Source of the DNA: Sulfuricurvum sp. PD_MW2
GTDB lineage: Bacteria > Campylobacterota > Campylobacteria > Campylobacterales > Sulfurimonadaceae
DNA length: 64,000 nucleotides
Reading direction: 5' to 3'
NCBI RefSeq assembly: GCF_002633015.1
Contig: NZ_NSIU01000002.1
Location: 1 to 64,000 of the forward strand
Both the position numbers and the translations under genes were made by a program. Of the stretch, positions 1-64,000 are shown piece after piece; the stretch's first letter is position 1; every line of letters starts with the position of its first letter. The notes under the pieces are model-generated. The model did no database searches. It worked only from the letters and a program-made list of their open reading frames with translations, and had not been told where the DNA came from.

Positions 1-98
1 TACGCTCTCACATATCCCGTCTGCGCAAAAAGCTCAAAGAAGATTTTATAAAAACCTATCGGCAAGAGGGATATATGTGGGGAGAAAACAATTACTAA
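1..98 (+). CDS. C-terminal end of an OmpR-family response regulator (partial)
   Basis: Only the last 31 or so residues are in the window (frame starting at base 3, stop TAA at 96-98). The visible peptide contains SHISRLRKKL followed by TYRQEGYMW. This matches the recognition helix and C-terminal hairpin wing of the Trans_Reg_C winged-helix domain (family pattern: V..HI..LR.KL....I.TV.G.GY.). It is therefore probably the DNA-binding end of a two-component response regulator. The receiver domain lies outside the window, so its signal and partner kinase cannot be named. It converges on hcp and shares a terminator hairpin with it. Confidence 0.75.
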   Translation, partial: RSHISRLRKKLKEDFIKTYRQEGYMWGENNY

Positions 99-101
99 TA
101 T

Positions 102-121
102 ATTGAGCCCAAAGGCTCAAT
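102..121. terminator. Bidirectional terminator hairpin
   Basis: An 8-bp perfect inverted repeat ATTGAGCC / GGCTCAAT with a CAAA loop lies between the stop of the response regulator fragment (98) and the stop of hcp (124). The genes converge, so it probably terminates both. Runs of T on either side are short, so strength is uncertain. Confidence 0.6.
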
Positions 122-123
122 AA

Positions 124-1443
124 TTACGCAGCTTTGTTAATCAACAGAGTTTCCAAGTCCTCTTTGGCATTTCCAGTTAAATGCAAATTGAAATGCTCTG
201 CCAAGAAGTTGAAAATGTCTTCATTTACAAATTGTGGCGGTTTTGGCCCTAAATAGATATTTTGAACACCGAGACTAAAGAGTGCCAACAAGATAATCAC
301 CGCTTTTTGCTCCATCCAACTCAAAACGATAGAGATCGGCAAATCATTGATCGGTGTATTCAATGCCGCACTGACAGCTTTTGCGATCTCAACCGCACCG
401 TTACTGTCATTACATTGACCCAAATCGAGATATCGAGGAATCTGAGTCCCTTCAATGGTTCCAAAATCGATGTCGTTAAATCTGAATTTACCGCAGCTTG
501 ATGTGATAATCACACAATCTTTCGGTAAACTTTCTGCTATTTCTCTATAGTAATTACCCGCTTTACCCGGAGCATCACATCCTGCTATCACGAAAAACTG
601 AGAGATTTTTTTGCTTTGAACCGCTTCCAAAATCTGAGGAGCCAACGTCAAAATAGTTTTATAATGATGTCCTGTAGTGAGCGTCAAATCATCCGCCATA
701 TTAGTATCTTCGCAAGAAAGCGTTTTCTCGATCAGTTCGCTGAAATCATCATTGACGATAGGAGTTCCCCCCTCAATCCCTACGATTTTATAGGTAAATA
801 CTCGATCGATATAATCGGCATCTTTTTTCGGTGGTACAATACAGTTGGTATTAACAACGAATGTCCCTTTGAATCGTTTCATGAGTTCAGCCTGATCAAA
901 CCATGATTTACCGATATTTCCTTTTAGATGAGGATATTTTCTGAGTTCAGGATATCCGTGAGCCGGCAACATTTCAGAGTGGGTATAGACATTGATCCCT
1001 TTGCCTTCGGTAGCCTTTAACAATGCTTCGAACATCTCCAGATTATGACCGCTGACGAGAATCGCTTTACCCTCAACCATATTTTGCGGAACAACCACCG
1101 GAGTAGGAATACCGAATTTAGACGTATGCGCGTTGGATAATTTATCCATCACGTCAACACCCGCAGACCCGACTTTCATAAGCTGTTTGATGTGATCTTG
1201 AAAATTGAAGTTGACGTTGGTCAAAGTAAAATAGAGAGTTTCGCTCATAACATCATCAACCGATTTCGTCTGTGTCGGCTGCAATTCATTCAAATGTTCG
1301 CGATACGCCGCCAATCCCTTGAGACCAAAAATCATAATATCCTGCAAACGCGCAAGATTTTCATCTTTTCCACATACACCGACGGTAGCACCTGTACTGC
1401 CGCAACCGTTTGGCGTACTCATTTCACATTGATAACAAAACAT
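124..1443 (-). CDS. hcp: Hybrid cluster protein, short form (hydroxylamine reductase / protein S-nitrosylase family)
   Basis: A 439-residue Hcp, shorter than the roughly 550 residues of E. coli Hcp, as in family members that lack an internal segment of about 110 residues. All expected ligands of the hybrid [4Fe-2O-2S] cluster can be seen: H133 (SGHN), E157 (HSEM), C201 (TNCI), C289 (AGCDAPG, the persulfide position), C317 (SSCGK), C344 (GQCN) and E378 (WMEQKA). The N-terminal cluster cysteines are C3, C6, C14 and C24, an unusual spacing (x2, x7, x9) compared with the two common classes. Family knowledge: Hcp reduces NO or hydroxylamine and protects against nitrosative stress in the cytoplasm. 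It starts at an ATG with AAGGA upstream and appears monocistronic. No hcr reductase gene is visible beside it. Confidence 0.93.
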   Translation of the reverse strand: MFCYQCEMSTPNGCGSTGATVGVCGKDENLARLQDIMIFGLKGLAAYREHLNELQPTQTKSVDDVMSETLYFTLTNVNFNFQDHIKQLMKVGSAGVDVMDKLSNAHTSKFGIPTPVVVPQNMVEGKAILVSGHNLEMFEALLKATEGKGINVYTHSEMLPAHGYPELRKYPHLKGNIGKSWFDQAELMKRFKGTFVVNTNCIVPPKKDADYIDRVFTYKIVGIEGGTPIVNDDFSELIEKTLSCEDTNMADDLTLTTGHHYKTILTLAPQILEAVQSKKISQFFVIAGCDAPGKAGNYYREIAESLPKDCVIITSSCGKFRFNDIDFGTIEGTQIPRYLDLGQCNDSNGAVEIAKAVSAALNTPINDLPISIVLSWMEQKAVIILLALFSLGVQNIYLGPKPPQFVNEDIFNFLAEHFNLHLTGNAKEDLETLLINKAA

Positions 1444-1467
1444 TTTTTTCCTTACGTAGATAAATTA

Positions 1468-1516
1468 CGTCGGAATAATAGTTATAACCCCATCGATATT
1501 AATTGACCAAGATCAA
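1468..1516 (-). promoter_or_regulatory. FNR/NNR-type activated promoter of hcp
   Basis: Reading the minus strand, TATTAT at 1480-1475 fits a -10 box with transcription starting near 1468. TTGACCAAGATCAA at 1503-1516 matches the CRP/FNR-family half-sites TTGAT-N4-ATCAA at 9 of 10 positions. Its centre (1509.5) lies 41.5 bp upstream of the predicted start, the standard class II activator position. A second, overlapping inverted repeat (GATCAA-GA-TTGATC, 1511-1524) adjoins it. In this phylum NO-responsive CRP/FNR proteins control hcp, so nitrosative-stress control is the simplest inference. Confidence 0.65.
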
Positions 1517-1589
1517 GATTGATCGCTTTAAATGAAAAATTTACTCATAATTCGGATAAATCTATCTGATTTTATGGCGGATGAGAAAA

Positions 1590-3623
1590 TCAAATATACA
1601 TACTCAATGGTTCAGCTTGTCCGTAATAGTATCCCTGGCTATAATCAATACCCAGTTCCTGCACTTTTTTTGCTATTTCTTCCGTGGCAACAAACTCAGC
1701 AATGGTCTTAATCCCAATTTTATGTGCGAATTCGATAATCGTATGTACTATGACACTCTGACGTTCATCATGATCAATATTTTTGATCAATGATCCGTCA
1801 ATTTTCAGATAATCAATATTGAGCTTCAAAATATTTTCAAAGCTTGAATATCCTGAACCGAAATCATCAATAGCGATTTTGGCACCATGTTTTTTCATGA
1901 TCGTGATGAAATGAGAAACCTGAGAATAATTTTCAATCCCTTCAGATTCCAAAATTTCAAATACGACTCTATTTGCAGTTCCTGTTTCTAAAATAGTCTT
2001 TTGAATAAAATCAACAATATCGGAGGACAATATATCTTTGGCTGATAAATTGATAGAAAATTCCTCACTCCGATCTTTAAAGTCTGTACACGCCTGATAA
2101 ACTATCTCTTTTGTGATTTCAGAATACAATCGTGTTTTATGGGCCACTTCCAAAAATTCACGAGGAGGAACAATGGTGCCGTCTTCTAAAATCATACGTG
2201 CCAAAGATTCATATTTCTCTTTTTTCCCGTTATTAGGGTTTACGATAGGCTGATAATAACAGACGATGCGTGAAGAACCTAAAGCCTTCCGTATTTCTTG
2301 TGAAGTTTCTAAATAACGTTTCGACTCTTGCTCTTTTTCGTATTCTTGTTTATAAACCATCACGCGCTGCTGTCTTCGTTTTGCAAGATGCATAGCGATA
2401 TCTGCTTCTCTCAAAAGATCATATTCACCAATCGCAATTCCGGTTGTAACATTCACATTGATTTTTTCTAATCCAACGCCAAATTCTTTTTGTTGGATAT
2501 TTTCAAGAATGATATTAAAATCATTTTCATCAATATCTTCTCGCTCAGAGATTTTTTTGAGCAATACAAATTCATCTCCATTTAATCGGTAGGCTTTAAA
2601 TCCGAATCCCTGAATCAATTGGGCAACTTCGCGAAGAATTTTATCACCCGATGGGATACCGAAAAAATTATTAATCTCTTTAAAATTATCCAGATTGATC
2701 AATGCGATCGCTTTGAGACCTTTCATGTTCAAATCTTGTTGCAATTGTATTCGATTCGGTAATTCTGTCAGTGGATCGACCAGTGCTTGTTTTAGGACTT
2801 GCGCACTTTTCTCTTCTACAAGAGATTCAAGGTGTCCATTCATATAAGTTAATTTTTGAGTTGCTTTATCTACCATCAATCGCAATCGGTGATTAACTTT
2901 GTAGAAATAGTTACGATAGACGATTAAAAGCGGCAATAATGTCAAAAATAAAAAAATAAACTTTCCTATTTCAATCAATACGGTCTTTTGTAAGTGCTCT
3001 TTCATACTGAGGTTGTCAATATCTACCCCTATGATATATCGAACGCCGTTTTTAGTTGTGCAGGGGATAAAAATACTGCGATAACTTCCCCACGCATCGG
3101 TATCATTGTCCAAATCATAAACGATATGATCATTTTTAAGTGCAGCAAGCATTTTTGGATACGGAGCATAAATATCAAAAAAATGAGTAACTTTTTTACC
3201 TGTCGATAATTCATTTTTGGTTGCACTGCTCGATGTAAAACGCAGCGTATCGTTCTGATCGACGATCATTGTGTAGATGTATTTGACCTCTAAATCTTCA
3301 GCCAGATTCGACAAAGCCAATATATTTTCCATATCTTCTGCATTGCTAATATTTTTGTCTATTGCAACACGATCGTGAAAACCATCACCAACGACATATC
3401 GAGCAACATACGCAACCGACTGAAGTTTTCGAGTACATGCAGCATCAAGTTCATCGAGTTCCGTATGGTATTGATACAGTCCGACACTCACCATGGAAAT
3501 AAGAAAAAAAGATACGGTAAAAATAACTTTGAACTGACATTTAAATCTCTTTTTCAAATCGAGCCCTATAAATCTTTTTGAATTTCTTTTTAGTTTCAAA
3601 ATTTTACCTATCCAATGTCGCAA
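1590..3623 (-). CDS. Membrane GGDEF-EAL protein, probable c-di-GMP phosphodiesterase
   Basis: A 677-residue sensor with TM1 at about 33-50, a periplasmic region of about 165 residues (CACHE-like size), TM2 at about 215-236, a coiled linker, a GGDEF domain (about 280-430) and an EAL domain (about 445-677). The cyclase signature is degenerate: LNGDEF at 347-352 instead of GGDEF. The EAL signature is ESL (472-474) but keeps the glutamate. The other phosphodiesterase motifs are present: INLSA, FEILESE, DDFGSGYSS, LKIDGS, AEFV and QGYYYG. I infer a working phosphodiesterase with a non-catalytic GGDEF, possibly a GTP-sensing one. No ATG exists near the N-terminus; the start is TTG and could be a few codons further in. 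Its ligand is unknown. Confidence 0.88.
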   Translation of the reverse strand: MRHWIGKILKLKRNSKRFIGLDLKKRFKCQFKVIFTVSFFLISMVSVGLYQYHTELDELDAACTRKLQSVAYVARYVVGDGFHDRVAIDKNISNAEDMENILALSNLAEDLEVKYIYTMIVDQNDTLRFTSSSATKNELSTGKKVTHFFDIYAPYPKMLAALKNDHIVYDLDNDTDAWGSYRSIFIPCTTKNGVRYIIGVDIDNLSMKEHLQKTVLIEIGKFIFLFLTLLPLLIVYRNYFYKVNHRLRLMVDKATQKLTYMNGHLESLVEEKSAQVLKQALVDPLTELPNRIQLQQDLNMKGLKAIALINLDNFKEINNFFGIPSGDKILREVAQLIQGFGFKAYRLNGDEFVLLKKISEREDIDENDFNIILENIQQKEFGVGLEKINVNVTTGIAIGEYDLLREADIAMHLAKRRQQRVMVYKQEYEKEQESKRYLETSQEIRKALGSSRIVCYYQPIVNPNNGKKEKYESLARMILEDGTIVPPREFLEVAHKTRLYSEITKEIVYQACTDFKDRSEEFSINLSAKDILSSDIVDFIQKTILETGTANRVVFEILESEGIENYSQVSHFITIMKKHGAKIAIDDFGSGYSSFENILKLNIDYLKIDGSLIKNIDHDERQSVIVHTIIEFAHKIGIKTIAEFVATEEIAKKVQELGIDYSQGYYYGQAEPLSMYI

Positions 3624-3788
3624 ACCAGTTGCAATACCGCAATAAGTTTAGGGATTTTTTTACATCAAACAATACTTTAGCGGAGTAAGTGGTGTAAGAA
3701 AGGCAATGAAAAAACCTACTCTATGGAACAACTACGTATAAGAAATAGAATTCTAGTATTTTAAACTCTTGGGAGTTTCAAAACAATT

Positions 3789-5078
3789 TCAATCACTAAC
3801 TATGCGATTTCTACCTAATGTTTTTGCAGCGTACAAGTGCGTATCAGCACGCTGCAATAAAGTAATCAATGTATCATCGGAATGCTTTTCTGCTATACCG
3901 CAAGAACACGTAATAACTATCCCCTTATCCAATGCACTCAATTCAAATGCACTTCGAATCCGTTCTGCTATTTCATGAGCTTGTTCAACATTGGTTTGAG
4001 GCAATATGACAACAAACTCTTCCCCGCCCCATCGAGCTATAACATCATTTATACGCGTATACTCTTTTAATACAGTTGATAAAGATTGTAATATCTCATC
4101 CCCTTTCATATGGCCGTAATTATCATTGACCTTTTTAAAATGGTCGATATCCAAGACAATAATACTCAACTGCTCTTTTCGAAGCATAGAGTCGGTAAAT
4201 AATATCAATGACATATTGTCAAAAGCTCTTCGATTATACAAATGGGTGAGTGGATCTAATTGTGAAGCTTGAGCCAATGTTATATCGTGATACATAATGA
4301 CAAATGAATCAATAGACTCTTTACTCCGTACAGGGCGTATTTGGATTTCTGCAATGAAAGTAGTTCCATCCGCTCTAGCACTGCATATCTGAGCATTCCA
4401 CACTTCATTTTCTTGAATCATTTCCCAAGCTTTTTGATAACCATCCGTATCTAATTCTAAATGCTGCAGGATAGAAAAATGTTTCCCCTTGAGCTCTTCT
4501 CGAACATAACCGCTCAAAGCGCAAAATGCTTCCGTCGCTTCTAAAATGACCCCTTCTTTATCCACTCGTATGTAAGGAACATTTTCCTCTATAATCGCAT
4601 TTCGCTCATGCAATTCTCGGTTCAAAGAGTGAATAATCTCTGTATAAATTCCAATAACACCATACAAACTGTAATCAAGGAGCATTAATACTTTATGCTT
4701 TTCATCCAGAATTTCATGTTTACCGCGTTCATCGTATGCCCGATTGATGGTGTTTTTAAATGTAGTACAGTTTATATAAATCTCTTCGACACTTAATCCA
4801 ATATCATAAAAGCGCTGTACCATCTTTCGCATGGTTGGACATTCGGGATTAACATGCTGCTGTTCTAGTAAATACGCTAAATAATTGTAGACGGGAGTAG
4901 CAATTTCTTCTCTAAATTGATTTAGTTCAAATCCTATATGCTCCATAATATCTGAAGTAGCAGCACTATGACACCACATTTCAATAACGAATTCTTTGTT
5001 TTTTGTAAAAAACTGTTTTGTTTGTTCAGAGAAACCAAGTGCGGAAATAGCATCAATTAGCCGTTCAAGTGATTTCAA
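3789..5078 (-). CDS. PAS-GGEEF diguanylate cyclase with helical N-terminal sensor
   Basis: A 429-residue soluble protein. Residues 1-155 are helical with no membrane segment and resemble the globin-like sensor halves found on RsbR-type and some cyclase proteins; I cannot assign a cofactor. A PAS domain spans about 165-270 (SGYVREELKGK, DITLAQ). The GGDEF domain (about 271-429) has an intact GGEEF at 351-355. It is preceded by an RxxD inhibitory site (R342-D345) at the correct five-residue distance, so product inhibition is expected. Start is TTG with AGAGA upstream. It lies directly downstream of siaABC in the same direction, separated only by a recombinase scar, so it could play the SiaD (cyclase) role. 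It does not look like Pseudomonas SiaD in its N-terminal part. Confidence 0.88.
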   Translation of the reverse strand: MKSLERLIDAISALGFSEQTKQFFTKNKEFVIEMWCHSAATSDIMEHIGFELNQFREEIATPVYNYLAYLLEQQHVNPECPTMRKMVQRFYDIGLSVEEIYINCTTFKNTINRAYDERGKHEILDEKHKVLMLLDYSLYGVIGIYTEIIHSLNRELHERNAIIEENVPYIRVDKEGVILEATEAFCALSGYVREELKGKHFSILQHLELDTDGYQKAWEMIQENEVWNAQICSARADGTTFIAEIQIRPVRSKESIDSFVIMYHDITLAQASQLDPLTHLYNRRAFDNMSLILFTDSMLRKEQLSIIVLDIDHFKKVNDNYGHMKGDEILQSLSTVLKEYTRINDVIARWGGEEFVVILPQTNVEQAHEIAERIRSAFELSALDKGIVITCSCGIAEKHSDDTLITLLQRADTHLYAAKTLGRNRIVSD

Positions 5079-5190
5079 AATATTCTCTCATTATAAATTT
5101 TTATATTATTTTCATCACATTGTATCTATTTTTTAAATCTTTTTGTTACAAATACTGCTTAAATTTTATTACCCTAAAGATTGGCGAAAA

Positions 5191-5300
5191 ACGATTGGAA
5201 AAATAGAGTTATGAAATCAAGACATTGATGAATTATAAGGACATAAATATGACGCTGAGATATACGAAAGCTCGCCGAAGCCAACAAGGTTTCGGCAGTG
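5191..5300 (+). pseudogene. Tyrosine recombinase remnant, left copy
   Basis: Two blocks match the recombinase fragment at 15,056-15,379. Bases 5191-5210 are identical to 15099-15118 over 20 nt (encoding DWKNRV). From 5228 the sequence encodes MN..DINMTLRY.K, the region around the catalytic tyrosine, matching from 15197. The material between the blocks is 17 nt here and 78 nt in the other copy. An extra A in GAAAGCTC breaks the frame just after the tyrosine, and the frame is restored to LAEANKV. There is no start or promoter. This is a decayed fragment in direct orientation to the right copy, 9.9 kb away. Confidence 0.8.
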
Positions 5301-5311
5301 GAGAAGATTTA

Positions 5312-5686
5312 TTAGATTGCTACAAAATTAAAATTGACATTTGAAAGATCTTCTTGAAATTCTCGTCCAAACTCTTCAGCAGTATCATCTTCTGCGTGAA
5401 ATTTCCAATCTACATTGATTAAATTGAACTCCGATACATCTTCAAGGAGAGTAAAGAGGTTAAAAAATACTTTCGTACTCGCACTATTGAAATAGGTCAA
5501 AAAGAATTCAAACGTAACTTGTGAGTCATTAAGACTTCGTAAGTGAGATTCAATAGGACTCATAATAGGGTCAAAAAAAGCTTTTACATCTTCAGGAAAT
5601 GATTCTCCTTCAAAACTAAAAAAGTTTCTACTTTTGTCAATAGTGATCTTAGGGGTAGTTGCCGTAGCGGGGATTACAGTTTGCAT
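5312..5686 (-). CDS. siaC: SiaC-family regulatory phosphoprotein (DUF1987)
   Basis: A 124-residue soluble protein of the DUF1987/SiaC family. It shows an N-terminal strand region with FSFEGESFPED, a middle helix, and the family core motif YFNSASTK (65-72). The phosphorylated Thr of Pseudomonas SiaC falls in this motif, so S68, S70 and T71 are candidates here. In the characterised system the partner kinase SiaB phosphorylates SiaC, the PP2C phosphatase SiaA dephosphorylates it, and unphosphorylated SiaC activates a diguanylate cyclase. It sits last in a tight three-gene operon, 22 bp after siaB, with AAGGA upstream of the ATG. Identification rests on the motif and on the neighbouring genes. 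Confidence 0.85.
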   Translation of the reverse strand: MQTVIPATATTPKITIDKSRNFFSFEGESFPEDVKAFFDPIMSPIESHLRSLNDSQVTFEFFLTYFNSASTKVFFNLFTLLEDVSEFNLINVDWKFHAEDDTAEEFGREFQEDLSNVNFNFVAI

Positions 5687-5708
5687 ATTTTTCCTTTGTT
5701 TTGTTGAG

Positions 5709-6254
5709 TTAAATCATTACTTTGAGCGTGAAACAATCATATTCATGATCAAGCTCAATAAAATCAAATTGAATCGGTTCGGTAGATTTACGAGCCATTT
5801 CGATAAAGCCTATACTCGCACCTTTACTGCCTTCATCGGGTTCGGTGTTGATTTTTTCTTTATAAAGCGATTTCAGCTCTTCCGGACTCATATTGGCAAT
5901 TGTTTCCAGTTTATTTCTCAATGTTTCAACCTTATCTTTTTCAATACGGTTTGAGCACATGATATAAAACTTATCGCCTTCCGTACCAATCGCAATTGAG
6001 CCGTAACTCATTCTTTCCGATTCATCATTGGTGATTTGATCCGGAGAGTAGCGGGTAATATTTTGGGCTTGCTCTACAAACATATAAAGCACTTTTTGAC
6101 TCACTCCCATTTTGGTTTCATCGGCACTTAACTTGCCTCTGATCATCGAACCTACTGCAACAATAATGTCTTGTGAAAGATACCCGTTGTAGCAAAAGAT
6201 CACATCATTCGATTCGATAATCCCTTTTAACTCACGATATTCATTAAGTGTCAT
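5709..6254 (-). CDS. siaB: SiaB-family protein kinase (GHKL-type)
   Basis: A 181-residue soluble protein with degenerate GHKL/anti-sigma-kinase features. There is an N-box-like FVEQAQNI (E61, N65) and a late glycine-rich GSKGASIG (142-149) followed by FIEMARK. No histidine phospho-acceptor domain is present, so it is not a two-component kinase. In the Sia partner-switching system the SiaB kinase phosphorylates SiaC. It begins 17 bp downstream of the phosphatase gene with AAGGGA upstream of its ATG, so the three genes are almost certainly one transcript. Confidence 0.83.
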   Translation of the reverse strand: MTLNEYRELKGIIESNDVIFCYNGYLSQDIIVAVGSMIRGKLSADETKMGVSQKVLYMFVEQAQNITRYSPDQITNDESERMSYGSIAIGTEGDKFYIMCSNRIEKDKVETLRNKLETIANMSPEELKSLYKEKINTEPDEGSKGASIGFIEMARKSTEPIQFDFIELDHEYDCFTLKVMI

Positions 6255-6271
6255 TTTCTTCCCTTGTTCAA

Positions 6272-7891
6272 TTAAATTTGAAATCCGATCATTGTGTTAT
6301 CATCGCGCTGTTGTTCTTCACCTTTGTATTGATAATATGTTTCCAAAATCACCTTTTCTTGTTCTTTCATAGGTTTTGTATGATTATCGAAAATAGCTTC
6401 CATCAAACGTTTTTTGCCAAAAGCAATCCGTTTTTCTCCACCTATCTGATCGACTATTCCATCCGTAGTTAAGTAAAATCGCATCCCTTCTTTTAGTGCT
6501 AGAGTGTGATTTGTAAATTCAAAATCAATATTGCTATGAACATACCCTATGCTATGTTTGTCTGGTTTGATATGATGCAATGTACCTTCATCGATATACA
6601 ACAATGGTGTATTAGCCCCAGCAAATGTAAGCTGTTTATTTTCAATATCGACGTAACAGAAAGCACCATCCATCCCATCATCAGATTCACTGGAATCGTC
6701 AAACTGACCCAATGTCTCTTTCACAAGACGATTCATTTGTGACAAGAGTTTTGCCGGATCATCAAGATCACGTTGTTGGGATAAAAGACGGTCTAGAATC
6801 GATATAACAACAAACGTCATTAATGCCCCCGGCACACCATGACCCGTACAGTCAATAATAGCGACGAAGAATCCTTTATCTGTTTTATCTACCCAATAAC
6901 AATCTCCGCCTATTACATCTTTAGGTTTCCAAATAACAAAAGCATCATTTGAAAAATTGTTTAGCATATTAGGATTTGGAAGAAATGATCGTTGTATTCG
7001 ACTTGCATAGTTAATGCTGCTGCGTACTAAAGCATTTATATCTGCAAGTTGCTGGTTATTTTTTTGAATTTGCTCAAAAGAGTTGTAAAGAGCCCTGCGA
7101 GACAGTTCAAAACTTTTCCCGACTTGACCGATTTCATCGTTTCGCTCCCAGATAAAAGGTTCATCTAGCTTTTGATTTGCTAAGGCTTTGGATTGTTCGA
7201 TCAATTCTCCAAAAGGTGTTGTGATATTTGAAACTACTCTTTTAAGGATTTTTTGAACATACATAGAGCCCACTGTAATAATGACAAGTATCAATGCAAG
7301 AATCGCAAAAAATTGTATCTGTGTTTTTGAATAAAGATTTTGAGCATTAATAATTTGAATTTGCATCAGCTTATTTAGTCGAGGGGTTAATTCATTAATC
7401 GTATAAGGAGCATCATCCGTTGTCCACGATACCACACTCATAAGTTTTTTATCGTGTACAGCTTTAATCAATAAATCCAAACTATGCACTGAAAGATCAA
7501 AATATTTTTGATTATCAGGCAAAAGCTCTTTTTCTTCATCCGTCAAATAACCGTTTGAATAAGCATCCCAAGCATCTACAATGATTGCGCGTTGACTCAA
7601 TAGTTCTTTTTCCGCTACCGCGTAATCAGAAACTTCACCTTCTGAAATACTTCGTGCTTTAACAAGAACATTTTGTTCAAATGCTTCTTTAATAAGTCGA
7701 AGATGCCCTAAAGGTTCAAGTGAATTATTATTTAAAGATCGGATCGACAAGTTAGATAAAAGCATACCTATAATACCTGCAATAATCGCGCTAACCGCCA
7801 GTATTTGTGTTAGTTTTACAAGATAATTTACCTTGTCATTGATACTGGTATCCATTAATACACTTGGATCGAATTTTGATAAAAATCGCAT
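6272..7891 (-). CDS. siaA: SiaA-like membrane PP2C (SpoIIE-type) phosphatase with HAMP
   Basis: A 539-residue inner-membrane signalling phosphatase with TM1 at about 28-48, a helical periplasmic sensor of about 140 residues, TM2 at about 192-212, a HAMP linker (213-268), a coiled segment and a SpoIIE/PP2C domain (about 310-539). Metal-binding motifs are intact: GGDCYW (328-333), DCTGHGVPGALM (347-358), DGMDGAFC and the C-terminal RDDNTM. In the family SiaA dephosphorylates SiaC in response to an external cue. It is first in the siaABC operon and diverges from the two-component cluster at 8101. What its periplasmic domain senses cannot be read from sequence. Confidence 0.87.
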   Translation of the reverse strand: MRFLSKFDPSVLMDTSINDKVNYLVKLTQILAVSAIIAGIIGMLLSNLSIRSLNNNSLEPLGHLRLIKEAFEQNVLVKARSISEGEVSDYAVAEKELLSQRAIIVDAWDAYSNGYLTDEEKELLPDNQKYFDLSVHSLDLLIKAVHDKKLMSVVSWTTDDAPYTINELTPRLNKLMQIQIINAQNLYSKTQIQFFAILALILVIITVGSMYVQKILKRVVSNITTPFGELIEQSKALANQKLDEPFIWERNDEIGQVGKSFELSRRALYNSFEQIQKNNQQLADINALVRSSINYASRIQRSFLPNPNMLNNFSNDAFVIWKPKDVIGGDCYWVDKTDKGFFVAIIDCTGHGVPGALMTFVVISILDRLLSQQRDLDDPAKLLSQMNRLVKETLGQFDDSSESDDGMDGAFCYVDIENKQLTFAGANTPLLYIDEGTLHHIKPDKHSIGYVHSNIDFEFTNHTLALKEGMRFYLTTDGIVDQIGGEKRIAFGKKRLMEAIFDNHTKPMKEQEKVILETYYQYKGEEQQRDDNTMIGFQI

Positions 7892-7968
7892 GGCAACTCT
7901 TTTTTATAAGTTAATACACTCAACTGCCAGAAGTGTAAAAAGTTAGCATTACAAATTAGATACACACA

Positions 7969-7986
7969 TATTACACATGTGTAATA
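7969..7986. promoter_or_regulatory. 18-bp perfect palindrome, candidate operator
   Basis: TATTACACATGTGTAATA is perfectly self-complementary. It sits 78 bp upstream of siaA and about 115 bp upstream of the first receiver gene, in the shared divergent region. A dimeric regulator binding here could control one or both operons. The regulator is unknown, and no DNA-binding protein is encoded in the island. Confidence 0.5.
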
Positions 7987-8021
7987 AATCAAACTATTGA
8001 CACTTTGAGTAATTATCCGCT

Positions 8022-8062
8022 TTTGCAACTAATTTGCAACGTTAAATACCTATTATCATAAT
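8022..8062 (+). promoter_or_regulatory. Promoter of the phosphorelay operon with tandem TTTGCAAC repeats
   Basis: TTTGCAAC occurs at 8022-8029 and again at 8033-8040, a direct repeat with an 11-bp period (one helical turn), as is common for response-regulator sites. The second copy contains a possible -35 (TTGCAA, 8034-8039), followed 17 bp later by CATAAT (8057-8062), leaving a leader of about 30 nt before the GTG at 8101. Confidence 0.45.
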
Positions 8063-8100
8063 CTTGGAATATATTATTAATTTTAATTAAAGAGGAATGC

Positions 8101-8511
8101 GTGCGTATAGCGATTGTAGATGATGAACAAACCATAAGAATGGTTGCACAAGTACAATTAAAATTAATAGAAGGTGCACTTCAATCCGAGGATGAAGTTA
8201 TCGTTTATTCTGATCCAGAATCATTTTTGAAAGCATTTACTGAAAATCCGAAAGATTATTTTTCAATAGCAGTTATTGACCATGATTTGGGTGAAGGTAA
8301 GTTAAGCGGATATGACTTAATCAATATCATGTTCAAAGAGAATTTTTCTGGTGTCACCGTATTATTCACATCAACGGAGTCACAACTATCGGAGGCGAAA
8401 GCCCAGCTAAACCAAGGTATTTATTTTGTTAATAAAATAAATATAGAAAATCCGAAAGTACCGTATGAAGAACTTGCGAAATTATTACAAAAAGCTCGTA
8501 ATAGAGAATGA
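8101..8511 (+). CDS. Stand-alone receiver domain protein 1
   Basis: A 136-residue single-domain response regulator of CheY type with no output domain. The acidic pair is IVDDE (D7, D8) and the phospho-acceptor is D60 in VIDHDLG. The Thr/Ser position is LFTST and the conserved Lys is in FVNKI. It starts at GTG with AGAGGA upstream. It is one of three similar 136-residue receivers in this operon (with 8536 and 12046), which share an unusual ICDh.Lg....GyDll stretch after the phosphorylation site. I infer a phosphate shuttle or sink for the neighbouring kinases. The target is unknown. Confidence 0.85.
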   Translation: MRIAIVDDEQTIRMVAQVQLKLIEGALQSEDEVIVYSDPESFLKAFTENPKDYFSIAVIDHDLGEGKLSGYDLINIMFKENFSGVTVLFTSTESQLSEAKAQLNQGIYFVNKINIENPKVPYEELAKLLQKARNRE

Positions 8512-8535
8512 AATCCATAATAAGGGAAAAATAAA

Positions 8536-8946
8536 ATGACAATAGCTTTAATCGATGATCAACAGCCAATATTAAAACTTTATTCTGCAATGCTTGTAAA
8601 AGCAGGAGCAATAAAGAGTAATGATAGTTTATACACATATAGTGATGGGACAGAATTTTTAACCGTTATACAGGAAGAACCATCAAAGTTTGATGTTGTC
8701 ATCTGTGATCAAAATCTCGGTAAAGATCAAATCGAAGGGTTGGATATCCTTCGAGGGATGATAAATGTAGGATTTCAAGGAAAAGCTATTTTATTAACCG
8801 GAGATAATTCAGATTGGATGAAAAAGCAAATGGAAGAAGTGCCAACGATTGATTATGTTTTAAAAGGGAGTAGAAGCGAAGAAAATAACCCTTATGTTGT
8901 ACTAACTAAAATATTAAATACTTATCGTAAGCAGTTTAATAACTAA
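8536..8946 (+). CDS. Stand-alone receiver domain protein 2
   Basis: A 136-residue receiver-only protein. It has the acidic pair LIDDQ (D7, D8), phospho-acceptor D58 in VVICDQNLG, LLTGD at the Thr position and the conserved Lys in YVLKGS. It follows receiver 1 after 24 bp with GGGA upstream of the ATG. It is a paralogue of the products at 8101 and 12046: same length, with matching YSDG.EFL and ICD.nLG segments. There is no DNA-binding or enzymatic output, so it must act by protein contact or as a phosphorelay intermediate. Confidence 0.84.
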   Translation: MTIALIDDQQPILKLYSAMLVKAGAIKSNDSLYTYSDGTEFLTVIQEEPSKFDVVICDQNLGKDQIEGLDILRGMINVGFQGKAILLTGDNSDWMKKQMEEVPTIDYVLKGSRSEENNPYVVLTKILNTYRKQFNN

Positions 8947-8965
8947 TCAGCCAAAGAATAAAATA

Positions 8966-11900
8966 ATGTATTACTCAAAACCAAATCTAAATTGTCTTTA
9001 TGTTGAAGATGAAGAGGATCTTTTATTTCATACTGCAGATTTAATAGGTGCAATGCTTTGTAAAGAGTGTTTGGTTTTAACTGCTAAAAATGGTCAAGAC
9101 GGACTAAACATTTATCGCCACCAGATCGAAACGATAGATTTTATTATTACCGATATTACTATGCCTATGATGAATGGGTTAGAGCTCATGCGGGAAGTGA
9201 GGAAGATTAATAAAAATATTCCCATAATCGTACTCACTGCACATGATGAAGATTCTATGCATATTGATATTCAAGCGGCTGGAGCAAATCATGTATTTTA
9301 TAAGCCGCTTACGGATATATCAGGGTTAAGGCAAGCCATTGAATCGATATACGCTGTTAAAACCGTTAAACAGCTAAAAAATCAGATGAGTGCCGAAGAG
9401 TATAGAACCATTACCGATTCGATAGCTCTTGTTTCTAAAACAGATCCTCGGGGACGCATCACTTATGTAAATGACCTATTTTGCAAGATATCAGGCTACA
9501 ACAGAGAGGAACTAATAGGCAAACCGCACAGTATTGTACGCCATGCAGATACAGCACCAGAAGTGTTTAAAGAAATGTGGAATGTCATTAACAGTGGAAA
9601 AACATGGAATGGTCGAATTCGAAACCTTACCAAAGAAGGGAAAAGTTATATTGTTGATGCTTGGATTACTCCGAAGATTGAAAACGGAAAAATTACAGAG
9701 TTTACCGGTATCCGATATGATGTCACTGAGTCGGTATTAAATAAAGAGTGGGCGGAACAGCAACAAGAACTGATGCGCTACATTCTTGATGAACAAACTA
9801 ATATTGTTGCGATCGGCACAAAAACTGAGGGGTTGGTTCATGCGAATAAAGTATTCTTTGAAACATTCCCGTTTGACACTCTTGAAGAGTATAAATCCAA
9901 ACATTCATGCATATGTGAATTATTTGATAGCTTTAGTACAAAAAATTCCCTAGAAAAAGATGAGTGGCTCGATAGTGTTTCATCTTCGTTGGGAAGCGTC
10001 AAACATACTGAGCAATTTAGAGATCGTGATGGAAAAGATCGTGTATTTGACGTAACTTCCAAATCTATTGTCATTAAAAACCATGAGTATTATATTCTCT
10101 CTTTTTCGGATATAACCGATGCGCAAGCACTCGTAGAAGCCGCTAGACATGAATCCTATGCCAAGTCTACCTTTCTTGCAAATATGAGCCATGAAATCCG
10201 AACACCTCTCAATGGGATCATAGGCTTCATTGGGATGCTCTCAGAGACACAATTGAATGAGATACAGCAGCGTTATATTAACACCATCAACAGTTCTGCA
10301 GAAAGCTTGCTGTCCATTATTAACGACATCCTTGATATCTCCAAAATTGAATCCGGTGGATTTACCATTGATCATATTGATTTTGACCCGGTTAAAGAGT
10401 TCGAGAGTGTTGTGGAACTTATGGTTTCTAAGACGCATGAAAAAAAGTTGGATTTTTGTTGTTTTATAGATCCCGCTTTTCCAAAGTCGGTTATTGGTGA
10501 TCCGTTGCGACTTAAACAGATTCTTATAAACTTAATCGGCAATGCTGTTAAATTCACGAGTGTCGGAAAAGTCGAAGTAATCACTGAGTATATCAAGAAT
10601 GATAGCGGCGTCTCAAGAATGAGAATTTCTGTAAAAGATACAGGTATCGGCATTGCCCAAGAGAAGTTGGAAAATATTTTTAATCCGTTTGAGCAAGCTG
10701 ATAACTCAATTACTAGAAAATTTGGCGGAACTGGTCTTGGACTCGCAATTTCAAGGCAATTAGTGGAAATGATGGGGGGTGAACTAAAAGTTGAAAGCTC
10801 TCGTGGAAAAGGGAGTCAATTTTATTTTGAATTACCGATTGAGGTTTGTAACCGTACACCTAAATATCTATTGAGTGCTCCTAAAAAAATAGGAATCATT
10901 ATTGTTGATATTGAAATGGCACACTGTATGGATACTCTTTATCGCTATTTGGATGCATTTGAAATCGAATACAAAGAGATTAAGATGGATGAATATGTCA
11001 CAGATTGCGATACATTGCTTGTTATCAGAAATGGACATAATGAATTTGATGGGATCGATGAGAAGTTTAGAAATATAAAAAGAGTTATTTCAATTGTTCC
11101 GGCGGGAAATGATACTTATAATTTCACTTCTCATGCAACCATCAGCGCACCGATTAGCGCGTCAAAAATCTATAGCGCAATAGTAGACGATAGAAATCAT
11201 AACATTGATGAAATACAGATTGAAAAAAAACTAAGACTACGTACCCAATACAATGCATCCGTATTGGTTGCTGAAGATAACGAAACGAATCAAGCGATAG
11301 TTAAAATTCTTTTAGAAAAAATTGGTATATCACCCGATATCGCTAATAATGGTCAAGAAGCCAAAGAGATGTATTTATCCCATGCACATACGGCCAAAAA
11401 GCCCTATGATTTAATCTTAATGGATTCAATGATGCCTATTTTAAATGGAACCGATGCAATGCTTGCGATTCGGAAAATAGAAACAGATTATGGGTATCCC
11501 CATACACCAATTGTAGTATTAACGGCAGATGTTCAAAAAGGAAGAGAAAAAGAATATTTGGATGCAGGAATGGATGGATATATTTCTAAACCAATCCGAA
11601 TGGATGATTTTTTCTTTGAGATTGATCGGCACCTCTTTAGGTGTACTAAAGATGCATCAAAAATGGAACCGAAGAATGTTATAACCGTCGATAACGCTCT
11701 TAAAGAAGAGATCAATAGTGATAAATCGATTCGTACTTGTATTGCAAATGGTGTGGCTGAAGCATTTGGGCTTGATCAAGAAACATGTTTAATGTTGGCA
11801 GATAGTTTTATGGAAACAACATTGCCAAATTTAGCGAAGTTAGAAGATGCGATTAGGCAAAAAAAATACTCGAGTATTAAATCGTTGGCCCATAGTATCA

Positions 11901-12046
11901 AGGGGGCTGCCGGCTCATTGCAAATTATAGTGATATATGAAGCAAGTAGGTTAATAGAAGAAAATGCAGGAGAGTGCATTGAGAAATTTGATTATATGAC
12001 CCATTTAAAAAAAATAAAATCATATCTAAGGATTGGAGAACACTAA
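8966..12046 (+). CDS. Hybrid histidine kinase: receiver-PAS-PAS-HisKA-HATPase-receiver-HPt
   Basis: A 1,026-residue soluble kinase with no membrane segment. Domains in order: N-terminal receiver (about 5-125, D63 in ITDITMP); PAS (about 145-255, SGYNREELIGKPHSI); a second weaker PAS-like region (about 260-390); HisKA with H409 in MSHEIRTPLNG; HATPase (about 520-640, DTGIGI, FGGTGLGL); a second receiver (about 770-890, D820 in LMDSMMP); and a C-terminal HPt (about 935-1026, H976 in LAHSIKGAAG). This is a complete His-Asp-His-Asp relay in one chain, and the HPt could pass phosphate to the small receivers on either side. The upstream gap is 19 bp with a weak ribosome site. Its stop overlaps the next start by 1 nt. 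The signal is cytoplasmic and unknown. Confidence 0.92.
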   Translation: MYYSKPNLNCLYVEDEEDLLFHTADLIGAMLCKECLVLTAKNGQDGLNIYRHQIETIDFIITDITMPMMNGLELMREVRKINKNIPIIVLTAHDEDSMHIDIQAAGANHVFYKPLTDISGLRQAIESIYAVKTVKQLKNQMSAEEYRTITDSIALVSKTDPRGRITYVNDLFCKISGYNREELIGKPHSIVRHADTAPEVFKEMWNVINSGKTWNGRIRNLTKEGKSYIVDAWITPKIENGKITEFTGIRYDVTESVLNKEWAEQQQELMRYILDEQTNIVAIGTKTEGLVHANKVFFETFPFDTLEEYKSKHSCICELFDSFSTKNSLEKDEWLDSVSSSLGSVKHTEQFRDRDGKDRVFDVTSKSIVIKNHEYYILSFSDITDAQALVEAARHESYAKSTFLANMSHEIRTPLNGIIGFIGMLSETQLNEIQQRYINTINSSAESLLSIINDILDISKIESGGFTIDHIDFDPVKEFESVVELMVSKTHEKKLDFCCFIDPAFPKSVIGDPLRLKQILINLIGNAVKFTSVGKVEVITEYIKNDSGVSRMRISVKDTGIGIAQEKLENIFNPFEQADNSITRKFGGTGLGLAISRQLVEMMGGELKVESSRGKGSQFYFELPIEVCNRTPKYLLSAPKKIGIIIVDIEMAHCMDTLYRYLDAFEIEYKEIKMDEYVTDCDTLLVIRNGHNEFDGIDEKFRNIKRVISIVPAGNDTYNFTSHATISAPISASKIYSAIVDDRNHNIDEIQIEKKLRLRTQYNASVLVAEDNETNQAIVKILLEKIGISPDIANNGQEAKEMYLSHAHTAKKPYDLILMDSMMPILNGTDAMLAIRKIETDYGYPHTPIVVLTADVQKGREKEYLDAGMDGYISKPIRMDDFFFEIDRHLFRCTKDASKMEPKNVITVDNALKEEINSDKSIRTCIANGVAEAFGLDQETCLMLADSFMETTLPNLAKLEDAIRQKKYSSIKSLAHSIKGAAGSLQIIVIYEASRLIEENAGECIEKFDYMTHLKKIKSYLRIGEH

Positions 12047-12456
12047 TGATTAAAATTGCGATTATAGATGATATTCCTACGGTAGCTACCGTTTGTGAAA
12101 AACTGCTAATACAAAAAAATGCAATCACTAATGAAGATATATTTGACAAATTTACAAATAGTCGTGCTTTTTTACAAGCGTTTCATCATTGGGGAATTAA
12201 TCATTATGATTTGGTTATTTGCGATCATCATCTTGAAGAAAATGAGGATATTAGCGGGTATGATCTTTTGATGCACATTCAAATACTTGGTTATAAAAAC
12301 TTTGCAGTGCTTTATTCTGCTGATAACGAAGCTTTAAATGATATTAGTCTTATTGTGGATAAACATAAAATCGATCTGCTTTCAAAAGACCAGCCTGGAA
12401 ATACAGAATCGATAGACCATATTACAGATATTATTCGAGAAATTAAAGGGTTTTAA
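12046..12456 (+). CDS. Stand-alone receiver domain protein 3
   Basis: A 136-residue receiver-only protein and the third paralogue in this operon. It has acidic pair IIDDI (D8, D9), phospho-acceptor D60 in VICDHHLEE, YSAD at the Thr/Ser position and Lys in LLSKDQ. Its ATG overlaps the stop of the hybrid kinase (TAATG), so translation is probably coupled. The Ser in place of Thr and the loss of Gly after the phosphorylation site make it the most divergent of the three. Confidence 0.83.
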   Translation: MIKIAIIDDIPTVATVCEKLLIQKNAITNEDIFDKFTNSRAFLQAFHHWGINHYDLVICDHHLEENEDISGYDLLMHIQILGYKNFAVLYSADNEALNDISLIVDKHKIDLLSKDQPGNTESIDHITDIIREIKGF

Positions 12457-12458
12457 AT

Positions 12459-13811
12459 TTGAACAATTCAATTCAAAAACAATCAAATCAAATCGCTCAG
12501 TTGCAGCAAAGTTTAGAACAATTGAATACGGGACTTTTTGATGCCACAGCTCATAGTGCCATTATATTAACCAATCAAGCTGGTGAGTTAACGCAGTCTA
12601 ATAAATATTTTCAGCAGCTTTTCCAAAATATGCAAATTAATACACTAAAAGACTTGCCAATCAAAAATACCTATGGAGCATGTGAACAAGAAAGTTGTTT
12701 GAGTTTCTTGACACAAAAAGAAGAGCAAATTCTCCCGAAAGTAGAAATGTTGATTAACGAGAAGCTTTTCTACTTTACCATTGTTTCAACTGCTATTCAT
12801 AATGGTGAAATAGAGAATGATCGCATAGATAGAAAATACATCATTTCTTTAACCGATATCACCAATGTGGTTGAACTGCATAAAAATGAGATGAGTATTT
12901 CCAAAGAGCTTGCATACAAGCAAGGTATTTTTGATGTGACAAGCGAGTATATTCACAACATTGGAAACACGATTACAGGAACTCAGCATCTCGTGAACCG
13001 TATCATTAAAAACCTTGAGCCAATGCAGGGCTTTATAAAATATTTTAACCTCACAAAAGATCAGGTAAAAAATATCAATGCGTACATCAAAGAAGAAAGC
13101 TCGGAAGATTACGCCAAAGATGCCAAGCGCATTGAGATGAGTTTGAATATTATTGAATCTTCATTAACGGATACTATCAAAAACGTGCTTGAAACCGATA
13201 TGACAGCTTTACAGAAGGGAATAAACAACATTGCATCCACCATTGCGTTTCAACAAGAGCTTTATAAAAACAATAAGGTAAATATGGACGAAGAGGTGGA
13301 TATCATCGCACTTACAAAAGAGGTGAAAAGTGTTATCGAATCGCAATTAATCCGCAATGATATCAACGTGGAGATTAGAACCGAAGAGGGGTGCACATTT
13401 AAGATCAATCGGGTTCACCTTTACAATGGAATTTTAAATCTTATTAAAAACTCAGTCCATGCGTTAAATTCTGCCTCTGAAAACAATATGATCGAGAATA
13501 AACAGATTGTAATCACTATCCGAAATGAGAAAAAAGAGGATGGCTTTTTTGAATTTGACATGATGACGAGTGATCAAATGATCACCTCAAACAATGTTAT
13601 TATCGAGATTGAAGACAATGGGATTGGAATCGATTCTACCGTGATAGAAAATCTTTTCGTTCAAGGTTACACAACCAAAAAAGACGGGCACGGACTAGGG
13701 CTTCATTCTTTTGCCAACTTTCTTCGAGGAAGTGGACATTTTATACAATGTGTCTCGGATGGCATTGGCAAAGGTGCCAAATTCTCAATACATTTAGTCT
13801 CGCAGGAATAG
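12459..13811 (+). CDS. Soluble histidine kinase with an HNIGN-type H-box
   Basis: A 450-residue cytoplasmic kinase. An N-terminal coiled coil (about 1-25) is followed by a PAS-like sensor (about 25-150), a dimerisation helix with H166 in YIHNIGNTI, a long helical region, and an HATPase domain (about 290-450). The HATPase N-box is LNLIKNSVHALN, and G-boxes are DNGIGID and GHGLGLHS. The HNIGN box differs from the common HE.R.PL form and places this in a less usual HisKA group. It starts at TTG, 2 bp after the previous stop, so translational coupling is likely. It has no receiver of its own and probably phosphorylates one of the operon's small receivers. Confidence 0.85.
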   Translation: MNNSIQKQSNQIAQLQQSLEQLNTGLFDATAHSAIILTNQAGELTQSNKYFQQLFQNMQINTLKDLPIKNTYGACEQESCLSFLTQKEEQILPKVEMLINEKLFYFTIVSTAIHNGEIENDRIDRKYIISLTDITNVVELHKNEMSISKELAYKQGIFDVTSEYIHNIGNTITGTQHLVNRIIKNLEPMQGFIKYFNLTKDQVKNINAYIKEESSEDYAKDAKRIEMSLNIIESSLTDTIKNVLETDMTALQKGINNIASTIAFQQELYKNNKVNMDEEVDIIALTKEVKSVIESQLIRNDINVEIRTEEGCTFKINRVHLYNGILNLIKNSVHALNSASENNMIENKQIVITIRNEKKEDGFFEFDMMTSDQMITSNNVIIEIEDNGIGIDSTVIENLFVQGYTTKKDGHGLGLHSFANFLRGSGHFIQCVSDGIGKGAKFSIHLVSQE

Positions 13812-13815
13812 GATT

Positions 13816-15063
13816 ATGTTTAATATCTTATGTATTGATGATGATCAAAACATTCTTAATGCCTATAACTCAATTCTTGGACCTGTTGAGAAAAGTGAAT
13901 TTGATGATGCATTAAGCGAACTGGATAGGTTGTTTCGTGATAACGCCGAAGATAAGCCGGTGGAAATCAAAGAAGATATTTTCACTGTCCATATGGCCAA
14001 TAGCGGTTTAAGCGGGATTGAGAAATTCAAAGAACTGCTATCTAGCAATCAAAGCGTATCTGTCTGTATTATTGATATGCGGATGCCGAATGGTATTGAT
14101 GGATTGGAAACAGCCATTCGTATCAAAAAGATTGATCCAGATGTAAATATTATTATCTCTACCGCGTATTCCGATAAAACAATCAAGGAGATATCCGATC
14201 GTTTAGAAGACAAAATATATTATGTACGCAAACCGTTTCATAGTGATGAAATTTATCAATTAGTGTACTCATTGTCATTGTCATATAAATCTACCAAGGC
14301 ATACAAAGATCTAAATGCTCACTTGGAAGAGCGAATAACCACGGAAGTGGAAGCTGGCAGACAAAAAGATGCGATGATGTTTCATCAAGCTAAAATGGCT
14401 GCGTATGGAGAGATGATAGGCAATATTGCTCACCAATGGAGACAGCCACTTAGCGTCCTTTCTGTAATCCTAAACAAAATAAATTTGCAGGCTGAAGATG
14501 GAATAGATAAAGATGTATTCAGTGAGAATATGTCGCAAGCATTTAATACAATAAGATATATGACACAAACCATAAATGATTTTCGAGAGCTAGTTGAGCC
14601 TAGCAAAGAGAAAATTTTGTATGATGCAAAAGATGCTATCTTAAAGACTGTACGATTAGTTGAGAAGAACTTTCTGGTATCAAGAGTTGCAATAGAATGT
14701 CAACTTGAAAATATTAATCTGCATGGATATCCGGATGATTTAAAACAAGTACTTTTGGTACTTCTACATAATGCAAAAGACGCTATCAACTCTAATGAAA
14801 TAATTGAGAATGGATTAATAAAAATTTCACTCAAAAAAATTGATAATCAAGTAGTTATTGAAGTAAGCGATAATGGTGGCGGAATAAATCCAGATTTAAT
14901 AGAGCGGATTTTTGAGCCATATTTTACAACAAAGCATAAGAGTCAAGGAAGTGGACTTGGACTATATATGGCAAGTCGTATTGTTACTGAAAGACTTTCA
15001 GGAATATTGATGTGTTGTAATATCGATAACGGAGTCTCTTTTTGCCTCAAAATAGATGTATAA
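13816..15063 (+). CDS. Receiver-histidine kinase hybrid (cytoplasmic)
   Basis: A 415-residue protein. An N-terminal receiver (1-155) has the acidic cluster CIDDD, phospho-acceptor D87 in IIDMRMP and conserved Lys in VRKPF. It carries an extra segment of about 30 residues between helix 1 and strand 2. A coiled linker (about 160-185) follows, then HisKA with H206 in IAHQWRQPL, an H-box form frequent in Campylobacterota, and HATPase (about 300-415, LHNAKDAI, DNGGGI, GSGLGLYM). It starts 4 bp after the previous stop with AGGAATAGGA upstream. Its end overlaps the recombinase remnant by 8 bp. The N-terminal receiver suggests kinase activity set by phosphorylation from an upstream kinase. Confidence 0.9.
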   Translation: MFNILCIDDDQNILNAYNSILGPVEKSEFDDALSELDRLFRDNAEDKPVEIKEDIFTVHMANSGLSGIEKFKELLSSNQSVSVCIIDMRMPNGIDGLETAIRIKKIDPDVNIIISTAYSDKTIKEISDRLEDKIYYVRKPFHSDEIYQLVYSLSLSYKSTKAYKDLNAHLEERITTEVEAGRQKDAMMFHQAKMAAYGEMIGNIAHQWRQPLSVLSVILNKINLQAEDGIDKDVFSENMSQAFNTIRYMTQTINDFRELVEPSKEKILYDAKDAILKTVRLVEKNFLVSRVAIECQLENINLHGYPDDLKQVLLVLLHNAKDAINSNEIIENGLIKISLKKIDNQVVIEVSDNGGGINPDLIERIFEPYFTTKHKSQGSGLGLYMASRIVTERLSGILMCCNIDNGVSFCLKIDV

Positions 15064-15379
15064 ATATGATCAGCTGTTTAATCAGGGGTTAACAAGAGAC
15101 GATTGGAAAAATAGAGTTTGTAATCATACCCTTCGGCATACATTTGCAAGCCACTTAGCGATCAATCAAATACCGCTATATGAGATTAAGAAGCTAATGA
15201 ACCATCGGGATATTAATATGACGCTGAGATATGCGAAGCTTGCCGAAGCCAATAAGGTTTTGGCGGTGGTAAATCTTCATGGAAGTCTGAATGAGACTAT
15301 TGTGATGATCATCAGCATATACAGTACTTTAGGCATGTTTCCTCCTATATTCTATTTCTCACAATATGTAAAGAGCTAA
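15056..15379 (+). pseudogene. Tyrosine recombinase remnant, right copy (C-terminal part only)
   Basis: The frame encodes a normal C-terminal half of a phage-type integrase catalytic domain: HTLRHTFASH (box II Arg and His), then MNHRDINMTLRYAKL with the second His and the catalytic Tyr, then AEANKV. The N-terminal arm- and core-binding domains and the box I arginine are missing. The last 30 or so residues look like read-through into non-coding DNA. It has no credible start or ribosome site and overlaps the end of the kinase gene. It matches the fragment at 5191-5300. I read it as a recombinase scar marking the right edge of the signalling island. Confidence 0.85.
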
Positions 15380-15503
15380 AAAAATCCACACGTTTATGAG
15401 AAATAAACTTTTTCTCTAAAACCTCACCTCCGATACCTCACTATTCTCGGCAGCGTATAGGCAGTCATCTGCCACGATTCTCTCATAAAAACAACTATTC
15501 CGC

Positions 15504-15509
15504 TATAAT
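15504..15509 (+). promoter_or_regulatory. -10 box of uvrB
   Basis: TATAAT in the context CGCTATAATTCC lies 28 bp before the TTG start of uvrB. No good -35 is seen, as is usual for housekeeping promoters in this phylum. Confidence 0.55.
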
Positions 15510-15536
15510 TCCAAATCTTTCTCATAGGGTCATAAT

Positions 15537-17510
15537 TTGCCGATTTTTAAAGTCCATACCCCCTATCAGCCAGCGGGGGATCAACCCGTCGCTATCGATA
15601 CCCTCTCCTCCGCCATCAAACGCGGTGAACGCTATGTTGCATTAGAAGGGGTGACGGGTTCAGGTAAAACCATGACGATGGCGCGTGTGATCGAGCAGGT
15701 ACAGCTCCCGACCATCATCATGACCCACAACAAAACTCTCGCCGCACAGCTCTATAGCGAGTTCAAAAGCTTCTTCCCCGAAAACCATGTCGAGTATTTT
15801 ATTTCCTACTACGACTACTACCAGCCTGAAGCCTACATCCCGCGCCAAGATCTCTTTATCGAAAAAGACAGCTCCATCAACGATGAACTGGAGCGTCTTC
15901 GCCTCTCAGCTACCGCCAATCTTCTAAGCTATGATGACGTTATCGTCGTCGCCTCCGTCTCCGCCAACTACGGACTCGGAGATCCGGAAGAGTATGAAAA
16001 AATGGTACAGGTCTTTGCCCTCGGCGATGAAATGAACCAAAAAAGACTTCTCCTACGCCTAGTAGAGATGGGTTATGCGAGGAATGATGGCTATTTTGAT
16101 GGAGGGCACTTTCGGGTAAACGGCGAAGTCGTCGATATCTTCCCTCCCTATTGGCAAGATCAGGCACTGCGAATCGAGTTTTTTGGCGATGAGATCGAAC
16201 GAATCACGATTTTTGAACCCCTCAACAACTCCGTTTTGGAAAATATTGAGATTTTTACCCTCTATGCCACAAGCCAATTTGCCGTAGGGCAAGAGAAACT
16301 TTCCCGTGCCATCAAACGGATCGAAGACGAGCTGGGAGAACGGCTAGCCGAACTCGACAAGCAAGGAAAGATTGTCGAAGCACAACGCCTCAAACAACGC
16401 TGTGAATTTGATCTGGAGATGCTCCAAGCGACGGGAATGTGTAAGGGGATCGAAAACTATTCGCGCCATCTCACCGATAAAAAACCGGGAGAAGCCCCGT
16501 ATACCCTGCTCGATTATTTTGCCCTTCATCACGATAAATATCTCATCATCGTTGATGAAAGCCACGTGAGTCTTCCGCAGTTTCGCGGAATGTTCGCTGG
16601 AGATCGGAGCCGCAAAGAGGTACTCGTCGAATACGGTTTCCGTCTGCCGAGTGCGCTCGATAACCGTCCCCTTATGATCAATGAGTTTATTGAAAAAGCG
16701 CCTCACTATATGTTCGTCTCCGCTACCCCAGCCGCGCAAGAGTTGGATCTCTCCACGACATTGGCACATCAAATCATCCGACCGACGGGGCTACTCGATC
16801 CGATCATTACGATCAAGCCGATTGCCAATCAGGTCGAAGATCTCCACGATGAGATCAAAAAAACGGTAGCCCTCAGCGATCGGGTTTTGGTCACCGTCCT
16901 CACGAAAAAAATGGCCGAAGCCCTCACCAAATATCTCGCCGATTTGGGCGTCAAAGTGCAATACATGCACTCCGAAATCGATGCGATCGAGCGCAACCAG
17001 ATCATTCGCTCTCTGCGCGTCGGAGATTTCGATGTGTTGATCGGGATCAACCTCTTGCGGGAGGGATTAGACTTACCGGAAGTGAGCCTTGTGGCCATCC
17101 TCGATGCCGATAAAGAGGGGTTCTTACGCTCCGAAACCTCATTGATCCAAACCATCGGACGTGCCGCCCGTAATGAACACGGACGTGTTCTCCTCTACGC
17201 CGATAAGATCACGGGTTCGATGGAGCGAGCAATCAAAACGACGACTGAACGGCGTGCTGCCCAAGATGCTTTCAACCAAGCGCACGGCATCACTCCGACA
17301 ACGACAAAACGCTCTTTGGATGAAAATCTCAAACTCGAAGACCCCTCCGAACTCTACAACCGCTCCAAAAAAGCCAAAACTTTGCCGGCAGCAGAGAGGA
17401 AAAAACTGATCGAAGAGCTGAATATGAAAATGAGAGAAGCGGCCAAAAAACTCGAATTTGAAGAAGCGGCACGGCTGCGCGACGAAATTGCAAAAATACG
17501 GAAACTCTAA
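15537..17510 (+). CDS. uvrB: UvrB, excinuclease ABC subunit B
   Basis: A 657-residue DNA-repair helicase-like subunit that verifies damage with UvrA and recruits UvrC. Visible features are the family opening [13 protein letters not shown], Walker A GVTGSGKT (about 39-46), the beta-hairpin region [12 protein letters not shown], the DEAD-like box VDESHVS, helicase motif V/VI ([19 protein letters not shown]) and a C-terminal UVR domain ([13 protein letters not shown]). Full family length. It starts at TTG (15537) with AGGG upstream; no ATG fits. Base composition changes sharply here from the AT-rich island to about half G+C. Confidence 0.98.
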
Positions 17511-17523
17511 AAGGATTTGTTAC

Positions 17524-18087
17524 ATGGATGATATGCTCAATAACCTCTCAACCTACGGTTATATTGTTTTATTTCTCTACTCGTTAGGGGGCGGTTTCGT
17601 TGCTCTTTTAGGTGCGGGTGTGCTTAGTTTTATGGGGAAAATGGATCTTAGCCTCTCTATCGCTATTGCTTTTGCGGCAAACTTTATCGGGGATTCACTG
17701 ATGTTTTATCTCTCCCGTTACCATAAACGCGAAATGATGGAGTATTTCAAAAAGCACCGTCGAAAACTCGCATTTTCTCATCTTCTCCTCAAACGTAACG
17801 GTTCATGGATTATTGTCGTCAAAAAATTCATCTATGGGCTCAAAACGCTGGTTACCTTGGCGATAGGGTTAACAAAATACGATTTTTGGAAATTTAGTGC
17901 CTATAATGCACTCGGTGCGGCTATTTGGGCGGTTGTTGTCGGAGGGGGAAGTTATATTTTCGGCGGTGCGTTGATCAAGGCGTACGATTTGATTGCCGCA
18001 AAACCGTATCTTGCACCGGTAATGCTTATCATCATCGGAGGATCTACCTGGTTCTATCTCTCCTCCGCAACGAAGAAAAAAAGTTAG
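17524..18087 (+). CDS. DedA-family membrane protein
   Basis: A 187-residue inner-membrane protein with about five hydrophobic segments, of the DedA/SNARE-associated family. Members are thought to move lipid carriers across the membrane and support membrane homeostasis. The start is ATG 17524 with AAGGA upstream, 13 bp after uvrB. An earlier in-frame ATG at 17458 lies inside uvrB and is unlikely. The family motif with two arginines around a proline is replaced here by KKFIYGLKTL, so this is a divergent member. It converges on the PBP gene with a 4-bp overlap of the 3' ends. Confidence 0.75.
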   Translation: MDDMLNNLSTYGYIVLFLYSLGGGFVALLGAGVLSFMGKMDLSLSIAIAFAANFIGDSLMFYLSRYHKREMMEYFKKHRRKLAFSHLLLKRNGSWIIVVKKFIYGLKTLVTLAIGLTKYDFWKFSAYNALGAAIWAVVVGGGSYIFGGALIKAYDLIAAKPYLAPVMLIIIGGSTWFYLSSATKKKS

Positions 18088-20087
18088 AACAACAATTTTT
18101 CTGCCGTTTTCGGTGCCTCTTGTTGTGTGGCATCCGGAGCCGCTGACGTATCGGTATACGATTCCGTTGCATTCGTATCACTGCGTGATCCGACATAGAC
18201 TCCCGGTGGTACATCGAACGTACGTTTCGTATTTGGATAAATACGTAACAAATCTTCATAGAAATATCTAAAGACCGGTCCGGCAGCACGTCCTCCCGTT
18301 TCGCTTCGTCGCATCGGGGTATTGTTATCGTGTCCGAACCATACGATTGTCTCTACCGTCGGCGAATATCCTGCGAACCAAGCATCGACGTTATCATTCG
18401 TCGTTCCCGTTTTACCCGCAATCTCAATCCCACCGACGCGTGCTGTCGTACCCGTCCCGTAAGCTACGACATCTTTTAAAATCGATGTCATAAGATAGAT
18501 CTGCTGAGGCGTATTGACTTGACGGCTTTTGTTTTGATACTGGATGGTCTCCCCAGTCGGCGTAACGACCTGACGAATCAGCATCGGATTCGTCAATGCT
18601 CCGCCGCTGGCAAACATCGTATAGTATTTCGCCAAATCAATCGGAGAAATCGATATCGTTCCCAATGCAATCGATAAATCCGGAGGAAGTTTTTCAGTGA
18701 TTCCATATCGGCGAAGTCCCTCTACAATTTTTCCGAATCCCATATCGCTCACCATATTTATCGTCGCAAGGTTACGTGAATGTGCCAATGCATCACGGAT
18801 GGTTACCATCCCTTTATACTCATTTTTGTAGTTTTTCGGCGTCCATGTTTTCTCTTCCCCGTTATCCCCCGCATAGGTATACGTTCGGGCGATATCCGGA
18901 ACCATAGAAGACGGAGACATACCGCTATCGAGGGCTACTTGATACAAGAACGGTTTAAATGCCGATCCCGGTTGGCGTTTTGCCTGCGTAACACGGTTGT
19001 ACGGACTGAGAGAATAATCATACCCTCCAACCATCGCTAAAACTTCGCCGCTGCGAGGATCAAGACTGATCAGCGCCCCATTGAGCTGACGCTGCATATT
19101 CTCATCCAAATCGCCCGCTTCCTGAGCCCGTTTTAGGATCTCTTCACGGCCTGATTGCAACGCTTTGTATCCCGACTCCTGGAGACGCATATCGATCGTC
19201 GTATAGATTTTATATCCGCCGCTTCGGATATCCGGGAACGCGTCGCTCAGCTGACGCATAACCTCATCGATAATGTAGGGACCAGAGTTTTGACTCAGAG
19301 TATCATTATAGACTTTCGGTCGTTCTTGGGTCGATTTTTCATAAGTCGCTTGATCGATCCATCCCAGTTCATACATACGACCGATTACACGGTTGGCTCG
19401 CCCCAAAGAGAGCTCATAATTTTTGGTCGGCGCATAAAAATTCGGTGCTTTCGGAAGTCCTACAAGCATTGCCATCTCTTTGAGGGTCAACTCTTTGAGA
19501 GGTTTGCGGAAATATCCGTCTGCAGCGGTTTTGATACCGTAATATCCGTGACCCAAATAAATTTCATTGAAGTAGCGCTCTAAAATCTGTTCTTTGGAGA
19601 GCTCTTGCTCGATACGAATAGCATACAATACCTCTTTGAACTTACGGGAAAACTTCTTTTCACGGTTGAGCAGAGTATTTTTAACCAACTGCTGCGTAAT
19701 CGTACTCGCACCCTCTTTGAGCTTTCCGGCACTTATATCTTTGACGATAGCACGCATAACTGCATCCGGATTGACTCCGCTGTGTTCAAAAAAGGTGGTG
19801 TCTTCAATCGCCAAAAGAGCTTCAATCAACCGTGCAGGAATGTTTTCATACGAAACGTAGTAACGATGTTCATCACTGAAAAGATTAGCAATTTTATTCC
19901 CGTTTCGATCATACACTTCGGTGGTCAAACGGGGCTGATATTTGATCAATTTTTGAGTCTCGTATTCGAAAGAGTAGATCAAATAACCTAAAAAAGCGAC
20001 TGGAATCATCACAAGAATTCCAAGTCCAACGAGCATATATTTTTTCATTCTTGACCTTGTCGGCACTTCATCATAGGAGTTGATCAA
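18084..20087 (-). CDS. mrcA: Penicillin-binding protein 1A (bifunctional transglycosylase/transpeptidase)
   Basis: A 667-residue class A PBP. One membrane anchor (about 17-34) is followed by glycosyltransferase family 51 (about 65-240, with the catalytic EDTTFFEHSGV and GASTITQQLVKN) and a transpeptidase domain (about 330-620). The transpeptidase carries the acyl-serine motif SAFKPF, the SRN triad (HSRNLAT) and KTGT. It polymerises and cross-links peptidoglycan in the periplasm. The start codon is TTG inside TTGA, overlapping the stop of the upstream ABC ATPase gene by 4 bp. A second possible start is the ATG 13 codons in (20048). The C-terminus has a low-complexity tail. Confidence 0.95.
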   Translation of the reverse strand: MINSYDEVPTRSRMKKYMLVGLGILVMIPVAFLGYLIYSFEYETQKLIKYQPRLTTEVYDRNGNKIANLFSDEHRYYVSYENIPARLIEALLAIEDTTFFEHSGVNPDAVMRAIVKDISAGKLKEGASTITQQLVKNTLLNREKKFSRKFKEVLYAIRIEQELSKEQILERYFNEIYLGHGYYGIKTAADGYFRKPLKELTLKEMAMLVGLPKAPNFYAPTKNYELSLGRANRVIGRMYELGWIDQATYEKSTQERPKVYNDTLSQNSGPYIIDEVMRQLSDAFPDIRSGGYKIYTTIDMRLQESGYKALQSGREEILKRAQEAGDLDENMQRQLNGALISLDPRSGEVLAMVGGYDYSLSPYNRVTQAKRQPGSAFKPFLYQVALDSGMSPSSMVPDIARTYTYAGDNGEEKTWTPKNYKNEYKGMVTIRDALAHSRNLATINMVSDMGFGKIVEGLRRYGITEKLPPDLSIALGTISISPIDLAKYYTMFASGGALTNPMLIRQVVTPTGETIQYQNKSRQVNTPQQIYLMTSILKDVVAYGTGTTARVGGIEIAGKTGTTNDNVDAWFAGYSPTVETIVWFGHDNNTPMRRSETGGRAAGPVFRYFYEDLLRIYPNTKRTFDVPPGVYVGSRSDTNATESYTDTSAAPDATQQEAPKTAEKLLF

Positions 20088-20782
20088 TTTCTAAATCCTC
20101 TGGTTTTAAATTCAGCGTTTATCAGCGCTTTAGTATACTCTTTGTCCGGAGATGCGATCACATCACCCATTTTTCCGGCTTCAACAACCTCTCCGTTGCG
20201 AAGGACACATATATCTTCACATAAAGCCGATGCCACACCCATATCATGAGTAACGAATAGCATTTTGAAACCAATTGAAGCTTGCAAATTTTTTAGCAAT
20301 ACAATCATAGCCTCTTTTGATTCGGGATCCAACGCAGTTGTCGGTTCATCCAGTAACAAAAGCTTGGGATTGGAACCCAGCGCAATCGCTACAACGACCC
20401 GCTGCAGCTGCCCTCCTGAAAGTTCAGGAGGGAACCGTTTCAGCAGCGATAGATCTAATCCCAACATTCCAAAAAGTTCCTCACATCGCTCTAAAGAGAA
20501 AAACATTTGATCTTGTATGCGTGTCAATGGCGAAAGTGCCGTAAACGGGTTTTGTGGAACGAGAGAGACGCTCTCACCCTTTTTCCACTCAAAATCCGAG
20601 CGTTTTTCAAGATCCATTTCCAATGTCGGATCTAAAAGCCCCAATAGCGCTTTGAGGCTGAGAGATTTACCGCTCCCGCTCTCTCCGACCAATGCCAATG
20701 AACTTCGAATCTCAAACGAGATATCAACCAAAACCTTATCACGATGAGCAATTCTAAGCCGATCGATTTGGATAGAGTTCAT
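20084..20782 (-). CDS. ABC transporter ATP-binding protein, oligopeptide/nickel type
   Basis: A 232-residue ATPase with Walker A GESGSGKS (34-41), Q-loop PQNPFTALSP, signature LSGGQLQR, Walker B LLLLDEPTTALD and H-loop VTHD. The NPFTALSP Q-loop and the overall pattern are those of DppD/OppD/NikD-type subunits. It is shorter than DppD (about 330) because it lacks the C-terminal oligopeptide-binding extension. No permease or binding protein is in the window, so the transporter is incomplete here. It ends in a 4-bp overlap with PBP1A and starts 4 bp after the bioF-like gene. Confidence 0.85.
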   Translation of the reverse strand: MNSIQIDRLRIAHRDKVLVDISFEIRSSLALVGESGSGKSLSLKALLGLLDPTLEMDLEKRSDFEWKKGESVSLVPQNPFTALSPLTRIQDQMFFSLERCEELFGMLGLDLSLLKRFPPELSGGQLQRVVVAIALGSNPKLLLLDEPTTALDPESKEAMIVLLKNLQASIGFKMLFVTHDMGVASALCEDICVLRNGEVVEAGKMGDVIASPDKEYTKALINAEFKTRGFRN

Positions 20783-20786
20783 GATG

Positions 20787-21893
20787 TTATTTTACCCAAA
20801 TCTGCATTAATCGCTCACACACATTGCGCAAAAGCGCTTCGCTGATTTCGACCCGTGCAATAAGGCGAAGTATCGCTTTTTTGACCGTCGGCTGCCGTAT
20901 TGCACCGACATGCACTCCCATCTCGTTTTTCAGAATCTCTTGAAGCCGCATCACTTCCCGATTATCTCCGATTTCGATGGGGACGATCAATCCTGCACAC
21001 TCAATTCCCAGCGTGTCATAGACTATTTTTTGGCGCGATCGGATTGCCTCTCGCAACGCTTCAGTATGGGTTTGGATGTACTCCAACGCATGATGCGCCA
21101 ACGCCGTATCATACAACGAGGGAGCCGTGGCATAGATCACATTTTTAGCACGGTTGATAAGATAGTGGCTGATGTGTTCCGAAGAGAGAACATACGCACC
21201 GAAACTCCCATACGCTTTTCCCAATGTTCCCATTTTGATCATGAGCGGTGTCGGTTCAATCCCGTAATAATCGAGTATCCCCATCAGCTTTTCCCCGATC
21301 ACGCCGCTGCTATGCGCTTCATCCAAAATCAAAACGCTCTCATACGCCATGGCAAGCTCAATGATCTCTCGGCTCACCAGATCACCCCCCATCGAGTAGA
21401 TCCCCTCGATCGCGACTACAATCCGTTTCCCTTTGAAATGTTCAAGCTCCCGTTGCAGCACCTTGGTATCGTTATGAGGGAAAAAAACAACTTCTCCCTC
21501 ACACATCCGAGCACCCGCAATACCGCTTGCATGGTACTCCTCATCCATGAGGAGAACATCCCCTTTGCGTACCAGCGCTTCGATGAGTCCGATGTTGGCA
21601 TTAAAGCCGCTTCCCATCACAATCCCCGCTTCGAACCCATTAGCTTTGCACAATGCCTCTTCAAATGCCGCATGGATCGGATGGTAGCCGTTGACCAACA
21701 TGGAGGCTTTTGGAGCATGATCACTGTAATGTGAAAGAGTTTCGCACGCTTTCATGTGCAGTTCTTTGTGTTCCGCCAATCCCAGATAATCGTTCGATGC
21801 GGCATCAATCAATCCAGCGTTACGGATACTGCGCTCACGGTAACGCCCCGAGCGCTTGAGTGCTTTTAATTCAGATTCGTAGGGAAAGTTCAT
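20787..21893 (-). CDS. bioF: 8-amino-7-oxononanoate synthase or related alpha-oxoamine synthase
   Basis: A 368-residue PLP enzyme of the alpha-oxoamine synthase family. Motifs are ASNDYLGL near residue 33, VNGYHPIHAAFEEAL, GSGFNANIG, DEAHSSGVIG and the PLP-lysine stretch GTLGKAYGSFGAY. BioF condenses pimeloyl-thioester with alanine in biotin synthesis. Its close relatives Kbl, HemA (ALAS) and SPT share the fold. In this phylum the gene at this position is normally called bioF. No other biotin genes are beside it, so the substrate assignment is by family only. Its start overlaps the maf stop by 4 bp. Confidence 0.85.
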   Translation of the reverse strand: MNFPYESELKALKRSGRYRERSIRNAGLIDAASNDYLGLAEHKELHMKACETLSHYSDHAPKASMLVNGYHPIHAAFEEALCKANGFEAGIVMGSGFNANIGLIEALVRKGDVLLMDEEYHASGIAGARMCEGEVVFFPHNDTKVLQRELEHFKGKRIVVAIEGIYSMGGDLVSREIIELAMAYESVLILDEAHSSGVIGEKLMGILDYYGIEPTPLMIKMGTLGKAYGSFGAYVLSSEHISHYLINRAKNVIYATAPSLYDTALAHHALEYIQTHTEALREAIRSRQKIVYDTLGIECAGLIVPIEIGDNREVMRLQEILKNEMGVHVGAIRQPTVKKAILRLIARVEISEALLRNVCERLMQIWVK

Positions 21894-22438
21894 GATAAAA
21901 ACGGCTTTAACACTTCAGTAGAGAGCCCCATAGCCGTACTCTCAAAACCACGTACTTCGCGGATATAAGGTTTGCAAAATCCTTCTACCATGCACGCACC
22001 CGCTTTTCCCCACCAATCACCGCTTTGAAGATATTTCTCAACCTCTTGAGGATCAAAGATATCAAAAAAGTAGTGGGTTGAAGAGATATCGATCAACTCG
22101 ATTTTTGGAGTTTTGTAAATCATACAGGTGATAATAGCGACCTCTGAACCGCTTTGCATCTCCAAAATAGCCCGCGCATCCGCTTCATCTTTGGCTTTGC
22201 GCAAAATTTTTCCCTGGGCCGTTACTACCGTATCGGCAACGAGCAGAGGATAATCACTGCACCCGAATTTTTCGAAATTGACACGGTATTTTCCCAGTGT
22301 CGCCTGATAAACAAAATTTTTAGGAGAAGAGGCTAGAATCGAGTCTTCATCAAAATCGATCGACTCTTGGATAAAAGATATACCCGCTGCCCGAAGAAGC
22401 TCGGCACGGGTGATCGAGGAGGACGCTAGGCGTATCAT
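21890..22438 (-). CDS. maf: Maf-like nucleotide pyrophosphatase
   Basis: A 182-residue Maf/YhdE-type protein. The N-terminal LASSS..RAELLRAAG, central LLVADTVV and C-terminal GKAGACMVEG features match the family. Family members hydrolyse non-canonical or methylated nucleoside triphosphates to monophosphates. In the operon order it follows the small membrane protein and precedes bioF, with overlaps or gaps of only a few bases. Confidence 0.88.
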   Translation of the reverse strand: MIRLASSSITRAELLRAAGISFIQESIDFDEDSILASSPKNFVYQATLGKYRVNFEKFGCSDYPLLVADTVVTAQGKILRKAKDEADARAILEMQSGSEVAIITCMIYKTPKIELIDISSTHYFFDIFDPQEVEKYLQSGDWWGKAGACMVEGFCKPYIREVRGFESTAMGLSTEVLKPFLS

Positions 22439-22441
22439 GCT

Positions 22442-22978
22442 CTAATACGCGTTTCGGAGTACCACGCCGATAAAGATAGCGGTTAAGCCAAGGGCAATAT
22501 TCACAGGAACCATATATTTTGCGATCAACATAAGGGCATTTTTAGCCTCTTCGAGATTGCCTTCATTCAATGCCAGCTCCGCCTTGCGACGACGAAACAT
22601 CATCGCACCGAGATTGATCGACATGATGAGCCAAATCGCCTCTTTGATATGGATCGTATTATAAATACTCATCGCATATTCATCGATCACGTGACCATTA
22701 GCATCCATTGCCGCTGCGCGAAACCCAAGTCCTACGGCCATCATCACTGCCGTAACGATCAAAATAAGTACGAATGGAGTTACAAGGGTAAAAAGACGTT
22801 TAAGAGTATGCGCCGCACGCTCCAAACGCACTTTCGGATCGATAATCATCGCCAAAGACTGATGTGCCGCAAAACGGATCGCAATCATACCTCCGACCCA
22901 TACAACTGCACTGAGAATATGTAAAAATACGATCAATGTGCGATGATGGGCGAACGTTTCAATCAAAAATTCTTTCAT
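22442..22978 (-). CDS. Small four-helix membrane protein, CopD-like
   Basis: A 178-residue protein with about four membrane helices. The first contains [14 protein letters not shown], a His-bearing motif typical of the CopD and related di-heme or copper-handling membrane families. A second His occurs at IHIKEAIW. These paired histidines make heme b binding possible, but this is inference. It overlaps the alaS stop by 4 bp and is followed closely by maf, so it belongs to the alaS-maf operon. The function is not established. Confidence 0.65.
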
Positions 22979-25530
22979 TGACCAAGCTCCGTACTTACAT
23001 ACGCTAATGCAGCATCTTTTGCCTGAGAGAGTTTGCCGGCATCTTTTCCGCCCGCTTGAGCGAAATCAGGACGCCCTCCGCCCCCGCCGCCGAGAATCGG
23101 CGCAACCGCTTTGATCCAATCCCCTGCTTTTACATTCGTGTTTTTAGCCCCTGCGGCTAGTAGGACTTTATCGTCTTTGACTTGGAACAAAATCACCGCA
23201 ACCGAATCGTACTGGTTTTTCAACTCGTCGATACGCTCTTTGATATCTCCCGCAGTGAGTTCTGCTACCACAACGGCAGTATTTCCCATCATCGCTACAG
23301 TGAGTTCTTCTTTTGCGGATGAAGCCAATGCTGCCATCTCTGCTTTGAGCGTTTTTACTTGTTCTTTCAGACGCTCGATACCAGCCAATACATCGCGGTT
23401 TTTGACCGATGCTTCAACCTCATCGAGCAAATGGCGTTGTTGTTTGAACAGATTATACGCCGCATTGCCGCATAGCGCTTCGATACGGCGAACACCCGCA
23501 CTCACACCGCTCTCTTTGACAATGACAAATGTTCCGATAGTTGCGGTGTTATCGACATGGATACCTCCACAGAACTCCACCGATGCCGTCCCAAAATTGA
23601 CAACACGGACGGTATCACCGTATTTTTCACCGAACTGTGCTTTCGCACCGCTTTTTTTCGCATCATCGATACTCATCTCTCGAGTCATCCCCTCTAGCGC
23701 ATGGAAGATGTGATGATTGACCCTCTCTTCGACCAATGCAATCTCTTCGTGAGACATCGCTTTTGGATGAGAGAAGTCGAAACGGAGACGATTGTGTTCA
23801 ACCAATGATCCCGCCTGTGCGATATGATCACCCAAAATCTCATACAACGCGGCATGAAGCAAGTGGGTCGCCGAGTGGTGTTTGGCAATCTCGTTACGCG
23901 ATGGATCGACAATGGCATCAACCGTCTCACCGACGCTGAGGGTCGAGTGAGTCTCGATATGAGAGAGGTTCAATCCATGAAATTTTTTCGTATCGAGCAC
24001 AGATGCTTTGTTGCCGAGTGTTCCTGTATCACCGCATTGTCCCCCGCTCTCCGCATAAAATGGAGTCTCTTCGAGCAAAACCCACCCTTTTTGAGATGCA
24101 TGGAGTTGATCGACTCGTTCAAAATTCTCACTCAACAGCGCTTGGATTTTGACCGGTGCTTTGGTGTACGCATATCCGATAAATGCATTCAGCCCAAACG
24201 TCTCCAACAGAGCTTTGAAATCTCCCTCGACGTGTGCATCTCCTGAACCTTTCCAAGCCGCTTTTGCGCGTGCGCGTTGTTCGCCCATCAACGCTTCGAA
24301 TTTCTCAACATCAAGGCTCATATTCTTCTCACGAAGCATATCTTCGGTCAAATCGAGCGGAAACCCGAACGTATCGTAGAGTTTGAACGCTACTTCGCCG
24401 CTGAAAACTTCTTTGGTATTTTGGAGTTCTTCATTGAACAACTCGATCCCCGATGCGATGGTTTTGAAAAAGCGCTCTTCTTCGAGCATCATCTGCTCTT
24501 TGAGGACACTCAGTTTTTCAATGATGTACGGGTACTGTTTCCCCATAACATCCGCAACGGTATCGGCGACTTCAAACATAAACGGTTTGGTAAATCCGAG
24601 CAGATATCCGTGACGAACTGCACGGCGAAGAATACGTCGAAGTACGTATCCGCGACCTTCGTTAGAGAAATTCGTCCCTTGCGCAAGGAGGAATGTAACG
24701 GTGCGGATATGATCGGCGATGACACGATACGATGCACCTGTTGCATAAACATACGGTTTGCCGATCAACGCTTCTACCTTACGGATAATCGGCATAAAAA
24801 GAGTACTGTCGTAGTTGCTGGTAACCCCTTCGAGTACCGCCGTCGCACGTTCCAATCCCATCCCAGTATCGATAGAAGGTTTTGGAAGAGGTTTCAGTTC
24901 CCCTTTTGCATTACGCTCATACTGCATGAAAACGAGATTCCAGATTTCCAAGAATCGATCTCCGTCTCCCCCCATGTAGTCCTCAGGGCCGTTGAAATGT
25001 TCTGCACCCTGATCGATGAAGATTTCCGAACATGGTCCGCACGGTCCGGTATCTCCCATCTGCCAGAAATTATCTTTGTCTCCAAGACGCATGATACGAT
25101 CCGCGGCAATATGTTTTTTCCAGATCTCTTCAGCTTCATCATCGCTCTCATGGACGGTAACCCAGAGTTTGTCAACAGGGAGTTTCATCACTTCCGTGAC
25201 GAATTCCCACGCATGGGAAATCGCTTCCTCTTTGAAATAATCACCAAAACTAAAATTTCCGAGCATCTCGAAAAATGTATGGTGACGAGCCGTATGACCG
25301 ACATTTTCCAAGTCATTGTGTTTTCCACCGGCACGGATACACGTCTGCGCACTCGTAGCACGAGGATTTGAGGGGATTGGAATATCGCCCGTAAAGATTG
25401 ATTTGAATGGGACCATACCGGCATTGGTAAAAAGGAGGGTAGCATCATCGGGTACGAGGGGAGAACTCGATACTCGTGCATGTTGTTTTGATTCAAAAAA
25501 GGCCAAAAAGGCTTCGCGGACATCTAACAT
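22975..25530 (-). CDS. alaS: Alanyl-tRNA synthetase
   Basis: An 851-residue class II synthetase with the aminoacylation domain first (class II motifs in the first 230 residues, including [10 protein letters not shown] and the motif 2 [12 protein letters not shown]). A tRNA-recognition region and an editing domain with [11 protein letters not shown] and the CGGIHV zinc-site motif follow, then the C-Ala domain ending in [15 protein letters not shown]. Full family length. It attaches Ala to tRNA-Ala and clears mischarged Ser and Gly. It leads an operon of alaS, the CopD-like gene, maf, bioF, the ABC ATPase and mrcA, all separated by less than 10 bp. Confidence 0.98.
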
Positions 25531-25560
25531 AAGGTTACTCGCAATGGTTAAAATTGCGCG

Positions 25561-25566
25561 ATTATA
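25561..25566 (-). promoter_or_regulatory. -10 box of the alaS operon
   Basis: On the minus strand CGCTATAATCGCG places TATAAT 31 bp upstream of the alaS ATG. A TTTAAA-type stretch about 15 bp further up may stand in for the -35. Confidence 0.6.
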
Positions 25567-25581
25567 GCGAAAGAAGGCTTT

Positions 25582-25619
25582 AAAAAAATTTCTCTACTTT
25601 TCTTTTTAGCAAGAAAAGT
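25582..25619 (-). terminator. Probable terminator downstream of leuA
   Basis: A 9-bp perfect stem ACTTTTCTT / AAGAAAAGT (25596-25619, 6-nt loop) is followed on the minus strand, 8 nt later, by a run of seven T (25588-25582). It lies about 100 nt past the leuA stop and just before the alaS -10 box. Confidence 0.5.
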
Positions 25620-25633
25620 AACAAAAGAGCATA

Positions 25634-25704
25634 CCGTGATCCAAGAACGCTGCGTTCCTCTCGGCACGACTGCCTTCGGAACGGCTCTATGGTTTAGATC
25701 ACGG
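25634..25704. repeat. Structured intergenic palindromic element (REP-like)
   Basis: An 8-bp perfect outer stem CCGTGATC / GATCACGG (25634-25641 and 25697-25704) encloses two smaller hairpins, GAACG-CTG-CGTTC (25645-25657) and one around GCC-TTCGGAAC-GGC (25672-25685). The result would be a cloverleaf-like fold. It lies in the leuA-alaS gap. It has no open reading frame and does not look like a tRNA. I see only one copy in the window. It could be a REP/MITE-type repeat or a structured RNA. Confidence 0.45.
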
Positions 25705-25719
25705 AATTTTAATTTAGAA

Positions 25720-27387
25720 TTACGAAAATGCCCGATTGAGGGCGCTAAACATCGCTTTGATCGAGGCAACGGTGATATCGTTATCACACCCTACCCCAAA
25801 AAATTTCTCCAAACCCTCTGTCTGAATCTCGATATATGCCACCGCTTCGGCACTGGAGAGTTCTCCTCGTGAATGCTCAGAGTACGAAAGGATTTTAAAA
25901 CTATGAGAATACTCCACCATCAACGCATTTTTGCACGCATCGATCGGACCGTTACCCACCCCTTCACTGCGGATAAGCTTGCCGTTATGGGTGTATTCCA
26001 ACACACATTTGGCAGAGTGTTCTTTGGCACTCTCAGAAATGACCGAATAGTCCACAAACTCGATATCGTGCGGCTCACCGAAATAAGTTTTTTCAAAAAT
26101 ATCCAAAATCTCTTCGCTGGTAAGTTCACGTCCTGCTTCATCCGTTACATGCTGAACGATACGTCCGATTTCCGGATGCATTTTTTTCGGTAATGAGTAA
26201 CCGAATTTATCTTCGAGGACGTACGCGACGCCCCCCTTGCCCGATTGGGAATTGATACGGATAATCCCCTCATAATTGCGCCCCACATCCTGCGGATCGA
26301 TCGGCAAATACGGAACTTCCCAAAATTCGTCCTCTTTGGCACGCTGATATGCCAACCCTTTGTTAATCGCGTCTTGATGCGATCCCGAAAACGCCGTATA
26401 CACCAACTCACCCACATACGGATGACGCTCATGGGTTTTCATATCGGTGCACTCTTCGACAACGCGTACCACTGCCTCCAAATCGCTGAAATCGAGTTCC
26501 GGATCAACCCCTTGTGTGTACATATTGAGGGCCAACGTAATAATATCGACGTTTCCGGTCCGTTCGCCGTTAGAGAGCAACGTCCCCTCGACACGATCCG
26601 CTCCCGCGAGTAATGCCAATTCGGTTGCCGCAACGGAGGTTCCGCGATCGTTGTGGGTGTGAGTCGAGATCAATACATGCTCACGGTTCGTGAGATGTCG
26701 GCCCATCCACTCGATCTGATCGGCATAGACGTTCGGTGTTGCCATCTCTACTGTTGCCGGAAGGTTGATGATCACTTTACGCTCAGCGCTGATCCCCCAT
26801 TGATCCGTCACGGCATTACAGATACGGGCGGCAAACTCTAGTTCTGTCCCGGTAAAACTCTCCGGAGAGTACTCAAGCATAATCTCACCGTCATGTTTGG
26901 CCGCACGGGCTTTGACCATATCAACACCCTCGAGTGCCAATGCGATAATATCGTCTTGTTCTTTTCCAAAAACGATTTTACGCTGCGCAACGGACGTGGA
27001 ATTGTACAAATGGACAATCGCTTTTTTAACTCCCGCGAGGGCTTCAAACGTTTTGTCGATCAAATGTTCACGTGCTTGGACAAGCACTTGTACCGTTACA
27101 TCATCCGGGATCAGTTTTTGATCGACCAACGTGCGCAAAAAGTCAAATTCTACTTTTGATGCGGAGGGGAATCCCACCTCGATGTTTTTAAATCCGAGTT
27201 TCAGCAAGAGGTTGAAGAGAGAGAGTTTTTGTTCCAAATTCATCGGGGTAATCAATGCTTGGTTTCCGTCGCGAAGATCGACACTGCACCAGATAGGAGC
27301 GTGCGTGATGGTTTTGGACGGCCAAGTTCTATTTGGCAAATCAACTTGAGGATACGGGCGGTATTTGCCCATCGATGCGTGTTTCAT
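25720..27387 (-). CDS. leuA: 2-isopropylmalate synthase
   Basis: Catalyses the first step of leucine synthesis, acetyl-CoA plus 2-oxoisovalerate to isopropylmalate. The HMGL-like TIM barrel shows CSVDLRDGNQAL near residue 35, the metal-binding STHTHNDRGTSVA and the LSNGERTGNVDI motif. A C-terminal regulatory domain ends at GCDNDITVASIKA. This is the longer form of LeuA, with the YRPYPQVDLPNRTWP opening. The start chosen is ATG 27387, giving 555 residues, because AAGGAG lies 6 nt upstream. An open frame 10 codons longer has no ribosome site. Confidence 0.96.
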   Translation of the reverse strand: MKHASMGKYRPYPQVDLPNRTWPSKTITHAPIWCSVDLRDGNQALITPMNLEQKLSLFNLLLKLGFKNIEVGFPSASKVEFDFLRTLVDQKLIPDDVTVQVLVQAREHLIDKTFEALAGVKKAIVHLYNSTSVAQRKIVFGKEQDDIIALALEGVDMVKARAAKHDGEIMLEYSPESFTGTELEFAARICNAVTDQWGISAERKVIINLPATVEMATPNVYADQIEWMGRHLTNREHVLISTHTHNDRGTSVAATELALLAGADRVEGTLLSNGERTGNVDIITLALNMYTQGVDPELDFSDLEAVVRVVEECTDMKTHERHPYVGELVYTAFSGSHQDAINKGLAYQRAKEDEFWEVPYLPIDPQDVGRNYEGIIRINSQSGKGGVAYVLEDKFGYSLPKKMHPEIGRIVQHVTDEAGRELTSEEILDIFEKTYFGEPHDIEFVDYSVISESAKEHSAKCVLEYTHNGKLIRSEGVGNGPIDACKNALMVEYSHSFKILSYSEHSRGELSSAEAVAYIEIQTEGLEKFFGVGCDNDITVASIKAMFSALNRAFS

Positions 27388-27488
27388 ACGAAACTCCTTG
27401 CTATTTTCTCTCCTCATTGCCCTTGCTGAGGCGAATGAGTGGCGTGATTATAGCAAAAAGGGAAGCAAACGCAGATGATACAGGAGAA

Positions 27489-28502
27489 TTATCGTTTTTC
27501 AATCTTTTCAATAATATGCAATGCGCCATCCGGTTTAATCAGTTCCCCGAGAGCTTCACTTTTAGAGCGAATATCGCTGAGTATCGCCTCTTGCAGTTTT
27601 AACACGATTCCATCATTTTGACGTTCACACCATCCGGCATTATGATCAATGACATAACGGGCATTATGGTACTGATGATCGGCTGCAGCGTATGGAAACG
27701 GGATAAAAAAAGCAGGGATTTTTGCTGCGCACAGTTCCCATAACGTACTCGCCCCCGAACGGCTTATCGCAAAATCACTGCGCTCGCACAATTCGGCAAT
27801 TTGTGTTGTAAACCCGTATACTTCGGCTTCGATTCCAAGAGTATGATATGCGGCACGAACCCGCTCTTCCTCTTTGAGACCGCATTGATGGATAATATGA
27901 ATTCCACCGTTTTGAAGCCACGGAGCAATTTCGATAGCCAAATCATTGATAAATTTTGCCCCTTGCGATCCCCCCAAGAAAATTACCGTTTTTATCCCGT
28001 CGCGTACTCGGGCATTCTCAAAATAGCGCGGATGTACGGGATAGTCGCAATGATTTTCCCCCTCTTCATACGAGCTGAAAAAACGTTCTGCATAGGGTCG
28101 GAGTAAACGGTTGAGTTTACCGGTCACAGCATTTTGTTCATGGATATACAACGGCACTCGCGCTACAACTGCGGCCAATGCCGCGGGAGCTGCCGAAAAC
28201 CCTCCGACACTGACAACCGCATCCGCACGAAACGATTGAATCAAATCACGGGATTTCAAAGAAGCCTTAAAAACTTTCCATAGCGCCCCTATTTTTCCCA
28301 GTCCTGCTTTATTGACAACCCCCGTCGTCTCCAAGAAATGGACCTCATCAAAGAGGGTACTGTTGGCGAACCATTGCCGATCCTGTCCGGAAGTCGACCC
28401 GATAAACATAACTCGATGGCCTCGTTCTCGTGCAGTCTGCGCCAATGCAAGAGCAATAACTAAATGCCCTCCCGTTCCACCTCCGGTAAAGACAATATTC
28501 AC
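27489..28502 (-). CDS. murG: MurG, lipid II-forming GlcNAc transferase
   Basis: A 337-residue membrane-associated glycosyltransferase adding GlcNAc to lipid I. Key motifs are the glycine-rich TGGGTGGHL near residue 8, the second VSVGGFSAAPA loop, HEQNAVTGK, GGSQGAKF and the donor-site SRSGASTLWEL. Full length for the family. It overlaps the ftsW stop by 4 bp and completes a two-gene cell-wall pair with it. Confidence 0.97.
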   Translation of the reverse strand: MNIVFTGGGTGGHLVIALALAQTARERGHRVMFIGSTSGQDRQWFANSTLFDEVHFLETTGVVNKAGLGKIGALWKVFKASLKSRDLIQSFRADAVVSVGGFSAAPAALAAVVARVPLYIHEQNAVTGKLNRLLRPYAERFFSSYEEGENHCDYPVHPRYFENARVRDGIKTVIFLGGSQGAKFINDLAIEIAPWLQNGGIHIIHQCGLKEEERVRAAYHTLGIEAEVYGFTTQIAELCERSDFAISRSGASTLWELCAAKIPAFFIPFPYAAADHQYHNARYVIDHNAGWCERQNDGIVLKLQEAILSDIRSKSEALGELIKPDGALHIIEKIEKR

Positions 28503-29677
28503 TTTTTATCCCCCGATTTGTATTTGATTTTTTTGGAAACCATAATAACCATGCCAACCCCTATCGCCGATGCCAACATTGCCGATCCCCCATAACTCAA
28601 AAACGGAACGGAAATCCCTTTAATCGGAGTGAGTCCGCTGATCCCGTATGCATTAATGATAAAAGCAAACGTAATCAACAATCCTACTCCCAAGCTAAAC
28701 AGATACGCCGTATCATCATGGGATCGATTGGCAATTTTAAACAAACGGTGCAACAGCATAACAAAGAGCATTGTTACGCCAAAAACCCCTATAAATCCAA
28801 ATTCTTCGGCAATCCCGGCCAACACAAAGTCGGTATGCACCTCACTCAAAAATCCAAGTTTAAACGTCCCTCCGCCCAAACCGGTACCAAAAATCGACCC
28901 GTTATGAATCGCGTTAAGCGAGTGCCCGATTTGATACGGTTCTTCGGCGTTTTCGATCCGCAAATGTTTCGCTATCGATTCTGGGAAAAAGGCCAAAACG
29001 GTACTCTGAGCCGATGCCCACCATGATAGGATACGATTAATCCGGTGTTCGGCGGTCAAAATAAAAAAGAGGAAAAATCCTACGGCACTTCCGATAAGTG
29101 TCATAAAAAAGCGAAAACTGCTCCCTGCAAAAAAGAGCATAAATGCCAACGTAAGCGCCAATACGACAACCTGCCCCAAGTCGTTTTGCATAAATGCAAT
29201 CAAAAACATGATGATGACGAAAATCGCCGCGTAGGGCATAAATCGTTTAAACTCTTCGGCAACCCCCATATTACCGTGATGTCCGAGCTTTCGCGAAAAA
29301 CTCCAGGCTAAAAAGTAAACAAAACCTACCTTGAAATACTCCACGGGAGCAATCGAAAATCCGAACAGCTTGATCCACCGTTTTGCCCCTCCGACTTCAC
29401 TGACCAATGACGCCGGTAGAAACGGCATGATAATCATCAACAAAATTCCGCCAAAAAAGAGCCCTAATCCCAAACGATGGAACCAAACATCCGGATCAAG
29501 CTGCGCCAGAGTCCACATAATCAAAATAGAGATTATCGCGACGATAAGTTCCCGTATCACAAAATGAAAATCGTTATAATCAAAAAGGACAACGGTATAA
29601 GCGGTGAGCGTATAGGAACAAATAACACCTATCGTAATCAGCGCGGTTGTCAAGAGAAATAATTTTTTATCCGGCAT
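28499..29677 (-). CDS. ftsW: FtsW/RodA-type peptidoglycan polymerase
   Basis: A 392-residue SEDS-family protein with about ten membrane helices, which polymerises lipid II at the septum with a partner class B PBP. SEDS features are seen: the QNDLGQV segment with the catalytic-loop Asp, AGIAEEFGF and the C-terminal PFLSYGGSAMLAS. The start chosen is ATG 29677 (MPDKKLF...), where the first membrane helix begins. The open frame extends 56 codons further but that part is not membrane-like and runs into the flgB promoter region. Its neighbour murG and nearby ftsI favour FtsW over RodA. Confidence 0.92.
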   Translation of the reverse strand: MPDKKLFLLTTALITIGVICSYTLTAYTVVLFDYNDFHFVIRELIVAIISILIMWTLAQLDPDVWFHRLGLGLFFGGILLMIIMPFLPASLVSEVGGAKRWIKLFGFSIAPVEYFKVGFVYFLAWSFSRKLGHHGNMGVAEEFKRFMPYAAIFVIIMFLIAFMQNDLGQVVVLALTLAFMLFFAGSSFRFFMTLIGSAVGFFLFFILTAEHRINRILSWWASAQSTVLAFFPESIAKHLRIENAEEPYQIGHSLNAIHNGSIFGTGLGGGTFKLGFLSEVHTDFVLAGIAEEFGFIGVFGVTMLFVMLLHRLFKIANRSHDDTAYLFSLGVGLLITFAFIINAYGISGLTPIKGISVPFLSYGGSAMLASAIGVGMVIMVSKKIKYKSGDKK

Positions 29678-29745
29678 ATTTAAGCTTATAATGTATAATT
29701 TTCCTAAGTATATCGTTTCTTCGAAAAGAGTTCGATAAAAGAAAA

Positions 29746-29763
29746 TTGGAATATTTTTTGCTT
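29746..29763 (+). promoter_or_regulatory. Sigma-54 (RpoN) promoter of flgB-flgC-fliE
   Basis: TTGGAATATTTTTTGCTT contains GG (29748-29749), exactly 10 nt, then GC (29760-29761), with the GGAA and TTGCTT edges typical of Campylobacterota RpoN promoters. It is about 40 bp upstream of flgB, leaving a leader of about 25 nt. Rod genes are RpoN/FlgR-dependent in Campylobacter and Helicobacter. Confidence 0.85.
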
Positions 29764-29799
29764 TAGTGTTCCAAACAGATTTGAGAGAAAGGGGAATCC

Positions 29800-30228
29800 A
29801 TGGGAATTCATATTTCACGTTCGCATGATTTGATGGAAAGCGCAATGAACTACCGCGCGGCGCGTCAAGACATCATTGCCGGAAATATTGCCAATGCCGA
29901 TACCCCTTTTTACCGCCCGAAAGATATTAGTTTCGAAGATACCTTGACACAAAAAAGTGCCGAAATTTTCAAAAACAAATCCGAGGAGCTTCAAATGGCC
30001 CATACCAACGGCGCCCATTTGGGACCGATTGATACAGGTTCATCCAAGCCTACGACGTTTTTTCGTGACGGACACATGGCTCGAAATGATGGCAACAGTG
30101 TCGATTTGGATGTCGAATCGACCGAAATGGCAAAAAACTCAACGATGTTTAATGCTCTCACGGCTGCACTCAAAAAAGATTCTGCTTTGTTCAAAAGTGT
30201 CATTGACGCTTCGAGCAAAACATCGTAA
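29800..30228 (+). CDS. flgB: Flagellar basal-body rod protein FlgB
   Basis: A 142-residue proximal rod protein exported by the flagellar type III system. It has the rod/hook N-terminal signature (AARQDIIAGNIANADTP..RPKDISFED) and a C-terminal amphipathic helix (NSTMFNALTAALKK). It is the first gene of the flgB-flgC-fliE cluster, with AAAGGGG upstream of the ATG and a sigma-54 promoter. Confidence 0.96.
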   Translation: MGIHISRSHDLMESAMNYRAARQDIIAGNIANADTPFYRPKDISFEDTLTQKSAEIFKNKSEELQMAHTNGAHLGPIDTGSSKPTTFFRDGHMARNDGNSVDLDVESTEMAKNSTMFNALTAALKKDSALFKSVIDASSKTS

Positions 30229-30238
30229 GGATTAATCG

Positions 30239-30733
30239 ATGGCATTTTTAAATAGCTTTGATATCAGCGGTTATGGTCTATCGGCTCAGCGTGTACGGGT
30301 TAACGCGATCAGTTCCAATATCGCAAACGCACAAACCACCCGTACCAATGAGGGTGGGCCGTATCGCCGTCAAGAAGTTATTTTTAAAGCGGTAGATTTT
30401 AACCAAGCCTTTAACAGAGCACTCGAAAAAGAGACCTCTCAGCTGGGTTATAGCGATCCGCTCAAAGAGGGATTAGCAGGTTTAAAACCAAATCCTGCTA
30501 TCATGAGTGTTATCGTTGATAAAATCAGCCGTGACGACAGTGCGCCGAAGATGAAATATGACCCATCCCACCCGGATGCGGATGCAAAAGGGTATGTTGC
30601 ATACCCAAATATTAATCCTGTCGTCGAAATGGCCGATTTAGTCGAAGCAACACGATCGTATCAGGCGAATGTCGCCGCATTCGAAAGTGCAAAAAACATG
30701 GCTGGCAGCGCCATCAGTATATTACAAGGATAA
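30239..30733 (+). CDS. flgC: Flagellar basal-body rod protein FlgC
   Basis: A 164-residue proximal rod protein. It has the N-terminal flg_bb_rod motif (SGYGLSAQRVRVNAISSNIANAQT) and the C-terminal FlgC signature VEMADLVEATRSYQANVAAF. It starts 10 bp after flgB with AAGGA upstream. Confidence 0.97.
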   Translation: MAFLNSFDISGYGLSAQRVRVNAISSNIANAQTTRTNEGGPYRRQEVIFKAVDFNQAFNRALEKETSQLGYSDPLKEGLAGLKPNPAIMSVIVDKISRDDSAPKMKYDPSHPDADAKGYVAYPNINPVVEMADLVEATRSYQANVAAFESAKNMAGSAISILQG

Positions 30734-30740
30734 TCCGTAA

Positions 30741-31043
30741 ATGGCTAACGTTCACTCGATCAAAGCTCTTTCCACCGCGGATCTGCTCGCGAATAAAAGC
30801 GGCAATGCAACGGAAGTAAGCAGTACCGATTTCGCACAAGAGCTCAAAAATGCTCTCGGCAACGTCAATCAAATGCAAGTTGACGGCGAAAAAGCGATGA
30901 GCGATATTGCAACCGGCAGCGTCAAAGACTTACATCAAGCCGCTATTGCTATCGATAAAGCCGAAATCAGTATGAAACTGATGCTTGAAGTACGAAACAA
31001 GGCACTCAATGCCTACAAAGAAATTACCCGAACGCAAATGTGA
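30741..31043 (+). CDS. fliE: Flagellar hook-basal body protein FliE
   Basis: A 100-residue MS ring-rod junction protein. The C-terminal part (HQAAIAIDKAEISMKLMLEVRNK..AYKEI.R.QM) is the FliE signature. It is separated from flgC by 7 bp, third in the rod operon. Confidence 0.96.
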   Translation: MANVHSIKALSTADLLANKSGNATEVSSTDFAQELKNALGNVNQMQVDGEKAMSDIATGSVKDLHQAAIAIDKAEISMKLMLEVRNKALNAYKEITRTQM

Positions 31044-31057
31044 TTTAGCCTTCCCAT

Positions 31058-32863
31058 ATGCGTCATTCCAATAAATCAAAAAAAATACTTGCCCTTTTTC
31101 TCGTTCTCATGTTCGGATTCGTCATTTTTTTGGCGGTCATGCTCTATACCGCTTTACATGACCGAAATCTCCCGTCTATTTTTTCGGAAGACACTTCCAA
31201 AGCGCAGCGTGGATCCATCATCAGTGCGGACGGCTATCATATCGCCACGACGCAAAAACTCTATAAAGCAGTCGTTAATACCCGCAACATCGATCCGGAC
31301 AAACGTGAACTTTTTATCCAACTTTTCAGTATCTACAGCGGTATGGATTCCGCAGAGATACGCGAACGTCTCAATACCCGAAAGGGTACGGTAACACTCA
31401 GTTATCACATCAGTCCAAAAGAGGCGATGTATCTTAAAACACTCGCGTTTGAATTACGCCGCCTCGGTGTATTTGTGGAATATGAGACTTCCGGCGGAGA
31501 GCGAATCTTACAAGGGCTGAGTATTTTAGAGAGCGGCGAAGCACGCCAATATCCTTACAATAATCTTCTAACTCCCCTTTTAGGGTATCCGCGTAAAATG
31601 GAAGAAAACGGCTATACCCGAATTTACGGGATTAAAGGGTTGGAAAAATTCTTTGACGAAGAGCTCAATCCTCAGCAGAATAAAACCCAAAAAGCATTGC
31701 GCGACGTCAACGGCTATTTGATTTTAAACAAACAAAGCGATTTTAAACGTCAAATCAACGGTCTTACAATCAAACTCAATATCCCCATTATGCTCCAATC
31801 ACGTATTGAGATCATCACCGACAAACATAAAGAGAAGTTACAAGCCGATGAGATTATTGCAACCGTCATGGACTCAAAAAGCGGAAAGATCATCGCACTG
31901 GCGAGTTCAAACCGCTTTGATCCCAATCATATTCGAACCCAAGATTATCCCTCGCTCAACACCAACGCCATCGAGTACAGCTATGAGCCCGGATCGGTTA
32001 TCAAGCCTATCATCTTCTCACTTCTTCTCGATCGAGGGTTGATCAACCCTTACGATATGGTAAACGGGCATAACGGGCGCTTTACCATGGGGACAAAAAC
32101 GATTGTGGATGAACACGCCTTTAGCATGATCAGTGCCGAAGACGTTCTTGTTTATTCTTCCAATATCGGTATAGCCCAACTGGGGCAAAAGCTCAACGGA
32201 AAAGAGTTTACCGAAGGGCTCGAACGATTTGGCTTTACCCATTTCAGCGGAATTGACTTGCCCTATGAAAAACGGGGATCGATTCCAAGCTCCGCACAAC
32301 TAAACAACTATCTTTACAAAGCCATTACCTCTTACGGGTATGGGATGCGAGCCAATCCGATGCAATTAGTCAAAGCATTCAATGTTTTCAATAACGGTGG
32401 AAGACTGGTTAATCCGATGGTTGTAGAAGCACTTTATGATGATAACGGGCGTACTATCCCGATGCAGGTGCAAGCTCCAACGCAAGTTATATCGCCGGCA
32501 ACCGCTGAGCGGATGAAGCAAATCCTCATTAAAACCGTTAATGTCGGTACAGGTACGATTGCAAAAACTCCCGGACTCGAAGTAGGTGGAAAAACGGGAA
32601 CGGCACATATCGCTAAAAACGGAGGCTATGTTAACAGCTACCACACTTCATTTATCGGTTTTGCAAATGACGGCAAACACAGCTATACCATAGGTATCAC
32701 CGTGATCAATCCGCGTACGGTCTATTTTGCATCAATCACCGCGGTTCCGGTTTTCAAAGCGATTGTCGATTTGATGGTAGAAGAAAAATATCTAAGACCT
32801 GATCCTGCCGCTGCCGCTGCCGCAGCTCCAGCCAAAGAAGCTCCGGTTATAGATAGCCTTTAA
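31058..32863 (+). CDS. ftsI: FtsI/PBP2-type class B penicillin-binding protein
   Basis: A 601-residue septal transpeptidase: one membrane anchor (about 9-30), a dimerisation domain and a transpeptidase domain with the acyl-serine motif EPGSVIKP, the SSN triad (YSSNIGIAQ) and KTGTAHIA. It cross-links septal peptidoglycan with FtsW. It starts only 14 bp after fliE, so it is probably read from the flagellar rod promoter at least in part. The fliE-pbpB order is also known in Campylobacter. The C-terminus is an alanine-rich stretch (PDPAAAAAAAPAKEAP) made of GCC/GCT repeats. The last 17 bp overlap the convergent lipoprotein gene. Confidence 0.93.
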   Translation: MRHSNKSKKILALFLVLMFGFVIFLAVMLYTALHDRNLPSIFSEDTSKAQRGSIISADGYHIATTQKLYKAVVNTRNIDPDKRELFIQLFSIYSGMDSAEIRERLNTRKGTVTLSYHISPKEAMYLKTLAFELRRLGVFVEYETSGGERILQGLSILESGEARQYPYNNLLTPLLGYPRKMEENGYTRIYGIKGLEKFFDEELNPQQNKTQKALRDVNGYLILNKQSDFKRQINGLTIKLNIPIMLQSRIEIITDKHKEKLQADEIIATVMDSKSGKIIALASSNRFDPNHIRTQDYPSLNTNAIEYSYEPGSVIKPIIFSLLLDRGLINPYDMVNGHNGRFTMGTKTIVDEHAFSMISAEDVLVYSSNIGIAQLGQKLNGKEFTEGLERFGFTHFSGIDLPYEKRGSIPSSAQLNNYLYKAITSYGYGMRANPMQLVKAFNVFNNGGRLVNPMVVEALYDDNGRTIPMQVQAPTQVISPATAERMKQILIKTVNVGTGTIAKTPGLEVGGKTGTAHIAKNGGYVNSYHTSFIGFANDGKHSYTIGITVINPRTVYFASITAVPVFKAIVDLMVEEKYLRPDPAAAAAAAPAKEAPVIDSL

Positions 32864-33374
32864 TCGCTTTTTGAACTACTTTCGTCGCCTCTTTTTCAAA
32901 AGGATAGGTATGACGGATCCCCCATACCTCCAGAACAGCTTCCCCTTTGACCATCAATTTTCGTTTGGATTCCAAAATACTGATCAGACGATTTGTATTA
33001 AGACGCTTTAGCTCAATTCGAAATTCAAGCGGTAATATCTTTTCACTTCCTGAAGCGACCAAAAGAGGTTTACTCAAATCGGTCTTTGCTTCACCTTCGG
33101 TAATTACCCCTTTTTCATCACTAAGAGCATACGTCAAAGAGATAATTTTCACATCACTGTGCCACTTGTTGATAATTCTCAAATCCGATCCGATATGAAT
33201 CAGGTCTTTATCGTTTGATAATCCAAGTAACGCCAATACGCCCATAATTGCTTCCGCTTTTGGGCTTTCCAAACGAAAAGTACCCTGCGGTTCAACAATA
33301 ATATCTTGTCCCATTTTAGGTGTGCATCCGGCAATTAGAAATGCTATCACCCCTATTGAAATGAAGAACTTCAT
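32847..33374 (-). CDS. Predicted lipoprotein, LEA-like fold possible
   Basis: A 175-residue protein with a signal peptide and lipobox LIAGC (Cys at 16), so probably an envelope lipoprotein. The body has alternating strands (SDLRIINKWHSDVKIISLTYAL, then LPLEFRIELKRL) in the style of LEA type 2/WHy domains, which often sit in the periplasm. I recognise no specific function. It overlaps the ftsI 3' end by 17 bp and stops 2 bp from the panC gene end in the same direction, so it is co-transcribed with panC. Confidence 0.7.
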   Translation of the reverse strand: MKFFISIGVIAFLIAGCTPKMGQDIIVEPQGTFRLESPKAEAIMGVLALLGLSNDKDLIHIGSDLRIINKWHSDVKIISLTYALSDEKGVITEGEAKTDLSKPLLVASGSEKILPLEFRIELKRLNTNRLISILESKRKLMVKGEAVLEVWGIRHTYPFEKEATKVVQKAIKGYL

Positions 33375-33375
33375 C

Positions 33376-34197
33376 TCACATCCATACGTTATCGATCAAA
33401 CGGGTCGTTCCGACCCGTGCCGCTACCAAAACAATCGTATCGCCAATCACTACCTCATTAAGGGATTGAAAAGCACGATTGACGATCGCGACATATTCAA
33501 CATCCAACGGAGCGAGAATCTCTTCCATAGCAGATTGAATCGTGAAACTTTTTACATTCCCCTGCATCACCATTTTGGTTGCGTGTTTAAGTGCGGCAGA
33601 GAGTTTTAGGGCTTCTTGACGTTCCTCGCTGCTGAGATAGACATTTCGTGATGATAGCGCCAAGCCATCATTTTCTCGGACGGTATCCATCGGAACAATT
33701 TCAACATCCATAAAAAAGTTATGCACCATTTGGGTAATCAATGCAAGCTGCTGCGCATCTTTTTTTCCGAAATAGGCACGAGTCGGGTGAACCAAATTGA
33801 GCAATTTCATCACAACCGTCAATACACCGTCAAAATGTCCAGGACGCGATGCCCCCTCTAAAATAAAACCCCGTACATCAGGTGCCGTAATCCGTATCTC
33901 ATCTGCCGTGTACATCGCACTCACATCAGGATAAAAGAGGATATCCACACCGCTTAACTCACAAATTTTAAAATCGGCTTCTTCGCGGCGGGGATATTTA
34001 CTCAAATCCTCTCCGGGCAAAAACTGAGTTGGATTGACAAAGATGGAGACTACCACACACTCATTCTCGCGCCGTGCTGCATCGATCAAAGTGCGATGCC
34101 CGATGTGCAATGCCCCCATCGTCGGAACAAACCCGCGTGATCCTGGTCTAGTCTTTAGCGCATCTTCGAGTTCTTGCGCGGAACGTGCGATAATCAT
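33376..34197 (-). CDS. panC: Pantothenate synthetase
   Basis: Joins pantoate and beta-alanine, with ATP, to make pantothenate. A 273-residue enzyme of the nucleotidyltransferase fold with [15 protein letters not shown] (HIGH motif), [10 protein letters not shown], a [10 protein letters not shown] nucleotide-binding segment and DGLALSSRN (KMSKS-equivalent). The start chosen is ATG 34197 with AGAGG upstream, shortening the open frame by 10 codons. panD, which supplies beta-alanine, is 28 kb away in this window. Confidence 0.96.
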
Positions 34198-34228
34198 CGT
34201 TTTAGCCTCTTTAGAATATAATCGCAAT

Positions 34229-34234
34229 TATAAT
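34229..34234 (+). promoter_or_regulatory. -10 box of prfB
   Basis: TATAAT in the 60-bp gap between divergent panC and prfB, 23 bp upstream of the prfB ATG. No clear -35 is present. Confidence 0.5.
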
Positions 34235-34257
34235 ATACGAATAGGATATTCCATTAC

Positions 34258-35367
34258 ATGGATCATTACGAATATACCGAATTACTGAAAACGCTCACGA
34301 CAAAAATGCAAAACGTTACCGGCGTTGTCCGCCCGGATGATATCAATGCTCGTTTGAGCGAAATTGAAGCCCTTGAAAATTCCGACGGTTTTTGGAATGA
34401 TGCTGCAACAGCAGGAGTCATTCAAAAAGAGAAAACTCAGCTCGAACGTCGATTAGCAAAATATTCTAAAACGTTTAACGCACTCGGAGATGCCATCGAT
34501 CTTTATGATATGGCAAAAGAAGAAGGGGATGACGAAACCATCGAAAGCCTTTTTGCCGATGCCCCGGAACTCGAGAACAAAGTCAAATCGATGGAGATCG
34601 AAGTGCTCCTCAGCGGCGAACACGACGCTCTGAATGCTATTGTCACCATCCATCCGGGTGCGGGGGGAACCGAGTCTCAAGATTGGGCATCGATGCTGTT
34701 GCGTATGTATACCCGGTGGGCCGAACGCCACGACTTTACCGTTGAAATGCTCGACTACCAAGCTGGTGAAGAGGCGGGGATCAAAGATGCCGCGCTTATC
34801 ATCAAAGGGATCAACGTATACGGCTATCTCAAAAATGAAAACGGTATTCATCGACTGGTTCGTATCAGTCCGTACGACTCTGCGGCGAAACGCCATACAA
34901 GTTTTACCTCGGTTATGATCTCTCCGGAACTCGATGATGATATCGAGATCGAGATCGAAGACAAAGATATCCGTCTTGACACCTACCGTGCATCGGGCGC
35001 AGGGGGACAGCACGTTAACAAAACCGAATCGGCGATCCGTATCACCCACATCCCGACCGGTATCGTCGTTCAATGTCAAAATGACAGAAGCCAACATAAA
35101 AACAAAGCAACTGCATTCAAAATGCTCAAATCACGCCTTTATGAGTTGGAGATGGAGAAAAAACAAGCGGCCGTTGACGGTATTGAGAAAAGCGAAAACG
35201 GATGGGGGCATCAAATCCGTTCCTACGTTTTGGCTCCGTATCAACAAGTCAAAGATACCCGTTCAGGAATTCCATATTCCAATATCAACAACATTCTTGA
35301 CGGAGACATCGATGAGATGATCGAGGGGGTACTGATCGCCCTCAGCCGAAAAGATGACGACGAATAA
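34258..35367 (+). CDS. prfB: Peptide chain release factor 2
   Basis: A 369-residue class I release factor for UGA and UAA codons. The GGQ peptidyl-tRNA hydrolysis motif is in [15 protein letters not shown]. The codon-recognition tripeptide is SPY rather than the usual SPF, in [16 protein letters not shown]. The frame is continuous from ATG, so the programmed +1 frameshift that autoregulates prfB in many bacteria is absent. It begins a run of overlapping genes: bpt overlaps its 3' end by 14 bp. Confidence 0.97.
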
Positions 35368-36109
35368 TCATAATATTATTCTCAAGGAGTGCGCACTTCA
35401 TGAGCCGTGCTCCTACATTGAAGGTAACACTCAGAGTATCCACTACAAAGTCATCCAAGAGTGTACCAAAGATCAATGTGAAGCTCTAATACTTAGGGGT
35501 TGGCGACGTTTTGGATCAATGTACTTTCGACCCATCTGCCAAGAGTGCCGCAAATGCGAAAGTCTAAAAATTGACGTCGAACGCTATACGTTCAGTAAAT
35601 CAGAGCGTCGAATTCTTCGTAAAAATTCCCATCTCAATACCTTTATCCGTCAACCCACACTTACACGCGAGCATTTAGACCTTTTCGATCACTATCATCG
35701 CTATAAGCACATCACCCGTTCTTGGGACGCACCCAAAAGCGATCCCAAAAACTATTACTCCTCTTTTGTACAAGGACATGGCGATTTTGGGTTTGAAGTC
35801 CTTTATTTCGAAGAGGAAAAACTCATCGCTGTTGATTTGATTGATATTCTAGAAGAGGGGATCAGCGCTCTGTATTGCTACTACGATCCAGAATACAACC
35901 ATCTCTCATTAGGACGCTACACCCTGCTACAGCAAATCGAATTTGCAAAACGTCTAGGACTTAAATGGATCTATTTAGGCTATTACGTTGAGGGGTGTCA
36001 AAGCTTGGCCTATAAAAGTACCTATTCTCCGTCTCTTGAGCTCATAGGAAGACCGGAAGAAGATGAAATCCCTATTTGGAGAGAACTCCCTGAAAACCGT
36101 TTTATTTAA
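35354..36109 (+). CDS. bpt: Aspartate/glutamate leucyltransferase (bacterial arginyltransferase homologue)
   Basis: A 251-residue enzyme that attaches leucine from Leu-tRNA to N-terminal Asp or Glu of proteins, feeding the N-degron (ClpS/ClpAP) route. The family signatures are the N-terminal CSYIEG and the [16 protein letters not shown] cysteine motif, and RSWD in the middle. C-terminal parts [17 protein letters not shown] and [15 protein letters not shown] match the ATE C-terminal domain. It overlaps prfB by 14 bp and the next gene by 47 bp. Confidence 0.93.
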
Positions 36110-36698
36110 CTCTCACCCTATTATCCCATCCAAAGTAGTCTGTATCGGACGCAATTATGTTGAACATATCCATGAACTCAACAACGAAATTCCTGCTTCT
36201 ATGGTTCTGTTTAATAAACCTAACTCTGCCATCTCGGATACCTTGCATTTCATCACACCCGATACCCGATTTGAGGGTGAAATCTGTTTTCTGATTATAG
36301 GTGGATTAATCCAAGGCATAGGTTTCGGACTTGATCTCACCAAAGCTGATTCGCAAAATCACCTCAAATCCAAAGGGCTTCCATGGGAGCGGGCAAAAGG
36401 GTTTGATCACTCCGCTATCCTTAGCCATTTCATCCCACTGGAATATCCTTTGGAATCCTTGCGGATGACATTGCATATCAACGGTTCGCTTGTCCAAGAA
36501 GCTTCATATGAGCTTATGATCTACAAACCGCTTGAAATGCTCGAAGAGATCAAAAGCTTTATGAGTCTCGAAGATGGGGATATCCTCATGAGCGGTACCC
36601 CTAAAGGGGTGAATACGTACCGAGAAAATGACCATTTTATCGGTCGTATTTACAGTAATCAAGACCTATTGCTTGAATGCAGTTGGTGTGCCCAATAA
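36063..36698 (+). CDS. Fumarylacetoacetate hydrolase-family protein
   Basis: A 211-residue FAH-domain protein. It has the motif KVVCIGRNYVEH, the metal-ligand FEGEICFLI (E-x-E pattern) and the C-terminal ILMSGTPKGVN. Family members are acylpyruvases, oxaloacetate tautomerases/decarboxylases or FAH hydrolases, and sequence alone does not decide. The annotated ATG lies 47 bp inside bpt. No later ATG precedes the conserved core, so the overlap is probably real. Confidence 0.85.
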   Translation: MKSLFGENSLKTVLFNSHPIIPSKVVCIGRNYVEHIHELNNEIPASMVLFNKPNSAISDTLHFITPDTRFEGEICFLIIGGLIQGIGFGLDLTKADSQNHLKSKGLPWERAKGFDHSAILSHFIPLEYPLESLRMTLHINGSLVQEASYELMIYKPLEMLEEIKSFMSLEDGDILMSGTPKGVNTYRENDHFIGRIYSNQDLLLECSWCAQ

Positions 36699-36739
36699 AC
36701 TAACTGAAAATTTTATTCTTATAAAAGAGTAGATTGTTT

Positions 36740-36745
36740 TATAAT
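36740..36745 (+). promoter_or_regulatory. -10 box of sodB
   Basis: TATAAT 27 bp upstream of the sodB ATG (36773). Downstream lies AAGGAG, a strong ribosome site. Confidence 0.55.
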
Positions 36746-36772
36746 AGCCACAGATATAAAAAGGAGTTTACC

Positions 36773-37369
36773 ATGGCTATTGAATTACCGCTTCTCCCTT
36801 TTTCAAAAAATGCGTTAGAACCCTATATCAGTTCTCAAACCCTCGACTACCATTACGGAAAGCATCACAATACGTACATCATCAATACGAATAACCTTAT
36901 CAAAGACACTGATCTCGAGAATGCTTCGCTAGAGGAGATCATCAAAACCAGCTTCAACAATGCTGCACAAACCGGTTTGTTCAACAATGCTGCACAGGTA
37001 TGGAATCATACCTTCTACTGGCACTCCCTTTCACCAACAGGGGGAGGTGCTCCAAGCGGCAAAATTGCAGCGATGATCAATCAGGATTTCGGTAGTTATG
37101 ATGATTTTGCGAAACGCTTTAAAGAAGCGGCTTTAGGGCAATTCGGTAGCGGCTGGGCTTGGCTTGCAGTGGTCGAAGGAAAACTAGCTATCCATAAAAC
37201 ATCGAATGCCGATACCCCTATTGTTCATGGCATGACACCACTACTTTGCATCGATGTATGGGAACATGCCTATTATCTGGATTATAAAAATGTCCGTGCA
37301 GAATATGTCGACAACGTGATCAATCGTTTGTTAAACTGGGAATTTGCGAATAGAAATTTAGAAGAGTAA
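36773..37369 (+). CDS. sodB: Superoxide dismutase (Fe type likely)
   Basis: A 198-residue Fe/Mn SOD that dismutates superoxide in the cytoplasm. Metal ligands are His in the N-terminal HYGKHHNTY region, His in VWNHTFYW, and Asp and His in DVWEHAYY. The context QTGLFNNAAQVWNH and GSGWAWLA is as in iron enzymes. The start is ATG 36773 with AAGGAG at a good distance; the longer open frame from 36734 begins inside the promoter. It is the last plus-strand gene before the minus-strand ribosomal block. Confidence 0.96.
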   Translation: MAIELPLLPFSKNALEPYISSQTLDYHYGKHHNTYIINTNNLIKDTDLENASLEEIIKTSFNNAAQTGLFNNAAQVWNHTFYWHSLSPTGGGAPSGKIAAMINQDFGSYDDFAKRFKEAALGQFGSGWAWLAVVEGKLAIHKTSNADTPIVHGMTPLLCIDVWEHAYYLDYKNVRAEYVDNVINRLLNWEFANRNLEE

Positions 37370-37373
37370 AAAA

Positions 37374-37389
37374 GTGCCCCGAGGGGCGA
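37374..37389 (-). terminator. Terminator of the str operon (after fusA)
   Basis: GCCCC / GGGGC palindrome (37376-37387) is followed on the minus strand by ACTTTTTT. It lies 17 bp past the fusA stop and also just past the convergent sodB stop (37369). A strong GC stem plus T-run suits rho-independent termination of the long ribosomal cluster. Confidence 0.75.
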
Positions 37390-37405
37390 GAGGAGAGAAA
37401 ATCTC

Positions 37406-39490
37406 TTAGCTGTTACGCTTTTTGATGATCTCTTCTGCAACGTTGCGTGGAACTTCTTCGTAGTGATCGAATTCCATAGAGTAACTTGCACGTCCTTGTG
37501 TTGCTGAACGAAGGTCAGTTGAGTAACCAAACATTTCAGAAAGTGGTACGAACGCATCAACAATTTTGTTCCCTGAACGGTCACCCATGTTGTTAACTTG
37601 TCCACGACGACGGTTAAGGTCACCGATAACGTCACCCATGAAGTTTTCAGGAACTTCAACTTCAACTTTCATCATCGGCTCAAGGATACATGGGTTAGCT
37701 TTACGTGCAGCTTCTTTGAATCCCATAGATGCAGCCAATTTAAATGCCATCTCAGATGAGTCAACCTCATGGTATGAACCATCATACAACGCAACTTCGA
37801 TATCTTCGATCGGATAACCCGCGAGAACACCTTTTTGCATCGCTTCAGCACACCCTTTTTCAACCGCTGGAATATACTCTTTTGGAATAACCCCACCTTT
37901 GATCTCATTTTTGAAGGTAAAACCTGTACCTGCTTCACCCGGCTTAACACGGATATAGATGTGACCGAATTGTCCACGTCCACCCGATTGTTTCGCGTAT
38001 TTGTATTCTTGGTTAACTTCGTTGCGGATTGCTTCACGGTATGCAACTTGCGGTGCACCAACTTCCGCTTCAACTTTAAATTCACGGAACATACGGTCAA
38101 CCAAGATCTCAAGGTGAAGCTCACCCATACCAGAGATGATCGTTTGTCCAGTTTCTTCGTCAGTATGAACACGGAAAGATGGATCTTCTGCAGCTAGTTT
38201 TCCAAGTGCAATACCCATCTTTTCTTGGTCCGCTTTGGTTTTTGGCTCAACCGCAACCGAGATAACCGGATCAGGGAAATGCATACGCTCAAGGATTACG
38301 CGATCTTTTTCATCACAAAGGGTATCTCCGGTAGTCGTGTCTTTAAGACCGACAACTGCACCGATTTCCCCTGCGTAAAGTGCTTTAATCTCTTCACGTT
38401 TGTTAGCGTGCATTTTCAAAAGACGACCGATACGCTCTTTTTTACCTTTGGTAGTATTGATAGCGTATGAACCAGATTCAAGAACACCACGGTACATACG
38501 TACGAATGTCAATTGTCCTACGAATGGGTCAGTCATAATTTTGAATGCCAAACCTGCAAACGGCTCATCGTCAGTTGAGTTAACGATAACTTCAACTTCT
38601 TCATCATCTTCTTTTGTACCACGGATTTGTGCTACTTCAAGTGGTGATGGAAGATAATCAACAACCGCATCAAGAAGAGTTTGTACCCCTTTGTTTTTGA
38701 ACGCAGTTCCACATGTCATCGGGATGATTTCCATTTTCAAACAACCCGCTTTGATACCGCGCATGATCTCTTCGTTTGTAAGGTCACCCTCTTCGAAGAA
38801 TTTTTCCATCAATGAATCGTCACCCTCAGCTGCTGCTTCCATCATACGTGCACGATACTCTTCAGCTTTGTCCATCAAATCAGCAGGGATTTCTTCTTCA
38901 CGATAGTTAGATCCCATCGCAGCATCATCATCCCAAAGGATCGCTTTCATTTTAACGAGATCGATGATCCCTTTAAATTGATCTTCTGCACCGATTGGAA
39001 GTTGGATAGGTACCGGATTTGCTTTTAAACGGTTACGGATTTGATCTTCTACGTTATAGAAATCAGCACCGATACGGTCCATTTTGTTTACGAAAACCAT
39101 ACGTGGTACACCGTAACGGTTTGCTTGACGCCATACCGTCTCAGATTGTGGTTGAACCCCACCTACCGCACAGAATACTGCAACAGCACCGTCAAGTACG
39201 CGCATAGAACGCTCAACTTCAATGGTGAAGTCAACGTGGCCCGGAGTGTCGATGATGTTGATTTGTTTTTTGCGCCATTCACAAGTGGTCGCAGCAGAAG
39301 TAATCGTGATACCGCGCTCTTGCTCTTGCTCCATCCAGTCCATGGTTGCAGCACCTTCGTGAACTTCACCGATTTTGTGTGATACACCGGTGTAGAACAA
39401 GATACGCTCAGTTGTTGTCGTTTTACCCGCGTCGATGTGTGCGGCGATACCGATGTTTCTTACGTCTTCAAGTTTATGGGATCTTGCCAT
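37406..39490 (-). CDS. fusA: Elongation factor G
   Basis: A 694-residue translocation GTPase. G1 AHIDAGKTT (near residue 16), G2/switch I with [10 protein letters not shown]3 DTPGHVDF and G4 NKMD are present. Domains II-V follow, with domain IV containing the SGGRGQFGH segment. Full family length. It is last in the str cluster, separated from rpsG by a terminator-like hairpin. Confidence 0.99.
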
Positions 39491-39529
39491 GTTAATAGCC
39501 CTTAATAGAGTTTATAGTGGAATGAAAAA

Positions 39530-39551
39530 TGATAACCCGAGTGGGTTATCA
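39530..39551 (-). terminator. Hairpin between rpsG and fusA (attenuator-like)
   Basis: A 9-bp perfect stem TGATAACCC / GGGTTATCA with a 4-nt loop is followed on the minus strand by TTTTTC. It resembles a rho-independent terminator yet sits inside the operon, 17 bp after rpsG, so it may set the fusA:rpsG ratio. Confidence 0.65.
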
Positions 39552-39567
39552 AAAGATTACGAAAATC

Positions 39568-40056
<489 letters not shown>

Positions 40057-40108
40057 TCATTTACTCAAAAAACGGTCATCATCAACCGATTCTTGTTAGA
40101 CTAAATAC

Positions 40109-40489
40109 TTATTTTTTAGCCTTAGCTTTTTTCGTTCCGTATTTAGAACGAGATACTTTACGGTCTTTAACACCCGCAGTATCAAGAGCACCACGTACGA
40201 TATGGTATTTAACCCCTGGTAAGTCTTTTACACGACCACCACGAACAAGAACGATAGAGTGCTCTTGCAAGTTGTGACCTTCCCCACCGATATAACTAAT
40301 TACTTCAAACCCTGAAGTCAAACGTACTTTAGCAACTTTACGAAGCGCCGAGTTCGGTTTTTTAGGGGTTGTAGTATATACACGAGTACATACACCACGA
40401 CGTTGTGGGCATGACACCAAAGCAGGTGATTTTGATTTTTTCACTACCGCTTGTCGCTCTTTACGAATAAGTTGGTTGATTGTTGGCAC
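40109..40489 (-). CDS. rpsL: 30S ribosomal protein S12
   Basis: A 126-residue decoding-centre protein. The start is GTG 40489 (VPTINQL), because AAGGAGA lies just upstream; the longer open frame to 40537 has no support. Streptomycin-relevant lysines are the wild-type form in [11 protein letters not shown] and in GRVKDLPGV. First gene of the rpsL-rpsG-fusA segment, with a hairpin separating it from rpoC. Confidence 0.98.
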
Positions 40490-40629
40490 ACAATCTCCTT
40501 TGTTGAATTGTTCCAGTAGAATATATAATCCGCTCATGACAAGGGGACTAATAAACGCGCAATGGTATCCAATTTTTGATTAATTTGAGCTTATTTTAAG
40601 GAAGTTGTAAGAGAGAAAGGAAATAGAAA

Positions 40630-40649
40630 TTTCCCGCATAAGCGGGAAA
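40630..40649 (-). terminator. Hairpin between rpoC and rpsL
   Basis: An 8-bp stem TTTCCCGC / GCGGGAAA with an ATAA loop, followed on the minus strand by TTTCTATTT. It lies 17 bp past the rpoC stop. It is a partial terminator or mRNA 3'-end protector separating rpoBC from rpsL-rpsG-fusA. Confidence 0.65.
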
Positions 40650-40666
40650 GGGAGAAAAAGGTGACC

Positions 40667-49316
<8,650 letters not shown>

Positions 49317-49398
49317 CTACCTCAATCGAAGTTTTTGATCCCATAGGGATAAGTGCAAAGTCTATAACTCAAGCGTCCTTGAGTCTATAACGACGTAT

Positions 49399-49442
49399 GG
49401 GCACTTTACGAAAGAGTAAAAAACCCGCTTCGTAAAGTGCCC
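49399..49442 (-). ncRNA. rplL-rpoB intergenic hairpin (processing or attenuation element)
   Basis: A 14-bp perfect stem GGGCACTTTACGAA / TTCGTAAAGTGCCC with a 16-nt loop that contains a T-rich stretch on the minus strand. It lies in the rplL-rpoB gap. In E. coli this gap holds an attenuator and an RNase III site that lower rpoBC relative to rplJL, so the same role is inferred. Confidence 0.7.
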
Positions 49443-49452
49443 TGTGGGAGGT

Positions 49453-49468
49453 GGAGGCCTAAGCCTCC
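49453..49468 (-). ncRNA. Second small hairpin in the rplL-rpoB gap
   Basis: GGAGGC-CTAA-GCCTCC, a 6-bp GC-rich stem 13 nt past the rplL stop and upstream of the larger hairpin in transcription order. There is no T-run, so it is not a standard terminator; it may protect the rplL 3' end after processing. Confidence 0.5.
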
Positions 49469-49481
49469 GGTATCAAAATGA

Positions 49482-49850
49482 TTATTTGATTTCGACGACA
49501 GCGCCAGCTTCTTCAAGCTCTTTTTTCGCTGCTTCAGCATCTTGTTTAGAGATACCTTCTTTAAGAGTTGTAGGTGCACCTTCAACCGCATCTTTAGCCT
49601 CTTTAAGACCAAGACCTGTCATAGCACGAACTACTTTAATAACGTTGATTTTTTTATCACCACCGTCTTTCAAGATAACGTCGAACTCAGTTTTTTCTTC
49701 TGCAGCTTCAGCAACAACAGCAGCGCCAGCAACCGCAACCGGTTGAGCAGATACGCCAAATTTTTCTTCGAATTCTTTTACAAGCTCAGAAAGCTCAAGA
49801 ACAGACAAGTTTGAGATAAACTCAAGAACATCTTCTTTAGTTACAGCCAT
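49482..49850 (-). CDS. rplL: 50S ribosomal protein L7/L12
   Basis: A 122-residue stalk protein: an N-terminal dimerisation helix pair, an Ala/Glu-rich hinge ([18 protein letters not shown]) and the C-terminal factor-binding domain with [20 protein letters not shown]. It recruits translational GTPases. It follows rplJ by 67 bp. Confidence 0.99.
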
Positions 49851-49917
49851 AGTATTCTCCTATTGGTATTTTATTTTTTATGCCGACATTTCTATCAGCG
49901 GTATTGTGAAGCAGCAA

Positions 49918-50403
49918 TCACGCCGCTTCTTCTTCTTTTTTGCGTTTAAGCGCATCGAGTCCGATAGTGAAGTTGCGAACTGGTCCCATCCATACAGATG
50001 CGAGCATTCCAAGCAACTCTTCGCGTCCCGGAAGGGTAGCGAATGCACGAACTTTATTTTCGTCTGCTGCTTCGCCGTCGATGTATGCAGTACGGATGAT
50101 AAATTTATCATTCGCTTTTGCAAAATCAACTGCAGCCTTAGATGCAGCGATCGCGTCTGAACCCCATACGAAAATATTAGTATCTTTAATTTCGATACCG
50201 CTCATTTGCGCATTATTCAAAGCGATAGTCGCAAGTGTATTTTTTACAACTTGCACTTTTGCATCTTTCGCACGTGCGATTTTACGTAGTTCTTCCAATT
50301 CTGACACGGCTAAACCACGGTAATCACACATAATAACTGCTGAAGACGATTTAAACTCTTCGGTAAGAGCATTAACGATCTCAGATTTTTGTGCTTTATT
50401 CAT
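49918..50403 (-). CDS. rplJ: 50S ribosomal protein L10
   Basis: A 161-residue stalk base protein carrying L7/L12 dimers. The start is ATG 50403 (MNKAQKSEIV) with AAGGAG upstream; the longer frame to 50433 covers the leader. Conserved YRGLAVSELEELR and VVKNTLATIA are present. It probably autoregulates through the leader upstream. Confidence 0.98.
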   Translation of the reverse strand: MNKAQKSEIVNALTEEFKSSSAVIMCDYRGLAVSELEELRKIARAKDAKVQVVKNTLATIALNNAQMSGIEIKDTNIFVWGSDAIAASKAAVDFAKANDKFIIRTAYIDGEAADENKVRAFATLPGREELLGMLASVWMGPVRNFTIGLDALKRKKEEEAA

Positions 50404-50524
50404 TGTTTCTCCTTTCCAGACATACAACTTCAAGCGGGGCAGAGTTTTCTGATTAAGGCCTTAGCCCCCTACTGTCTTCAGTCCATAAGATAAAGTCAGG
50501 CACATAGTGCCTGATATCCGCTGA
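50404..50524 (-). ncRNA. L10 (rplJ) leader RNA
   Basis: The 121-nt rplA-rplJ gap on the minus strand contains GAAGACAGTAGGGGGC followed by a long-range complementary GCCCC (GGGGC...GCCCC) and an upstream hairpin ATATCAGGCAC-TATG-TGCCTGA. The AGACAGUAGG element and position match the ribosomal L10 leader, where L10(L12)4 binds and represses rplJL translation. The assignment is from motif and position; a covariance search would settle it. Confidence 0.72.
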
Positions 50525-51220
50525 TTAACGGATATCCAAAAGTTCTTGTGTTTCGAACTTGATTGCTGGACTCATTGTCAATGACAATGCAGCATTTTTG
50601 ATGTAGCGACCTTTTGCAGTCGATGGTTTCGCACGGTTGATAGCACCAACAAATGCTTTGATATTTTCGGCAATTTTATCTGAATCAAAGCTAACTTTAC
50701 CGATACCAGCGTGGATATTACCTTTTTTGTCAACACGGAAATTTACTTGTCCGCCTTTAACATTGCTAACCGCTTTTGCGATATCAGCAGTTACGGTTCC
50801 GGTTTTAGGGTTAGGCATCATCCCTTTTGGTCCGAGGATACGACCTACTTGACCAACAAGACCCATACAATCTGGAGCAGCAACAACGATGTCGAAGTTG
50901 ATATTTCCTGATTTGATTTGGTCTACTAAATCTTCTGCACCGACAATGTCAGCACCAGCATTTTTAGCTTCGTCAACTTTTGCACCTTTAGCAAATACAG
51001 CAACACGAACCACTTTACCTGTACCGTGAGGAAGCACGACGGCACCACGGATCATTTGGTCTGCGTGACGTGGATCAACACCAAGGTTTAGTGCGATTTC
51101 AACAGTTTCGTCAAATTTTGCAGATTTTAATTCTTTTACAAATACAGACGCATCAGCTACTGAATAGCTTTTGGTCATATCAATTTTTTCACTTAGTTGT
51201 TTATAGCGTTTTCCAGCCAT
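50525..51220 (-). CDS. rplA: 50S ribosomal protein L1
   Basis: A 231-residue L1-stalk protein binding 23S r[25 protein letters not shown] and [15 protein letters not shown] are diagnostic. It is 65 bp downstream of rplK in the standard L11 operon order. Confidence 0.99.
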
Positions 51221-51285
51221 TTGAATTCTCCAATTTTAGAATCTGCCGCAGTGATTAGACTCTTTGCGGTCGAAGAGCATAGAAA

Positions 51286-51711
51286 TCAATCGACGACGTC
51301 GATCCCCATTGAGCGAGCTGAACCAGCAATAGTACGTGCAGCAGCTTCTTCATCTTGTGTATTCATGTCTTGCATTTTTTGCTTAACAATTTCCATGATT
51401 TGAGCTTTAGTGATTTTCGCCACTTTGTTCTTCATCGGATTATCAGAACCTTTTTTGATACCGATTTTATTCATAATTAATGCGGTATTTGCAGGTTGTT
51501 TTGTGATAAATGAAAACGTTTTATCAGCATATACAGTAATAACAGTTGGGAGTTTGAACCCAGCCTTATCTTTTGTTCGCTCGTTAAACGCTTTACAGAA
51601 TTCCATGATGTTAACACCACGTTGACCAAGTGCAGGACCTACCGGTGGTGCCGGGTTAGCGGCGCCGGCTTGAATTTGCAACTTGATGTAGCCAGTAATT
51701 TTCTTTGCCAT
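51286..51711 (-). CDS. rplK: 50S ribosomal protein L11
   Basis: A 141-residue protein of the GTPase-associated centre. It has the N-terminal [21 protein letters not shown] with the PP pair and the C-terminal rRNA-binding domain ([22 protein letters not shown]). It starts 21 bp after nusG. Confidence 0.99.
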
Positions 51712-51732
51712 TTGTGCTTCCTTTTTTTAAGA

Positions 51733-52263
51733 TTAAATAATTTTTTCGACTTGAGTATACGAAATATCAACCGGAGTACTACGTCCGAAGATAGAAACAT
51801 TGAGCTTTAGCGTGCCGTGTTCCAAATCGTACTCATCCACCGTACCGGTAAAGTTTGCAAACGGACCATCAACGATACGAACCATTTCACCGTTGTCAAA
51901 GAATACTTTTGGTTTCGGAGCTGAACGATTCGTCACACGATCCAAAATAACTGCAATATCGTTATCGCTGAGCGGAGTAGGTTTATTAGACTCTCCGATA
52001 AATCCTGCGACACGCGGCAAGGATTGGATACGATGCTGCAAATCGATAGAAAGATCCATATTTGCAAACACGTACCCAGAATAGAGTGAACGCTCACTGA
52101 TTTTCTTTTTGCCGTTTTTTACTTCGATGACATCTTCCGTAGGGACGATTACTTCAGTAATGACTTCTTGAAGATTGTTTTCAGCAATAATGTTTTCGAT
52201 AGCTGCTTTAACGCTTCGCTCGCTACCAGCATACGTTTGAATAGAGTACCAACGATGTGCCAT
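51733..52263 (-). CDS. nusG: Transcription elongation factor NusG
   Basis: A 176-residue NusG: an NGN domain (RWYSIQTYAGSE..VKAAIEN, GYVFANMDLS) that binds RNA polymerase, then a KOW domain (GEMVRIVDGPFANFTGTVDEYD) that contacts S10 or Rho. It starts 9 bp after secE. Confidence 0.99.
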   Translation of the reverse strand: MAHRWYSIQTYAGSERSVKAAIENIIAENNLQEVITEVIVPTEDVIEVKNGKKKISERSLYSGYVFANMDLSIDLQHRIQSLPRVAGFIGESNKPTPLSDNDIAVILDRVTNRSAPKPKVFFDNGEMVRIVDGPFANFTGTVDEYDLEHGTLKLNVSIFGRSTPVDISYTQVEKII

Positions 52264-52272
52264 CTTTTTTCC

Positions 52273-52458
52273 TTATTTCAAAATTGCCGAAACGGTTGAA
52301 GACATGATAAGATCAACTAACGCCAAAAACAATACGACAAAAGTAACAACCGCTACAACAGCGATAAATGCTTGTTTGACTTGCGGCTTTGTCGGGAAAA
52401 TGACTTTTGCAAGTTCCATTTTCGCATTGTGTATGGTTTGAGACAATTTGTTTTTCAT
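52273..52458 (-). CDS. secE: Preprotein translocase subunit SecE
   Basis: A 61-residue single-span SecE, the short form. An amphipathic helix (MELAKVIFPTKPQVKQAF) precedes one membrane segment (about 31-50). It clamps SecY in the translocon. It lies between the tRNA-Trp gene and nusG, as in most Campylobacterota. Confidence 0.96.
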   Translation of the reverse strand: MKNKLSQTIHNAKMELAKVIFPTKPQVKQAFIAVVAVVTFVVLFLALVDLIMSSTVSAILK

Positions 52459-52523
52459 TTTTTAGTATCCTCAGGACATTTCCGACGAATAAGGCTCTAA
52501 AGCACCATTAGTCAAAAATGAAG

Positions 52524-52599
52524 TGGCACGCCAGGAGGGACTCGAACCCCCAGCCGTCGGATTTGGAATCCGGCGCTCTACCATTGGAGCTACTGACGT
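52524..52599 (-). tRNA. trnW: tRNA-Trp (CCA)
   Basis: A 76-nt cloverleaf on the minus strand with encoded CCA. The acceptor is ACGTCAG / CTGGCGT (one T-G wobble), D-arm GCTC...GAGC, anticodon loop TTCCAAA and T-loop TTCGAGT. The outermost anticodon-stem pair is a C-A mismatch (positions 27-43). It lies between rpmG and secE. Confidence 0.96.
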
Positions 52600-52622
52600 A
52601 TAAAATCCCCGAAGGGAAAAAC

Positions 52623-52775
52623 TTACAGTTTTGCTTCTTTGTGAACAGTGTGCTCACGGCAGAATTTGCAAAACTTACGTACTGAAAATTTTTCAGTATG
52701 AGTTTTTTTGTTTTTAGAGGTGTGATAGTTACGACGAGTACACTTCTCACACGCTAAATGGATATTTTCACGCAT
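52623..52775 (-). CDS. rpmG: 50S ribosomal protein L33
   Basis: A 50-residue protein too short for usual length cut-offs. It begins MRENIHLACEKC and ends HTVHKEAKL. Two CxxC pairs (CEKC and CKFC) mark the zinc-binding (C+) form of L33. It sits between tuf and tRNA-Trp, the usual place in this phylum. Confidence 0.96.
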   Translation of the reverse strand: MRENIHLACEKCTRRNYHTSKNKKTHTEKFSVRKFCKFCREHTVHKEAKL

Positions 52776-52791
52776 GTTTTACCTTATTTAT

Positions 52792-52807
52792 CCAACCCGT
52801 AGGTTGG
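52792..52807 (-). terminator. Hairpin between tuf and rpmG
   Basis: CCAACC-CGTA-GGTTGG, a 6-bp stem 7 bp past the tuf stop, followed on the minus strand by ATAAATAA rather than a T-run. It may be a weak terminator or an RNA 3'-end stabiliser that lets tuf exceed rpmG and secE. Confidence 0.5.
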
Positions 52808-52813
52808 GGGAAA

Positions 52814-54013
52814 TTATGCAAGGATTTTAGAAACAACCCCAGCGCCGACAGTACGTCCACCTTCACGGATAGCGAAGCGAGTACCCTCTTCCATCGCGAT
52901 CGGATGGATCAATTCTGCAACAATTTTAACGTTGTCGCCTGGCATAACCATTTCAGTACCTTCTTGCAAAGTAATGGCACCTGTTACGTCTGTTGTACGA
53001 ACGTAGAATTGTGGGCGGTAACCGTTAAAGAATGGAGTATGACGTCCACCTTCATCTTTGCTCAATACGTAGATCTCTGCCTCAAATTTTGTGTGAGGAG
53101 TGATTGATTTTGGTTTACAAAGAACTTGTCCGCGCTCAACATCTTCTTTTTTCGTACCACGGAGAAGAAGACCACAGTTGTCACCCGCTTCACCCATTTC
53201 CATTTCTTTACGGAACATTTCAACACCAGTTACGGTTGTTGTTTGTGTATCACGGATACCAACGATCTCGATAGTTTCACCGATTTTGATTGTACCACGC
53301 TCGATACGACCAGTAACAACAGTACCACGACCAGAGATAGAGAAAACATCCTCTACCGGCATCAAGAAATCTTTATCTGTTTCGCGGATTGGTTGTGGAA
53401 TGTAACGATCCACTTCCGCCATCAATTTTTGAATTTTTGCTGACCACTCACCAAGAGTACCAGTTTTTGCTTCTTCAAGAGCACGAAGAGCTGAACCAGC
53501 TACGATTGGAGTATCGTCACCCGGGAAATCATAAGTGTCAAGAAGTTCACGAATTTCCATCTCAACAAGTTCAAGAAGTTCTTCGTCATCAACCATATCT
53601 TCTTTGTTCATGAAAACAACGATGTATGGAACACCAACTTGTTTTGAAAGAAGGATGTGCTCACGAGTTTGTGGCATCGGGCCGTCCGCTGCAGATACAA
53701 CAAGGATAGCGCCGTCCATTTGTGCAGCACCGGTAATCATGTTTTTAACATAGTCGGCATGCCCAGGACAGTCAACGTGTGCATAGTGACGGTTGTCTGT
53801 TTCGTACTCAACGTGTGAAGTAGCGATCGTAATACCGCGCTCGCGCTCTTCAGGAGCGTTATCGATTTGATCGTAATCCATCATTGCAGCACCGTTTGTT
53901 ACTGCAAGAACAGCTGTAATTGCTGCTGTCAATGTAGTTTTACCGTGGTCAACGTGACCGATTGTACCGATGTTACAGTGTGGTTTATTACGCGTAAACT
54001 TTTCTTTTGCCAT
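52814..54013 (-). CDS. tuf: Elongation factor Tu
   Basis: A 399-residue GTPase delivering aminoacyl-t[16 protein letters not shown] (G1), [12 protein letters not shown] (switch I), DCPGHADY (G3) and NKEDM (G4) are present, and domain III ends [12 protein letters not shown]. It follows four tRNA genes, matching the thrU-tyrU-glyT-thrT-tufB arrangement of E. coli. Confidence 0.99.
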
Positions 54014-54109
54014 AGTGTCCTCCGACGATGTGTGTAAATGAATTTGGAATTATACCAAAAAACAGCTGAAATAGCTTTCAAGCTTTCAAAAAAATTACAA
54101 AATTATTAC

Positions 54110-54184
<75 letters not shown>

Positions 54185-54284
54185 ATAAAACAATGATAAA
54201 TATGTATTTTGGAAGCTTAAAAACTATTTTACGTTTTAAGGTAATTGATGAAGTAAATATTGCGAATTGTACTTCAGCTCCCAG

Positions 54285-54361
<77 letters not shown>

Positions 54362-54364
54362 AGA

Positions 54365-54450
<86 letters not shown>

Positions 54451-54505
54451 ACGGCCATAATCTGGTCTAACACTGATAAATGTAATGCGTTCCGCTTTCA
54501 TTCAA

Positions 54506-54582
54506 TGGTGCCGGCACGAGGATTTGAACCCCGGGCCTATTGATTACAAATCAATTGCTCTAGCCAACTGAGCTATGCCGGC
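54506..54582 (-). tRNA. tRNA-Thr (TGT)
   Basis: A 77-nt cloverleaf with encoded CCA. Acceptor GCCGGCA / TGCCGGC, anticodon stem ATTGA / TCAAT with loop TTTGTAA, and T-loop TTCAAAT. First gene of the tRNA-tuf transcript. Confidence 0.97.
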
Positions 54583-54603
54583 ATTTTGTGAAATGGAGCC
54601 GAA

Positions 54604-54632
54604 ATTATATACACTCTTTTATTAAATGTCAA
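54604..54632 (-). promoter_or_regulatory. Perfect consensus sigma-70 promoter of the tRNA-tuf operon
   Basis: On the minus strand TTGACA (54632-54627), a 17-bp spacer, then TATAAT (54609-54604): a full match at the optimal spacing. It is followed by TTCGGCTCC, a GC-containing discriminator of the kind seen at stringently controlled stable-RNA promoters. Transcription should start near 54597, about 15 nt before tRNA-Thr. Confidence 0.88.
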
Positions 54633-54638
54633 GGGTAT

Positions 54639-55376
54639 TTAAAAGATTCTATAAATAATCTCTTTTTTCTTTTTTTTCTCGATGATTTCTTCGACCATCA
54701 ACCCTTCAATATTCATAGCAACCAGGGCATTTACTGAGTCGATTTGTCTTTTTGCCGCTTCACGCAAAACAATCCCTCGATACGCTTTTGCCCAGTGACT
54801 AACCACTTTTCCCCCCTTGAGAAACTTCAATGTTGTCACCGATTGTTCGGGAATATAAAACTTATCGTAATATCCAGCGCGTAAATCCAAAATTTCATCA
54901 TCACCTATCATAGCATCCAATGCAGCTGTGAAATGGGTTTTATAATGTTTATCTGGGATAAACGATCCTATCGCGGCACCTTGCTTGAGTTTGTAATCGG
55001 GTAATACGTCCGAAGCGCGTACAGGACCGAAAAGGTTCGAAAAAATAAGGGTATGTGTATCTATGTATTTTTGCGCATCGGCTGTAAGATTTGAATAGTC
55101 CAAATAATCATACGCTACCCCTTCATAGCGCTCAATCGCTTTCATGGTAGAGAGAGATTTTATAGGGTGACGATAACGATGATACTCACCGGAGTCTTTG
55201 ATACCAAAAAGCTCATACAAATCTTCATCATTTCCATTTTGTATCAAATACTCATATTGCTCGATTACCTCAAGCCGTTTCTCAAATAACTCAGGAAATA
55301 TCAAATCTGTTTCATTCAAGGGAGGACAACTGCCCCCTTGGCGTTTTCCTTCACTTGGGGAAAAAAGGATAAGCAT
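54639..55376 (-). CDS. yaaA: YaaA-family peroxide stress protein
   Basis: A 245-residue YaaA/DUF328 protein. It opens with LILFSPSEGKR and carries FSNLFGPVRASD.LPDYKLKQGA and the central LDLRAGYYDKFY segment. In E. coli YaaA lowers free iron under peroxide stress and binds DNA. Its ATG overlaps the antiporter stop (TGATG), and its end is 7 bp from the tRNA operon -35. Confidence 0.88.
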   Translation of the reverse strand: MLILFSPSEGKRQGGSCPPLNETDLIFPELFEKRLEVIEQYEYLIQNGNDEDLYELFGIKDSGEYHRYRHPIKSLSTMKAIERYEGVAYDYLDYSNLTADAQKYIDTHTLIFSNLFGPVRASDVLPDYKLKQGAAIGSFIPDKHYKTHFTAALDAMIGDDEILDLRAGYYDKFYIPEQSVTTLKFLKGGKVVSHWAKAYRGIVLREAAKRQIDSVNALVAMNIEGLMVEEIIEKKKKKEIIYRIF

Positions 55377-56527
55377 CAGTAATACGCCGCAATAATGGCA
55401 TAGCTCAGAAAGAACATCAGATGCGATGCCCCTTCGAAGTAGTTGGTCTCACCCTCATCAGTCGTTTTCCATACTAACAAAATTGTTAGCAATAACGCCC
55501 CAATTTGCAGCGGGTTAAAATCAAGGGTCAAATTAATCCCTGAGAGGTACGCCAACATCATCAAAATCGGAACCGTCAAAATAATCGATACCGTCGATGC
55601 CCCCATCGCAATATTCACAACCCGTTGAATCTGATCGTTGCGTGCAGCGCGAACTGCCGTAAAAATTTCAGGGCTGACACTGATAATCGCAATAACCAAA
55701 CCGGCCAAACCGGCAGATACTCCATACTCTTTTGCGATCAAGACCCCTTCGCCGGCAAAAATTTCCGCACCGAATGCAATAATCCCGATCAAAACAAATA
55801 TCGCCATAAAGTTGATCGGAGTGGAAAGATGCTCGAAAATATAGTCGCTCGACTCATTTTCATCAATCTCCGCATCTTCCTCTTCTTGAAGTTTGCGTTT
55901 TAGGCGGAAAAAACGGCTTCGTGCCGTTGCTTTGAAAAAATGGGTATGGGTACGGGTCTGAAAAATAAAAATAATGATATAGAAAAAAAGCAGTACCCCT
56001 GCGATAAGATGGCTCACATGGGTTAGCTCTGCGATACCGTGATCGGCATGACTCAACAATCCCGGCACGAGCAAAGCGCTTGACGCGACAAATAAGACGG
56101 TACTGTATGCGCTGGAGGTCTCTTTGTTGTGCTGCTGCTGGGTATAAGCAAGCCCTCCCAAAAATACAGCAAGCCCTAATAAAACGTTCAAATCGACGAT
56201 AACTGCCGAAATAATCCCCCCTTTAACCGTTTCAATAACATCGGGAGAGTGACGCACCTCTAACAAAATAATATAGAGCAAGATAATCTCTACCGCAACG
56301 GCACTAAACGTCAAAACAAAACTGCCATAGGGTTCATGAAGTCGTTCAGAGAGAATATCAGCCACCTCGGCAACCGTAAGCGAGAGAGAGGCAATAGCAA
56401 CCGCGGCAAACAATGTTGCCAAAATACCGTCGCCGTACGTGTGAAAGAAAAAAGCAAACGCCATGGAGACTATTCCAACAAATATATCCCAATAATCTTC
56501 AATAAAATAGCGTATCCGCCTGTCCAA
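55376..56527 (-). CDS. chaA: ChaA-type calcium/cation:proton antiporter
   Basis: A 383-residue membrane protein with about eleven helices and two alpha-repeats typical of the CaCA superfamily: EPYGSFVLTFSAVAVEI (first half) and SVSPEIFTAVRAARNDQIQ...IAMGAS (second half). An acidic cytoplasmic loop (EEEDAEIDENESSD, about 215-230) sits between them. ChaA expels Ca2+ or Na+/K+ in exchange for protons. Operonic with yaaA. Confidence 0.85.
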   Translation of the reverse strand: MDRRIRYFIEDYWDIFVGIVSMAFAFFFHTYGDGILATLFAAVAIASLSLTVAEVADILSERLHEPYGSFVLTFSAVAVEIILLYIILLEVRHSPDVIETVKGGIISAVIVDLNVLLGLAVFLGGLAYTQQQHNKETSSAYSTVLFVASSALLVPGLLSHADHGIAELTHVSHLIAGVLLFFYIIIFIFQTRTHTHFFKATARSRFFRLKRKLQEEEDAEIDENESSDYIFEHLSTPINFMAIFVLIGIIAFGAEIFAGEGVLIAKEYGVSAGLAGLVIAIISVSPEIFTAVRAARNDQIQRVVNIAMGASTVSIILTVPILMMLAYLSGINLTLDFNPLQIGALLLTILLVWKTTDEGETNYFEGASHLMFFLSYAIIAAYY

Positions 56528-56584
56528 GTCGTTATCCTTTAGATAAAGTAGTGGTAAGAATCATACCACAAATCACAATGGGGA

Positions 56585-57538
56585 TTAAATCCACCCTTTT
56601 CGTTTAAATACATATACCGGTAAAATCGATGAGATAACCATCATAACAATGGAGAGCAAATAGCCGTACTGCCAATGAAGTTCCGGCAAAATTTCAAAGT
56701 TCATCCCATAAATACTCGCAATCAAGGTTGGCGGCAAGAAGACGACATTAACGATTGTAAACATTTTAATGACTTTGTTTTGTTCAATGCTCAATACGCC
56801 GACGAAGATGTTTTGAAGATAATCGAGTCGCTCGAAATTAAAGTCAGTGTAGTCAATCAGTGATTTGATATCCTTGAGCATGACGGTAACATCATGTTTT
56901 AGTGCATGTTTATACTTATTCGATTTTAAAAATGCGCTCAAAATTCGCTGTTTATCGTTCAGGTTTTCTCGTATCTGGGTATTCAAATCTTCCAAAGACG
57001 AAATACGTGCCAAAATCTCTTCATCTTCGTTCGAATAGTCGGTCAAGACGTGTTTGCGTAGACGGGTAATGTCACGAGCCAGTTTTTCAATAATATCCGC
57101 ATCGGCATCAATACGGATATCCAAAATTTGACAAAAAATATCGTATCCGGTCTCAAACTGTTTCGGCGTTGCAAAAAATTTGCGGTTAAACTCATCAAAT
57201 GTATAGAGATTGGTATAGCGGATCGAAATCAAAAGATTATGATAGAGGATAAATGACACCGTCTCATTGTGTGAGTTTTCAAGTTTTGAGATCAAAAAAT
57301 AACTGTTGATTTCAATACGATCGGACTCTTCCCAATAGCGCGAACTGATCTCAATCTCTTCGGTCTCTTGTTTGGTCGGAAATTTAATGTTGAAGGTATT
57401 TTCAATAAAAACAATTTCGTCATACGTCGGCATCAACATATCGATCCAAATCACTTTCTCGATTACGTCACCGTCAAGCTCTGACATCGTATCGATGAAT
57501 GCTATCGCGTTTTCATTGCGTACATAACATTTGATCAT
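56585..57538 (-). CDS. corA: CorA-family magnesium/divalent cation transporter
   Basis: A 317-residue CorA-type channel: a large cytoplasmic N-terminal domain, a long helix, then two C-terminal membrane spans with the pore signature YGMNF near residue 279 and a short basic tail (KRKGWI). It starts 3 bp after the radical SAM gene stop, so the two are co-transcribed. The extended N-terminal region is unlike E. coli CorA but common in this phylum. Confidence 0.92.
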   Translation of the reverse strand: MIKCYVRNENAIAFIDTMSELDGDVIEKVIWIDMLMPTYDEIVFIENTFNIKFPTKQETEEIEISSRYWEESDRIEINSYFLISKLENSHNETVSFILYHNLLISIRYTNLYTFDEFNRKFFATPKQFETGYDIFCQILDIRIDADADIIEKLARDITRLRKHVLTDYSNEDEEILARISSLEDLNTQIRENLNDKQRILSAFLKSNKYKHALKHDVTVMLKDIKSLIDYTDFNFERLDYLQNIFVGVLSIEQNKVIKMFTIVNVVFLPPTLIASIYGMNFEILPELHWQYGYLLSIVMMVISSILPVYVFKRKGWI

Positions 57539-57540
57539 CG

Positions 57541-58419
57541 TTATACCTCCTTGTTAAATCGTTCTTTATAACGGCATTTTTGACACAGCTCTTCGACACA
57601 TTCCCCTCTGGAAAATCCATCACGAATAGCTACAGCACGTTCTGATGAGAGAATTTTACCCAAATTTGTCTCATGTAGGTTACCAAGATCAATGATCCCA
57701 TCCGAATCCAAGCAGCAAGGAACCACTCTTCCATCCGAAAGGATAGCGATTTGTTTGCCGAGTCCCTGACAATATCCATGTGTAAGGGTATCATTGTCCA
57801 GATTCGGCCACTCAAAATAGCGATCGAAATGGAGCAGTATTTTGGAGGCTAAACGGATTGATTGGCGCTCCCCGCTGATTTGTAAAGCAATCATCCCGGG
57901 TTCAAGCGAAAAATGATTCTCCAAAAGCGCAAATAGTCGTTCATTAAAACGGCTTTCACTATAAATATCATCCAAATTCCACAATCGAAGATTAATAAAA
58001 AAATCAACCTCACGGGATAGTTTCTCATCACACAGTGCCAATATCGGCTCCATATACGCTTCAAACGTCCGAGATACGCTGTTTTTATTAAAGCTGTTGA
58101 GGGAAATATTGAGCTGACGGAGTGCGGGATGAAAAAGGGCTTCTCTACGGAGTGGATCCAAATAAAATCCGCTAGTAGTGATCATCACTTTAAACCCCAG
58201 AGCATAGGCACTATCCAGATAGTCTCTCACATTGCTGAGCACTATCGGATCACCCATCACATGCAAGGCAATCTCGTCGGTATACGGTTTTAGTTCAGCA
58301 AGAGCCTTTTTGAAAAAAGGGAGTTCCATTGTTTGGGTCGGTTTTGGTTTGGGAGGACAAAAGCTGCAGGAGAGTCCGCAAATATTGGTTATTTCAACGT
58401 AGGCACGGCTGAATTTCAT
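57541..58419 (-). CDS. Radical SAM/SPASM domain protein
   Basis: A 292-residue protein. The SAM-cluster motif CGLSCSFC is near residue 14, and the SPASM-like C-terminal cysteine set is CQGLGKQ...VVPCCLDSDG...C.EELCQKCRYKERF. Such proteins modify peptides or tRNA, or act as maturases; the substrate is not evident. The start chosen is ATG 58419 with AAAGGG upstream. It diverges from the thioredoxin-like gene, whose ATG is only 12 bp away. Confidence 0.88.
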   Translation of the reverse strand: MKFSRAYVEITNICGLSCSFCPPKPKPTQTMELPFFKKALAELKPYTDEIALHVMGDPIVLSNVRDYLDSAYALGFKVMITTSGFYLDPLRREALFHPALRQLNISLNSFNKNSVSRTFEAYMEPILALCDEKLSREVDFFINLRLWNLDDIYSESRFNERLFALLENHFSLEPGMIALQISGERQSIRLASKILLHFDRYFEWPNLDNDTLTHGYCQGLGKQIAILSDGRVVPCCLDSDGIIDLGNLHETNLGKILSSERAVAIRDGFSRGECVEELCQKCRYKERFNKEV

Positions 58420-58425
58420 TATAAT
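58420..58425 (+). promoter_or_regulatory. -10 box placed for a leaderless transcript
   Basis: TATAAT on the plus strand ends 6 nt before the ATG of the thioredoxin-like gene. Standard spacing would put transcription start at the A of that ATG (58432). No ribosome site fits between. No -35 match is visible. Confidence 0.4.
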
Positions 58426-58431
58426 CCCTTT

Positions 58432-58755
58432 ATGCAAACATTAGAAGCCATCCAAAACACCCTCATAACCAACGATGCGCTCATGCTCTATTTTAGCGCA
58501 CCCACCTGCAACGTCTGTCATGCCCTTAAACCGAAACTGACCGAAGCGATCACAACCGAATTCCCCACTTTTGTCATCGAGAGTATCGATATTTCCGAAA
58601 CGCCCGAAATTGCATCCCATTTTACCGTCTTTACCATTCCGACAGTACTGATCTTTTTTCAGGGACGGGAATTTTTACGCAAAAGCCGCCACATGAGTAT
58701 CGGCGAAGTGACAGATGCTATACGCCGACCCTATAACCTTATGGTAGAAAACTAA
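58432..58755 (+). CDS. Thioredoxin-like protein
   Basis: A 107-residue thioredoxin fold with active-site APTCNVCHALKP (CxxC near residue 22) and the cis-proline TIPTVLIF. It probably reduces disulfides in the cytoplasm, as there is no signal peptide. CNVC is not the standard CGPC, so its redox potential may differ. The start is ATG 58432; the longer open frame runs back into the divergent radical SAM gene. The last 17 bp overlap the convergent SpoU methyltransferase gene. Confidence 0.87.
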   Translation: MQTLEAIQNTLITNDALMLYFSAPTCNVCHALKPKLTEAITTEFPTFVIESIDISETPEIASHFTVFTIPTVLIFFQGREFLRKSRHMSIGEVTDAIRRPYNLMVEN

Positions 58756-59491
58756 CAATCCCTGCTGTTACGGCAACGTTGAGGGATTCAACCCCGCGAT
58801 GCATTGGGATACTGACACTATGAGTCGATGCACGTATTACACTATCACTAACCCCTTCACTCTCATTTCCTAACACAAAGATAGAGCGATTGGGGATTTT
58901 CAGCGTATGGATGTCATATTTAGCGTGAGACGAAAGGGTAATGATTGCTGTATCGCTCAATGTCAAAATCTCACTCAAATCTTCACAGTAATAGATCGGT
59001 ATTTTAAAGAGAGTCCCCGCTGAGGCTTTCATCACCAACGGTGAAAGTTTCGTACTGTTACGGCGAGGCAATACGATTCCATCGATTTTACTCGCCGCTG
59101 CGGATCGGACAATCATCCCTAAATTTTGCGGATTATTGATCCCATCAAGGGCCAAAAGACGAAAAGAACCCGGTAAATCGGTCGCAATAGCTGAAGCACT
59201 GCGGTAATTTTGGCTTACGACATCAATCGCTACTCCTTGATCTTGCGCACTGTTTTTGGAAATGCGGGAGAGAGATTCTTTGGTGTGGTATTTGATCTCT
59301 ACACCACGCATTTCGGCAAGTGCCATGATCTCTTCGATCGTCTCATCAGTGCGATTGCTCTTGGAGAGGTGCAATTTATGAATCTCTACGGCATCGTCTC
59401 GCAGTACTTCGACTGCAACGTTACGCCCATACAATGTTATTAAAGAGTCGAAAAAACGCTTTTTCTCTAAATACTCAGGAGAATCGTTCAT
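58739..59491 (-). CDS. SpoU/TrmH-family RNA 2'-O-methyltransferase
   Basis: A 250-residue SPOUT enzyme: an N-terminal L30e-like substrate-binding domain (about 20-95), then the knotted catalytic domain with motif 1 NNPQNLGMIVRSAAA, motif 2 LGNESEGVSD and motif 3 SIPMHRGVESLNVAVTAG. The layout fits RlmB (23S rRNA) or TrmH; which one is undecided. Its first base overlaps the tkt stop, the last gene of the ferredoxin-panD operon. Confidence 0.9.
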   Translation of the reverse strand: MNDSPEYLEKKRFFDSLITLYGRNVAVEVLRDDAVEIHKLHLSKSNRTDETIEEIMALAEMRGVEIKYHTKESLSRISKNSAQDQGVAIDVVSQNYRSASAIATDLPGSFRLLALDGINNPQNLGMIVRSAAASKIDGIVLPRRNSTKLSPLVMKASAGTLFKIPIYYCEDLSEILTLSDTAIITLSSHAKYDIHTLKIPNRSIFVLGNESEGVSDSVIRASTHSVSIPMHRGVESLNVAVTAGIVSFLP

Positions 59492-61407
59492 CAGATTTTT
59501 GCCGCAACGGCTTCTGCGCTAAATCCGAATTTCTCAAACAACTTATCGGCCGGTGCACTCGCCCCAAATCCTTCCATCGCAACAACCGTATCGGCAAATC
59601 GGTACCACTCAAGCCCGCGAGCCGCTTCAATAGCAATTTTCTTCGTGGATGGTTTAATGATCGATTCGATATAGCTTGGTGATTGTTCCATCAGCAAATC
59701 AAAACACGGTACACTCACAACATTTGCCGCAATGCCGCGTGATGAGAGAAGTTCAGCACTCTCAATCGCCAAGGCGACTTCTGAACCCGATGCCATAATG
59801 GTAACCGTAGCATTAGGACGCTCTATAAGCAAATAACCGCCGTTTTCAACATCTCCGTGAACAGGGGACGGAAGCAACGGAAGATTTTGGCGTGAACATA
59901 CGAATGCCGATGGAGAGTGTTTCATCGAAAGGGCTTTCTGCCATGCTTTGACGTTTTCAGCACCATCTGCCGGACGATAGACATAAAAATTCGGCAACGC
60001 TCTAAATTGGCTCAAATGCTCGATCGGTTGGTGGGTAGGGCCGTCTTCCCCCACACCGATACTATCATGTGTCCAAATGAAAAAGTGTTGGATACCGCTG
60101 AGTGCTGCAATACGTGCAGATGGTTTGAGGTAGTCACTAAATACAAAAAACGTTGCGCTAAAAGGCATAATCGGACCATACAATGCCATCGCATTCGTTA
60201 TCGATGCCATAGCATGCTCACGGATACCGAAGTGGATATTTTTGCCCTTAGGGAAATCTCCCATGTTTGCTAATTCGGTTTTATTGGATGGTCCGAGATC
60301 CGCCGACCCGCCAAGGAAGCCCGGAATCGCTTTGGCAATTGCATTCAAAATCACACCGTTAGTGTTACGTGTTGCATCCGCTTTCTCAAAAGTAGGCCAT
60401 TGGATACGGCTGAAATCCGGATTCATCAACTGCTCATACGCTTCATTTTGCTCTACCAATGGGAGCTCATTGAGACGGTGATTCCACTCACGCTCTGCCA
60501 AATCCCCTTTTTCAATCGCACAACGGAAACGTTCCAATACATCCGAATCGACATGGAACGTTTTTTCAGGATCGAATCCGGCTGCCATTTTAGCCGTTTT
60601 GATCACATCGTGCCCAAGCGGTGCTCCATGCGCATGGTGTGAGCCTTCCATTTTACCGCCCCCTTTGGCGATAACGGTATTTGCAATAATAAGTACCGGA
60701 CGTTTGATCGTTTTAGATTGCGTTAATGCACCGTCAATCTCTTCGAAATTGTGCCCGTCAATCTCCAATACCGCCCAGTTTTGCGATTCGAAACGGTTCC
60801 GAATATTTTCACTAAGGCTGAGTTCGGTTGAACCCTCGATTGTAATACGGTTTGAATCGTAAATCACAACCAAATTATCAAGTCCGAGATGCCCGGCAAT
60901 CGAACACGCTTCATAACTGATCCCCTCTTCCAAGTCACCGTCTCCGCACAGACAATACACATTGTGATCAATCAATTCTGCCGTTTCAGAATTCACTTTG
61001 TTGCCGACATATGAAGATGCCATTGCAAAACCGACCGCATTCGCAATTCCTTGTCCTAATGGCCCCGTGGTAATCTCTACCCCAGCCGTATGACCGTATT
61101 CGGGATGTCCCGGTGTTGCAGAATCAAGCTGGCGGAAATTTTTAAGATCCTCGATCTCTAACCCGTATCCCCAAAGATAATAAAGCGAATAGATCAGACC
61201 CGTACCGTGTCCGCCTGAGAACACTAAACGGTCACGGTTCAACCATTTCGGATTCTTCGGACTATGGGTAAGATGTTCAGAAAGAACGACAGCGATGTCC
61301 GCCAATCCCATCGGTGCACCCGGATGGCCTGAATTAGCTTGTTGTACCATGTCTGCCGCTAAAAAGCGGATTGTATCTGCCATTTTTTGGCGCATTGTAT
61401 TACTCAT
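59491..61407 (-). CDS. tkt: Transketolase
   Basis: A 638-residue thiamine-diphosphate enzyme of the pentose phosphate/Calvin routes. It has the N-terminal NSGHPGAPMGLADI, the ThDP-binding CGDGDLEEGISYEA with downstream NRITIEG, and the central pyrimidine-binding domain with THDSIGVGEDGPTHQP. Full family length. It starts 3 bp after the prenyl synthase gene. Confidence 0.98.
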   Translation of the reverse strand: MSNTMRQKMADTIRFLAADMVQQANSGHPGAPMGLADIAVVLSEHLTHSPKNPKWLNRDRLVFSGGHGTGLIYSLYYLWGYGLEIEDLKNFRQLDSATPGHPEYGHTAGVEITTGPLGQGIANAVGFAMASSYVGNKVNSETAELIDHNVYCLCGDGDLEEGISYEACSIAGHLGLDNLVVIYDSNRITIEGSTELSLSENIRNRFESQNWAVLEIDGHNFEEIDGALTQSKTIKRPVLIIANTVIAKGGGKMEGSHHAHGAPLGHDVIKTAKMAAGFDPEKTFHVDSDVLERFRCAIEKGDLAEREWNHRLNELPLVEQNEAYEQLMNPDFSRIQWPTFEKADATRNTNGVILNAIAKAIPGFLGGSADLGPSNKTELANMGDFPKGKNIHFGIREHAMASITNAMALYGPIMPFSATFFVFSDYLKPSARIAALSGIQHFFIWTHDSIGVGEDGPTHQPIEHLSQFRALPNFYVYRPADGAENVKAWQKALSMKHSPSAFVCSRQNLPLLPSPVHGDVENGGYLLIERPNATVTIMASGSEVALAIESAELLSSRGIAANVVSVPCFDLLMEQSPSYIESIIKPSTKKIAIEAARGLEWYRFADTVVAMEGFGASAPADKLFEKFGFSAEAVAAKI

Positions 61408-61410
61408 CGG

Positions 61411-62259
61411 TTAGTCCTTGTGTCGGTTAATATATTGGGTAAGTGTTGGTGACAATTCACGTTGCAAATTCTCATCAAAACTCATCATTTGTCGTGTTAC
61501 TTTTTCTGCCAAAGCATTGGCCTCATCCATTGCCCGCTCATACCCGAGCAACGTAACGAAACTGTTTTTCGCTTCATCGTTATTGGTTGTTTTGCCTGCT
61601 TGTGTTTCATCTTGGGTCACATCCAAAATATCGTCTTGAATTTGAAACAACAACCCCAAATCAATACCGAAATCATAAAGCTGCTGTGCAAGATCGTCTC
61701 GTCCGACAATGTATGCACCCATTTGTAGCGATGCGGCAATCAGTTTGCCTGTTTTGTGGATATGGAGCATTTTCACCTGTTCCAATTCCAACCGTTGGTT
61801 TTCAAAATGGCAATCGATCGCTTGCCCTAAAACCATCCCCTCTACTCCACCGTTATGTGCGAGTGAACGGACCAGTTTGACAATGACTTTATCCGAAAAC
61901 GGAGCATTCGAAAGCACTTCAAATGCATAAGTATTCAGTGCATCCCCTGCCAGAATCGCACTCACTTCATTGTACATTTTATGGAGTGTAGGCATCCCTC
62001 GGCGCAGGTCGGCATTATCCATTGCAGGGAGATCATCATGAATCAAAGAGTACGTATGCAGCAATTCAATAGCAAGCGCTGCATGATACGCACTGGGAAC
62101 CAAAAGTGTATTATAGGCTTGAACAACACCCAATAAAAGAGCCGGACGAAAACGTTTTCCGCCCCCCAAGAGCATTTGGTGCAGTGAAGTTTCATAGTGG
62201 GGATGAAAAGATGCAGCTGAAGGGAGATGCGCTGCTAAAAATGCTTCAAATTGCTCCAT
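61411..62259 (-). CDS. ispA: Short-chain polyprenyl (geranyl/farnesyl) diphosphate synthase
   Basis: A 282-residue prenyltransferase. The first aspartate-rich motif is DDLPAMDNADLRRG with two residues between the Asp pairs, as in bacterial FPP synthases. The second is IQDDILD. GGKRFRP is the substrate-binding opening. It makes C15 precursors for undecaprenyl-P and quinones. In operon with tkt. Confidence 0.93.
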   Translation of the reverse strand: MEQFEAFLAAHLPSAASFHPHYETSLHQMLLGGGKRFRPALLLGVVQAYNTLLVPSAYHAALAIELLHTYSLIHDDLPAMDNADLRRGMPTLHKMYNEVSAILAGDALNTYAFEVLSNAPFSDKVIVKLVRSLAHNGGVEGMVLGQAIDCHFENQRLELEQVKMLHIHKTGKLIAASLQMGAYIVGRDDLAQQLYDFGIDLGLLFQIQDDILDVTQDETQAGKTTNNDEAKNSFVTLLGYERAMDEANALAEKVTRQMMSFDENLQRELSPTLTQYINRHKD

Positions 62260-62302
62260 ACCTATCCCACTATTTTTTAGCGAAATATTACCACGTTGGA
62301 GC

Positions 62303-62668
62303 TTATATCTTCTCGATTATGTCAGTGATACTGTTCTCATCATCAACTAATACAACAGTAGGTTTATACGTTTCAAGCTCTGCATCATTATACGTTGCGT
62401 AGGCAACAATGATAATTTTGTCCCCTTTGTGTACTTTACGTGCAGCTGCCCCATTAAGACAGATATCACGTTTGCCGCGCTCACCAAGGATAATATAAGT
62501 AGAAAAACGTTCACCGTTATTGATATTTAGAATTTCCACTTTTTGACCGACACGCATTTTGGATGCTTCCAAAAGCTCTTCGTCAATTGTGATCGAACCG
62601 ACATAATTAAGATTTGCGTCGGTAACGGTCGCACGGTGGATTTTACTGTAGAGCATTTCGATCAACAT
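62303..62668 (-). CDS. panD: Aspartate 1-decarboxylase
   Basis: A 121-residue pyruvoyl enzyme making beta-alanine for pantothenate. The self-cleavage site GS is in [12 protein letters not shown], with K-I-H-R-A-T upstream and YTYNDAE-type ATYNDAEL near the end. Start is ATG 62668, 3 bp after the ferredoxin gene; a second ATG four codons in is possible. Confidence 0.97.
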
Positions 62669-62671
62669 AAT

Positions 62672-63049
62672 TTATCTGCCCATCTGCTTCATCATATCAG
62701 CCGGAGTGATTGGAGCATCCCAAAGTTCTGATGGGATAACATACTCTTGAACCACTTCACCACCGATAATATGACGATCAATAATCTCATTGATTTTCTC
62801 TTTGGTAAGTCCAGCGTACATTACATGTCCCGGTTCTACCAACATAACAGGTCCAACATTACAGCGATTCATACATGACGTACGGATCGGTTGCACGGTT
62901 GCAATCAACCCTTTTTGCATAAGCGTTTGTGCCAAATGTTGAAACAAATCTTGAGTGTGCGGATTGACACAGCTTGGCTTTGGCATCCCCGGAGGAGAGC
63001 TCTGTTCACACTTGAAAATATAAAATGCCGGTTGAGGAAGACCCATCAA
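62672..63049 (-). CDS. Thioredoxin-like [2Fe-2S] ferredoxin
   Basis: A 125-residue protein of the thioredoxin-fold ferredoxin family (like NuoE C-terminal part or Shethna-type). Candidate cluster cysteines are C14, C27, C59 and C63 (SCMNRCNVGPVMLVEPG). It is likely an electron carrier of unknown partner. First gene of the ferredoxin-panD-ispA-tkt-methyltransferase operon. Confidence 0.82.
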   Translation of the reverse strand: MMGLPQPAFYIFKCEQSSPPGMPKPSCVNPHTQDLFQHLAQTLMQKGLIATVQPIRTSCMNRCNVGPVMLVEPGHVMYAGLTKEKINEIIDRHIIGGEVVQEYVIPSELWDAPITPADMMKQMGR

Positions 63050-63104
63050 CTACTCCTTCACATCGATATACGTAAAATACGGCTACGATAAAAATAATTA
63101 CCGC

Positions 63105-63110
63105 ATTATA
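63105..63110 (-). promoter_or_regulatory. -10 box of the ferredoxin-panD operon
   Basis: On the minus strand GGCTATAATGCGG places TATAAT 55 bp upstream of the ferredoxin ATG, within the 109-bp gap after murE. The genes run in the same direction as murE. Confidence 0.55.
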
Positions 63111-63158
63111 GCCAAATCTTAAAGCTACATTGTTAGCTCAAAAAAACAATTTAGTCGT

Positions 63159-64000
63159 TTAAAGCTCTTTTAACAACTCTCGTGCCACAACACGATCATC
63201 AAACGGCAAATGCTGGTCGTAGATAATCTGTGACGTTTCATCCCCTTTTCCGAGAATCAAAATCACTTCATCACCGCTTCGATCTTTTAGCGCTTGGGCT
63301 ATCGCATTACGGCGATTGACATCTACGTACACATTGCTTTTGTCTTCGATTCCGGAGAGAATATCTTCAATAATTGCATCCGGATCTTCAAAACGGGGAT
63401 TATCACTCGTCACATATACTTTTTTCGCATATGCACTTGCGACTCTCCCCATCATAGGGCGTTTGCTACGGTCGCGATCCCCTCCTGCACCAAACACGAC
63501 CAAGACCTCTTTCTCTTTGAGCGCATTAAGCACCTGTTCCATTCCATCTGGAGTATGAGCGAAATCGACAATGACAAGAGGCGATTCGCTCACCACTTCC
63601 ATACGTCCGCTCACCCCGCCAAAATTCTCCAAAGCATCGGCAATTTTTTCCAGACTCTCGTTTGTAACCAAATGAACGGCTGCAAAAGCGGCAGTAATAT
63701 TATAGAGGTTGAAAAACCCGTGCAACGACGTCACAAAAGGAACATGATCTTCAAAATGTTTCAACACTCCGCTTACACCGTTGTTCAACGAATACGCCAA
63801 AATTTTATAGGTAGCTGGATTTTCAACACCGTAGGTGAAAGCATTTTTGATATTAAACTGCGCTTTAGGTTCATCTTTGTTGATCAGTTTTTTCGACTCA
63901 TCCGCAAAAAAGAGATTTTTAATTCGGATGTACTCATCGATGCTTTGATGATAATCAAGATGATCTTGGGTGATATTCGTCAAAATTTTAAGCCCAAATT
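63159..64000 (-). CDS. murE: MurE, UDP-MurNAc-tripeptide synthetase (partial)
   Basis: The C-terminal 280 residues of a Mur ligase; the N-terminal part lies beyond the window. The visible start is ILTNITQDHLDYH, the central-domain segment after the ATP site. The signature SDNPRFEDP marks enzymes that add meso-diaminopimelate rather than lysine. VFGAGGDRDRSKRPMMG and LGKGDE are also conserved. It builds the peptidoglycan stem peptide in the cytoplasm. Confidence 0.97.
   Translation of the reverse strand, partial: FGLKILTNITQDHLDYHQSIDEYIRIKNLFFADESKKLINKDEPKAQFNIKNAFTYGVENPATYKILAYSLNNGVSGVLKHFEDHVPFVTSLHGFFNLYNITAAFAAVHLVTNESLEKIADALENFGGVSGRMEVVSESPLVIVDFAHTPDGMEQVLNALKEKEVLVVFGAGGDRDRSKRPMMGRVASAYAKKVYVTSDNPRFEDPDAIIEDILSGIEDKSNVYVDVNRRNAIAQALKDRSGDEVILILGKGDETSQIIYDQHLPFDDRVVARELLKEL

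Follow-up and report, generated by a model that had tools for sequence, protein, structure and literature searches.

A soluble phosphorelay operon apparently assembled from two kinase modules beside siaABC in Sulfuricurvum sp. PD_MW2

An operon of Sulfuricurvum sp. PD_MW2 encodes histidine kinases and receivers, is devoid of any DNA-binding protein and is transcribed divergently from a siaABC operon. What such a relay acts upon, and whether the neighbouring Sia module is its output, as proposed by a sequence-only reading of the locus, is the question considered here. We analysed positions 1-64,000 of contig NZ_NSIU01000002.1 (assembly GCF_002633015.1), hereafter the window, and compared its genes with those of related genomes. 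The explanation that we favour, with moderate confidence, is an accessory, mobile, purely cytoplasmic phosphorelay derived from two modules, the output of which would work by contact on the motility or c-di-GMP machinery.

The relay operon and its free receivers

The relay operon comprises six co-directional ORFs on the forward strand (8101-15063) with successive gaps of 24, 19, -1, 2 and 4 bp (Table 1); the GTG start of R1 is preceded by an RBS-like AGAGGA. All parts of a two-component phosphorelay, namely HisKA/HATPase kinase, receiver and HPt, are present with their catalytic residues. No plausible membrane span was detected in the six proteins by hydropathy (maximum KD19 1.43) and no DNA-binding domain by Pfam, in agreement with the original description of a soluble six-gene operon without DNA-binding output. 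The five receivers counted in that description are in fact six canonical ones, three free, two in HYB and one in RHK. The order receiver-PAS-PAS-HisKA-HATPase-receiver-HPt given there for HYB is recovered by Pfam, except for the second PAS, a putative domain assigned by eye.

Table 1. Features of the relay-siaABC region of the window
Feature	Coordinates	Strand	Evidence
PAS-GGDEF diguanylate cyclase, SiaD candidate, outside the bracketed block	3789..5078	-	Pfam
Decayed recombinase tail, left bracket (approximate limits)	5191..5312	+	about 80% identical to right copy, direct orientation, 9.97 kb away
SiaC phosphoprotein	5312..5686	-	PF09345; alignment to 6KKO
SiaB-family kinase	5709..6254	-	PF19788; NF038262 above its cut-off
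SiaA-like PP2C phosphatase with 4HB and HAMP	6272..7891	-	Pfam; PDB 6K4E match, E 2.7e-48
18-bp perfect palindrome TATTACACATGTGTAATA between the divergent operons	7969..7986	.	sequence scan
R1, free receiver, 136 aa, GTG start	8101..8511	+	PF00072, 26.8 bits, below curated cut-off
R2, free receiver, 136 aa	8536..8946	+	PF00072, 38.7 bits
HYB, soluble hybrid kinase REC-PAS-(PAS)-HisKA-HATPase-REC-HPt, 1026 aa	8966..12046	+	Pfam
R3, free receiver, 136 aa	12046..12456	+	PF00072, 28.2 bits, below curated cut-off
HNIGN-type soluble histidine kinase, 450 aa	12459..13811	+	Pfam HATPase_c
RHK, REC-DHp-HATPase hybrid, 415 aa	13816..15063	+	Pfam REC and HATPase
Tyrosine recombinase C-terminal fragment, right bracket	15056..15379	+	PF00589 positions 115-170 only

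HYB shares the HisKA-HATPase-REC-HPt order with the tripartite hybrid kinases of the ArcB/BarA type, and BarA is its best NCBIfam match, at 417 bits against an equivalog cut-off of 890. It differs from them in being soluble, in having an extra N-terminal receiver and in being partnered by free receivers, whereas the ArcB/BarA type is coupled to a DNA-binding regulator. The parts of the relay are ordinary, and it is their assembly that is uncommon, mobile and two-armed.

All three free receivers retain the D-D-D-T/S-K active site (acidic pair, phospho-acceptor Asp, T/S and Lys), as read off the alignment. The AlphaFold model of R2 has the receiver fold (pLDDT 90.6), with receiver domains as its best PDB matches in Foldseek, and the sequences of R1 and R3 place them in the same predicted fold; used as a profile against the PDB, the free receivers matched generic receivers only. 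The sequence-only reading had emphasized three paralogous receivers of 136 residues, which is correct for the window, but the length is not kept in the orthologues (133, 139, 136, 137 and 153 aa). Recent duplication as the cause of the equal length was rejected, given these varying lengths and pairwise identities of only 23-30%; the shared length is a coincidence without evidential weight. R3 alone has a close orthologue, in genome G100 (61% identical, grouped 100/100 in the tree). With three divergent receivers surrounding a single HPt kinase and effector domains absent, R1-R3 could serve HYB mainly as sinks for phosphate or as partners in feedback, and not as outputs. We consider this improbable, as the strong conservation of R3 and the divergence of R1 are better accounted for by different partners than by redundant sinks.

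Two modules and their chemotaxis neighbourhoods

Besides the window's genome, only G052, G094 and G100 have the receiver family (4 of 200 family genomes), and the only further match among 397 phylum genomes is a weak one within a 520-aa frame. In each of the four, the HPt-containing HYB adjoins at least one free receiver, and the three orthologues of HYB keep the PAS-HisKA-HATPase-REC-HPt order. We designate this combination of free receiver(s) and HPt hybrid kinase, adjacent every time, module (a). The HNIGN kinase followed by RHK constitutes module (b), a conserved pair that usually resides within chemotaxis clusters. The gene order is R-HYB-R-HNIGN-RHK in G100, and R-R-HYB-R in G052, directly after an MCP-CZB and PAS pair and a CheY-like protein; G052 was absent from the HNIGN kinase matches. 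In G094 the modules lie on different contigs, R-HYB on one of them and HNIGN-RHK inside a Che cluster on another. Since G094 splits the modules and G052 carries R-R-HYB-R without being among the HNIGN matches, the modules are separable, and the operon in the window was apparently assembled from two kinase modules that are found apart elsewhere.

The HNIGN kinase was identified in 16 of 151 family genomes, with 11 close matches (the window's included) and 5 distant ones, and the motif EYIHNIGN is invariant in the 8 homologues aligned. In G076 the close match (L029, 10036-11411) is a broken gene with stops and a change of frame. A scan of genome contigs yielded full-length relatives only in Sulfuricurvum/Sulfurimonas-type genomes, and a viral origin was rejected after the HNIGN query gave no match in viral_contigs. 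Wherever homologous loci were examined, those of distant relatives with a Cache domain included, the gene immediately downstream of the HNIGN kinase gene is RHK-like. The pair lies inside a chemotaxis cluster at L020, L021, L024, L028 and L029, where Pfam identified CheA (L021) and CheB, CheD, MCP, PAS and REC-GGDEF-EAL proteins (L024), CheW and CheR being assigned by inspection only. The MCPs near these pairs are of the MCP-CZB type. In two of the clusters, the gene for the REC protein is followed by one for a WD40/beta-propeller-like protein of ~695 aa (L021, 3201-5279; L024, 4016-6109). In the RHK tree, the window and G100 copies nest with one Che-cluster copy (95/94); the HNIGN kinase tree gave no resolved grouping of this kind. 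The neighbours transcribed divergently from the relay operon in G100 are GGDEF and GGDEF-EAL genes.

No CheA, CheW or MCP is encoded in the window operon, these proteins being found beside the HNIGN-RHK relatives, and no output gene is common to all four genomes with the receiver family. Because no Che gene stands beside the window relay, the proposed motility output is transferred to it from its relatives. The context evidence is thin and comes in part from MAGs, as the receiver family is confined to four genomes. Relatives of both modules likewise occur beside a split MCP and PAS pair, which resembles in gene arrangement the bipartite energy-taxis receptor CetA/CetB (PMC2628428), although the pair is absent from the window operon and the MCP of the relatives has a CZB domain. 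Caulobacter HmrABCX, described in the portion of PMC11481889 used here as a putative hybrid-kinase phosphorelay that tunes the motile/sessile choice through c-di-GMP, may be likened to the window relay by description only.

We propose that the two modules would form two arms. In the first arm, HYB would sense a signal via its PAS domain(s) and autophosphorylate, the phosphate would travel in His-Asp-His order to the HPt of the same protein, and from there it would be loaded onto R1-R3, the free receivers whose genes surround that of HYB. In the second arm, the HNIGN kinase would phosphorylate the receiver of its presumed partner RHK and thereby tune the RHK kinase. The output would be exerted through protein-protein contact and not through transcription; its likeliest targets would belong to the motility and c-di-GMP machinery (chemoreceptor/Che proteins, diguanylate cyclases), to which the co-inserted SiaABC may perhaps be added in this genome.

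Joint insertion of the relay and siaABC

The genes hcp and uvrB are adjacent in G100 (200 bp between them) and 14 kb apart in the window. Within this insertion, siaCBA and the relay are bracketed by a recombinase C-terminus that is present twice in direct orientation, and the earlier reading had missed both copies. The right one belongs to a truncated recombinase gene that overlaps the RHK stop codon, with the repeat proper spanning 15099-15290, and the left one is its decayed twin. Homologous fragments occur in G104, G088 and G074. We infer that siaABC and the relay were moved or put together as one block; the events may also have followed another order. Integration at a tRNA was rejected in the absence of any tRNA near 15 kb, and the low GC content of siaABC is weakened as proof of transfer, as the siaABC genes of relatives also have 34-41% GC.

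The region upstream of uvrB varies within the genus and looks like an integration hotspot; in G074 and G088 the recombinase-tail fragments are located near uvrB. The relay and siaABC could be unrelated passengers of this hotspot whose adjacency is accidental, and since their linkage is not conserved, this is a serious possibility, if one that we hold to be short of probable. It is opposed by the recurrence of sia-TCS associations at other loci and by the divergent arrangement of the two operons around a shared palindrome. This 18-bp palindrome lies in the 209-bp intergenic region, shuffles of which contained palindromes of at least 16 bp in 66 of 5000 cases, and its 14-bp core is not repeated exactly anywhere else in the genome; the palindrome hints weakly at a shared control of both operons.

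The window encodes the SiaA phosphatase, the SiaB kinase and SiaC together, as expected of a SiaABCD module, with SiaA and SiaC scoring below the P. aeruginosa equivalog cut-offs and SiaB above its subfamily cut-off. SiaABCD of P. aeruginosa is described as a threonine phosphorylation switch (PMC7647112). The window resembles it in having SiaA, SiaB and SiaC homologues, here divergent from the relay, with a cyclase nearby. It differs in that the cyclase falls outside the bracketed block and that SiaC has Ser aligned with Thr68, a conservative replacement and putative phospho-acceptor. The first ~160 residues of the cyclase have no Pfam match and are possibly an undescribed sensor domain.

SiaC is above its cut-off in 25 of 151 family genomes. 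Same-genus siaABC operons are 63-78% identical to that of the window and are not adjoined by the relay; conversely, neither SiaB nor SiaC was detected in G052, G094 and G100 (the last 88% complete), which are all the other genomes with the receiver family. The co-occurrence of receivers and siaABC suggested as a check on the proposed link is thus not seen elsewhere, and there is no support for a general, hitherto undescribed system whose output is SiaABC. The pairing appears from these comparisons to be a single local assembly, and SiaABC is a possible output of the relay in this genome only.

Phosphorelay proteins in other sia operons

We surveyed 48 Campylobacterota sia loci, with strand runs defined by a common strand and gaps of up to 150 bp, and annotated them with HMMs built from checked examples. 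REC or HATPase genes are present in the same-strand run at 24 of them, and make up 31 of 178 non-sia genes inside the runs versus 13 of 326 outside (Fisher p 1.4e-6, an optimistic value because several loci are related, the annotation derives from our own examples and no phylogenetic correction was applied). A free REC immediately precedes siaB at several loci (L046, L120, L122, L123, L127, L135), an HK lies beside siaB or siaC at others (L035, L042, L043, L128, L139), and REC-REC-SiaA fusions occur at two (L117, L143); these recurrent patterns are partly confirmed by Pfam. With L036 and L040, these loci form a set of sia operons with HK, free REC, HD-GYP, GGDEF or REC-REC-SiaA genes, and the histidine kinases embedded in them are soluble. 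By BLAST, R1-R3 are unlike the RECs at the sia loci of our initial set, and the relay genes within other sia operons appear to be non-homologous to those of the window.

These patterns, the common bracketed block and the divergent arrangement over a palindrome-containing intergenic region speak for the relay as a dedicated input to SiaABC, in which phosphorylated R1-R3 would act by binding to SiaA or SiaB, so altering the phosphorylation of SiaC and hence cyclase activity. We nevertheless find this rather unlikely, given the three other receiver-family genomes without SiaB and SiaC, the same-genus siaABC operons without the relay, and the failure to detect relatives of R1-R3 in other sia operons. 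It is likewise doubtful that Campylobacterota repeatedly wire varying His-Asp relays into the SiaABC Ser/Thr switch, with this island as a new, mobile example whose receivers address Sia and c-di-GMP. The joining of His-Asp and Ser/Thr signalling envisaged at the outset is plausible in view of the kinase and receiver genes at half of the sia loci, but this particular pairing is seen in a single genome.

Pathways combining PP2C, kinase and STAS proteins with c-di-GMP enzymes, and a REC-PP2C-kinase combination driven by an unknown HK, have already been predicted in print for Campylobacterota (PMC9239204). That prediction concerns fused or adjacent parts, and the receiver family of the window is not mentioned in the section of that work covered here.

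The accessory two-module relay that we favour shows how portable modules can be pieced into phosphorelays, and the survey supplies a collection of naturally occurring sia operons that contain kinases and receivers, where the direct transfer of a signal from the His-Asp to the Ser/Thr kind of signalling could be put to the test.
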